NCBI GenBank assembly: GCA_028711345.1
Contig: JAQTSK010000010.1
Span: 1 to 42,925, forward strand
DNA: 42,925 bases
DNA from: Candidatus Peribacteraceae bacterium
GTDB lineage: Bacteria > Patescibacteriota > Gracilibacteria > Peribacterales > Peribacteraceae
Direction of reading: 5' to 3'
Within the stretch, counting starts at the first letter, position 1; each line of letters opens with the position of its first letter. The position numbers and the translations under genes were made by a program. Shown one piece after another: positions 1-42,925 of this stretch. The notes under the pieces were generated by a model. The model ran no database searches and was not told where the DNA came from. It was given only the letters and a program-made list of their open reading frames with translations.

Positions 1-735
1 ATTCTGAATATCCCGACCGGAGAAGGACAGTTCCCGCTCGTCGTACTCAACCACGGCTACATCGACCCGAAGATCTACACGCAGGGACGCGGACTCAAGC
101 GCGAGCAGGATTACGTGGCCCGCGCGGGCTTCGCCGTCCTTCACACGGACTACCGCGGGCACGCGGACTCGGACTTTAGCCCCATGGACGAGGAGACGAA
201 GATCTACGACGGCGGGCTGGAGTACGCAATGGACAGCGCGAACGCCATCAATGCCGTGCGTGCGGCGAACCTGCCGACGATCGATGCACGCAAGGTCGGC
301 ATGCTGGGTCACTCACTCGGCGGCGGCGTGACGCTCACCATCCTCACCGGCCGGCCGGATCTGGTGAGTGCGGCGGTGCTCTATGCACCCGTCCACGCCG
401 ACATGTGGGAGAACTTCTCCCGCTGGCGACGCGAGCGGGATGAAGGAGACCGGACGCTGGAAGTGATGCAGACACGGGAAGAGAATCCCGCCGCGTGGGA
501 CGCACTCTCGCCGGAGACGTATTTGAAAGACATCCGCTCCCCCGTCCTGCTCTTTCAGGGAAGCCGCGACAAGGACGTGCCGAAGGAATGGTCCGACCAT
601 CTGGCAGAGCGGCTGAAGGAGGAGGGGAAGGACATCACGTACATTGAGTACGACGGTGAAGGACATGAGTTCAGCACGCAGTGGACGGACTTCATGGAGA
701 AGACGGTGGAGCTTCTGAGGGAGGAGCTGAAGTGA
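1..735 (+). CDS. alpha/beta hydrolase (dienelactone hydrolase / S9 peptidase-like), 5' end missing
   Basis: Serine hydrolase of the alpha/beta fold; the substrate cannot be told. The frame is open from base 1, so the N-terminus lies outside the window. An early HGY (oxyanion-type) motif is followed by the nucleophile elbow GHSLGGG (codons about 306-326). The acid is probably in GSRDKDVP (about 562-585) and the catalytic His in GEGHEF (about 657-674), giving a complete Ser-Asp-His set in the usual order. Stop TGA at 733-735. The last 330 bases are repeated at 3682-4011. The visible N-terminal text (LVVLNHGY) suits a cytoplasmic or secreted peptidase/esterase; without the missing start, export cannot be judged. 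Confidence 0.85.
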   Translation: MLNIPTGEGQFPLVVLNHGYIDPKIYTQGRGLKREQDYVARAGFAVLHTDYRGHADSDFSPMDEETKIYDGGLEYAMDSANAINAVRAANLPTIDARKVGMLGHSLGGGVTLTILTGRPDLVSAAVLYAPVHADMWENFSRWRRERDEGDRTLEVMQTREENPAAWDALSPETYLKDIRSPVLLFQGSRDKDVPKEWSDHLAERLKEEGKDITYIEYDGEGHEFSTQWTDFMEKTVELLREELK

Positions 736-761
736 AGATCTGCCCTCCGCCTCATCCTCGG

Positions 762-935
762 TCCTTCTCCCGTCCCGACTCCGCTCCTGCGGGAGCTTCG
801 CCGGGCAAGCGGGAGAAGGATGACTTGCTACAGAGCAATACTTCATAGGAAGTTCCCCCTCTCCCGCTCGCCCTGAGCGAGCCCTTCGATTGCTCTCAGG
901 GTAAACGCAGCGAGTCGAAGGGCGGGGAGAGGGGG
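762..935. repeat. Nested inverted repeats in the gap after the hydrolase
   Basis: Two palindromic blocks. Block one has perfect 11-bp arms at 762-772 (TCCTTCTCCCG) and 810-820, with a smaller GCTCC/GGAGC hairpin inside (783-796). Block two has 11-bp arms CCCCCTCTCCC at 855-865 and the complement at 924-935, enclosing a second pair GCCCTTCGA (881-889) and TCGAAGGGC (915-923). They look like extragenic palindromic elements and may also end transcription of the hydrolase. Long open frames across this stretch on the minus strand have no protein-like composition. The rest of the 736-1372 gap holds the RNA described next. Confidence 0.7.
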
Positions 936-1101
936 CTAGGGGGTGAGGCGGGAGAGGAAGGCTGTTCGTCAGATTCCTTCGGAAAAAAACCCCTCGCCAA
1001 TAACCCGTAATCGGATTGCCTGAAATCCAGCCGTACACTATAAAGATGCCATCACGATGAGAGGGCACACCTAAGGTTCGTCCGGAGGAAGATTGAGTTA
1101 C

Positions 1102-1122
1102 AAAAAAACCGCAACGTGCGGT
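1102..1122 (-). terminator. Rho-independent terminator of the small RNA
   Basis: On the minus strand, a perfect 6-bp stem ACCGCA/TGCGGT with a 3-base loop (1108-1122) is followed by seven Ts (1108 down to 1102). There is no protein gene on the minus strand just upstream, so it most likely ends the structured RNA. Confidence 0.7.
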
Positions 1123-1277
1123 CTCTTTGGCAGGTGCTTGGTTACAGCTTACTGATGAGCCGTGAGAGGGCGAACCCTCCAAACACCTGTGATTAGTATA
1201 TCTAAACCGGAGAGGCCCGCAAGAAATTGGCGGGGTAAATTCAGTGGGAAGCTGAACTATGCACCACCCCAAACCTG
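1102..1277 (-). ncRNA. Putative structured small RNA with its own terminator (unassigned family)
   Basis: Read on the minus strand, this 176-base stretch folds into several strong stems. A hairpin pairs 1252-1258 with 1238-1244 and is closed by GGGGU/ACCCC (1266-1270 with 1232-1236). A long stem CAGGTGTTTGG/CCAAGCACCTG (1179-1189 with 1131-1141, one mismatch) closes a three-way junction holding a GAGGG-UUCG-CCCUC hairpin (1166-1179) and a CGGCU/AGCUG hairpin (1145-1162). It ends in a rho-independent terminator. A -10-like TATGAT lies at 1283-1288 on the same strand, giving a start near 1277. I do not recognise the family: the signature boxes of RNase P, tmRNA, SRP and 6S RNA are absent. Confidence 0.55.
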
Positions 1278-1372
1278 AAAGGATCATAGTCGCTACATCG
1301 TCCACGTTCTTCCCTCCGGTGTAATCCCCTTCTCTTCGCCGCGTCTCAAGGAACGATCTCCTTCACCAATCT

Positions 1373-2947
1373 ATGAAAACGGATAACGGAGTAAGCGAAT
1401 CCGTGTGGATGGCCACCACAAAAGACGTGCCGCTTGAGCCGCTCACGGAAGAAGCCCGTGCGGATGTCTGCGTCATCGGCGCGGGGATCGCCGGACTCTC
1501 GACCGCGTACCAGCTGACGACGGAGGGGAAGTCGGTCATCGTCCTCGACGACGGACCCGTCGGCGGCGGGGAGAGCGGCCGGACCACGGCGCACTTTGTG
1601 ACGGCGCTGGATGAACGGTACATCGATCTTCGGAAAATGTACGGCAAGCGGAAAACCTCGCTCATCGCAAACAGTCATGCCGCAGCGATCGACGAGGTGG
1701 AGCGGATCATCAGAGAGGAAAAGATCGAATGCGGATTCATGCGTTTGCCCGGATTCCTATTCCTGAGTTCCGGCGAAGAGGAAGAGCTCCTGAATAAGGA
1801 GCTTGTCGCTGCACAGGACGCGGGACTCAGCGACGTCACGCTGGAGCGTTCCGTGCCCGGACTGCCGTTTGAGAGCGGACCCTGCCTCCGATTTCCACGG
1901 CAGGGGCAACTTCACATTCTGCGATACTTGCGCGGTCTGGCTGCTGCCATCGAGAAGAGAGGCGGGAAGATCTGCACCGGAACGCATGCAACGAAGATCG
2001 CAGGCGGCAAGTCGCCGCATGTGGAAACGGAAGACGGCTTCACGGTGACAGCGGATGCCATCGTCGTCGCCACCAACACGCCGGTGAACGATCGCGTAAC
2101 CATGCACACCAAGCAGGCAGCGTACCGCACGTACGTGCTGGGATTCCGCATTCCAGCATCGTCTGTCCCGCCTGTCCTTCTCTGGGATACGGGACGCTAC
2201 AGTCTCAACGAACGTCCGGTCCCCTACCACTATGTCCGCACCGACAGCGGGAAGGATGGCGAGCTCCTCATCGTCGGCGGCGAGGATCATAAGACGGGAC
2301 AGGCGAATGACGCACCGCTGCGGTTCCATCGTCTGGAGGAGTGGACACGCAGTCATTTCCCCATAGCGGGGAAAATCCGGTACCGCTGGTCCGGACAGGT
2401 CATGGAACCCGTCGACGGTATCGCGTATATCGGGAGGAACCCCGGCATAAGCAACAACGTCTTCATCGTCACGGGCGATTCAGGCAACGGCATGACGCAT
2501 GGCACCATCGCGGGGATGTTGCTCAAGGATCTGATTTCGGGCCGCGATCATCCGTGGGCAGCGCTCTACGATCCGGCGCGTAAACCGGTTCGGGCGCTCA
2601 AGAACTTCGCCCGCGAAAATCTCAACGTCGCGGGCGAGTACCTGAAACCGCCGGAGCCGGATGACGCGGGTCCCATGAAGCCGGACTCCGCCCGTATCGT
2701 GAGAGACGGGAAGATGAGGATCGCGCTCTACTGCGATGCCGACGGTATCCGCTATGCGCGCTCCGCAGTCTGTCCGCACCTCGGGTGCATCGTGCGGTGG
2801 AACGGATTTGAGAAGACGTGGGATTGCCCCTGCCACGGCTCGCGCTTCACGCCGGACGGATCCGTAGTCAACGGTCCGGCGATCGCGTCTTTGGAAACCG
2901 CCCGCATCCCGAGCGAGCGGAAACCGTCATCCTCCGGCAGGAATTGA
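1373..2947 (+). CDS. FAD-dependent oxidoreductase with C-terminal Rieske [2Fe-2S] domain
   Basis: A 524-residue two-domain redox protein. Residues 31-60 carry the FAD-binding Rossmann motif (VIGAGIAGLSTAY; Gly36, 38, 41), and the body to about residue 400 resembles the DAO/glycine-oxidase fold, with a late GDSGNGMTHG motif closing the flavin site. The C-terminal domain is Rieske: CPHLGC at 467-472 and CPCHG at 485-489, so the cluster ligands are Cys467, His469, Cys485 and His488, with Cys472 and Cys487 placed for the usual disulfide. This pairing is a known family of amine/amino-acid oxidoreductases with a fused iron-sulfur domain; the substrate is unknown. No signal peptide, so cytoplasmic. 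It starts at ATG 1373 after a CT-rich stretch. It stands alone, with no operon partner downstream on this strand before 3454. Confidence 0.9.
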   Translation: MKTDNGVSESVWMATTKDVPLEPLTEEARADVCVIGAGIAGLSTAYQLTTEGKSVIVLDDGPVGGGESGRTTAHFVTALDERYIDLRKMYGKRKTSLIANSHAAAIDEVERIIREEKIECGFMRLPGFLFLSSGEEEELLNKELVAAQDAGLSDVTLERSVPGLPFESGPCLRFPRQGQLHILRYLRGLAAAIEKRGGKICTGTHATKIAGGKSPHVETEDGFTVTADAIVVATNTPVNDRVTMHTKQAAYRTYVLGFRIPASSVPPVLLWDTGRYSLNERPVPYHYVRTDSGKDGELLIVGGEDHKTGQANDAPLRFHRLEEWTRSHFPIAGKIRYRWSGQVMEPVDGIAYIGRNPGISNNVFIVTGDSGNGMTHGTIAGMLLKDLISGRDHPWAALYDPARKPVRALKNFARENLNVAGEYLKPPEPDDAGPMKPDSARIVRDGKMRIALYCDADGIRYARSAVCPHLGCIVRWNGFEKTWDCPCHGSRFTPDGSVVNGPAIASLETARIPSERKPSSSGRN

Positions 2948-3027
2948 TTGGCCGTACGGCACGCGGACATGTGCTTCAGCGCAATCAATCCCTGCTCTTC
3001 CTACTTCCTCCGCATCCACCCGCAACA

Positions 3028-3252
3028 CTAACGGAACTTCCTGCGGATCTCGTCCATCTCTTCGCCGGTCTTCCGTTCAATCTTGCCGAACGCTTCCTGA
3101 TAGTTGCCCTCGGCGACGTCGAGATCGTCATCCGTGAGATCGCCCCAGAGCTGCTTGGCCTTGCCCTTGAACTCGTTCCATGTCCCGTTCCACCGGAATT
3201 CCGAGGCTGTGTCCGCCATTTTGCTGTCCGTGTGATGAGTGATCGTTTCCAT
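3028..3252 (-). CDS. CsbD family stress protein
   Basis: A 74-residue protein matching the CsbD family: after a short N-terminal tail it reads WNEFKGKAKQLWGDLTDDDL, then a charged second helix ending in RRKFR. CsbD proteins are small, abundant and induced by general stress in other bacteria; their molecular role is unknown. The start chosen is ATG at 3252; a second ATG (codon 12, 3219) would give 63 residues, closer to the usual family length. The bases before 3252 on this strand are pyrimidine-rich. It is convergent with the oxidoreductase gene; 2948-3027 holds nothing recognisable. Confidence 0.85.
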   Translation of the reverse strand: METITHHTDSKMADTASEFRWNGTWNEFKGKAKQLWGDLTDDDLDVAEGNYQEAFGKIERKTGEEMDEIRRKFR

Positions 3253-3453
3253 AGAAATGGGAGGAAAAGAAATAAAAAGTGCGCAGTGCACTGCATCAAT
3301 TATGACGGGTGAGCAGACCAAGGATTTCAAATAAAGCCGGGAGTATTCGAAGGGGGAACAATACAACTGAGAGGCGCGCAAAGATCAGTGAGGAATCGTG
3401 AAAGGTCCGCCGGCGCGAAAACGTCTGAACCGATGTCTTTCCTCCGATTGTAT

Positions 3454-3633
3454 ATGACCCCCCGCTACTCGAAGAAGGCGCAGAAATCAGTCGAGAAAGA
3501 GATGCATGCGTATAAGCGCGGTAAGGCGAGAAGCGGTCCCGCCAAGCGGAAAGTGACGAGCCGCAAACAGGCCATCGCGATAGGGCTCAGCAAAGCGCGC
3601 GAGGCGGGCGCCAAGGTGCCGTCGAAGAAGTGA
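3454..3633 (+). CDS. Small basic protein, DUF6496-like
   Basis: A 59-residue Lys/Arg-rich protein containing KKAQKSVEKEMHAYKRGK and, near the end, SRKQAIAIGLSKAREAGAK. This pattern is shared by many small bacterial proteins filed as DUF6496; their function is unknown, and the charge suggests nucleic-acid contact (inference). I chose ATG 3454 because family members begin a few residues before the KKAQK motif; upstream in-frame starts at 3433 (ATG) and 3388 (GTG) would add 7 or 22 residues with no family resemblance. Confidence 0.7.
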   Translation: MTPRYSKKAQKSVEKEMHAYKRGKARSGPAKRKVTSRKQAIAIGLSKAREAGAKVPSKK

Positions 3634-3681
3634 GTCCTCTGCTTTTTAAGAAATCCATTTCCTGCAGACAGGATTCTGCGA

Positions 3682-4011
3682 TGGGAGAACTTCTCCCGCT
3701 GGCGGCGCGAGCGGGATGAAGGAGACCGGACGCTGGAGGTAATGCAGACACGGGAAGAAAATCCCGCCGCGTGGGATGTGCTCTCGCCGGAGACGTCTTT
3801 GAAAGACATCCGCTCCCCCGTCCTGCTGTTTCAGGGAAGCCGCGACAAGGACGTGCCGAAAGAATGGTCCGACCATCTCGCGCTGCGGCTCAGGGAGGAA
3901 GAGAAGGACATCACGTACATCGAGTGTGACGGCGAAGGACATGAGTTCAGCACGCAGTGGACCGACTTCATGGAGAAGACGGTGACGTTTCTGAGGGAGG
4001 AGCTGAAATAG
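3682..4011 (+). pseudogene. Truncated second copy of the alpha/beta hydrolase tail
   Basis: These 330 bases align without gaps to 406-735, the last third of the hydrolase at the left edge, with about 29 differences (roughly 91% identity by eye). Most differences are at third codon positions. The copy keeps the acid and His regions (GSRDKDVP and GEGHEF) but has lost the nucleophile GHSLGGG half, so it cannot be an active hydrolase. In this frame the first ATG is at 3742, and a stop lies upstream at 3646-3648. The similarity begins abruptly at 3682. Confidence 0.85.
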
Positions 4012-4220
4012 GGATTTCCGCCAAACAAGTCATAGTCATGCATTCGTCCCGTCGCCATGAAAGATTTCCGTTGCGGTTCGCCGTGAGCGAAGCGTGAAAA
4101 ATTTCACTGTCCGAAGCCCGAGTCCTGCCGCAGCGGACGAGGGCAAGTTTGAAATTTTTAGCGCAGCGAACGGCGTGGAACCGCAGGAAATTTTTCCAGA
4201 GGCGACTTGCTTTCTTTGCT

Positions 4221-4250
4221 CCACTTTCTTTCGCAACCGAAAGAAAGTGG
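4221..4250. repeat. Perfect 12-bp inverted repeat in the 4012-4403 gap
   Basis: CCACTTTCTTTC at 4221-4232, a 6-base loop, and the exact complement at 4239-4250. No T-run follows on either side, so a simple terminator is unlikely. The rest of the 392-base gap (4012-4403) shows no convincing gene. It contains several echoes of GAAATTT/AAATTTC words and, at its right end, the promoter of the next gene. Confidence 0.65.
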
Positions 4251-4352
4251 AAGGGAAAGCCCTGTCTCCGCGGAAAGCATTCCGCTCCCTTATCTATAAG
4301 TAGGGGTGAGGGCTCGTAGTGCAGAGTCATTAAAACTTTTCCCAAAATGCTC

Positions 4353-4385
4353 TTGCATACATAGGGTAGGGGGTATAGTATAGAG
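4353..4385 (+). promoter_or_regulatory. Promoter with G-rich CsoR-type operator for the first csoR
   Basis: TTGCAT (4353-4358) as -35, then TATAGT (4374-4379, spacer 15) or TAGTAT (4376-4381, spacer 17) as -10. The spacer is the G-rich ATAGGGTAGGGGGTATAG, the kind of G-tract flanked by AT bases bound by CsoR/RcnR repressors. Autoregulation by the following gene is inferred. The predicted leader is only about 18 bases. Confidence 0.5.
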
Positions 4386-4403
4386 TCCTTCCCCCAACCA
4401 CCC

Positions 4404-4655
4404 ATGCCCAAAGATAACTGCGCCGAGATCATCAAGCACTTAAATAGGATTCAAGGCCAGATCGATGCCCTCAAGGGCTATATCGAAGCCAAGAGATCCT
4501 GCGAGGACGTCTCACACCTCACGAAATCCATCACGACCTCGTTCTCCTCCGTCCGCGCCACCATTATCGAGGAGATGCTCACCGAAACGTTCAAGGAGAA
4601 ATTCGACTCCCAGGATATAGGGCAGCTCCAATCCATCCTCGCGCTCAACAAGTAA
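4404..4655 (+). CDS. CsoR/RcnR-family (DUF156) transcriptional repressor
   Basis: An 83-residue all-helical repressor of the metal/thiol-sensing CsoR family: KHLNRIQGQIDALKGYIEA is the first helix with the family motif RIQGQ, followed by the conserved Cys33 (RSCEDV). Copper-type members also need a His about 25 residues later and a Cys four further on. Here these places are Met58 and Thr62, so classical Cu(I) binding is not supported. A thiol, persulfide or aldehyde signal, or another metal, is possible. Thioredoxin follows 34 bases downstream, which favours a redox or thiol role (inference). Confidence 0.85.
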   Translation: MPKDNCAEIIKHLNRIQGQIDALKGYIEAKRSCEDVSHLTKSITTSFSSVRATIIEEMLTETFKEKFDSQDIGQLQSILALNK

Positions 4656-4689
4656 TTCAAAGTCATTATTCATTTTTCCCCCATTCCCC

Positions 4690-5010
4690 ATGCCGCAGAC
4701 CGTCACCGACGCAGACTTCAAAACTGAAGTGCTGGAGTCCTCTCTCCCCGTTTTGGTCGACTTCTTCGCACCGTGGTGCGGACCGTGCAGAGCCATGCAC
4801 CCCGTCATGGAAGCGCTGGACACCGAGTACGCCGGCAAAGTGAAAATCGTAAAAGTGAACGTCGACGAGCAGCAAGGGACAGCCGGCGAGTACGGCGTCA
4901 TGAGCATCCCCACGTTCATCGTCTTCAAGAACGGTCAACCGACGAAGACGTTTATGGGCGCCCAGCCGAAGGAGACCGTGAAGCAGGTGCTGGACCAAGT
5001 GCTGGCCTGA
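4690..5010 (+). CDS. trxA: Thioredoxin
   Basis: A 106-residue single-domain thioredoxin. The active site APWCGPC has Cys30 and Cys33, and the cis-proline is Pro74 (SIPTF). Length and order match classical bacterial TrxA, a cytoplasmic protein-disulfide reductase fed by thioredoxin reductase (not in the window). It starts at ATG 4690 right after a pyrimidine run. It is probably co-transcribed with the CsoR-type repressor 34 bases upstream. Its last 59 bases overlap the 3' end of the convergent gene at 4952-6712. Confidence 0.93.
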   Translation: MPQTVTDADFKTEVLESSLPVLVDFFAPWCGPCRAMHPVMEALDTEYAGKVKIVKVNVDEQQGTAGEYGVMSIPTFIVFKNGQPTKTFMGAQPKETVKQVLDQVLA

Positions 5011-6712
5011 TCCTCGTAAGCAGCTCTTCCCGACTATCGAAGGGCAGCAGCGACAGCTTCCCAAAGTAATTCGAAAACGGGATCGGCGTGACCTGCACGG
5101 AGTCTTCTGCCAGAAAGAGTCCGAGAATCATGCCGGTATTGGTCGGTGCATCGAACTGGTCAAAGAGAAAATTGCCGAGCGAGTAGGCGATGGGCTTCCC
5201 GTCATAATACTCAATCGGCTGCACGACGTGCGGACCGTGCCCGACGATGGCATCCGCGCCCGCATCGATCAGCAGCCGCGCGATCTCCCGTTCGCGATCG
5301 GACGGCGCTTGGTGGTACTCCTGTCCCCAGTGAATCGAAAGAACCACCCAATCAGCTGATTTCTTCCGATCCTCCACGATCTTCTGCGCGGCATGGACAG
5401 CGATGGCTTTGCGCGAATCGTCGAAGGCACAGAGAGCGACTTTTTTCTGCTGCACATTGAAGGTATGGCACGGTTCATCCGGCTCAAGGAGCGTCATGCC
5501 GTTCGTTCGCGCGAACTCCTGCGTATCGGCAACACCTTCGTCAAACGCATCGTAGACATGATTATTATTGAAGCTCAGCACATTCACCTTCATCCGCTGC
5601 AACATGCTCTTCGCGAGAACCGGATCACTCTTGAGGACGTATCGAACCGCTGCCTCTTTCGTCGAATCCGTCACCGGCCCCTCCTGATTGACGACCGTCA
5701 GATGGGACCCGAGGAAGAAACGATCATTGGGTTGTGCAATACCATCAAGCATCCCTGCTTCACCATGCTTCGCTCCAATCTGCCGAATGCCTCTGGCGAA
5801 CATCGAGTCGCCGTAGAAGAGCATGCTGATGCCGGCTTCCTGCATCGGCTCACCGGCAGAGAAGGCCAGATACACGTGACTCGTCGTCTCGGCGATCTCC
5901 GGCTTTCCTTCAATCGACGCACTGTTGGTGTGATCGCGGTACACGATGCGCTGCGCTCCGCGCATCTTCAGGAACATCTGCAACGTCGCGAGTGACGCCG
6001 GCGAGTCCACTTCCAAGCGGGGGATGAACTCCAGATCGAAATTTTCAAGTGTGGAAAGGGACGTCGCGTCGTGAAAGTCGGCGACCCACTCCGGCACGTA
6101 GTGCGAGAAATCGACGCTCGCAACGACCAACGCATCATCCGGAAGGATGCGGTCGAGTATGCGTGCCAGCGCCTCCGCCTCCTCCATGGTCGTCGTCCCC
6201 TGCACCAGAACGGGCAGAACGGGAACATCGCCGAATGTGTGCCGGATGAATGGCATGTGTGCGCTGATGCCGGCCTCGTAGATGAAGGCATTGCGGTCCT
6301 GCCGGATGAGCGGAATACCCGATAGCTGATCGGCAAGACCCTGATCGACCGCTAGCGATCCGTACGGCGTTGCGTACCCGATGTCCGTCGTCACGATCTT
6401 CGCCTCACCCGCCCCGTCGTGATCGGGGCTTACGATGACCACAACACTGGGATGCTGCTCACGAAGCGCGGCGTACGCCTCCGCCAGATGACTGCCGGCC
6501 AGCAGATGGTGCGGGAGGATGACGCCTTTCACCTGTTCTCCGAGTGCGTCGGTCGACTCGGCATGCTGAAAATATCCATCGTACTGCGCGGAACATTCGA
6601 AGTCAGACTGATATTTCTGTCTCTCGGGTTCAGGCACATTCTCCGCGCGGCCGCAGGAAGAAAGAGTCAAAGCAGCCGAGAGCAGACAGGTTAACGCTTC
6701 GCGCCTCCCCAT
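4952..6712 (-). CDS. Lipoprotein fusing a Memo/AmmeMemoRadiSam-B domain to a CapA-type domain
   Basis: A 586-residue protein. The N-terminus is a lipoprotein signal (LTLSSC, lipobox Cys20). Residues about 62-285 are a Memo-like domain: GVILPHHLLAGSH (66-75), VSPDHDG (95-100) and VASVDFSHY (198-205), the His/Asp pattern of the metal-binding Memo fold. Residues about 293-560 are a PGA_cap/CapA metallophosphatase-like domain: FYGDSMFARG (299-308), FNNNHVYDA (381-389), SIHWGQEY (459-466), GHGPHVVQ (491-498) and SLGNFLFDQF (511-520). CapA relatives act in poly-gamma-glutamate capsule synthesis. The start overlaps the end of the upstream gene by 22 bases, so the two are an operon. The C-terminal tail overlaps trxA. 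Confidence 0.85.
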   Translation of the reverse strand: MGRREALTCLLSAALTLSSCGRAENVPEPERQKYQSDFECSAQYDGYFQHAESTDALGEQVKGVILPHHLLAGSHLAEAYAALREQHPSVVVIVSPDHDGAGEAKIVTTDIGYATPYGSLAVDQGLADQLSGIPLIRQDRNAFIYEAGISAHMPFIRHTFGDVPVLPVLVQGTTTMEEAEALARILDRILPDDALVVASVDFSHYVPEWVADFHDATSLSTLENFDLEFIPRLEVDSPASLATLQMFLKMRGAQRIVYRDHTNSASIEGKPEIAETTSHVYLAFSAGEPMQEAGISMLFYGDSMFARGIRQIGAKHGEAGMLDGIAQPNDRFFLGSHLTVVNQEGPVTDSTKEAAVRYVLKSDPVLAKSMLQRMKVNVLSFNNNHVYDAFDEGVADTQEFARTNGMTLLEPDEPCHTFNVQQKKVALCAFDDSRKAIAVHAAQKIVEDRKKSADWVVLSIHWGQEYHQAPSDREREIARLLIDAGADAIVGHGPHVVQPIEYYDGKPIAYSLGNFLFDQFDAPTNTGMILGLFLAEDSVQVTPIPFSNYFGKLSLLPFDSREELLTRIRPALGPAPASRSPSAGRP

Positions 6713-8901
6713 TCGATGACGGTGAATCCCGTGCGTGCGGGTGGCGAGAATTGTTGCGGCTTGACCTGTAAGGGCTCATCCAGTCCCTGATAGTCCATGA
6801 AAACGCGGATGACGCTGTCGGGCTTGGGATCGATGGTCAGCGGAGCCTCCTTCTCAAACTCCTCCTGCGGCGTGAACGTGACGTAGTAGTAGGGCTTCTC
6901 ACGGAACTTCGGCGCCCAGTACTCCATGAAGTCGGTGATCTCCTGTCCTCTAAGGCCCTGAGCACTGAGAAGTGCCGGCAGCCTGCACGGAATCTCCTCA
7001 CGCTTGAGGACGAACCCCTGATCGTGCATGCGGTAGCCGGGCGAACCGAATCCCTCCCAGAATAAATACGGATACTCCGTCATGTCCGCATAATTCCAGA
7101 TCGTGCCATCCGGAAACGCGCGAACGCTCCAACCGTCCCTATAATCAGGAATGCTCAGACTGATGCCGCCCGTCGGAGCCACCCGCACGGACACGTCGGT
7201 TTCTTTCTCCGGATAGAGGTAGATGACCGGTTTGCACTTCTCGGCGGACGGAATCACCGTCATATCCGTGAATTGCAGATACTTCCCGAACGGATCGCGG
7301 ACAAAGATGATGGGGTACTGATCGTAGAACTCCAGAATGGACGGCTTGTTCTCGCTGCGATAGAACCGATCGTACGCCTGGAACAGCCGGTGGTTCCCCT
7401 GCGGGACGGAACCGCTGCCGTAGGTCAGGAGCTGCTTCTTGCCGTAGACCTCGCGGTACACCGGCTCGCCCCACGCCGCCGTGCCGATCTCCTCCAGCGG
7501 ACCGCCGACATAGTCTTTGGTCGTCGGTATCTTGCCATCGACGACGTCGACCGTCATATACGAGCAGCCTAAATCCATCCCGCCGAAGATGTCGCGGCTG
7601 ACGTACTGCGTCGTGTTCTTCTTCCCGTTCTTCCACGTGATGTCCAGAATCCCCTCTCCGCTGCGGGTGTACTGCGCTGTTTCCTCAGCCTTGGCTTTCT
7701 GATCTCCGGTCGGTGCACGCGTGGGAAGATTGAGCAGGTACGTACTGTACGTCCCGTCTTTGTGCTGCGCGGCGTAGCATTGGATAGAGTCGCGGAAGAT
7801 CTGCATGCCCGCTTCCTCGCTATAGAACAATGGTTCGGCCTTCGTAAACGAGGCAAGATTGTTATAGGAAAACTTCTTCTTGAGCGTGAGCGGACTGTTT
7901 GGAATGCCGAGCTCATCAGGCGGGAGGAGATTCATCGTTACCTTCTTGTCCACGACGAACGGAAGCAACTCATAGAGACGGGCATCGACGCTGTCGGAAT
8001 ACTTGGAAAGGAACGTCAGCCGGCCGTCCGGTGAACGGAGGATGCGATGGTAATTGTTCGGATCCCCTCCGCACATGCCCTCCTGATTCATCTGAATGTG
8101 GTAGACCGTATCGCCCGCGTAATATCCCTCCGTAACGGTGCCGGACTTATGAATGGTGAGCAGTGCATCCAGCTGCTGTGTCAGAGTCATGCCGCTCTGC
8201 GGTCTTCCGCCAAACGGCGATTCGTAGTTCATGATAAGGTCGATCCCCTCCTGCCGCATGGGAAGCTCTTTGAGGAAACCGGATGTCGCGACGCTCTCCG
8301 GTGCCGGAAGCCACTCCACCAAGATGGCACCGGTGTCCTGCGGTACCTCGTCTCTGTACACATCGGCGTTGACGTAAACCCTCTCAGTCGCGGGCGCTTG
8401 CTCATCATCCACGTACGCACGGATCTCGTACACGTTCTCGCCTCGCCGAAGGTTTCCGAGGTAAATGCGCGCGTTGTAATCCCACTTGGTGTCGCCCGGC
8501 TTGAAACGCGTCAGCTCATGCTCCTCCTGTCCCGTGACGTATGCTACGACAATTTTTGTCACATTGGGACTCACTGTGCCGTGAAGACTGATACTGTTGC
8601 CTTTCAGCGAATACGAATCCCGACCGCCTGAATTTTCAACGGTGGGCGAGGAAAGATCATCGATATCGACGGAGATCTGCACTGGAGGTTTGTATGTCGA
8701 GGGAACCCTGTAACCGGCAAACGGAACAGGCGCCGGCTCTCTGGATTCGGAAGGTTTCAACCATGAAGGTAGTCCGCCGATATGATTCAGGTAGAAGAAA
8801 AACATGACCAATCCCCCCAATGCGACTGATAAAGCGGGCCACAGCGCTCCTTTCCATCTGCCGACGGAAGAATCCGGAATGTTCTGTTTGACCATGCGCA
8901 T
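6691..8901 (-). CDS. Membrane-anchored protein of unknown function with a KPVIYLYP domain
   Basis: A 736-residue protein with one N-terminal transmembrane helix (about residues 20-41) and a large domain predicted to lie outside the membrane. An Ig-like beta stretch (about 75-180, SISLHGTVSPNVTKIVV) comes first. Near residue 580 is CKPVIYLYPEKETDVSV, a motif I have seen in uncharacterised proteins of many bacteria but for which I know no function. Eight or so cysteines are scattered. The start could be 8901 or 8895 (both ATG). It is first in an operon with the Memo/CapA lipoprotein and is divergent from the DUF4105 gene, with only 72 bases between starts. Possibly a cell-surface enzyme or adhesin; I cannot say which. 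Confidence 0.75.
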   Translation of the reverse strand: MRMVKQNIPDSSVGRWKGALWPALSVALGGLVMFFFYLNHIGGLPSWLKPSESREPAPVPFAGYRVPSTYKPPVQISVDIDDLSSPTVENSGGRDSYSLKGNSISLHGTVSPNVTKIVVAYVTGQEEHELTRFKPGDTKWDYNARIYLGNLRRGENVYEIRAYVDDEQAPATERVYVNADVYRDEVPQDTGAILVEWLPAPESVATSGFLKELPMRQEGIDLIMNYESPFGGRPQSGMTLTQQLDALLTIHKSGTVTEGYYAGDTVYHIQMNQEGMCGGDPNNYHRILRSPDGRLTFLSKYSDSVDARLYELLPFVVDKKVTMNLLPPDELGIPNSPLTLKKKFSYNNLASFTKAEPLFYSEEAGMQIFRDSIQCYAAQHKDGTYSTYLLNLPTRAPTGDQKAKAEETAQYTRSGEGILDITWKNGKKNTTQYVSRDIFGGMDLGCSYMTVDVVDGKIPTTKDYVGGPLEEIGTAAWGEPVYREVYGKKQLLTYGSGSVPQGNHRLFQAYDRFYRSENKPSILEFYDQYPIIFVRDPFGKYLQFTDMTVIPSAEKCKPVIYLYPEKETDVSVRVAPTGGISLSIPDYRDGWSVRAFPDGTIWNYADMTEYPYLFWEGFGSPGYRMHDQGFVLKREEIPCRLPALLSAQGLRGQEITDFMEYWAPKFREKPYYYVTFTPQEEFEKEAPLTIDPKPDSVIRVFMDYQGLDEPLQVKPQQFSPPARTGFTVIEWGGAKR

Positions 8902-8973
8902 ATGATAACAGAACGGGGAACAGGCGGTGATTCTTACAATGAAACCTCATCTCTCCTACAATCCGGATCATCC

Positions 8974-9789
8974 ATGCGACCCCCGCGCAAAAAATACGTC
9001 TTCCTCGGCTTCGTCCTGATCCTGCTTGGCATCTGGATGGTGATCCTGCCGTCCAACGACCGCAACTGGTCCGCAGATCAAGCAATTTTGCCATATGCGG
9101 AAATCAACGGAAACTCGGTTCTTATCCGTCATGTCCGCAGTAACAGGTACCGGAGCACGACCGACTATGATGTGAAACACGAGGATCGAACGTACAACCT
9201 CAGCCAAATCGAATCGGTCTGGTTCATCGTTGAACCGTTCTCGTCCGGCAAGGGTGTCGCACACACGTTCTTAAGCTTCGGATTTGAGAACGGAGACTAC
9301 GTGGGGATCTCCATCGAGATCCGCAAGGAGAAGGGGGAGAAGTTCTCGTGGTACGGAGGTCTGTTCAAGCGTTTCGAACTGACGTACGTCGCGGGTGATG
9401 AGCGGGACCTCATCGGACTGCGCGCAAACATGCGAAAGGATGATGTCTACCTCTACCGGGGAAACGCGCCGAAGGAGAAGATCCGCGCACTGTTCCTGTC
9501 GATGCTCGATCGCATGAACAAGCTCCATGGCCGGCCGGAGTTCTACAACACGCTCACCAACACCTGCACGACGATCTTCGTCCGCCACATCGGCACGATC
9601 TCCGAAACGGACATCCCGTGGAATCTCTCCGTCCTCCTCCCCGCCACCTCGGACAAACTGGCCTACGATCTGGGCCTCCTCGACACGAGCATTCCTTTCG
9701 AAGAACTGAAAGCGCAGTCCCGCATCAATGACCTCGCGGCGAAATATGCGGATGATCCTGCGTTCTCGCAGATGATCCGTCGACAGTAG
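8974..9789 (+). CDS. DUF4105 family membrane-anchored protein (Lnb N-terminal-like)
   Basis: A 271-residue protein with one N-terminal transmembrane helix (VFLGFVLILLGIWMVILP), then a DUF4105 domain. The signature runs in order: RTYNLSQIESV, GVAHTFLSFGFENGDYV (His97), GDERDLIGLR and EFYNTLTNTCTTIFVRH (Cys198). In this family the conserved His and Cys look like a cysteine-protease or amidase pair, but no activity is established. I chose ATG 8974; an in-frame ATG at 8902 abuts the divergent gene and would add 24 polar residues before the membrane helix. Active side probably extracytoplasmic. Confidence 0.85.
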   Translation: MRPPRKKYVFLGFVLILLGIWMVILPSNDRNWSADQAILPYAEINGNSVLIRHVRSNRYRSTTDYDVKHEDRTYNLSQIESVWFIVEPFSSGKGVAHTFLSFGFENGDYVGISIEIRKEKGEKFSWYGGLFKRFELTYVAGDERDLIGLRANMRKDDVYLYRGNAPKEKIRALFLSMLDRMNKLHGRPEFYNTLTNTCTTIFVRHIGTISETDIPWNLSVLLPATSDKLAYDLGLLDTSIPFEELKAQSRINDLAAKYADDPAFSQMIRRQ

Positions 9790-9797
9790 AAAGCCAA

Positions 9798-9853
9798 CCT
9801 GATACCTGATACCTGATACCTGATACCTAAAACCTAAAACCTGACCCCTAACC
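9798..9853. repeat. Heptanucleotide tandem repeat (8 units)
   Basis: Four exact CCTGATA units (9798-9825), two CCTAAAA (9826-9839), then CCTGACC and CCTAACC, all in 7-base register. The block fills most of the gap between the DUF4105 and UPF0314 genes and ends 21 bases before the next start codon. Confidence 0.9.
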
Positions 9854-9874
9854 CTGAACTGCTACACTTTCCCC

Positions 9875-10438
9875 ATGCATCTCTCCCGCCCCTCCCGCAC
9901 GGCAATTCTGATCGTTCTGGCTCTCGCGGTCTTCGCGCTCATCCTGCACGTCATGGGCCGCATCCCGTACTGTACATGCGGGCTCAAGCTGTGGACGTGG
10001 GATGCGTGGGGAAGCGAGTCTTCGCAGAACTTCATGGACCCGTACTCCAGCTCGCACTTCCTGCATGGAATCATTTTCTTCGCACTCCTCGCACTGGTGG
10101 CACGTCGGATGTCAATCACGACAAAGCTCTGGATCTCCATCGCATTGGAAATGGCATGGGAACTCCTCGAAAACTCCCCGCTAATCATCGACCGCTACCG
10201 CGCGGCAACGGCGTCTCTCGGGTACACCGGCGACAGTATTCTGAATTCAACCAGCGACGTCCTCTTCATGATGCTGGGGTTCTGGCTGGCGTGGCGGCTC
10301 AACTGGAAATGGACGCTGGCGATCCTCATCCTCACCGAACTGATCATGCTTGCGATCTACCGCGACAACCTGACGCTGAACGTACTGATGCTCTTGACGC
10401 CGATTGATGCCGTGCGCGAGTGGCAGATGAGCAGGTGA
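9875..10438 (+). CDS. DUF2585 / UPF0314 family membrane protein
   Basis: A 187-residue integral membrane protein with about five hydrophobic helices. It carries the family pattern GRIPYCTCGLKLWTWDAWG, SSQNFMDPYSSSHFLHG and ALEMAWELLENSPLIIDRYR, which I recognise from UPF0314 proteins; their function is unknown. The start ATG 9875 follows a CT-rich run. The last seven codons and stop (10415-10438) form the left copy of a 24-bp perfect direct repeat whose right copy lies beyond the RND operon. Confidence 0.85.
   Translation: MHLSRPSRTAILIVLALAVFALILHVMGRIPYCTCGLKLWTWDAWGSESSQNFMDPYSSSHFLHGIIFFALLALVARRMSITTKLWISIALEMAWELLENSPLIIDRYRAATASLGYTGDSILNSTSDVLFMMLGFWLAWRLNWKWTLAILILTELIMLAIYRDNLTLNVLMLLTPIDAVREWQMSR
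10415..10438 (+). repeat. 24-bp direct repeat, left copy
   Basis: Begins CGCGAGTGGCAGATG and is identical over all 24 bases to 16003-16026. It is exactly the last seven codons plus the stop of the UPF0314 gene. The two copies enclose 5.56 kb holding the csoR-RND operon. Confidence 0.95.
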
Positions 10439-10470
10439 TATTCAAATTCCGGATCAAGTAATTGAGAGCC

Positions 10471-10500
10471 TTGACACCCCACCCCCGTGGGGTGTATCGT
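10471..10500 (+). promoter_or_regulatory. Promoter with palindromic CsoR operator for the RND operon
   Basis: TTGACA (10471-10476) and TATCGT (10495-10500) with an 18-base spacer. Between and overlapping them is a perfect inverted repeat ACACCCCAC-CCCC-GTGGGGTGT (10474-10495), matching the GC-tract palindromes bound by CsoR-type tetramers. A repressor sitting here would block polymerase directly. Predicted leader about 21 bases, CT-rich. Confidence 0.75.
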
Positions 10501-10527
10501 GGGGGCACTTCTTTCCCCCAAGACACC

Positions 10528-10785
10528 ATGGCGACTGTCTCACTCAACGACGTTCAAAAGAGACTCAAGAATATTCAGGGTCAGTTGGACGGCATCCAGC
10601 GCATGATCGGAGAGTCGAAGGATTGCTTCGATGTGCTCCCGCAGCTCAAGGCGGCGAAGGCGGGGCTGGAGCGGTGCATCGCGTTGTATCTGCAGCAGCA
10701 GGCTGCCGCATGCATGAGCAACCGCATGCCGGCGGACAGTCAGGAGAAGATGCTCGGTCTCATCAAGGAACTCACCCGCTTCTAA
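10528..10785 (+). CDS. CsoR/RcnR-family repressor, first gene of the RND operon
   Basis: An 85-residue DUF156 protein: VQKRLKNIQGQLDGIQRMI with the family IQGQ motif, Cys33 (KDCFDV), an extra Cys50 (ERC) and Cys62 (AAACM). The first and third copper-ligand places are Cys, but the middle His is Gln58, so it may sense thiol-reactive compounds or an altered metal set. The start ATG 10528 follows its own promoter and operator. It shares only the family core with the first CsoR at 4404. The likely role is autorepression and control of the pump genes downstream. Confidence 0.88.
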   Translation: MATVSLNDVQKRLKNIQGQLDGIQRMIGESKDCFDVLPQLKAAKAGLERCIALYLQQQAAACMSNRMPADSQEKMLGLIKELTRF

Positions 10786-10805
10786 CCCCCCTCCCCTACC
10801 ACAAC

Positions 10806-11021
10806 ATGTTCCGCCTTAACGTTTCACACTGGCACATCCTCCGCATCAACTTCCTGATGGCGGGCCTCTTGTCCGCGGGCGGCACGCTCCTGGGACTGAC
10901 TCTGCATCCCGCATGGTTCGCGCTCCCCGTGTTCATCGGAGCCATGCAGATCATCTTCGCACTCTCGGGTTACTGCCCGTCTTCCATACTTTTAGACCGC
11001 ATCGGCTTTCCCCGCTCATAG
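10806..11021 (+). CDS. Small DUF2892 (YgaP-like) membrane protein
   Basis: A 71-residue protein with two hydrophobic helices (about 14-33 and 37-54), then a GYCP motif and SSILLDRIG. This is the pattern of the DUF2892 membrane domain that in YgaP is joined to a rhodanese (sulfur-transfer) domain. It sits 20 bases after csoR and one base before the adaptor gene. Association with CsoR-type thiol sensors and sulfur chemistry is common for this domain; here it hints that the operon answers to a sulfur or thiol signal (inference). Confidence 0.75.
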   Translation: MFRLNVSHWHILRINFLMAGLLSAGGTLLGLTLHPAWFALPVFIGAMQIIFALSGYCPSSILLDRIGFPRS

Positions 11022-11022
11022 T

Positions 11023-12765
11023 ATGTCCACCCCACTCTCCAAAACGTTGCTCTCAGTCACTGCCGTCACTCTCCTCCTCGCGGGGTGCGGCGGATCCGAC
11101 GCACCGCCCGCAACCGGCGTCGTAGTACACACTGCTGCAGAGGCGGGCATCGCGCAGGATCTTCAGCTCAGCGGCACGCTGAGAGCGCAACGCCAAACGG
11201 ACGTCGCCTCCCGCATCAACGGACGCGTGCTCAGTGTTCTGGTGAACAGAGGCGACCGGGTGAAAACGAATGACGTACTGGCGAGACTCGACACGGCGGT
11301 GGAATCGGCGGTGCTGGGAGGGCTCTCCGGCACACTCAGGCAGGCGGAGGTCGGACTGCAGTCTCTCATTGCAATGTACGACGAGCGCATCAGAACCACG
11401 GAAGCCAACATTACAAGTCTCCGCGCCACGGCGGCAAAAGGCGTCAACGTCGCCAAAATGCAGGAGGAGACCAGCGGCGGTGCGCGACAGCGGGGAGCCA
11501 AGGAGACGCTCACCAACGCGGCCATGGCACTGGAAAACAGCCTGAGTACGATGGACCGTCTTCTCCTCGTCACCGGCAAATACGCGGACATCGGGAGGAA
11601 GAACATGCTCGCACAGCACATCGGCGCCCGTGATCCGTCGGCCGTCAATGCGGCGAGGCAATCATTCAGCACCCTCACGGCGGCGGAGCAAGCCTTCCGC
11701 ACGTACTTCGACGCTCACCTCCTCACGGGAGAACCCTCTGCATCACAGATCACTGCGGGGCTGGATCTGGCTGCGACCGCACTGAGTGCCGCCAAGCCGG
11801 CTCTGGAACAGATGCACACGGTGCTCCAGTTCAGCGTGACCTCACAGGACTTCACGGATGCGGACCTCGCCGCACAGGAACAAGCCGTCATCCGGAACGG
11901 ATCGACGGTGGAATCCTTGCTCGGTGCGGTGCGGACGCTCCGGGAGAAGGGCACCGTGGAACAATCGACTGCCGTCCGCGAACAGACGGAGACGCAGGCG
12001 CTGCAGGACATCGCTCAGGCCGAGCGCGCGCTGGAGGTGCTGCGACGCGAGAAGGAGACGAAGATCGCGGAAGTGCAATCGTCCATCACGCGATTGCAGG
12101 CGGAAGCCGGCATCTCGGCCGTACAGCTCAATCAGACGATCATTCGTGCCCCGTTCAGCGGCGTCGTGATCACAAAGAACGTCGATCCGGGCGCCGTGGT
12201 GAATCCCGGCACGCCGCTCTTCACCATCGCGGATGACAGCGGGTTCGAGCTCAGCATGAACGTGCCTGACTCCGCACTCAACTCGCTGGCCACCGGTCGG
12301 TCCGCCGCCGTGAACGTGGATACCGTCCCCGGCAAAACGTTCGACGGAGAAGTCCTGCGCATCGCGCCCTCGGCGGATGCGTCATCGAAGAACATCGAGG
12401 TCGACCTGCGGGTGGAGAACAAGTCGGGTGACCTGAAGCCGGGCATGTTCGCGCGGGTGCAGTTCCCGCTCGCGACCGCCAGCGGCGTCATCATTCCGGC
12501 GCAGGCCGTGCTCTCACGCTACGGGCGTGACATGGTCTTCGTGATCGAAGACGGACATGCGGTCCGGCGGTTCGTGGAGATCGGCGCGAGGACCAACGCC
12601 GCCATGGCCGTCCTCTCGGGTGTGACGGCAGGCGAGTCCGTGATCGCGGAAGGCCACCACTACCTCCGGGATGGTGATCCGGTCACCGTCATCACGGAGG
12701 AACCTTCCGTACCTTCCGTACCTTCCGACGCAGCGACATCCGCTCCCCTTCCCGCAGCATCATGA
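11023..12765 (+). CDS. RND efflux periplasmic adaptor (HlyD/MFP family) lipoprotein
   Basis: A 580-residue adaptor with a lipoprotein signal (LLLAGC, lipid-carrying Cys22). Residues about 45-95 form the first half of the lipoyl domain (LRAQRQTDVASRINGRV), followed by an unusually long helical hairpin to about residue 365. The second lipoyl half (TIIRAPFSGVVITKNVDPG), a beta-barrel and a membrane-proximal domain end near residue 555. The tail is a low-complexity PSVPSV stretch. Typical adaptors have about 380-420 residues, so the helical part is enlarged by roughly 150. It overlaps the pump gene by 4 bases (ATGA). Role: couples the inner-membrane pump to an exit route. Confidence 0.92.
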   Translation: MSTPLSKTLLSVTAVTLLLAGCGGSDAPPATGVVVHTAAEAGIAQDLQLSGTLRAQRQTDVASRINGRVLSVLVNRGDRVKTNDVLARLDTAVESAVLGGLSGTLRQAEVGLQSLIAMYDERIRTTEANITSLRATAAKGVNVAKMQEETSGGARQRGAKETLTNAAMALENSLSTMDRLLLVTGKYADIGRKNMLAQHIGARDPSAVNAARQSFSTLTAAEQAFRTYFDAHLLTGEPSASQITAGLDLAATALSAAKPALEQMHTVLQFSVTSQDFTDADLAAQEQAVIRNGSTVESLLGAVRTLREKGTVEQSTAVREQTETQALQDIAQAERALEVLRREKETKIAEVQSSITRLQAEAGISAVQLNQTIIRAPFSGVVITKNVDPGAVVNPGTPLFTIADDSGFELSMNVPDSALNSLATGRSAAVNVDTVPGKTFDGEVLRIAPSADASSKNIEVDLRVENKSGDLKPGMFARVQFPLATASGVIIPAQAVLSRYGRDMVFVIEDGHAVRRFVEIGARTNAAMAVLSGVTAGESVIAEGHHYLRDGDPVTVITEEPSVPSVPSDAATSAPLPAAS

Positions 12766-15700
12766 GCAACGTCTACGCCTCCTTCTCGCGACTGTTCGTC
12801 CGCAACAGGCAGCTCTCGCTGATCCTGATCGTCAGCACCGTCGTCTTCGGCATGTTGGCGTTCGTCGTCACGCCCAAGCAGTACAATCCGGAGATCTCGC
12901 TGCCCGCCTACAGGATCATCACGGATGTGCCGGGGGCCACCGCGGAGGAAGTGGAGACCCTCGTCACGGCGGAGATCGAACGGAAACTGGCGGAGATACC
13001 GGGGATCGACACCGTGTTCTCCCAGTCGCTGCCGGAGAGATCGGTCGTGACCGTCCTGTTCCTCATCGGATCGGATACCGAGAAGAGTACGACGCAGGTC
13101 TACGAGAAAATGTACGCGAACATGAATTTGGCGCCGATGGGCGTACGTACGCCGCTCATCCGGCGCATCGATCCCGAGAACGTCCCCATCCTGACCTTCG
13201 CCATCACCAGTGACGTGTTCCCGAAGGAAGGTCTGCGCGCATTCGCGTTCGACCTCCGCAAGGAACTCAGCACCGTTGCGGGCGTGAGCACCGCGGACGT
13301 CTCGGGAGGCAGGACGCGGGAACTGGGTATCGCGATGGATCCGGAGCGGATGGCGACACGGAACGTCACGGTGGAAGACATCACGCGGGCGATTCAATCA
13401 CAGAATCTGCGATCGTCCGTCGGCACGCTGGAGAGTGACACGCTCTTCGTACCGGTCGAACTCGTCGGCACGTTCACAAAAGCATCCGATCTGGAAAGGC
13501 TGATCGTCGGAGGAGAGAAAGCCGGTACTGTCCGCCTGCAGGATGTCGCGACCGTGACGGACGGCTACCCCGCAGAGGAGTCGTTCATCCGCTTCAATAC
13601 GAAGGAAAGCGATGCCGATGCCGTCTACCTGTCCATCGGGAAACGGATGGGTGAGAATGCCGTGACAGTGTCCGACGCCGTACGGAGCAAGCTGGAAGAA
13701 CTGAAACAATCGACCGTCCCTTCGGGCATCCGGATAGACGTCGTACGGGATGAAGGCAAAACGGCCAGCCGGGAAATCAACGGACTGGTGAGCAACCTGA
13801 TCTCATCCGTGATCATCGTCGCGGTACTGCTGCTCCTGTTCCTGCAGTGGCGCGCGGCAGCGGTGGTCTCGTTCGCCATTCCTCTGACATTGTTCATCGT
13901 TCTGGGAGCCGGATACATCTGGGGGCAGTCCATCAACCGCATCACGCTCTTCGCACTCATCCTCTCGCTCGGCATGCTGGTGGACAACGCCATCGTGGTC
14001 GTGGAAAACATCTACCGACACTTGGACAGCGGTAAAGGCCGGGAAGAGGAAACCGTGCACGCCGTCTCGGAAGTGGGGATGGGGCTCATGCTCTCGACGC
14101 TGACCTCCGTCATCGTCTTCCTCCCCATGAAAGCGGTGACCGGCATGATGGGCGCGTATATGGGACCCATTGCCTTCTTCCTGCCCGTGGCCCTGCTGGC
14201 CTCACTCTTCGTCGCCTACACGTTCTCACCGTTCCTCGCCTCCGTGATGCTGAAGAAAGAGACAAACAGCACCGGACGGCTCCAGAGAATCATCACCGCA
14301 ATCGACGTCGGCTACCGGAACTTCATCGTGAAACTGCTGGACAATGCGCCACTGCAGCGGCGGATTATGCTGTGGACGGTCATCGTGACCGCTGTCACTT
14401 TTCTGTTCCCCTTCGTCGGCATCATCCAGTTCCGGATGCTTCCGAAAGCGGACCGCGAACAGTTCTCTGTCTCCATCGACGCGCCGACGCAGTCGTCACT
14501 GAAAAACACCGACGCCATCGTCCGGAAGCTGTCGGCCACTCTGATGCAGGAGCAGGAGGTTGTTTCGCTCCAGGAGTACGTTGGTGCGCCGCCCGTCGTG
14601 GATTTCAACGGCCTCTTCCGCGGATCGGACATGCGTTCGCTCCCGTCGCAGGCAACCATCAAAGTCAATCTCCTGCCGTCCGATCAGCGTTGGGAATCAT
14701 CCGAACAGATCGTCATCCGACTGCGCCCCGTCCTGCTGGAAGCGATACGGGAAGATCCCGACGTACGGATCACGCTGGTGGAAGATCCCCCCGGCCCGCC
14801 GGTCCTCGCAACACTCCTCGCACGCGTGAAGGGACCGGACATCACGTTTCAGGAAGACATGGCGCGGGACATGCTGGCGATGTTCCGCGGGACCAAGGGT
14901 GTAGTGGACGTCCACTCGACGCTCTCGACCGGCGCACCGAAGAAAGTGCTGCGCATCGATCAGGAGAAGCTGGACGCGGCGGGACTCAATGCGTCGCAGG
15001 TGGCACAGACCCTCCGCGCTGTCATCGGGGGAGAGAATGTGGCGCAGGCCGCTCTGGGGGAAGCCGAGCGGACGGTCATCCGGCTTCGCGTCCCTGCCGA
15101 CGCGCGGGATGACGAGCAGGATCTCTCACGCATCCTGCTTCGGAGCAGAACGGGCGAGATGGTTCCGCTGACGAGCGTCGTCGTGCCCGAGGATGCTCCC
15201 GCGGACCACCCCGTCTGGCATGACGACGGCGCGAGGACAACGATGGTCTTCGGGGAGCTGGCAGAGCGTCCCGTCATCTACGCGGTCATCGATCTGCTCC
15301 CGTCGCTCCTCTCGTACCGTCTGCCAAGCGGCAAAGGCCGCGTGAGCGCATTCAGCCCGTTCGGAATCACGTACACGGATACGGAGAGTCACGCCACGTA
15401 CCGGATCGAGTGGGGGGGCGAGTTTCAGATGACGCTGGAGAACTTCCGGGATCTGGGGCTGGCGATGTTCCTCGCATTCTTCCTGATCTACATCCTGCTG
15501 GTCGGACAGTTCCGTTCATTCAAGACGCCGCTGCTCATCATGATCTCCATCCTCTTCGGCGTCGGAGGCGTGCTGGGAGGCTTCGGCATCCTGTCGCTCT
15601 TCGGCATCTACTTCAGCGCCACATCCATGATCGGCATCATCGCGCTCGGAGGCATCGTCGTGAACAACGCCATCATCCTGCTGGAATTCATTCAGGAGAA

Positions 15701-15995
15701 GGAAGCACTCGGCTACACGCCGAAGATGGCAGTCATCGAAGCGGCGCAAACGCGCCTGCGACCGATCCTCCTGACTTCGCTCACGACCGTCCTCGGATCG
15801 TTGACCATCGTGAGCGATCCGGTGTGGTCCGGCCTCGCATGGTCCATCGTCTTCGGCTTGACCATCTCGACCGGACTGACACTCATCCTGTTCCCCATTC
15901 TCTACGTCCGGTCCATGACGCCGGGAGAAGATGCCGTGTGGGAAACGCTCTGGAAGAAATGGAACCGGAATAAAACGACGGATGAGATCATCTGA
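12762..15995 (+). CDS. RND-family multidrug/metal efflux pump (AcrB/MexB-like)
   Basis: A 1077-residue proton-driven exporter with the usual two-fold plan: TM1 near residues 17-35, a large extracytoplasmic domain, a block of helices about 345-545, a second large domain, and a final block about 890-1050. The TM4 motif GMLVDNAIVVVEN has Asp408 followed by Asn409; AcrB has two Asp here, so one proton-relay acid is replaced, as in many non-AcrB RND pumps. The late motif GIVVNNAIILLEFIQ marks the matching second-half helix. Substrate unknown. It is translationally coupled to the adaptor. No TolC-like outer-membrane gene is nearby. Confidence 0.93.
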   Translation: MSNVYASFSRLFVRNRQLSLILIVSTVVFGMLAFVVTPKQYNPEISLPAYRIITDVPGATAEEVETLVTAEIERKLAEIPGIDTVFSQSLPERSVVTVLFLIGSDTEKSTTQVYEKMYANMNLAPMGVRTPLIRRIDPENVPILTFAITSDVFPKEGLRAFAFDLRKELSTVAGVSTADVSGGRTRELGIAMDPERMATRNVTVEDITRAIQSQNLRSSVGTLESDTLFVPVELVGTFTKASDLERLIVGGEKAGTVRLQDVATVTDGYPAEESFIRFNTKESDADAVYLSIGKRMGENAVTVSDAVRSKLEELKQSTVPSGIRIDVVRDEGKTASREINGLVSNLISSVIIVAVLLLLFLQWRAAAVVSFAIPLTLFIVLGAGYIWGQSINRITLFALILSLGMLVDNAIVVVENIYRHLDSGKGREEETVHAVSEVGMGLMLSTLTSVIVFLPMKAVTGMMGAYMGPIAFFLPVALLASLFVAYTFSPFLASVMLKKETNSTGRLQRIITAIDVGYRNFIVKLLDNAPLQRRIMLWTVIVTAVTFLFPFVGIIQFRMLPKADREQFSVSIDAPTQSSLKNTDAIVRKLSATLMQEQEVVSLQEYVGAPPVVDFNGLFRGSDMRSLPSQATIKVNLLPSDQRWESSEQIVIRLRPVLLEAIREDPDVRITLVEDPPGPPVLATLLARVKGPDITFQEDMARDMLAMFRGTKGVVDVHSTLSTGAPKKVLRIDQEKLDAAGLNASQVAQTLRAVIGGENVAQAALGEAERTVIRLRVPADARDDEQDLSRILLRSRTGEMVPLTSVVVPEDAPADHPVWHDDGARTTMVFGELAERPVIYAVIDLLPSLLSYRLPSGKGRVSAFSPFGITYTDTESHATYRIEWGGEFQMTLENFRDLGLAMFLAFFLIYILLVGQFRSFKTPLLIMISILFGVGGVLGGFGILSLFGIYFSATSMIGIIALGGIVVNNAIILLEFIQEKEALGYTPKMAVIEAAQTRLRPILLTSLTTVLGSLTIVSDPVWSGLAWSIVFGLTISTGLTLILFPILYVRSMTPGEDAVWETLWKKWNRNKTTDEII

Positions 15996-16002
15996 TACCA
16001 TC

Positions 16003-16026
16003 CGCGAGTGGCAGATGAGCAGGTGA
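16003..16026 (+). repeat. 24-bp direct repeat, right copy
   Basis: Identical to 10415-10438. It starts 8 bases after the stop of the RND pump and is in intergenic DNA here, not part of a gene. Confidence 0.95.
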
Positions 16027-16039
16027 CCCTCCGATGCGG

Positions 16040-16330
16040 TCACGGCATGACTTCGCCCGCCCACCACTGTACGTCGCCGATCAGTCCCGCCTGTTCCCGC
16101 GGATCGGTCCCCGTTTGTTTCCGCTTCTCCGTATCGGCAGCCACGAACTTGTCCCAGTGATCCTTCAGCGGACAGAGGACGATCACGGCGACATCGGTCG
16201 GATCACCGTCCACCTGCACCACCCACCACTCCGTGATGCCGCTCTCGGTAAGCAGGTGCACATTGTCGTCGAACGCCGTTCGCCAGACGGCGTAATCCTT
16301 GACCCTATGGCGAGTGGATGTGAGGTACAT
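16040..16330 (-). CDS. Small ferredoxin-like-fold protein (ABM/dimeric alpha-beta barrel type)
   Basis: A 96-residue protein beginning MYLTSTRHRVKDYAVWRTAF and containing GITEWWVVQVDGDPTDVAVI. The pattern of a strand, VKDY-W-x-x-F helix and following strands is typical of small dimeric alpha-beta barrel enzymes (antibiotic-biosynthesis monooxygenase-like or stress-related). The exact family is not certain. It starts 3 bases after the stop of the VOC gene upstream on the same strand, so the two are co-transcribed. Confidence 0.65.
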   Translation of the reverse strand: MYLTSTRHRVKDYAVWRTAFDDNVHLLTESGITEWWVVQVDGDPTDVAVIVLCPLKDHWDKFVAADTEKRKQTGTDPREQAGLIGDVQWWAGEVMP

Positions 16331-16333
16331 GCG

Positions 16334-16759
16334 TCATGCGGTGTGGGGAACATCGGGCTTCTCCATCTTCTTCGGATCCATCCAGAAGAATTCCCAGAGA
16401 TGCCCGTCCAAATCCTCGATACTCTGACTGTACATCCAGCCATGGTCGTCGGGTTTCCGGTGGATGTTCCCGCCCGCGGCGACTGCCTTGTGCGCAAGCT
16501 CATCCACCGCCTTTCTGCTACCGACTGACAGAGCGTTGATGACTTCGGTCACGTCCGATGCATCCGCAATCATCCGCTTCGTAAACGTTTTGAAAAATTT
16601 CTCCGTCAAGAGCATCGCGTAGAAGTGCTCTCCCATGATCATGCACGCGGCGTACTCATCGGTGAACTGCTTGTTGAACGTGAAGCCAAGCGCCGAGAAA
16701 AACGTCTTGGTTTTTGTCAGGTTTTTGACCGGGAGATTGACGTAGATGTCGGTGACCAT
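16334..16759 (-). CDS. VOC-superfamily (glyoxalase / bleomycin-resistance-like) protein
   Basis: A 141-residue protein: IYVNLPVKNLTKTKTFFSAL opens the first beta-alpha-beta unit, MIMGEHFYAML gives the second strand region, and HGWMYSQSIEDLDGHLWEFFW ends the second unit. This matches the PhnB/YkcA-like branch of the VOC fold, which forms paired modules around a metal or small ligand. The end-module His (DLDGHLWEF) is kept. Substrate unknown. It is the middle gene of a three-gene minus-strand run. Confidence 0.85.
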   Translation of the reverse strand: MVTDIYVNLPVKNLTKTKTFFSALGFTFNKQFTDEYAACMIMGEHFYAMLLTEKFFKTFTKRMIADASDVTEVINALSVGSRKAVDELAHKAVAAGGNIHRKPDDHGWMYSQSIEDLDGHLWEFFWMDPKKMEKPDVPHTA

Positions 16760-16796
16760 TGGAGGGAAGGAAGTGATGAGAGAAAAGCATGACTGA

Positions 16797-17189
16797 TCAA
16801 AGCGGCTTCCAATCGGTCGCCTGCATCAAGCCGAACGTATTTCCCTCGGTATCGATACAACTCGCGAAGAAGCCGACCCCTGCGATCTCGTTCTTCTCGC
16901 GGCTGATGGTGCCGCCGTTCTTCTTCACAGCGATGACAGCGGAATCGATGTCGGGGACGAGGATGGTGCAGTCGAAGGTGCCGACAACACGCTCGGGGGT
17001 GCGCCGGTACAGACCGCCATTGATGCCGGGCATACCGTCCGACCGCGTCGTGATCCCCCAGTAATCCATCCCGCCCTTGTCGGCGGTCATGATCTGCGTG
17101 ATGCTCCAATCAAGGGTCTTCTCGTAGAATTTCTTTGCGCGCTCGATATCGTCGGCCTGGACTTCGAAGTGGATGACGGGGTTTGCCAT
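16797..17189 (-). CDS. VOC-superfamily protein
   Basis: A 130-residue protein starting MANPVIHFEVQADDIERAKKFY, followed by GGLYRRTPERVVGTFDC and FFASCIDTEGNTFGLMQ. This is the glyoxalase-like half-module of a common small-protein branch related to Streptomyces hydroxylase-type VOC proteins; no activity is known for most. I chose the ATG at 17189, preceded on this strand by a pyrimidine run; an upstream in-frame ATG (17225) gives 12 extra residues unlike the family. It heads the run of three small genes down to 16040. Confidence 0.85.
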   Translation of the reverse strand: MANPVIHFEVQADDIERAKKFYEKTLDWSITQIMTADKGGMDYWGITTRSDGMPGINGGLYRRTPERVVGTFDCTILVPDIDSAVIAVKKNGGTISREKNEIAGVGFFASCIDTEGNTFGLMQATDWKPL

Positions 17190-17339
17190 GGGGAAGGGGG
17201 AAAAGAAATGTAGAGAGTCGTACACACAAAGACGGATGAACGGCGCCGATATTTCAGACAGGCAAATGAACGACCGAAGAATCGGAACCCGTAACAGGCC
17301 GCCCGCATTGATCGATCCGCTGACGTTGCTGCAATGACC

Positions 17340-19052
17340 CTAATCCATCCACAGCAATTCCTCCCGTGTCACCGGACGCGGCGATGCGGGAACGGTATCG
17401 CACTCCGTTCGCATCGCAAGACGCACGATCCGGAGATCGTCGTACGACACCGCTCCGCTGAACGCGTTGAAGACCGGCTGCAGATACTCGAACCCGTGCT
17501 CCTCGAAAGCGGCGATGATCTTGTGACGATCCGGAATGATCTCCGAGAGATAGGCGGGGTCGGAGGTCCACTCGCCGCTCTCGAGAATCTTCTCGATGTA
17601 CAACACCACGCGTTGCGGCTTGATACCGCATTTCTCAGCCATATTCCGAAGGCTCACCTGCTCCTTCATCATCCGCGCGATGGACTCCATACGCTGCAGA
17701 CGTGTCGGCTTCATCGTCTTGACCGTACGCACGCGCTCTTCCTCTCGGTCGCGAACCGGCGGTGTGAACAGCGGTCGCGGCTGGTACTTCTTTGCCTGAT
17801 CGGCGAGCGCATCGTAGAACGCCGTCACCAGCGGCTCCGCGCGGATGGACGAGCGATGCCAACGCTCGACCATCAGTCCGTCGCCGGAACGCACGCGGCT
17901 CATGGCGACGTACGCCTGCCCCGGCTCCCAGAGCGAATGTAAATCGACGATGAGGCGATCGAGCGACGCGCCCTGCGCCTTGTGAATCGTCGTCGCCCAC
18001 GCGAGCGTCACGGGAAAGTTCCATGCCGCCATCACCTCGTTCCCGTCGCCGTCCAGTGAGGAGAAGGCCTCTTTTGAAACTTCGATCGTTTCACCCGTCA
18101 GCAATGCAACGGTAAGCGTCTCCGCGCCGATGCTTTGAATGTGCCCGAGACTGCCGTTCACATACCGCATAGCTCCCGTCACATCATTCTTGCGCATCAT
18201 GATCAGCGCGCCTTCCTTGAGGAGCAGCGTTTCGGGAATCGGCACGGAACGCTTGGCAGAGTCCAGATATCTCTCGTTGCCGATAAACGTCGTGGGAAAC
18301 GTGTGCAGCTTCTTCGGGGAAGCATTGAGCCGGAGCAGGTTGTACTGCTCCGCTTGCAGACGATGCGGGTAGAGCCGAGTGGCATCGGCGGCATCGGCTG
18401 AAGGTGTGATGCGTGCGTGGAGAAAATCGTGCACGCGGTCGTTGACGATTCCTTCGCGAACGAAGTTCAGGATTTCGAGGAAATCTCTGTCCTGTGTGCG
18501 CATCACAGTCGAAAGCAGCGCGGGTTGGAATGCGCTCTCCTGCCATACGGGATGCCGGAACGCCCAATCTTTCGCTTGTTGATACGATGCGATGGGCGGC
18601 AACTGCGCGAAGTCCCCGACGGCGATGATCCGTAACCCTCCCCACGGCGCATCGCTGCCCCGTGCGATCCGTGACACGGCCTCTGCTGCCGCCAGCGTCT
18701 CGCCCGACAGCATCGAAATCTCATCGATGACGACGCAGCATGCCCGAAGCAGACGATGGATCACCCTCCTGTTCTTCACCGCACGCGCCACAGCCATCTT
18801 CGCTCCGCCTTCCAGAATCCCGAGGCCGAAGAAACTGTGAAATGTCCGTCCGCCGACGATCACGGCTGCTGCGCCGGTACTGGCAACCACCGGAAACTCC
18901 GCCGATGATTTCCCGGCGAGGTAGCGATCGAGAAGAAAGCTCTTCCCTGTTCCCGCCGCACCGGTCAAGAACACATTGCCTTGACGGTGTAACACATCCA
19001 ACGCTTTCGTCTGACAGGGAGTCAGGCGGGCCGATGACGAAGAGACATGCAT
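17340..19052 (-). CDS. Pif1-type superfamily 1 DNA helicase with C-terminal HTH
   Basis: A 570-residue helicase. Walker A is GAAGTGKS (31-38), Walker B is VVIDEISM (107-114), then GDFAQLPP (motif III), and late motifs ATTIHKAQGASLD and AYVAMSRVRS (motifs V-VI) complete the SF1 Pif1/RecD-like core. After about residue 440 is a linker and a helix-turn-helix like the HTH_40 module found at the end of some RecQ and Pif1 proteins (SLRNMAEKCGIKPQRVVLYI). Role: 5'-3' unwinding at replication or repair structures such as G-quadruplexes (family knowledge). I chose ATG 19052; an in-frame ATG at 19163 adds 37 residues that lack helicase features. Confidence 0.92.
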   Translation of the reverse strand: MHVSSSSARLTPCQTKALDVLHRQGNVFLTGAAGTGKSFLLDRYLAGKSSAEFPVVASTGAAAVIVGGRTFHSFFGLGILEGGAKMAVARAVKNRRVIHRLLRACCVVIDEISMLSGETLAAAEAVSRIARGSDAPWGGLRIIAVGDFAQLPPIASYQQAKDWAFRHPVWQESAFQPALLSTVMRTQDRDFLEILNFVREGIVNDRVHDFLHARITPSADAADATRLYPHRLQAEQYNLLRLNASPKKLHTFPTTFIGNERYLDSAKRSVPIPETLLLKEGALIMMRKNDVTGAMRYVNGSLGHIQSIGAETLTVALLTGETIEVSKEAFSSLDGDGNEVMAAWNFPVTLAWATTIHKAQGASLDRLIVDLHSLWEPGQAYVAMSRVRSGDGLMVERWHRSSIRAEPLVTAFYDALADQAKKYQPRPLFTPPVRDREEERVRTVKTMKPTRLQRMESIARMMKEQVSLRNMAEKCGIKPQRVVLYIEKILESGEWTSDPAYLSEIIPDRHKIIAAFEEHGFEYLQPVFNAFSGAVSYDDLRIVRLAMRTECDTVPASPRPVTREELLWMD

Positions 19053-19169
19053 CACAGCGGATGGATGGTAGCAGGATCGCAGAGAGAATGTTTGTTCGCC
19101 AAGGGAAAATTTCGGAAGGGCTACGGGATCCGCGAAAGAAGATATTTTAAAAAAATACTGCACAAAACT

Positions 19170-19218
19170 CTGGCATTCCTTCCGATGACGGGGTACAGTC
19201 GGTTGTCTCGTTTGAGAC
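19170..19218 (+). promoter_or_regulatory. Probable promoter and leader hairpin of the cold-shock gene
   Basis: CTGGCA (19170-19175) and TACAGT (19194-19199), spacer 18. The leader then holds a small hairpin GTCTC-GTTT-GAGAC (19205-19218) and a 17-base pure pyrimidine run before ATG 19243. The -35 match is weak. A leader hairpin could give temperature control (inference). Confidence 0.35.
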
Positions 19219-19242
19219 TTCTACTCTTTTCTTCTTTCTTTT

Positions 19243-19464
19243 ATGGCTACAGGTATTATCAAGACCAAGACCGACAAGGGATTCGGTTTTATCGAAGTCC
19301 AAGGTTCGGACAAGAACGTTTTCTTCCATCATTCCGTCTGTAACGGACAGTATGAGAACTTGCAGGTCGGTCAGACCGTGCAGTTCGATATGGAACAAGG
19401 CGAGAAGGGCCCGAAGGCCGCCAACGTCGTCGCCGTCGAGGCCGACGCTGCCATGGCTGCATAA
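19243..19464 (+). CDS. Cold-shock domain protein
   Basis: A 73-residue single cold-shock domain (OB fold): MATGIIKTKTDKGFGFIEVQ contains the RNP1-like KGFGFIEV motif, and NVFFHHSVC is the RNP2-like motif. The middle is DMEQGEKGPKAANVVAVE, ending in a short Ala/Met tail. It binds single-stranded RNA or DNA as a chaperone (family knowledge). In RNP1 the usual Tyr/Phe set is intact. It is followed 12 bases later by a very strong terminator, so it is a single-gene unit. Confidence 0.95.
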   Translation: MATGIIKTKTDKGFGFIEVQGSDKNVFFHHSVCNGQYENLQVGQTVQFDMEQGEKGPKAANVVAVEADAAMAA

Positions 19465-19476
19465 TCAAGCCTGCTC

Positions 19477-19517
19477 ACACCCCGTGCCTTGCGTTCGCGT
19501 GAGGTGCGGGGTGTTTT
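19477..19517 (+). terminator. Strong rho-independent terminator of the cold-shock gene
   Basis: A 17-bp stem (a few G-T pairs) from 19477 to 19514 closed by a TTCG tetraloop, followed by TTTT (19514-19517). It lies 12 bases after the cold-shock stop. Confidence 0.92.
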
Positions 19518-19590
19518 GGTACAGAAACGATGCTTCTTTGACCGTCGCGACTCGATCGGACATACTGCCGTCATCCTTTTCCCCTCTTCC

Positions 19591-20091
19591 ATGTCGCTCT
19601 CTCTTCGATCTCTGACCATCATCGGCGCCATCACCATCACACTCGCAGGCTGCGGCAAGAGTGTCACCGATCAGGCAGTGGAAGAATCAATCGAAAAAGA
19701 GACCGGCGGAGAAGCCACCGTCAACACCGATGACGGCACGGTGGAGGTGACCACGGATGAAGGCACGGTGACCATCGGTACGCAGGAGCTCCCGTCGGAT
19801 TGGCCGATGGACGTACCCGTGTACCCGGGAAGCACCGTCCAGATGGCGGGAACGATCGCCGGAAAGGGGCAGGGAGGACTGTTCCAGACGACGGATGCGA
19901 AAGCGGACGTCGTGAGCTACTTTCTGGAACAACTGAAGAAGGAAGGATGGGATGCGAGCATCGTGGGCGACATGGGGGCGATCAGCATCATGACGGCGAA
20001 GAAGGATGAGCGAAACATGGCGTTACAAATTGCGACCGGTGACGGCCGGACGTCCATCACGATCAGTCTGCAGGAGACGACACAGAAGTAA
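19591..20091 (+). CDS. Lipoprotein of unknown function
   Basis: A 166-residue predicted lipoprotein: signal MSLSLRSLTIIGAITITLAG and lipid-carrying Cys21. It has a short Glu/Thr-rich linker with a repeated DDGTVEVTTDEGTVTI pattern, then a compact domain from DWPMDVPVYPGSTVQMAG with a VVSYFLEQLKKEGWD helix. The latter resembles small domains seen in many bacterial lipoproteins that follow a 'VPVYPGS' motif; no function is known to me. I chose ATG 19591 because it starts the signal peptide; the upstream frame would run through the terminator. Confidence 0.8.
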   Translation: MSLSLRSLTIIGAITITLAGCGKSVTDQAVEESIEKETGGEATVNTDDGTVEVTTDEGTVTIGTQELPSDWPMDVPVYPGSTVQMAGTIAGKGQGGLFQTTDAKADVVSYFLEQLKKEGWDASIVGDMGAISIMTAKKDERNMALQIATGDGRTSITISLQETTQK

Positions 20092-20172
20092 CTGTCGGAG
20101 AAGACCGAAGAAGACCCTTCTCAGGCAGTACCTGAAGGCATACGATGACGGAAACGCTCCCCTCCCTCACCT

Positions 20173-20634
20173 ATGTCTTCTGTCATAAACCCGAAACCGG
20201 GTTTCCTGCACTCCGGTGCGGGACCCCTCCTCTGGTCGCTCTTGTTCCTTATAATCTTCGTCGGTGTGTTTTTCACGCAGGAAACATCGGCGATCGTCAT
20301 CAACAACGGTACGATCAAGAATGTTTTCAGCGAATACGGACTGCTCGCAGGACCCGTACTGGCGCTGCTCGCAATGTTGACGATGTACATTCTCGCCGGC
20401 ATCAAACGGATCATCGGACTCGGAAAATTCCGCTTCTTGAATCCGGTGGTGATCCTCATAATCATGGGACCGCTCCTCGCATTCGGTTACCAGCTGAAGT
20501 TCCGCGAACCGGAATACACGGATATCGCTCGCGGGATCATCGGCTATCTGGCACTCCCGCTCCTGATCTCCTCGGGTGTTGTCTGCGTCCTTGCGATCCT
20601 CTGGCTCCTCATCACTTTGCTCCGCCGTTCCTGA
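20173..20634 (+). CDS. Small integral membrane protein of unknown function
   Basis: A 153-residue protein with four clear hydrophobic helices (about 20-35, 56-75, 88-103 and 121-148) and short polar loops, one being the basic GIKRIIGLGKFRF. It resembles no family I can name. It lies 82 bases after the lipoprotein gene and 47 before the next one, all on the plus strand, so the three may be one transcript. The start ATG follows a CT-rich run. Confidence 0.75.
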   Translation: MSSVINPKPGFLHSGAGPLLWSLLFLIIFVGVFFTQETSAIVINNGTIKNVFSEYGLLAGPVLALLAMLTMYILAGIKRIIGLGKFRFLNPVVILIIMGPLLAFGYQLKFREPEYTDIARGIIGYLALPLLISSGVVCVLAILWLLITLLRRS

Positions 20635-20681
20635 TTCCATTGCCTGTTTCCGATTCCCCATCTCCGATCTCCCTCTCCTCC

Positions 20682-21971
20682 ATGCTCCGCTCCTTCAAAC
20701 GTACCTCTCTCCTCATCGCACCGCTCCTCCTCACCGGCTGTCTCGGTGATCTTCAGGGTCTCATCTGCGAACTCCTCGACAATCCGGACCACTGCTATCA
20801 GGGCGCTGCGGTGCAGGAAGGCCAATCCGAAGAGTGCGAGAAGATCAAAGGCGAAGGTTTCAAGGGATCGAATCCTCCACGGGACAAGTGCTACTTGATG
20901 ATCGCGGAAAACACGGGCGACTACGGTGCCTGCGATCAGATCAAAGGAGGGCCGATGTCCTATACACGCGAGGAGTGCATTCTCGGTGCGGCGGTGAAAC
21001 ATGAAGATCCGGACGGATGCAGGAAACTGTCAGGCAGTTCGTTCCAAAACTGCAAAACTCAGGTCGGGAAAAATATTACGGCTGACGGACTCAAGAATAT
21101 TTCCGAACAGGTGGAAGAGGCGAAGAGCGCCGCAGGCAAGGATCCTGATGACAAGGAAGCGCAGGATGCGCTGAAGGCATTGCTCAAGAAACAGAAAGAT
21201 CTCTTCGACTTCGCCCCGTCAGGCATCGCAGGGCAGTACTTCAAGACGGAGCGGGAATCCATTATGGAGGATGTCGAGGACGAGGATGTGAAATCCGAAA
21301 TATCCAAAATCTTCATCGACATGCGGGGCAAGAACCCGAACATGAGCATGACTGAGCAGCTCAAGAAGCTGGAGGAAATCAAAGATCAGCAGGAGACCAG
21401 CAAGCGACTGGACGAATACGCCAATTCACTCATGGATCAGATCAAAGACGGGGCCGGTGGATTTGCCGGCGACACCTTCGACGATCTCTACGGCGAAGAT
21501 GTGGAGAAGTATAAGGAAGAGATGGCGCAGCGCGGGCTCAAGTATCTGGAGGAAAAGAGCGGCAAGGATTTGAAGCGCGGCATCGAGAATCTGGAATGGA
21601 TGAAAGGCAAGTACGACAAGGCGTCCGAGCAGTACGAAGCTATCAACGGACAAATTGAAAAGCTCCAAAAGGTCTACAGCGCGTACAAGGAAGTCGCCGG
21701 CAAGATCGACGCAATCAACAAGCTCCTTGCGGAAGGACGGATCGATGCGGGGAAAGCCAAAGTCCTCCACGGCGCCGTGTACCTCGGCAAAGGACTGGAG
21801 TACGCCACGGAGTACGTACCGGTCTTCGGCTCCACCATCTCCACCATCTCCAAGGAAACGTTCGACGCAACGGTCAAGTTCGCGGCAAAACGCGCCGAAC
21901 GAACGACCTCTCTGGACAAGTGCATCGAGGATCCGGAGCACTGCGATACGGATAACATCACTGCGTACTAA
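20682..21971 (+). CDS. Helical lipoprotein with Cys-rich N-terminal part
   Basis: A 429-residue predicted lipoprotein ([19 protein letters not shown], Cys20). Residues about 25-125 have regularly placed Cys pairs in a repeated pattern ([28 protein letters not shown]; each with a second Cys about ten to fifteen residues on), suggesting three small disulfide-bonded repeats. From about residue 130 on it is Lys/Glu-rich and helical, probably coiled coil, ending in a more hydrophobic region ([17 protein letters not shown]). Function unknown. The long frame upstream of 20682 overlaps the previous gene and has shadow composition, so it is left out. Confidence 0.8.
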
Positions 21972-21999
21972 GACTGAAACAGTACGCTACACTGATGAC

Positions 22000-23004
22000 A
22001 TGCTGACGGCTTCCCTGCTCTTCATTCTCGGCATAGCGCTCCTTACGAAAGGAGGCGGTTGGCTGGTGGACGGTGCAACCGCTCTGGCGAGAAAGTTCCA
22101 TCTTTCTGAGCTCTCCATAGGATTGACCATCGTCGCATTCGGCACATCGCTGCCGGAACTGGTGGTGAACTTGTTCGCGAGCGCACAGGGAAATACGGAG
22201 ATCGCCATCGGCAACGTGGTCGGAAGCAATATTGCCAACATTCTGCTGATCCTCGGGGTCGCAGCGCTGATCACGCCCATCGCGGTGCAGCGGAGCACCG
22301 TCCTCAAAGAGCTGCCGTTCAGCCTGCTGGCGGCACTCGTCGTGCTCGTCATGGCAAATGACGTGCTCATCGACGGCGCCACATTCTCCGCCATGACGCG
22401 TATCGACGGTCTGGTCTGCCTCGGATTCTTCATGATTTTCCTCTATTACACGTTCGGGATCAGCGTGATGACTCCGGAGGAAATACATGCCCAAGGGACA
22501 ACGAGAGCGGAAAATCCATGGCTCGCAGCTTTGAAGTTACTCACGGGACTCGTGGCGCTGATGATCGGCGGCAAGCTGGCGGTAGACAGCGCAGTAACGG
22601 TCGCCGTCTCACTCGGCGTCAGCCAGACGATGATCGGACTCACCATTGTTGCCGTGGGAACATCACTGCCAGAACTCATGACCTCGGTTATCGCAGCGCG
22701 CAAAGGCAAGTCGGACATTGCGGTCGGGAACGTCGTAGGAAGTAATATATTCAATATTTTCTGGATTCTGGGCCTCAGTTCCGTCATCCGACCCCTGCCC
22801 TTCATCACAGCCGGTAACGTGGATCTCTTTGTCGCAGTCGGAGCGACGTTGCTCCTCTTCTTCATCATCCATAACGGCGGACTTCACCGGCGCCTGCTGC
22901 TCTGGTGGAAACAGGATCATACATACGTCATCCGGCGATGGGAGGGAGCCATCCTCCTCTGCTCCTACGTGGCGTATCTGGCATACGTGATAGGGCGAGG
23001 ATAA
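22000..23004 (+). CDS. CaCA-family Na+/Ca2+ (or K+) exchanger
   Basis: A 334-residue antiporter with two inverted halves of five helices. Each half carries the alpha-repeat: [20 protein letters not shown] with [16 protein letters not shown] in the first half, and [20 protein letters not shown] with [16 protein letters not shown] in the second. The paired Glu residues of the GTSLPE motifs bind the cation. YrbG-like bacterial members have this length. I chose ATG 22000, 28 bases after the lipoprotein stop; the frame upstream is a shadow of that gene. Ion choice cannot be read from the sequence. Confidence 0.95.
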
Positions 23005-23049
23005 TTCCACAGCACGCATTTCCCTCCGGAGATGCGGAAAATACCAATT

Positions 23050-23055
23050 TATAAT
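23050..23055 (+). promoter_or_regulatory. -10 box upstream of a small transcription unit
   Basis: Perfect TATAAT in a short AT-rich patch; the -35 is not clear. A start near 23062 and the terminator at 23347-23377 would give a transcript of about 315 bases. Confidence 0.4.
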
Positions 23056-23092
23056 TGTGTCATAGTATCTGTAAAGATCCATAACGTCATTC

Positions 23093-23337
23093 ATGGCGTA
23101 TCGAAGAGATGAAGTTGGCAATGGACAGAAGAGGATTATAGGATATTTACTTCATCAGTCTACGCAAAAGAGTTGAAGGCTGCGCTGAAGAATAGGTACG
23201 GTGACGTTAATATTTCTTTTCCCCCCATTCGTATGGCATTCCGCCTACAAACAGATCCGTCCGCTCCTGCGACACCCGGCGCACCTTCTCCTGCGACTCC
23301 GGCACCGGCAGCTCCTGCTGCTCCGGCACAGGCCTGA
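23093..23337 (+). pseudogene. Doubtful small gene, Ala/Pro-rich tail, possibly frameshifted
   Basis: ATG 23093 opens a 27-residue frame (MAYRRDEVGNGQ...) that stops at 23176. A second frame is open from 23113 to a TGA at 23335-23337, reading WTEEDYRIFTSSVYAKELKA, then an Ala/Pro tail (ATPAPAAPAAPAQA). Its only ATG is at 23233, giving 34 residues. The second frame looks protein-like and ends 9 bases before a strong terminator. Either it is a decayed gene joined by one frameshift, a small protein from 23233, or a non-coding RNA. Confidence 0.35.
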
Positions 23338-23346
23338 AGGAAGACG

Positions 23347-23377
23347 AACCCTCTGATGTGTCTGTCAGGGGGTTTTT
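23347..23377 (+). terminator. Rho-independent terminator after the small unit
   Basis: A 10-bp stem AACCCTCTGA/TCAGGGGGTT (one G-T pair) with an 8-base loop, followed by TTT. The stem is on the plus strand just after the Ala/Pro-rich frame. Confidence 0.85.
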
Positions 23378-23449
23378 CAATACTACAAACAAATATAGAC
23401 ATTTGTGGAAGTTTCCACCCCCCCCCACCCAAACTCACCTCTAAGACCA

Positions 23450-23478
23450 TTGCAAAACCGGCGGACAATCGGTAGAGA
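23450..23478 (+). promoter_or_regulatory. Possible promoter of the antiporter gene
   Basis: TTGCAA (23450-23455) and TAGAGA (23473-23478), spacer 17, giving a near-leaderless message for ATG 23488. The -10 match is only fair. A run of nine Cs (23418-23426) lies just upstream. Confidence 0.35.
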
Positions 23479-23487
23479 ATCGCCACT

Positions 23488-24897
23488 ATGCACACCCTCG
23501 ACCGGTTATCCGGATCCATCGTTGATGAAATCGTCCAGTCGTGGATCGCCTGGTCTCTCATCATTGCGTACATCATCCTCGCAGTGGCGTCTCCCGCAAC
23601 CGAGAACCTGAATTTGTGGATGGGCGGATTGGCCATCGTCGCCATCCTGCTCGGGATGAACGGTCTCGCGCGCACGGAACTGTGGCTCACGAGCCGCGGT
23701 CCCGCTTGGTTTCGCAAGCATCCCGTCGCACGGGTCCTGCACCACATCCATAACGAAGGCGAGTTGGCGGGCATCGCCATCGCCGGCATCGTGCTGCTCG
23801 CACAGCTGCACCGCGGCGTCCACGTGCACTTCGCGCTGACGGAAGCGTTCACGCTCCTCGGGATCATGAGTGCCGCCAACCTTTCCGTCCGGCAGATGAT
23901 GCCCATCATGTCGCTCGTCGAACGCTTCACCGGTACGTGGGGAGCGATCGTCGTGGGATCGTTCCTGAGTTCTCTCACGGGCGAACCCGCAGCGGCTGTC
24001 TTCCTTTCTGAATATTTCAAACATCGCACCGCACCGCAGGATAAAGAACGCGTCGCCACGGCGCTCGGAGCGACCATCGGCAGCGGCGGCGGACTGCTGC
24101 CGTTCTCGGCTCCGCCCATCCTGATCATCTGGGCCATCCTCCGGTCCACGTTCGGCTGGGGGCTCGGCGACCTGCTCGTCCTCGTGGGAGTCGGATGCCT
24201 TCTCCATGTCACGCTGGTGGCATGGAAGCTTCGACCGCGAATTCAGCCATCAAATGCCAGCAGCCACCGGCTCACGCTCAAAGATACATGGCCGCTGCTC
24301 GTGCTGGCGGTCACCGTCGGTCTGAACGTCTCGTACGACACGCACCACTGGACGCTGCTGACGTGGGGATGGGACGCCGCGATCGGCATCGCGGCGCTCA
24401 TTGCCGCACTCCAAAACCCCCGCATTGTCGAGAGCGAAGGACATGAGCAACAGGGACGCGGACGTCACTGGCAACCGCTCACGCTGGGCGTCCTCCTGAT
24501 GGGACTGGAAATCGTCGGGACGGAAGCGGAGCCGCTCCTGCACGCGCTGGCAGGTCTCATTCCAGAGAATGCTCCCATCCTGCTGGTGGCGCTCATGCTG
24601 TGGTACGCGACTGCCTTCACCAGTCACTTCGCGGACAATGCTCTGGCATCGCGCGTGTTCATCACCGTCGCCGCATCGCTGACGGCGGTGCTGGGTCATG
24701 GAGATTTGTTGGCTCTCTCGGTTGTCCTTGGAGCACTCTTCGGCGGCTTCCTCCTGATCCCGGCAAACCTCCCCAACTTCGCCATCGCGGCGGAATTCGG
24801 TATTTCCTCAGGCGGATGGGCACGGACCGCGTGGAGATGGTACTGGAGCGGCATCGGTCACATTGTCTGGATCACGTGCTTCCTGTTCCTGGGATAA
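23488..24897 (+). CDS. Putative Na+/H+ antiporter (Na_H_antiport_2-like)
   Basis: A 469-residue membrane protein with about 11-12 helices. It has the pattern of the large putative Na+/H+ antiporter family (PF07399): SSLTGEPAAAVFLSEYF, ATIGSGGGLLPFSAPPILIIWAIL, and late YATAFTSHFADNALASRVF with LIPANLPNFAIAAEFGISS. Acidic and Asn residues inside the helices (Glu in TGEP, Asp in ADNA) are candidates for ion binding. Function is by family only. It is convergent with galU; 68 bases separate them. Confidence 0.85.
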   Translation: MHTLDRLSGSIVDEIVQSWIAWSLIIAYIILAVASPATENLNLWMGGLAIVAILLGMNGLARTELWLTSRGPAWFRKHPVARVLHHIHNEGELAGIAIAGIVLLAQLHRGVHVHFALTEAFTLLGIMSAANLSVRQMMPIMSLVERFTGTWGAIVVGSFLSSLTGEPAAAVFLSEYFKHRTAPQDKERVATALGATIGSGGGLLPFSAPPILIIWAILRSTFGWGLGDLLVLVGVGCLLHVTLVAWKLRPRIQPSNASSHRLTLKDTWPLLVLAVTVGLNVSYDTHHWTLLTWGWDAAIGIAALIAALQNPRIVESEGHEQQGRGRHWQPLTLGVLLMGLEIVGTEAEPLLHALAGLIPENAPILLVALMLWYATAFTSHFADNALASRVFITVAASLTAVLGHGDLLALSVVLGALFGGFLLIPANLPNFAIAAEFGISSGGWARTAWRWYWSGIGHIVWITCFLFLG

Positions 24898-24902
24898 TCA
24901 CG

Positions 24903-24935
24903 GTACGCTCCGGACAAGCGTACGATTGTGTCCGG
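24903..24935. terminator. Overlapping hairpins between convergent genes
   Basis: A perfect stem GTACGCT/AGCGTAC (24903-24923) overlaps a second one, CCGGACA (24910-24916) with TGTCCGG (24929-24935); only one can form at a time. There is no T-run, so termination of either neighbour is likely but not proven. Confidence 0.4.
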
Positions 24936-24965
24936 CCGATGACCGGAGAATCGACGACCGATCTC

Positions 24966-25877
24966 TCACCCTGCAGCCGGCGACGCCATTTGCGGCATGC
25001 GTAGCGACCCTGTCGCCGATTCCGCCCGTCTCTCGAATGCGGCAACCGCATGCCGGTACCCGGCAGGTGTTCCCGTATCCAAGCGGACTCCATCGACGAT
25101 GCATCCGTAGATATTCATCGACGTGCGAGCGGCGTTCAGTGCATCGATGAGGCGAATTTCTCCATCCTGCGGCACCGACGCGACATCCCGGAGGATCCGG
25201 AAGAGAGCCGCGGGGATGATGTACCGTCCGACAACGCCGAGTGAACTGGGAGCAAAATCCGGCGGAGGTTTCTCGACAAGTCCGTTGATTTTCCGGATGC
25301 GACCGGCGGGATCGTCATCAGGTGAACGTACTTTCCAACCCGTATCCAGACTGACGACGCCGTACAGTGAAATCCGTTCCGGCGGAACATCCTCCAAGCA
25401 CAGCACGCAGCAATCGTGATCCTGAGGAAGCGCATCGTATGCCTGCACAAGTTGTTGCAGACCGCTCTTCTCACCGAGAATGTAGTCGTCACCGAACAGC
25501 ACGGCGACATCCCGTTCCTGAAACCGGCGACCGGCTTGCAGAAGCGCATGGCCGTCCCCGCGCTGTTCGTGCTGGTACGCCACCTCGATGCGCACCTGAT
25601 CGTAGCGTGCAAGCTCGTCGAGCACGTCTGACTTGCCGCGAAGCCGAAGCAGGGTCTCCAGCGTCGGCGACGGAGCGAAGTACTGTGCGATGGCTTCCTT
25701 GCCCGGGCTGATCACCAGACAAATGTCAGTGATCCCGACGGAAAGGCATTCGTCGACGAGCAGAGCGATCATGGGTCGGTTCCCGACGGGCAGCAGTTCC
25801 TTGGGCACCGCCTTGGTCCACGGGAGAAACCTCGTCCCGAGACCGGCGACCGGCAAGATGGCATGAGTGCACTGCAT
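24966..25877 (-). CDS. galU: UTP-glucose-1-phosphate uridylyltransferase
   Basis: A 303-residue nucleotidyltransferase making UDP-glucose from UTP and glucose-1-phosphate. The GalU signature is plain: ILPVAGLGTRFLPWTKAVPK (positions 7-26, nucleotide-binding loop and Lys), PVLLGDD-type VLFGDDYI (about 149-156), and GLVEKPPPD (about 197-205). Length and order match bacterial GalU. It precedes, on the opposite strand, glycosyltransferases that would use UDP-sugars, so it is probably the precursor supplier of that locus. The start at 25877 follows a pyrimidine-rich run on the minus strand. Confidence 0.95.
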   Translation of the reverse strand: MQCTHAILPVAGLGTRFLPWTKAVPKELLPVGNRPMIALLVDECLSVGITDICLVISPGKEAIAQYFAPSPTLETLLRLRGKSDVLDELARYDQVRIEVAYQHEQRGDGHALLQAGRRFQERDVAVLFGDDYILGEKSGLQQLVQAYDALPQDHDCCVLCLEDVPPERISLYGVVSLDTGWKVRSPDDDPAGRIRKINGLVEKPPPDFAPSSLGVVGRYIIPAALFRILRDVASVPQDGEIRLIDALNAARTSMNIYGCIVDGVRLDTGTPAGYRHAVAAFERRAESATGSLRMPQMASPAAG

Positions 25878-26062
25878 GGGCGGAGGGGGAACCGGAAAAA
25901 ACGTTCACAACGCTAAGACGGTGCCGTAGTGAGAGCATTACCAAACGACGGACAAAAAACTGCGACGGATTCGGCGCCCGATCGATGTAATGAACATCGT
26001 TCTGTGACGTCGGAATTACATGAACGGACGGATTCCCCTGAACGGAGAATTCGCACACGTAC

Positions 26063-28372
26063 ATGGAAACCGTAAACGTTTCTCTCCACTCCTCCCCAGC
26101 CATGCCCGTCGCGACAGCACTGCCGGCACACACATTCGACCGAATCTCTCCGACTCGCCGCGGGAAGGAACGACGCCAGACGCGACGCAACATCGAGCCG
26201 CCCGACATCAGTGTCGTCATTCCGATTTTCAATGAACGGGCGAACCTGCAACCGATGATCGAACGGACGATCGACGCGCTCGAGACGATGGAATGCCGTT
26301 TCGAAATCATCATCGTTGATGACCACTCGGACGATGGAACGGAGGAACTGTTGCGATCCCTGGGCAACATGGCAGAAATCCGGATCCTGCAGAACGGCGT
26401 GACACATGGAAAAGCGGCCGCGCTGATGAAAGGCCTGAACGCAGCACGGGGAGAGTCTCTCGTCATGATCGACGGAGACCTCCAGTACCCGCCGGAAGCG
26501 ATACCGGTCATGCTCGCGAAGCTGAAGACATACGATGTCGTGGTCGCCAACCGCAAGCGGCGGCACACGTCGGCGGTCCGGTCGGCACTCAGCGGCATCT
26601 TCCGCACCATGATCGGCGGGCTGCTCCTGTCGCTGCACACGGACGTCCAGTCCGGCTTGAAGGTCTTTCGCGCCGACGTCTTCCGCTGCCTGACACTGCA
26701 CCCGACGCCGTGGGGGTTCGACGCCGCCTTCCTCTTCCATGCGCAACGGATCGGCTGCCGCATCGGAGAAGTGGACATCACATTCAGTGAGCGGAAATAC
26801 GGGAAGAGCAAAGTGCATCCGCTTCGGACGGGACCGGAGCTCGTCTGGGGCGCACTGAAGTTGCGGCTGACAACGCTCCCGCTGACCGTATTTCCGTTCC
26901 TGTCGTACCCGCACCCGTCGGAGTATCGGGGCAGCGGTTTCACCAACACCGTCGACTACCTGTTCCTCCCCGAGATAGCAACGATCAAACGACACCTGTC
27001 TGTGGAAATCGTGTCGTTATTGCTGTTCGGTTTCACGGGCATTGCAGGCTGCATATGGCTCTTCAGTTTCCTGTCCGGTTTGTCCGCCATCCTCACACTT
27101 TCCGCTTCCGTTTCGGTGATCTACCTCAGCCTCATCATCTTCAAAGCATGGATCGTTCTGACTGCCAGAAGGAAGAAACCGCTGCATGCGTCCGCACAAG
27201 CCATCCGGTCGATCCGTGAGGAGGATCTTCCCGTGTATACGGTCATCATTCCCCTCTTCCGTGAAGCCCCTGTCATCGCGCAGGTCCTGGCATCACTCTC
27301 CCGGATCAACTATCCGCCGGACAAACTGGATATCATCATCACGCTCGAGGAGTACGACCGGGAAACCCGCGAAGCCATCAGACAGGCTCATCCCCCGAAA
27401 CACTTCCGGACGCTGATCCTGCCGAACGTCGAGCCGAAAACGAAACCCAAGGCGCTGAATGTCGCGTTCCTTCAGGCTCGGGGGGACTTCATCGTCATCT
27501 TCGACGCGGAAGTGATCCCCGAACCCGATCAGCTGAAGAAAGCGTACCTGGCGTTCCGCGACCACCCGTCCGTCGCCTGCGTCCAGACACGTCTGGATCA
27601 CTACAACGCACATCAGAATTGGATGACGGCACTCTTCAATGCGGAATTCTCGTTCCACTACGACCTCTTCCTGCCGGGGCTGCAGAAACGCGGCTACGTC
27701 CTGCCGCTCTCGGGGCACAGTACGCATTTCCGACGCACGGTGCTGGAACAGATCGGTGCGTGGGATCCGTACAATCTCACGGAGGACTGTGACATCGGCA
27801 TCCGGCTCTTCCGCAGAGGATTCCGGACGGACATCATCGATTCGCTGAGCAACGAAGAGGCGACGAGTACGACGGGGTCGTGGATCGCGCAGCGGTCACG
27901 GTGGATGCAGGGATTCATCCAAACCAGCATCGTGCATCTCCGCCACCCGCTTCGTCTGAAGGATGACGTGGGAGGGTGGGGAAGATTATGGGTGTTCCTG
28001 ATCATCGTGCCGGGCAGCGTACTCATGAATGTACTGAATCTCTTCTACTGGCTCCTGCTCGGCACGTGGATCGTCACGCAATCGACGGTGATTCAATCGT
28101 TGTTTCCGGTACCGGTGCTGTACATCTCCATCCTCTCGTTCGCAATCGGCAATATCCTGTTCATGTACATGAACCTCGTCGGCTTGTACCAACGGGGACG
28201 ATACCGTCTGGTGAAGTACGGTCTGCTTTCGTTCTTCTACTGGTTCCTGCTGGGATACGCAGCGTTGCGTGGATGCGTCCACTTGCTGCTGAAACCGTAC
28301 AAGTGGGAAAAGACGGCGCATGGAAATTTCATTCTCCCGCCACATGATGCGACGCTCTCGGCCGGTCGTTGA
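26063..28372 (+). CDS. Two fused GT2 glycosyltransferases (DPM1-like plus cellulose-synthase-like)
   Basis: A 769-residue protein. Residues about 48-280 form a first GT2 domain like polyprenyl-phosphate mannosyl/glucosyl transferases: ISVVIPIFNERANL, IIIVDDHSDDGT (83-93) and MIDGDLQYPP (135-144, the metal-binding DGD). Two helices follow (about 310-360). Residues about 390-640 form a second GT2 domain of the processive kind: VIIPLFREAPVI, FDAEVIPEP (from 480), LTEDCDIG (TED at 573-575, catalytic base) and QRSRW (610-614), the signature of synthases that pull a growing beta-glycan through the membrane. Three or four helices end the protein. The start may be 26063 or 26102. It overlaps the next gene by up to 53 bases. 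Product unknown; a beta-glucan is inferred from neighbours. Confidence 0.88.
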   Translation: METVNVSLHSSPAMPVATALPAHTFDRISPTRRGKERRQTRRNIEPPDISVVIPIFNERANLQPMIERTIDALETMECRFEIIIVDDHSDDGTEELLRSLGNMAEIRILQNGVTHGKAAALMKGLNAARGESLVMIDGDLQYPPEAIPVMLAKLKTYDVVVANRKRRHTSAVRSALSGIFRTMIGGLLLSLHTDVQSGLKVFRADVFRCLTLHPTPWGFDAAFLFHAQRIGCRIGEVDITFSERKYGKSKVHPLRTGPELVWGALKLRLTTLPLTVFPFLSYPHPSEYRGSGFTNTVDYLFLPEIATIKRHLSVEIVSLLLFGFTGIAGCIWLFSFLSGLSAILTLSASVSVIYLSLIIFKAWIVLTARRKKPLHASAQAIRSIREEDLPVYTVIIPLFREAPVIAQVLASLSRINYPPDKLDIIITLEEYDRETREAIRQAHPPKHFRTLILPNVEPKTKPKALNVAFLQARGDFIVIFDAEVIPEPDQLKKAYLAFRDHPSVACVQTRLDHYNAHQNWMTALFNAEFSFHYDLFLPGLQKRGYVLPLSGHSTHFRRTVLEQIGAWDPYNLTEDCDIGIRLFRRGFRTDIIDSLSNEEATSTTGSWIAQRSRWMQGFIQTSIVHLRHPLRLKDDVGGWGRLWVFLIIVPGSVLMNVLNLFYWLLLGTWIVTQSTVIQSLFPVPVLYISILSFAIGNILFMYMNLVGLYQRGRYRLVKYGLLSFFYWFLLGYAALRGCVHLLLKPYKWEKTAHGNFILPPHDATLSAGR

Positions 28373-31118
28373 TCGACTGCCACCGCTGTCGGCCAATGAA
28401 TACGCGCTCGCCGCATGCGCCATACTTCTGTGCATCGGCATCGCCGCACACCTCCATGCGCAGGGGCTCCTGAAAGCACTGACAGATCAGAGTTCACACC
28501 TGAATTTCGCACGCCTCACCATCGACAGCATCACACCCGGCGTCAGCCAACTGGGATTCTGGCCGCCGCTCCTGCATGTCCTCCTGATCCCGTTCATCAC
28601 CGTGCCATACCTGTACCAGAGCGGACTTGCCGGCATCTGTGTGCTCCTGCCCTGCCTCGTGGTGAGTACCATTCTGCTTCAGCGCATCGTCATCCACCTC
28701 ACGCACGATGCGGCACTCGGAATGACCGCGGGACTCCTGTTCCTCGTCAATCCCTACATCCTCTACTACGCCGCGACTCCGATGATGGAAGTGCTGTTCA
28801 TCACGAACATCTTCCTGACGGCGTTCGCGCTGCTGCGATGGATGGATACGGATCGCTTGCAATGGCTGGCGTTGACGGGCATCGCCGTCTCTCTCGCCTG
28901 CCTCTCACGCTTCGAAGGATTCGTTCTGTTCCCCATCACCACGATGATCATCGGAGTCCGGATGTATCTGCGGCGGGCAGACTACCATCAAACCGAAGCG
29001 CTGCTGGTCCTCTTCGGGACACTCGCGGTCATCGGCGTCGGAGTGATCATGATCTACAGCTCGGTGTACGGGCAGAGTCCCGTGGCGTTCGCAGGCGGGT
29101 CGTGGCTCCGGGATCCGTCACCCGCACTCCGCGCTTCGCGGTACAGCATCCTGAACACGCTGCGGGACAGCGTCAACGCATCCTCCTATATGCTCAGCCT
29201 CCCCGTCGTCATTGCGTCGGTCGTCAGCGCCCCGGTCCTCTGTCTGCTCAGACGATGCACCATCGAACGTTCCGGTGCGCTTCTCGTTCTCTTGAGTCCC
29301 CTGCTCTTCGTACTTCTGGCACTCTTCATGGGATTCGTCACCATCACCGTGCCTCCCGACGGCGCATTCAACAATGATAGGTACGGACTCACGTGGATCG
29401 GCTTCGCAATCGTCTCGCCGCTCCTCCTGTTCCATGAACTGAGGAACCGGCTGAAAACGTCGAAGCCGTTTGTGACCGTCATACAACCGGGTTTCAAACA
29501 CCTGCTGGTCGTGATCTTCACGTTCATGAGCGTTCGCCTGTTCTCCGTCGCCTTCGCCGAGAATTTCAGCGTCATTCGGGACAACGTCAACTCCCCTCTA
29601 CCCGAACAAGTGGAGGTCGCCTCCTACCTCCGAACACAGTACGGAGGAGGGAGGATCCTCGCCGCACGCGTGGATAACGACCCCATTCTCGCCGCCGCCG
29701 GAATCCCCCTGAACCAGTACTTGTATGAAGGAAATTTCCGCTACTTCGAACAGGCGGTGCGCGAGCCCTGGTTCTTCGCGCAGTGGGTGCTCATGCACAA
29801 TCCGGAAGGAAGCACCGACGGATGGGTGGAGCAGAATGAACCTGTCTACCGCGTGCTCGGCACTTCCACGGAGTTTCTACGATACTACGATCCCGTCCTC
29901 CGGAACGGGAAAAGGAGTCTGTTCAGGCTGAATGAAAATCACCTGCTGCAACTGGCAAAGGATCGCTCCTACAACCTCGCACGGATTCCCTCGCTCAATC
30001 CCGATGCCCCCCTCTGGAGTCCGTCGACGGTGTACGCAGGGATGGAACGTCCGAGAGTCGGACCCTTGACCGCCGACGAACTGGTGGAATCGAAGCCGGA
30101 AATCCGCAGCGGACTTCTCGATTTCTACTGGGGCGATCTCAAGCCGCTGTTCGCGAACGGCGTGATCACGGAAGACGGAAAGGGAAACTCCGAATCGCAG
30201 AGCTACGCACTGCTCCAATCGCTCTGGGTCGATGATCCGGACACCTTCGCGATCGTCTGGGAATGGACGAAGTCTCGCCTGCAGCAATCGGACGGCCTGT
30301 TCGCCTGGACATTCCACGCGGTGTCGGACGGCACGGTGGTCATCGATGATCCGAATTCCGCAACCGACGCGGACACCGATATCGCGTACGCTCTGCTGCT
30401 CGCGTCCAAACGATGGTCACGCCCGCAGTATGCGGACGATGCTCGGAAGATTCTTGACGGTATCTGGAACCGGGAAACCGGAATGGTGCAAGGGAAACGA
30501 CATCTCACCGCGGGTAATTGGGCAATGGCATCGGGATCGCTCGTCTTTAACCCGTCCTACTTCTCACCGGCCGCGTACCGGCTCTTCTCGGAGGAAGATC
30601 CCGCACACGATTGGCTGTCTCTCATCCCGACGGGATATGACGATCTGGTGCAAACATCGACGCTGTACGAGGAGCGCAATGGGGTCTTCCTGCCGCCGGA
30701 CTGGGCGGAACTGGACATCAAAACGGGTGCCTACCGTCGATTCCCTGGGAAAGCGGACTCACTCGAGTACTCGTTCGACGCATTCCGCGTCTTCTGGCGC
30801 ATCGCGGAGGATGCCCTGACATCGAAGGATCCGAAGGCCACGGAATATCTGACATCCATCAGCGCGTTCGATACCCCGCTCCAGCCGGACGGAACATTCT
30901 GCACAGTCCGTCTCTCCGATCCGGACAGATGCTTCTTCCATATGGGAGGGCTCGCGGGACCGGTGAGTCTCTGGACCGTGCGGCAGCCGGAGCGCGCGAA
31001 GGAACTCCTGAGACGCTTCGCGGTTCCCGACGGCAAAGTCGGTCTGCCGAAACAGGCATCATTCTACGAGAAGAGCTGGTACTGGTTCATGCTCAGACAA
31101 TGGAGCCATGCGGGATGA
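28320..31118 (+). CDS. Fusion of a GT-C-like polytopic membrane domain with a GH8 endoglucanase
   Basis: A 932-residue protein. Residues about 27-410 hold about ten to eleven helices with the plan of a family-39-like GT-C glycosyltransferase (DQSSHLNFARLTIDSI in the first outer loop, then WPPLLHVLL). After a linker with soluble sequence (about 440-560), residues about 590-925 are glycoside hydrolase family 8 (BcsZ/CelC type): SESQSYALLQSLWVDD with the general acid Glu625, and SATDADTDIAYALLLASKRW with Asp683/Asp685 in the conserved D-A-D motif. GH8 enzymes cut beta-1,4-glucan (cellulose) and usually sit as separate proteins in cellulose synthase operons. Here it is joined to a membrane transferase and co-transcribed with the synthase-like GT2 gene. 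Confidence 0.85.
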   Translation: MEISFSRHMMRRSRPVVDRLPPLSANEYALAACAILLCIGIAAHLHAQGLLKALTDQSSHLNFARLTIDSITPGVSQLGFWPPLLHVLLIPFITVPYLYQSGLAGICVLLPCLVVSTILLQRIVIHLTHDAALGMTAGLLFLVNPYILYYAATPMMEVLFITNIFLTAFALLRWMDTDRLQWLALTGIAVSLACLSRFEGFVLFPITTMIIGVRMYLRRADYHQTEALLVLFGTLAVIGVGVIMIYSSVYGQSPVAFAGGSWLRDPSPALRASRYSILNTLRDSVNASSYMLSLPVVIASVVSAPVLCLLRRCTIERSGALLVLLSPLLFVLLALFMGFVTITVPPDGAFNNDRYGLTWIGFAIVSPLLLFHELRNRLKTSKPFVTVIQPGFKHLLVVIFTFMSVRLFSVAFAENFSVIRDNVNSPLPEQVEVASYLRTQYGGGRILAARVDNDPILAAAGIPLNQYLYEGNFRYFEQAVREPWFFAQWVLMHNPEGSTDGWVEQNEPVYRVLGTSTEFLRYYDPVLRNGKRSLFRLNENHLLQLAKDRSYNLARIPSLNPDAPLWSPSTVYAGMERPRVGPLTADELVESKPEIRSGLLDFYWGDLKPLFANGVITEDGKGNSESQSYALLQSLWVDDPDTFAIVWEWTKSRLQQSDGLFAWTFHAVSDGTVVIDDPNSATDADTDIAYALLLASKRWSRPQYADDARKILDGIWNRETGMVQGKRHLTAGNWAMASGSLVFNPSYFSPAAYRLFSEEDPAHDWLSLIPTGYDDLVQTSTLYEERNGVFLPPDWAELDIKTGAYRRFPGKADSLEYSFDAFRVFWRIAEDALTSKDPKATEYLTSISAFDTPLQPDGTFCTVRLSDPDRCFFHMGGLAGPVSLWTVRQPERAKELLRRFAVPDGKVGLPKQASFYEKSWYWFMLRQWSHAG

Positions 31119-31136
31119 CGATGCGAACAGGATCTC

Positions 31137-31167
31137 AGCGGAGCCGCAGGCACTCTGCGACTCCGCT
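31137..31167. terminator. Hairpin between convergent genes
   Basis: A 13-bp stem with one mismatch (AGCGGAGCCGCAG and CTGCGACTCCGCT, loop of 5) in the 69-base gap between the GT-C/GH8 gene and the convergent GH6 gene. There is no clear T-run; it may stop both transcripts. Confidence 0.5.
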
Positions 31168-31187
31168 GCAACGATGGGATGCATGAC

Positions 31188-32927
31188 CTACCAAGCAGCC
31201 CGCTGTGCAAGTCCGAGAGCGTACTCCGCCCAGAACGTCCCGGCGGAGGGACCTCCGTTGCATGTCCCGTCGGATTCCCCGGGTGCCTTGATCCAGAGAT
31301 AGGCATCGACGAGCGCCGTTCCCGTCGAAACCGTCGGCACACGACCGAGTGCGCGACCGGACGGGTTGCACCACTGACTTCCGTCAGGACCGAGTCCGTT
31401 CCGACTGACGTCAACGACGAAATGTTTGCCGGACAACAGGGAAGAAATCTGATTTCCGTACTGGAAGCTCGTCGTATCCGTATCGAAGTTGGAGACATTG
31501 AGCGCAAAGCCGTCAGCCTGAGCGATACCGGCCTGCTGCAGGCTCGTCGCCATCTCGGCGGGGGCGACCCAACCGGCATGTCCTGCATCCAGATACAGTT
31601 TCACGCCCGCATGCGCTTTGAACGTCGACACGGCATCCTGCAGGAGCTGCATGCGGGTCTGCCGGTCTGCGGCCGAGAGACAACTGACGAGTGCGACTGC
31701 ATCCGGCTCCAGAATGACGATCGCTCTGCCGGAACCGATGGCGGATGCGATGGAACGGATCCATGCGCGATACGCATCCGACGACGACGCGCCTCCGGCC
31801 GAGTATCCACCGCAGTCACGCTGCGGAATGTTGTACACCACGAATGTCGGAACGGCACCCTGCGCCGCAGCCGCACTCATCGTCGTTGAGACGTCGGACC
31901 CGACATTCGCGTTCCATGCACCCAGCCACTGCGACCGAGCATGGGTGGCGATCTTATCCAGTTGCCGGGCGTCGGCGGGACGACTCGCCCGCCAGGCGTC
32001 CGCCTGCGACTTCGCCGGTGAATCCGGTTGCACAAACAAGCTGATTCCCGACAGAGGATTGCCGCCCGAAGGAACCGACGTCACGCTGCTTGCGGATGAT
32101 GTTGAAGACGAACCGACAGTTCCGCCGGTGGAGATGGACAGCGTCCGATGGTCCAGGAGGACTCCGGCGGAATCGTACACACGGAACGTGAGCGCGTAGG
32201 GACCGGATCCGCGCCAGACCCACGATGTCAGATCGACGAGTGATTCTTTGTGCGGTCCGTCCTGCTGACTGTCGGCCATCGTATTTTCCTGACCGCCGTC
32301 GACGCTCCATGTCGCGCGGTAATCCGCCGGTGCGACGTTCGGGAGCTGTACCTTGAAGGGCTGGACGCCAGAGAGAACCGCACCGTCCGTCGGCCACCAG
32401 ACGTTGATCGACGGAGCTGCGGAGGACGTGCTGCTCGCACTCGATCCGCCGCCGGTGGCGGAAGAGGTGCTGCTTGAACCGCCGGTGGCGGGAACGTTCA
32501 CGTGTACCGTGATGGTTTTCCGACCGAGGAGAACGCCTGCCGTGTCCTTGGCGACGAACGTGATGGCATACGCTCCGGTCGACTGCCACTTCCAACCCGA
32601 TAGAACGACAGTCGCCTTCTTGTGGACAGGCTTCTGCAAGCTCGAACTCATGAGATTCAACGCACCGTTGTCAACCTGCCAATACAACTTGTACGACGCG
32701 AGAGTCCGGCCGGGGACAACCGCTTTGAATGTCTCGGTCGCCCCGAGGGACGAACCGTCGATCGGCCACCAGTTGTCGATGGCAACGCCGGATGCCGTCG
32801 CCGTCTGCGTGGAGACGACGAGCGAGGGCGAGAGGATCGTGAAGAGGAAGACGAGAGAGAAACCGACGATGAAAAGTCCTTGTTTCCACGACGAAACAAG
32901 GCACGGGGAACAAGATTGTCGACGCAT
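31188..32927 (-). CDS. Secreted GH6 cellulase with two N-terminal Ig-like repeats
   Basis: A 579-residue protein. A hydrophobic segment (about 16-36) is an export signal or anchor. Two repeats of about 90 residues follow, NWWPIDGSSL...QVDNGALNLM (51-145) and VWWPTDGAVL...SVDGGQENTM (176-268), each ending in a KDTAGVLLGRKT or YDSAGVLLDHRT turn; they look like Ig/fibronectin modules joined by Ser/Thr linkers. Residues about 293-579 are GH6: FVVYNIPQRDCGGYSAGG with the acid Asp371, IVILEPDAVALV with Asp409, and late IKAPGESDGTCNGGPSAG. GH6 enzymes cut cellulose with inversion. The enzyme probably acts outside the cell on the glucan made by the neighbouring genes, or on external cellulose. Confidence 0.93.
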   Translation of the reverse strand: MRRQSCSPCLVSSWKQGLFIVGFSLVFLFTILSPSLVVSTQTATASGVAIDNWWPIDGSSLGATETFKAVVPGRTLASYKLYWQVDNGALNLMSSSLQKPVHKKATVVLSGWKWQSTGAYAITFVAKDTAGVLLGRKTITVHVNVPATGGSSSTSSATGGGSSASSTSSAAPSINVWWPTDGAVLSGVQPFKVQLPNVAPADYRATWSVDGGQENTMADSQQDGPHKESLVDLTSWVWRGSGPYALTFRVYDSAGVLLDHRTLSISTGGTVGSSSTSSASSVTSVPSGGNPLSGISLFVQPDSPAKSQADAWRASRPADARQLDKIATHARSQWLGAWNANVGSDVSTTMSAAAAQGAVPTFVVYNIPQRDCGGYSAGGASSSDAYRAWIRSIASAIGSGRAIVILEPDAVALVSCLSAADRQTRMQLLQDAVSTFKAHAGVKLYLDAGHAGWVAPAEMATSLQQAGIAQADGFALNVSNFDTDTTSFQYGNQISSLLSGKHFVVDVSRNGLGPDGSQWCNPSGRALGRVPTVSTGTALVDAYLWIKAPGESDGTCNGGPSAGTFWAEYALGLAQRAAW

Positions 32928-33023
32928 CGAAAATGGGAGAAAGAATAGAATGCCGACGGACGGTAGGAAGCACCGGCGGTCAGGTCAAGGGTGGTGACCG
33001 AAGAATTGCCCGATACTTGTTTT

Positions 33024-33051
33024 AGTGTACGGTACGCATGCAATCCATCAA
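33024..33051 (-). promoter_or_regulatory. Possible promoter of the GH6 gene
   Basis: On the minus strand, TTGATG (33051-33046) and TACACT (33029-33024), spacer 16, in an AT-rich patch. A 9-bp inverted repeat CTTGTTTTA (33016-33024) and TAAAACAAG (33076-33084) surrounds it and could be a regulator site. Confidence 0.35.
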
Positions 33052-33156
33052 CATTCTTTTGGCTTTCCAATGCAATAAAACAAGCATATACATTGACGGC
33101 TCCGTACATTAACAGCGAGGAGCATGCGGCTCCTGAAGTCATGCATCACCGTCCTG

Positions 33157-34449
33157 TCAGAGGAAATATCTCCCCTGATTGATGCCCATGAAGAGAATGG
33201 CGGATCCCGCCGCCCAACACGCGATGATCGTCCATTCCACCGTACGACTCCTGTGTTCGCGGAACAGGAGAAAGAACGCCAGCGGAACCAGGTAGTACCG
33301 CTGCTCAATGAGCCATGATGAAGTGAGGAACAGAAAAGAGACGGGATAGAGAAGGTAGGACGCAGGCAGGACGAGACGGGTGACCAGCAGCGACAGCACG
33401 GATGCGAGAACGGGAAGGAAGAACAGCGCCTTCCATGCCATGCCGGATGTGAAGAGGAGCAACAGTCGATTCCGGAGGAAGAAGGAATACTCCGCCTGAT
33501 TGTCCGGGTGATCGTTGACGAACGTGATCAGGAAGAGCAGGGCGAACAGCAGGATGAGCGAGAGAGCCGGCACCCACCTGCCACGCAGAAGCTGCGCAAG
33601 GCGCGGGAGGTTTGCGACATGCAGAGGGAGAAAGAGAAAGAAGAAGAGGAAGAGGAAGAAGTACACGTTTCCCCAGTGAAACGACGGGAAAGGGTGAGCG
33701 GAGACATCCCCCACCGCCACGCCCCCGTTGAAGAGAAGGAACACGGCAAAAAGTACAAAGAGGTGAAGAAACGCGCGCGTATCCGCGATCCACCGCAGCA
33801 GAGCGCCCTGCGCGGACACCCATCGCAACGAGAGCGTCGAGAGCTCCGCATGCCGCTCCATGAACAAGCGGATACCGTGGAAATACCCTCCCGACAGGAG
33901 GAGGAATACCCAGAGGAACATCGCCCAGACGATGTTGTTCTGTCGCATCAGAATGCTCACGGCGACACACACTGCCGCAACCGACGGCTGCCTCCTGAGC
34001 ACGGCGTACAGAGCGAGGAACACGGGCACGAGGGACGGGACGTCCGTGTAGATCAGGAAAAAGAGCGGGAAGAGAAGGGGCAGCAGACCGAACTGAAGGG
34101 TGCGAACGACGGCTCCGGCAGGATCCAATCTGCGGGCAACGATAAAGAACGCGGGCACGGAACACGCGGCGAGAAGGAAAGAGAACAGGCGCAGTGCCGC
34201 GAGAGACCGGAACCCCGTCAGTGCGGAAGGAATGGCGACGATCAAATGGTAGACCGGCAGCTGGGTGATGAGAGGATGCAGTGTCATATCTCCGCGTGCA
34301 AATCGTTGGATCTGATCACTGTGAACGACTTCGTCAGCGATGGCAGGATGCGTCGCGATCAGCGCGAAAGCGGGAATGAGCACAAAGAAAAATAATCCGG
34401 CGATGATGACATGACCGACTGGACTGCGATGCACGCGGGAAGTGATCAT
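33157..34449 (-). CDS. ALG10/DIE2-like alpha-1,2-glucosyltransferase (GT59-type) membrane protein
   Basis: A 430-residue membrane protein with about 11-12 helices that matches the layout of eukaryotic ALG10. It has a DE-x-x-H motif in the first outer loop (IADEVVHSDQIQRFARGD; Asp39, Glu40, His43), followed by LHPLITQLPVYHLIVA. Next come IYTDVPSLVPVFLALYAVLR, SILMRQNNIVWAMFLW and FNGGVAVGDVSAHPF. In eukaryotes this enzyme adds the last glucose to the lipid-linked N-glycan in the ER. Here it should act on a lipid-linked or growing glycan at the outer face of the membrane (inference). It lies on the same strand as the GH6 cellulase, 229 bases downstream of that gene's start codon but upstream in transcription order (the GH6 gene follows it). 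Confidence 0.8.
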   Translation of the reverse strand: MITSRVHRSPVGHVIIAGLFFFVLIPAFALIATHPAIADEVVHSDQIQRFARGDMTLHPLITQLPVYHLIVAIPSALTGFRSLAALRLFSFLLAACSVPAFFIVARRLDPAGAVVRTLQFGLLPLLFPLFFLIYTDVPSLVPVFLALYAVLRRQPSVAAVCVAVSILMRQNNIVWAMFLWVFLLLSGGYFHGIRLFMERHAELSTLSLRWVSAQGALLRWIADTRAFLHLFVLFAVFLLFNGGVAVGDVSAHPFPSFHWGNVYFFLFLFFFLFLPLHVANLPRLAQLLRGRWVPALSLILLFALLFLITFVNDHPDNQAEYSFFLRNRLLLLFTSGMAWKALFFLPVLASVLSLLVTRLVLPASYLLYPVSFLFLTSSWLIEQRYYLVPLAFFLLFREHRSRTVEWTIIACWAAGSAILFMGINQGRYFL

Positions 34450-34510
34450 GTTCCTACAGACGGACGACTGACCGTTTCTCTTACGACTGATCGTGAATTC
34501 GCCCGCATCT

Positions 34511-35488
34511 TCACGCCGACGGCTCCGGCGGGAACAGTGCCGTACTCAGGTACCGCTCGCCGAGATCCGGGAGGATCACCACGATCAGCTTGCCTGCGGA
34601 TGACGGACGCCTGGCGACGTCGACGGCGGCATGCACCGCGGCGCCGCAGCTGATGCCGCAGAGCATCCCCTCCTCCCGCGCGAGACGTCGAGCCATAGTG
34701 AAGGATTCGTCATCCGTCACCTGCATGACGTCATCGAGCACGGAAAGGTTGAGAACACCGGGGATGAATCCCGCACCGATGCCCTGAATCTTATGCTTAC
34801 CCGGCGCCGGAGCTTGTCCTGCTCGTCTCTGACTGATGACCGGACTCGACGCCGGTTCGACGGCGATGATCTGAACGCTTGGTTTCTTCCGCTTCAACGC
34901 CTCGCCCGTACCGGTGACCGTGCCACCCGTCCCGACGCCCGCGACCAGAATATCCACCGCCCCGCCCGTATCGTTCCAAATTTCCTCTGCCGTGGTTCTG
35001 CGGTGCATCTCCGGGTTTGCGGGATTGAGGAACTGCTGGAGCATGATCGCGCCCGGAATGGTTTTGCTCAACTCTTCTGCCTTCGCGATGGCTCCCGACA
35101 TGCCCTTCTCGCCGGGCGTGAGGTGCAGCTCCGCGCCGAATGCGCGCAGCAATCTGCGTCGCTCCACCGACATCGTGTCCGGCATGGCGATGACCAGACG
35201 GTACCCGCGCGATGCGCAGACGAACGCAAGTCCGATGCCCGTGTTGCCGCTCGTCGGCTCCACGATGACGCTATTCTTGGTGAGCGTACCCGTGCGCTCC
35301 GCCGCTTCCACCATGGCCACCGCGATGCGATCCTTCACGGACCAGAGCGGATTGAAGCTTTCCATCTTCGCGACGACGGATCCTGCACACCCCTCCGTCA
35401 CCCGACGGAGACGCACCAGCGGTGTGGCGCCGACTGTCTGCGTAATGTCGTCGTAGATTCTGCCGCGAAAGGAAGGGGAGGAAGACAT
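34511..35488 (-). CDS. cysK: Cysteine synthase (O-acetylserine sulfhydrylase)
   Basis: A 325-residue PLP enzyme making cysteine from O-acetylserine and sulfide. The PLP lysine is in NPLWSVKDR (Lys52), the substrate loop is PTSGNTG (about 79-84), and the phosphate loop is [12 protein letters not shown]. The C-terminal [11 protein letters not shown] motif is also kept. Length matches CysK; CysM is possible but the loop text favours CysK. It starts at ATG 35488 after a pyrimidine-rich leader on the minus strand. The ALG10-like gene starts 62 bases after its stop, so the two may be co-transcribed, though their functions differ. Confidence 0.95.
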
Positions 35489-35538
35489 GGGAGAACGGGG
35501 AAGAGGAATCGTAGTGTAGCGTCAAATTTCTGCATGGG

Positions 35539-35565
35539 AAAAAGACCGCTCCCCTTCGAGCGGCC
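35539..35565 (-). terminator. Rho-independent terminator of the gene at 35589-36269
   Basis: On the minus strand, a CCGCTC/GAGCGG stem (35563-35558 with 35551-35546) is followed by T-rich sequence (35543-35539). It separates cysK from the upstream gene. Confidence 0.8.
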
Positions 35566-35588
35566 TCCTTCCCCCGTTGTCCGGATCA

Positions 35589-36269
35589 TCACTCGACCGA
35601 GGACTGACCTCCGGAGAGTCCCTTCCACCCTCCGAAGTGTCCGCCTCGACCTTTCTGATTCGTGCTTGAAGCGGGGAGCGTCACGCCGTGCTCCTTCGCG
35701 ATTTGTTCAATGGTCTTGCCTCCTGCGATCTCCGAAGTGAGCTGATCAACCGTGATGCCGAGCGTGGCGGCCATCATCTCGAGGTTCGGACCTTTGCCCA
35801 ACCCCTGACCCTGACCCTTCCCCATCATGCCCCGTCCGCCCTTCCCCATCATGAGACCGAACCCGCGACTGTCGCCGCAAGCCGTCTGCATCGCGTCGTG
35901 CGAGGATTTCATGGCAGTCGACTTGGTCTCCATTGCCGTCTGCATGGCAATGCGGAAATCTTCCCCCGCTTTCGTAACGGCTGTCTGTCTGGCCGTGTCA
36001 TCCGTGAGAGCGGCCGCCGCCTTCAATGCGGCGCTGCGGGCCGTCACCGCCGTCTTGCGGGCGGCATTCATTTGGTCGAAGAAGCTGAGGGATGTATCCC
36101 CGGCGGAAGCCATGGATTGGACGCATGCCTGCGACGGAACAGGGCGCGTACGCGGAGAAACCGATGAGACGGACGATGACTGGGCACTGGCGAACTGTGT
36201 GACGAATGGAACAGCGACGGCAATGGCGATGCCACCGGCCAGTGTCCCGAAAAGTGCGGACTTCTTCAT
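35589..36269 (-). CDS. Secreted Gly/Met-rich protein of unknown function
   Basis: A 226-residue exported protein. The signal peptide is MKKSALFGTLAGGIAIAVAV with a likely cut after FASA (about residue 29). The middle is Ala/Thr-rich and helical (FDQMNAARKTAVTARSAALK). A Gly/Met/Lys low-complexity run (GLMMGKGGRGMMGKGQGQ) is followed by LGITVDQLTSEIAGGKTIEQ, a helix pattern found in DUF2680-like and other secreted proteins. The end is Gly-rich. The Met/Gly run could bind metal, but that is a guess. It is a single-gene unit with its own terminator. Confidence 0.8.
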   Translation of the reverse strand: MKKSALFGTLAGGIAIAVAVPFVTQFASAQSSSVSSVSPRTRPVPSQACVQSMASAGDTSLSFFDQMNAARKTAVTARSAALKAAAALTDDTARQTAVTKAGEDFRIAMQTAMETKSTAMKSSHDAMQTACGDSRGFGLMMGKGGRGMMGKGQGQGLGKGPNLEMMAATLGITVDQLTSEIAGGKTIEQIAKEHGVTLPASSTNQKGRGGHFGGWKGLSGGQSSVE

Positions 36270-36320
36270 AGAGAGAATGTGGAAAAGAAATAGAATACGT
36301 CCACACTCTAAATGCAGGGG

Positions 36321-36337
36321 GTTAAGAGGATGTTAAG
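36321..36337 (-). promoter_or_regulatory. 11-bp-spaced direct repeat upstream of the secreted-protein gene
   Basis: GTTAAG at 36321-36326 and again at 36332-36337 (minus strand CTTAAC, 11 bases apart). The spacing is that of OmpR/PhoB-type response-regulator boxes. It lies 52-68 bases before the start codon of the minus-strand gene. This is weak evidence on its own. Confidence 0.3.
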
Positions 36338-36366
36338 GACAACCTCACCAAACCAAAGTTCCGGTC

Positions 36367-38409
36367 TTACAGCGCTTCCACGTCGGCAAGAATGGCGTCG
36401 ACGTCAGATGCGAATCGTTCCATCGCGACTGCTTCTCCTTCGCCGGCAGGAGGAGCATCGAATACGAACGTGCAGGTGACTTCGTTAGAAAAGGCACCGG
36501 TGGTAGCGTCACTTACGAAGACCTTGACCGTGCCGATCCGTCCGTCCGTGTAGGAAACCCCTTGAAGCGTGCCATCCGCAGTTACCCACGCATCCATATC
36601 ACGAACTTCTGCAATCCGGAACGTGAGCTGTGCTTCGGGATTCACAACCGTGACACCGACGTCAGCCGGAGTGAGGGTGAAGAGCGTATTGACGGTCCGA
36701 TGGAATTCGCGCGGCTCGATCTCCGGAGCGACATTGGCATCGGGAGTAACCACAATGGTGAATACTGCGGATGTCTCAGCGTTATCAACGTCCTTGGCTG
36801 TGACGTGCAGCGTCACCGACGTCTCATCCGGATTTGCGGTGATCTCAGCAATCCCATCGGGGCCGAGTACCACAGTCGCGGTCTCACTCGACGCCCCCGT
36901 AATGTACACAACCGTTCCGTCGGGATCAGCAACGAGTCCGTTGAGATCGAGTCTGAGTGTTTTTCCCGCCTCCATCGTGAGAAGCGGTTGAGGATTCACG
37001 AAGACGGGCGGCAGGTTCTGATCGGGAGTAACCACAATGGTGAATACTGCGGATGTCTCAGCGTTATCAACGTCCTTGGCTGTGACGTGCAGCGTCACCG
37101 ACGTCTCATCCGGATTTGCGGTGATCTCAGCAATCCCATCGGGGCCGAGTACCACAGTCGCGGTCTCACTCGACGCCCCCGTAATGTACACAACCGTTCC
37201 GTCGGGATCAGCAACGAGTCCGTTGAGATCGAGAGAGAATGTCTTTCCGGCCTCCATCGTGAGAAGCGGTTGAGGATTCACGAAGACGGGCGATTGGTTC
37301 ACTCCTCGGGAGATCAGTGTCGCAGTAGCAATGTCGGAATGATCGATACCGTCAGATGCAGTAAAAGTGAATTGATCAGTTCCGTGATAATTCTGATTTG
37401 GCTGATACGTAAATGTCCCATTGGCCCCCAGGCTGAGTGTCCCGTTGGTCGGGAGGGACTGAGGATGGACGCTGACTCCGTCCCCATCCGGATCCCCTAC
37501 ATCGACTTTGCCGGAAATCGGCTGGCCGGCGTAACCGGAGAAAACACCGTCGACGGCGGTTGGAGCAAGATTCTGCTCCAGTTTCAGCTTCACATTCCCG
37601 ACTGCCACAAGACCGTTCGTGTCCCTGACCGCGACTTGGAAATTGATAGTACCGACATAGCCCCGTCTCGGGAGGAAAGTGAATGATCCGTCCGCTCCAA
37701 ACGCTATGATCTCGCCGGACTCAGGCGGAGGATTCCTGAGGAGAACCGCCGTCGCACCGGAACCGATGTTAAAACCGTTCAGAACATTGCCCATGACCGG
37801 CTGTTCATGTACACGGATATCCGGCAATGGATCTTTCTGCTCAGGAGAGGAGTCGGGGCCTCCCTGAAGATTATTGATCGTATTGATCGTCAGCAGAGGA
37901 TCTGCAGCGGTGATATCACCGTCGCCATTCGTATCCAAAAACGGTGGAACCGGCTCATCAGGTGCCGTACCGGTACCCTGCGCATTGATTCTGTTGATGA
38001 CCAGAAGCACATCCTGCGCATTGATGTCTCCATCACCGTTGGCATCCGGAAAACGAAGGTAAGTGACGCCAATATTCTCGAATTTCCGAATAATCTGCCG
38101 CTGGGTCGGGCTGAATGCCTGCGCTTCCCCTTCCGCACTCCCCTCCGGATTTCGACGAGCCGAACCGAGTGTCGATGCGAGCTCATCTGTCACTTTCTCA
38201 GATACAGCCGTAGTCCCCTGAGCAATGAACGGTACCTGCGATTCTGAAGGAGGTGCAACATCAGCCGAACAATCGGAGGCATCGATTCCGAGATCGCCTG
38301 CGGCAAGAAGCTTTCTCTCTTCCAACGCTTCTATTCCAAGTGGCCTTCGCTTTTTGATTCTTTCCAACTGCCGCCTTCCTCCGAAGGTCGGAAAAAAATT
38401 GTTGTGCAT
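36367..38409 (-). CDS. Surface protein with LEPR-XLL-like start, dockerin-like loops and cadherin-like repeats
   Basis: A 680-residue exported protein. Residues 24-37 read LGIEALEERKLLAA, a LEPR-XLL-type motif (the Pro is replaced) known from large secreted planctomycete-type proteins. Two EF-hand loops follow, DANGDGDINAQD (122-133) and DTNGDGDITAAD (159-170), each ending in an LLTINxIN helix: together a type-I dockerin-like module. Beyond about residue 200 are beta-sandwich repeats of the cadherin/VCBS kind (LPTNGTLSLGANGTFTYQPN, YHGTDQFTFTASDGI), then two almost identical 94-residue repeats, and a C-terminal domain rich in acidic residues. Likely role: cell-surface adhesion or scaffold. 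No cohesin partner is visible here. Confidence 0.85.
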   Translation of the reverse strand: MHNNFFPTFGGRRQLERIKKRRPLGIEALEERKLLAAGDLGIDASDCSADVAPPSESQVPFIAQGTTAVSEKVTDELASTLGSARRNPEGSAEGEAQAFSPTQRQIIRKFENIGVTYLRFPDANGDGDINAQDVLLVINRINAQGTGTAPDEPVPPFLDTNGDGDITAADPLLTINTINNLQGGPDSSPEQKDPLPDIRVHEQPVMGNVLNGFNIGSGATAVLLRNPPPESGEIIAFGADGSFTFLPRRGYVGTINFQVAVRDTNGLVAVGNVKLKLEQNLAPTAVDGVFSGYAGQPISGKVDVGDPDGDGVSVHPQSLPTNGTLSLGANGTFTYQPNQNYHGTDQFTFTASDGIDHSDIATATLISRGVNQSPVFVNPQPLLTMEAGKTFSLDLNGLVADPDGTVVYITGASSETATVVLGPDGIAEITANPDETSVTLHVTAKDVDNAETSAVFTIVVTPDQNLPPVFVNPQPLLTMEAGKTLRLDLNGLVADPDGTVVYITGASSETATVVLGPDGIAEITANPDETSVTLHVTAKDVDNAETSAVFTIVVTPDANVAPEIEPREFHRTVNTLFTLTPADVGVTVVNPEAQLTFRIAEVRDMDAWVTADGTLQGVSYTDGRIGTVKVFVSDATTGAFSNEVTCTFVFDAPPAGEGEAVAMERFASDVDAILADVEAL
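36739..37302 (-). repeat. Two 282-bp tandem repeats inside the surface-protein gene
   Basis: Units 36739-37020 and 37021-37302, period 282 bases (94 codons). They are nearly identical except near the ends of each unit (for example AGTCTGAGTGTTTTTCCC against AGAGAGAATGTCTTTCCG). The sameness at silent sites shows a recent duplication or gene conversion. Confidence 0.95.
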
Positions 38410-38520
38410 AGACGTTAATGAGAAAAAGGTAGAGATTGTACATTAATTATTATTTGTGTCAACTGATCACGCGGTAACTCGTCACTGACTCTGCGAAACA
38501 GCATTCGCGCATTGTTGTGG

Positions 38521-38619
38521 CATGGTCGTCCCGACCATGGTGACACGGGCATCCTGCCCGTGACCGGAGGCGCAGGCATGACCGCAACGGTCATGTCACC
38601 ATGCGCGAGGACGCGCATG
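38521..38619. repeat. Array of four perfect 8-bp-stem hairpins (REP-like)
   Basis: Hairpins at 38521-38539 (CATGGTCG-TCC-CGACCATG), 38544-38562 (CACGGGCA-TCC-TGCCCGTG), 38577-38595 (CATGACCG-CAA-CGGTCATG) and 38600-38619 (CATGCGCG-AGGA-CGCGCATG). Each has an 8-bp perfect stem, a 3-4 base loop and short spacers. Three begin and end with CATG. No T-run follows. The rest of the 38410-38692 gap is AT-rich and contains nothing else I can support. Confidence 0.9.
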
Positions 38620-38692
38620 CCACAGCGTTTATACATCATCGCAGTGACGGGTTACTTCACGCGTCTGCTTACGATTCCTGTACCATCCCGTC

Positions 38693-39337
38693 ATGCTCCA
38701 AGCCATCTTCTTCGACAACGACGGCATCCTGGTCGATACCGAGCCGATGTTCTTCGAAGCGACGCGGCGGACGATCAAACCGCTGGGCATCGACCTGACG
38801 CAGGAGTGGTTCATCGAGGAGAATCTGAAGAAGAACACCAATGCGTTCTCCCTCCTGAAGGCGAAAGGCGCGACCGATGAGGAGATCGAACGACACAGGG
38901 CCGATCGCAATCTGCTCTACGAATCGATGCTCAGAGAGCATGTGCCGGTCTTCGACGGTGTGGCGGAAGTGCTGGAACTGCTCTCGGAGAAATTCCTGCT
39001 CGGTGTCGTGAGCAACAGCCGCCGCACGACCTTCGACATCATCATGGAGAAATCCGGCCTCCGGAAATTCTTCGCGTTCGAGCTCACGGTCGATGACATA
39101 GGATATGGCTTCGGAAAGCCGAATCCGAGACCCTATCTGCTTGCATTGGAAAAGAGCGGCAAGGATCCCTCCGTCTGCATCGCCATCGAGGACAATGAGC
39201 GGGGTGTGACGGCCGCTCATCGCGCGGGAATCCAATGCATCGCGATTCCGCATGCACTCACCAAGGACCATGATTTTTCATTGGCGGTGAAAGTTTTGAA
39301 AAGTATGCGGGAGCTACCGACAGTGATGGGCTGTTAA
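38693..39337 (+). CDS. HAD-superfamily hydrolase (beta-phosphoglucomutase / phosphatase-like)
   Basis: A 214-residue HAD enzyme: motif I FFDNDGILVDTE (Asp8 nucleophile, Asp10 acid), cap domain about 16-80, motif II GVVSNSRRT, motif III GKPNPRPYLLALE with the Lys, and motif IV IEDNERGV. The D-N-D-G-I/V start is the PGMB/GPH branch, which covers phosphatases and beta-phosphoglucomutase; the substrate cannot be told. Its stop TAA is formed inside the following TTAATTG repeat. No partner gene is apparent. Confidence 0.92.
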   Translation: MLQAIFFDNDGILVDTEPMFFEATRRTIKPLGIDLTQEWFIEENLKKNTNAFSLLKAKGATDEEIERHRADRNLLYESMLREHVPVFDGVAEVLELLSEKFLLGVVSNSRRTTFDIIMEKSGLRKFFAFELTVDDIGYGFGKPNPRPYLLALEKSGKDPSVCIAIEDNERGVTAAHRAGIQCIAIPHALTKDHDFSLAVKVLKSMRELPTVMGC

Positions 39338-39368
39338 TTGTTAATTGTTAATTGTTAATTGTTCATTG
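39334..39368. repeat. Heptanucleotide tandem repeat (5 units)
   Basis: Four exact TTAATTG units (39334-39361) and one TTCATTG (39362-39368). It contains the stop of the HAD gene and fills the gap to the convergent methyltransferase gene. Confidence 0.95.
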
Positions 39369-39372
39369 CCAT

Positions 39373-40557
39373 CTACTCCACCCACAACAGCAGACTCTTC
39401 AGGTAATCCGCCTCCGGATGGTACAGATTGATGGGATGATCGAACGCCTGCCGGTGCCGCTCGATGATCTTCACCTCGCGCTTCGCCTGACGGGCGGCGT
39501 GGAAGACGAGCGTCTGGAAGAGCTGGACATCGACCTGATACGAACAGGAGCAAGTGAGGAGCAATCCTCCTGAGGGCAACGCCTGCAATGCCAGCCGGTT
39601 TAAGTCCATGTACGCATGCTTCGCCTGCTCCAGATCCGAACTCCTTTTCGCGAACGCCGGAGGATCCAGAATGATGAAGTCGTACTGACGCGGCAGCGGG
39701 ATCTTGCGCATGAATTGGAACGCGTCCTCCGCGTACGACCCGAAGATCGCGGCGGGCAGCTTGTTGATGGCAACGTGTTCTTTGGCTCTCGCAATCGCTG
39801 CGGCATCGTAATCCACCGCGTCGGCCGTCTTCGCTCCGCCGAGGAGCGCATTCACGGAGAAGCCGCCGACGTAACTGCACACATCCAACACCGTCCTGCC
39901 TTTCGAAATCGATCGCACCAGCGAGCGCATCTCCCGCTGATCGATGAAGAGCCCCGTCTTCTGGCTGCCGGCGAGCTCTATCAGGTATTTGACACCCCGC
40001 TCGACGACCTCGATCTTCGTATTCATCTTGCCTTTGAGCCATCCTTCCCGATCCTGCAATCCTTCCTTCTTGCGCGCGGAACTGGTGGACTTCTCGAAGA
40101 TCGCGGCGGGCTTCACCAGTCGAAAGAGCGTCTCGACGATCTCTGTACGGAGCTTGTCCATGCCGAGCGTCGTCAACTGAACCACGACCACCGGACCGTA
40201 CTGATCGACGATCAGACCGGGGATGCCGTCGCCTTCAGCATTAATCAGACGAACGGCCGTGGTATCCGCAGAAGCAACCAATCGCTGCCGCATAACCACC
40301 GCCCGCTCGATGTTCTTCCGGATCGTTTCCATCGGATCACCCTCCTCGAAGCTGATCACCCGTCCGCAGATGTACGCCTTGCGATTGATGGTCGCAAAGC
40401 ACAGGAATGCATTACGCGTATCACACACCTTCACGATGGCACCGTCCTCGCACTGCGGAAACGTCTGGATGGCGGTCTTGAAGATCGAATGATGTCTGTT
40501 CTTCAAATGGACTTCGTGTCCGGATTTGAGGATGAGAATGGGGAAAGAAGTTGGCAT
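39373..40557 (-). CDS. RlmI-like 23S rRNA (cytosine-5) methyltransferase
   Basis: A 394-residue SAM-dependent methyltransferase of the RlmI/RlmK family. Residues about 1-90 form the PUA-like N-terminal domain. The middle EEVF-type domain has DGIPGLIVDQYGPVVVVQ. The catalytic domain shows TGLFIDQREMRSLV (SAM motif), VLDVCSYVGGFSVNALLGGA, FIILDPPAFAKR (Asp-Pro-Pro) and a late LLTCSCSYQV with the active-site cysteine. RlmI methylates C1962 of 23S rRNA in E. coli (family knowledge). I chose ATG 40557, which begins MPTSFPILILKSGHEVHLK as in family members; the in-frame ATG 37 codons upstream has no family support. Confidence 0.9.
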   Translation of the reverse strand: MPTSFPILILKSGHEVHLKNRHHSIFKTAIQTFPQCEDGAIVKVCDTRNAFLCFATINRKAYICGRVISFEEGDPMETIRKNIERAVVMRQRLVASADTTAVRLINAEGDGIPGLIVDQYGPVVVVQLTTLGMDKLRTEIVETLFRLVKPAAIFEKSTSSARKKEGLQDREGWLKGKMNTKIEVVERGVKYLIELAGSQKTGLFIDQREMRSLVRSISKGRTVLDVCSYVGGFSVNALLGGAKTADAVDYDAAAIARAKEHVAINKLPAAIFGSYAEDAFQFMRKIPLPRQYDFIILDPPAFAKRSSDLEQAKHAYMDLNRLALQALPSGGLLLTCSCSYQVDVQLFQTLVFHAARQAKREVKIIERHRQAFDHPINLYHPEADYLKSLLLWVE

Positions 40558-40631
40558 GATGGATGGACGGTAGCAGAAAGAAATGATTGGAGCAGTCCAA
40601 TATCCATGAGAAATGGAACACTGATGAGGAA

Positions 40632-41354
40632 CTACGTCGAGCTCTGCGAATCTTTCTGAATCAGACAACAGTTTCTTCGATCATAGTTAAACATCCAAGG
40701 CAATTGCCTGAAAAGATGACCTTTGCCCATCTCTCGAATAGCAGGACGAAGTCCTTCTATGTCACAATTAATCTGTGCCTGTAGGTCTTGGATTGGAACA
40801 GAGACACCCAAACCTTTGGTCAGCAATACACCCAGAATCGCGACTATGCGTCCTCCCAAGACGTATGCCGGCTTCCGGCTGCTCCAGAACACTGCGCACC
40901 AGTGTCGCACCGCCAATTCGATGGATGCAGAAACATTCTCACTGAATGAAAGATCCGGAGGTTTCTCCCCCCAGCGAATGGCATGTACGTAGGCCTCATA
41001 AACATTCGATCTTCCCATTGGCAAACCTGTTGGAGAGACTGATTGTGTGGAAGATGTTTCCAAAAGCGGCTGATCTTTTTTGAGGCGGCGACGGCGCGTG
41101 TTCTTTGTGCCGCCAGTGGCAGGATCTTCAGACCGTGAGGACTGATCGTGAAGCGCTTTATCTGTTCTTTGATCTTTGTGATTGGAAGCACGCTCATCTG
41201 GAAGTTGTTCCAACATCGTAACCAGTAAATCTTTACGACACTTCTCCTGAAGATTGGAAGCCAGCTGCCTTGCGCCCTCAATATCCCCCTTTTCGATCAG
41301 ACTATGAAACTGAATCAGGGGATCCTCGGTGCCATCTGTTGATCGTTTTGCCAT
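40632..41354 (-). CDS. Protein of unknown function
   Basis: A 240-residue protein I do not recognise. An N-terminal helical part (to about residue 70) is followed by a basic run (TKNTRRRRLKKDQ) and a compact C-terminal region with many aromatic residues (VRHWCAVFWSSRKPAYVLGG, LPWMFNYDRRNCCLIQ), which might be a winged-helix or similar domain. No signal peptide. Its base composition is a little more AT-rich than the genes to the left. The intergenic 41355-41482 upstream is AT-rich and probably holds its promoter. Confidence 0.6.
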   Translation of the reverse strand: MAKRSTDGTEDPLIQFHSLIEKGDIEGARQLASNLQEKCRKDLLVTMLEQLPDERASNHKDQRTDKALHDQSSRSEDPATGGTKNTRRRRLKKDQPLLETSSTQSVSPTGLPMGRSNVYEAYVHAIRWGEKPPDLSFSENVSASIELAVRHWCAVFWSSRKPAYVLGGRIVAILGVLLTKGLGVSVPIQDLQAQINCDIEGLRPAIREMGKGHLFRQLPWMFNYDRRNCCLIQKDSQSST

Positions 41355-41482
41355 AGGCGGGAAAATACTCTAGCAACAAGATGTATAGTCGCCGGAATAA
41401 AATATCGGGATCGTTGGGCTGCGAATAGGAAAAAGTTCGGTTATTCCCACATGATCCACTTTTAAAAACCGCTTCCCTCTGC

Positions 41483-41488
41483 TATAAT
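41483..41488 (+). promoter_or_regulatory. -10 box of the two-gene unit at the right edge
   Basis: Perfect TATAAT 8 bases before the TTG start at 41496. Transcription would begin at or just before the start codon, making the message leaderless or nearly so. No good -35 is visible. Confidence 0.5.
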
Positions 41489-41495
41489 TCTCCGA

Positions 41496-41822
41496 TTGGA
41501 CACCAACCTCACCACCCTCCGGACAGCGATTCTTCAGATGATCGGTCTCTCCGATGCCGACCGCGAACGTGCGCTCAGGATTGCATCACTCCTCCCGACG
41601 GATGCGAAACGTGAGGAATTCCTCGCAGGGTTGATCACGATAGACAAACGTTTGTCCGAAGCCGCAAAGCAGGCGATAACCGCTCTGGAAACGGCGAAGA
41701 AGTTCGTGAAGGAGGGCGAGCGAATAGAGCGGAAGATGGACCGCAGGAGCCGCGAGAAAAGGTCGCAGAACAGAGAACGGACGAAACGGAAGACACTCCT
41801 TTCCTCCATCAAAAGAGCATGA
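41496..41822 (+). CDS. Small helical protein of unknown function
   Basis: A 108-residue all-helical protein (TTLRTAILQMIGLSDADRER...), with LITIDKRLSEAAKQAITAL in the middle and a very basic end (KMDRRSREKRSQNRERTKRK). The TTG start at 41496 lies right after a perfect -10; an ATG at 41538 is the alternative and gives 94 residues. Its stop overlaps the start of the next gene (ATGA), so the two are translationally coupled. The basic tail suggests nucleic-acid or acidic-partner binding (inference). Confidence 0.65.
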   Translation: MDTNLTTLRTAILQMIGLSDADRERALRIASLLPTDAKREEFLAGLITIDKRLSEAAKQAITALETAKKFVKEGERIERKMDRRSREKRSQNRERTKRKTLLSSIKRA

Positions 41823-42925
41823 AACAGCCGCTTGAATCATTTTTCGGCGAGGCACGGCTGCTCCGTTTCGCGGACGGGCAAGGTGATGCCGAAGTCATAG
41901 CAATGCCGGAGCCGGACACCGGAGAAACACCGTCGGCGGCAAAAACTCTGAAAGACATACAAAGGGAATGGGAGGACGCACTGATCCGTACTGACCGGTT
42001 ACTGCTGCACGCCAGAGAGAATCCTGAACTCTTGAAACAGTTGAATGAGTGGTGGAATGGATTCATGAATAAACAGGAAGAATTGACGAAAGCCAACCCG
42101 AAATGGAAAACCCGGGACGCGAGGGATATACCGAACATTGAGAAAGAGATGGTGGATGCCTGGAAAAATTTGAAAAGCGAAGAGCTGGACCCTTGGCTGA
42201 ATCGTTTTGAGAAAGAAGCAAAGATCAACCCCGGGAATCCGGTGGAACAACGTCCTTGGACGCTTGCTCAAATCACGGACGATCTGAATCAAAACATTCT
42301 CCCCAAGTGCATGGAACTGCGGGGGCAACTCCCGAAACCCATGCGGGATTTGTTTGATAAACAATGGGAAAAATTGGAAAAAACAAAATTCGCAAGCGGA
42401 CGGATGACCGATGCCCGTCGATCGAAGGATTGGCAAATGCTGAGACGTGAAATGCTTGCACTCATCGAAGAGTTCAAGAGCAACCGGACGGATGATACGC
42501 AAGAGACGGATCTCGCCCTGAAAAATTTTGATGCGAACAAACGGACTGGAGCGGGTGACACTCAGCAAGCAAGAAAGAACGCGCGACCTGTCGTTCCGGA
42601 AATCGCAAGAGGAACACAGGCAACTGCACCGGGACGTACAGCGACTTCGGCACAATCGGCGGGGCAAATAACAGAAGAGTGGAACAATAGCTTCGCACCG
42701 CGTATAAACGCGCTCGGCGCCAAATTGACACCGCAGGAGCAAGCCGCGTTCAAAGCACAGATGAAGCAAATTCAGCAGGACGCCGCTGCATATTATCCGC
42801 AATCGAATGAGAGCATCGCAGGAAAGAGCGACGCGGACGTCCGGAAGATACTGAAAGCAACCGCACTGGCATGGGAGTACGCGGCACCGCAGTTCGACCG
42901 GTTGATCGGCAACTTCGAGCGCACC
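41819..42925 (+). CDS. Large protein of unknown function, right end outside the window
   Basis: Starting at ATG 41819 the frame is open for 369 codons to the window edge without a stop. The protein is rich in Lys, Glu, Trp and Gln and predicted helical, with several evenly spaced Trp residues (REWEDAL, NEWWNGF, PKWKTRD, DAWKNLK, DPWLNRF). A low-complexity linker (about residues 235-290) precedes another helical part. I recognise no family. Its coupling to the small basic protein suggests they work together. Confidence 0.7.
   Translation, partial: MKQPLESFFGEARLLRFADGQGDAEVIAMPEPDTGETPSAAKTLKDIQREWEDALIRTDRLLLHARENPELLKQLNEWWNGFMNKQEELTKANPKWKTRDARDIPNIEKEMVDAWKNLKSEELDPWLNRFEKEAKINPGNPVEQRPWTLAQITDDLNQNILPKCMELRGQLPKPMRDLFDKQWEKLEKTKFASGRMTDARRSKDWQMLRREMLALIEEFKSNRTDDTQETDLALKNFDANKRTGAGDTQQARKNARPVVPEIARGTQATAPGRTATSAQSAGQITEEWNNSFAPRINALGAKLTPQEQAAFKAQMKQIQQDAAAYYPQSNESIAGKSDADVRKILKATALAWEYAAPQFDRLIGNFERT

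Follow-up and report, generated by a model that had tools for sequence, protein, structure and literature searches.

It has long been asked why cellulose synthases come with a cellulase, and the locus described here raises the question in an unusual setting: what does a GH8 endoglucanase domain do at the end of a GT-C-fold membrane module, in a gene that directly follows and overlaps a cellulose-synthase-like gene? The window, by which we mean the whole stretch of DNA analysed, comprises 42,925 nucleotides from a Candidatus Peribacteraceae bacterium (GCA_028711345.1, contig JAQTSK010000010.1). The features that bear on the question are these.

24966–25877, minus strand: GalU-like UTP-glucose-1-phosphate uridylyltransferase (TIGR01099, 8e-60, under the equivalog cut-off)
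26063–28372, plus strand: bifunctional GT2 protein, 769 aa, a DPM-like domain followed by a processive GT2 (Pfam, NCBIfam, PDB and motifs)
28320–28372, plus strand: 53-bp overlap of the GT2 and fusion frames (ORF coordinates)
28320–31118, plus strand: GT-C::GH8 fusion protein, 932 aa (single open frame, domain matches and orthologues)
28320–30047, plus strand: GT-C module, residues 1–576, with ~11 predicted transmembrane helices up to residue ~413 and then an extracytoplasmic domain (alignments, AlphaFold2, Foldseek)
30120–31115, plus strand: GH8 endoglucanase domain, residues 601–932 (PF01270, CtCelA alignment, Foldseek)
31188–32927, minus strand: GH6 cellulase-family protein, 579 aa (PF01341, 1e-66)
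33157–34449, minus strand: DIE2/ALG10-like GT-C protein, 430 aa (PF04922, 7e-35)

The original prediction placed a GT-C-like membrane domain and a GH8 in one chain, and this architecture stands: the 28320–31118 frame (+) encodes 932 residues with no internal stop in the ORF translation, PF01270 matches its second half, and Foldseek recovers a GT-C fold. When the halves are searched separately, GH8 lies above its cut-off (111.4 bits against a curated 24; E=6e-32 at residues 623–828), and PMT_2 falls below threshold, with GT-C recovered by fold comparison. Catalytic numbering follows Clostridium thermocellum CelA (CtCelA, 1cem), which matches the fusion protein with a phmmer E of 3e-18. On the 1cem alignment, E625 (30192–30194) corresponds to the acid E95, D683 (30366–30368) to D152, and D820 (30777–30779) to the base D278. 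The residues first singled out, E625, D683 and D685, were correctly numbered and the first two align to catalytic positions of CtCelA; the base D820 had gone unmentioned. A base at the CelA position, as with D820, is the pattern of the GH8a (cellulase) subfamily. Judged by E625, D683 and D820, the fusion's GH8 is a predicted catalytically complete endoglucanase. For the complete fusion, a structure model built from a five-row alignment has low confidence (pLDDT 59.5) and is usable at fold level only; in Foldseek, its second half matches CelA (3e-8) and BcsZ (1e-7) and its first half ALG12, STT3 and DPY19. The best solved relatives of this GH8 are CelA, CMCax and BcsZ, and the NCBIfam BcsZ model NF008305 scores the fusion at 103.8 bits, below its equivalog cut-off of 299.

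Residues 1–576 are modelled as a GT-C-fold membrane module, an assignment made from the predicted fold and from relatives above the PMT_2 cut-off because the protein's own sequence evidence is weak: its PMT_2 match, at residues 111–219, reaches 22.0 bits against a cut-off of 26.1. The PMT_2/GT39 cut-off is passed by the homologues at L043 (31.7 bits) and L022 (27.5 bits). AlphaFold2 models residues 1–576 with moderate confidence (mean pLDDT 66, pTM 0.64), and comparison of this model with the PDB returns ALG12, STT3, DPY19, PglB, AglB, ArnT, ALG3, Pmt and Emb enzymes. Approximately the top 27 Foldseek matches are all GT-C (probability ~1.0, best E 2.6e-4). A GT-C profile searched against the PDB by sequence gave nothing useful, and fold comparison alone was informative. 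In an alignment of the window protein with its homologues in two Peribacteria genomes (G027 and G198), a Woesebacteria locus (L022), a Wildermuthbacteria locus (L023), L043 and more distant members, the invariant GT-C residues are D56 (28485–28487), H60, E157 (28788–28790), R197, N352 and R354, and an SR[FY]EG motif at 196–200 is common to the family along with D56, H60, E157, N352 and R354. The six residues are kept in most of 25 family members, and D56, the acidic residue of the first extracytoplasmic loop, in all aligned members save L059 and L089. Fold, TP..E and SR[FY]EG-type motifs and an outside-facing first-loop acid are all shared with the GT-C superfamily (ArnT/PMT/ALG12/STT3), of which we know of no member with a C-terminal glycoside hydrolase or in a cellulose-type operon. 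Positively charged loops occur at the N-terminus and at residues 218–223 and 310–314; from these and from helix parity, we infer a topology of ~11 transmembrane helices that would put D56 on the outer side together with the whole chain beyond residue ~414, GH8 included.

Such a chain might be an assembly join of two genes or a degenerate, pseudogene-like artefact: the related genomes are metagenome-assembled, the window genome is in 93 contigs, and the ORF is contiguous in silico only. This is extremely improbable, however, given full-length orthologues in Candidatus Peribacteria RYN_377 (G027; L003/L020) and Peribacteraceae STF1_123 (G198; L010/L021), which are 47–49% identical across both halves and share the joint, the synteny and intact catalytic residues, and given that eight more of the Patescibacteria genomes sampled also encode fusions. 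The fusion is more than chance, because it recurs with its neighbours in these two other Peribacteria genomes and its halves are nearly equal in G+C (0.591 and 0.595). The notion of an orphan oddity was likewise rejected on its recurrence in other Patescibacteria genomes. A single-protein query over genome contigs gave no matches, and an alignment-based profile search recovered four loci. In a plasmid tblastn with the fusion as query, the matches listed cover the GH8 half only, at no more than 32% coverage, and none of them spans most of the query.

The window, G027 and G198 have one order in common, a DPM::GT2 gene overlapping GT-C::GH8 by tens of bases at most with GH6 close by, and an overlapping GT2 > GT-C(::GH8) order with GH6 nearby is conserved across the window, L020–L023 and L043. 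In addition, G027 has a second, paralogous GT2/GT-C pair without GH8. At L043, from another Patescibacteria family, DPM::GT2, GT-C, GH8 and GH6 form one cluster in which GT-C and GH8 are adjacent separate genes of the same operon, and the GH8 tree groups this GH8 with the three Peribacteria GH8 domains (support 100/100). The fusion therefore reflects adjacent genes of one operon that were joined (or, in the other direction, split), and the separate genes at L043 are Rosetta-stone evidence. A comparison of flanks through the neighbouring cysteine-synthase-like gene did not find an empty site. At the Wildermuthbacteria locus, the GT-C gene is separated from GH6 by a gene for a 1193-aa secreted-looking protein (L023:9768–13349), whose sequence looks like that of a sugar dehydrogenase carrying PKD/LamG-like domains.

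The upstream protein is itself bifunctional. Its residues ~48–280 form a DPM1/ArnC-like polyprenyl-phosphate sugar synthase domain and residues ~380–760 a membrane processive GT2 of the cellulose-synthase/PgaC type with TED and QRSRW motifs, which are largely invariant across five loci; the DxD position reads DAE. Pfam matches are Glycos_transf_2 (1e-46) and Glyco_tranf_2_3 (9e-48), and PDB matches are ArnC (2e-22), DPMS (2e-19) and BcsA (2e-11). NCBIfam gives PgaC 134 bits and CelA (TIGR03030) 80.6 bits, both under their equivalog cut-offs; that of TIGR03030 is 699.1 bits, and the window GT2 is therefore no BcsA equivalog. By these scores, it is ambiguous between the CelA and PgaC types. The 53-bp frame overlap with the fusion makes translational coupling probable, and GT2/GT-C overlaps of about 4–41 bp also occur at L020–L023 and L043. 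GT-C enzymes use lipid-phosphate donors, and since a processive GT2 also adjoins every fusion found, the GT-C half as a β-glucan polymerase was rejected. This revises the proposal that synthesis and cleavage are tied together: cleavage is linked to a synthesis machine, but the predicted polymerase is the upstream GT2, and coupling would run through the operon and a complex rather than within one chain.

The window GH6 protein carries a signal-like segment at its N-terminus, along with two N-terminal repeats of Ig-like appearance, and a GH6 gene also lies beside the operon in G027, G198 and L043. The DIE2/ALG10-like GT-C protein belongs to a family (PF04922) known as the eukaryotic Dol-P-Glc glucosyltransferase. 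In a survey of the family Peribacteraceae, such a protein is present in 12 of 74 genomes, including 3/3 of the fusion-bearing ones, so it is probably associated with the fusion system; in G027, it lies on the same contig as the fusion. The GalU-like neighbour is a possible UDP-glucose supply, associated by position. No BcsB, BcsC or PilZ was seen by Pfam among the window proteins scanned, which were those of the larger ORFs. Elsewhere in the window, a protein of 680 aa combines dockerin type I repeats with four Ig domains of bacterial type (36367–38409, −), and a Memo-like domain is fused to a PGA_cap (capsule synthesis) domain (4952–6712, −).

To see how widely this arrangement occurs, 380 Patescibacteria genomes were sampled evenly, with the profile search restricted to Patescibacteria. 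GH8 is present in 23, nine of which encode GT-C::GH8 fusions (the window genome and L084–L091), always with GT2 adjacent and with a fused N-terminal GT-C of ~500–580 residues. Most of these nine have an N-terminus of the ArnT-like PMT/PMT_2 type that bears a DE motif (for L084, L085 and L090 the type was assigned from this motif and from similarity to the others), and that of L089 matches the window-type profile. In a further 12 of the 23, GH8 is a separate gene that adjoins genes for a PMT_2 protein and a CelA-like GT2, and GH6 often accompanies the three; the unfused-locus GT2 reaches 270 bits against CelA. The remaining genomes are L043, with its cluster of separate genes, and G635, which lacks this GT2/GT-C setting. 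GH6 is found in 13 of the 380 genomes, nine of them also with GH8 against ~0.8 expected (Fisher p=1.2e-9), mostly within a few kb of it. Two loci (L057:6742–9405 and L058:7037–9616) have a window-type GT-C whose fused hydrolase is instead a cellulase-like domain of GH5, and in both the fusion gene comes right behind that of a processive GT2; GH5 is identified by Pfam in L057 (E=5e-19) and judged from sequence motifs in L058. The fused label requires three changes on the GH8 tree, whose deep branches are long and unsure. These three changes, two GT-C types and two GH families indicate that the GT-C::hydrolase design probably arose more than once. The original prediction came with the remark that its author knew of no described protein with this domain order; the literature searched yielded parallels and no description of a GT-C::GH8 architecture. 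The fusion is not unique, however: at least 11 Patescibacteria genomes have it, and two others have a form with GH5.

The same survey bears on whether the two halves simply perform unrelated tasks, with GT-C glycosylating envelope proteins or lipids, GH8 together with GH6 degrading external glucan for food, and fusion following from accidental adjacency. PMT-type GT-C enzymes commonly glycosylate proteins or lipids, and GH6 and GH8 are degradative in many bacteria. We nevertheless regard this as improbable: synthase-type GT2 and GT-C adjoin or are fused to GH8 in 22/23 GH8 genomes, fusions have arisen from GT-C modules of two types and hydrolases of two GH families, GH8 is tethered to the membrane beside the synthase, and GH8 and GH5 are the known synthase-associated families.

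Catalytic state differs between fused and separate GH8 domains. Separate GH8 proteins keep the acid in 13/13 cases and the full E/D/D triad in 12/13, the exception being L103 with E at the base. Fused domains are intact in 7/12, including the three Peribacteria fusions (the triad is also intact in their unfused homologue at L043), and have lost at least one catalytic residue in 5/12, none of them Peribacteria (Fisher p=0.015 for fused versus separate, uncorrected for relatedness). The GT-C active site is degenerate in L059:4970–6469 and L089:6527–9265, both of family f108; in L089, the GH8 acid is lost along with it. Either half can thus apparently persist without catalysis in some lineages. 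The expectation that the window GH8 is probably active on the outer face is supported by its full set of residues and predicted outside location; cleavage cannot be the sole reason for the fusion, because several related fusions have lost GH8 catalytic residues. In a separate observation, L087:6093–10857 encodes two tandem GH8-bearing membrane proteins: the acid of the first GH8 is changed from E to R, and the second keeps its acid and has an N-terminal membrane region of a different kind.

Since either half persists without catalysis in some lineages, a model stays alive in which the GT-C half mainly docks or guides GT2, as an analogue of BcsB, CcsB or GlxA rather than an active transferase, and the hydrolase is a glucan-handling arm for which cutting is optional. 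L059 and L089 lack GT-C catalytic residues beside a strongly conserved partner GT2, five GH8 domains lack catalytic residues yet remain fused, and synthase partners are non-homologous across cellulose systems (PMC11022532). We consider this model rather unlikely, because GT-C active-site residues are kept in most family members, ArnT-like fusions retain their DE motif even when their GH8 is catalytically dead, and in most fusion loci GT2 comes joined to a DPM-like donor-synthase domain.

On the best reading, which is fairly probable, the fusion protein serves a synthase-dependent β-1,4-glucan (cellulose-like) system as its membrane and extracytoplasmic subunit. GT2 synthases make their polymer on the inside and export it by extrusion, with the associated hydrolases located outside. 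In the proposed sequence, the GT2 half of the upstream protein would polymerise and extrude glucan, and its DPM-like half would probably make a polyprenyl-phosphate sugar. The fusion protein would sit beside the GT2 protein, its GT-C half most likely transferring lipid-linked sugar outside the membrane, as an optional step, onto the emerging glucan or its start or end acceptor. GH8, carried outside on the C-terminal domain of GT-C, would then cut the nascent glucan in a BcsZ-like manner to trim, release or un-jam it, and the secreted GH6 from the next gene may process it further out. A β-1,4-glucan is suggested by GH6, GH8 and the GalU-like neighbour; the polymer could be another β-glycan, because the window GT2 scores higher with PgaC than with CelA (134 against 81 bits). 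The DPM-like domain on GT2 suggests that polyprenyl-phosphate sugar is made on site for GT-C. Against this reading, no known cellulose system, to our knowledge, includes a GT-C. We put forward only tentatively that GT-C decorates the extruded β-1,4-glucan outside with DPM-made polyprenyl-phosphate sugars and that the tethered hydrolase cuts the chain or guides it, the product being a coat of branched or capped cellulose. If so, this would be an undescribed Patescibacteria polysaccharide machine, with four activities in two overlapping genes.

We regard the system as a variant of the synthase-dependent exopolysaccharide systems. It resembles the Bcs operon in having an extracytoplasmic GH8 with an E/D/D triad encoded with a processive GT2. 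Unlike BcsZ, a free periplasmic protein, the GH8 here is fused to a GT-C membrane module, and the locus differs further in its GT2 without a CelA-equivalog score and in having no BcsB, BcsC or PilZ among the genes scanned. In E. coli, cellulose secretion requires BcsZ activity; unrelated cellulases substitute for it, and Cel9M or CMCax can take its place (PMC11379886). In clostridia, the synthase-associated endoglucanase CcsZ, of GH5, takes the place of the GH8 BcsZ (PMC7710045), and a GH8-to-GH5 displacement is recorded in Acidisarcina (PMC9693552). The alternation of GH8 and GH5 on GT-C mirrors these replacements and fits a BcsZ-like role, with CcsZ paralleling the GT-C::GH5 fusions of L057 and L058; CcsZ is, however, a separate protein, and the Ccs locus has neither GT-C nor a DPM domain. 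Streptomyces CslA-GlxA-CslZ (PMC11022532) likewise makes a coat-type glucan with a cellulose-synthase-like GT2, a translationally coupled partner and a glucanase, but the partner is a copper oxidase and the hydrolase is unfused. Tunicate CesA (PMC7464555) also joins synthesis and cellulase-family domains in one chain. There, in a eukaryote, GH6 with a catalytic signature reported as not conserved sits on the GT2 synthase itself, whereas here GH8 sits on GT-C.

The recurrence of GT-C::GH8 after a cellulose-synthase-like gene points to a so far undescribed route by which a cellulose-like coat is made and trimmed. It also suggests that certain Patescibacteria with reduced genomes produce a surface polymer resembling cellulose, and that a lipid-linked-sugar (GT-C) step is part of this, a combination absent from the literature searched. 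The GH8, GH5 and dead-GH8 forms on GT-C offer a natural experiment that sets cutting against merely holding the chain. At L084, the GT-C::GH8 fusion is directly followed by a GH113 domain protein (L084:8621–10348; PF22612, E=6e-47), which suggests that the polymer of this lineage contains mannan or is mixed.
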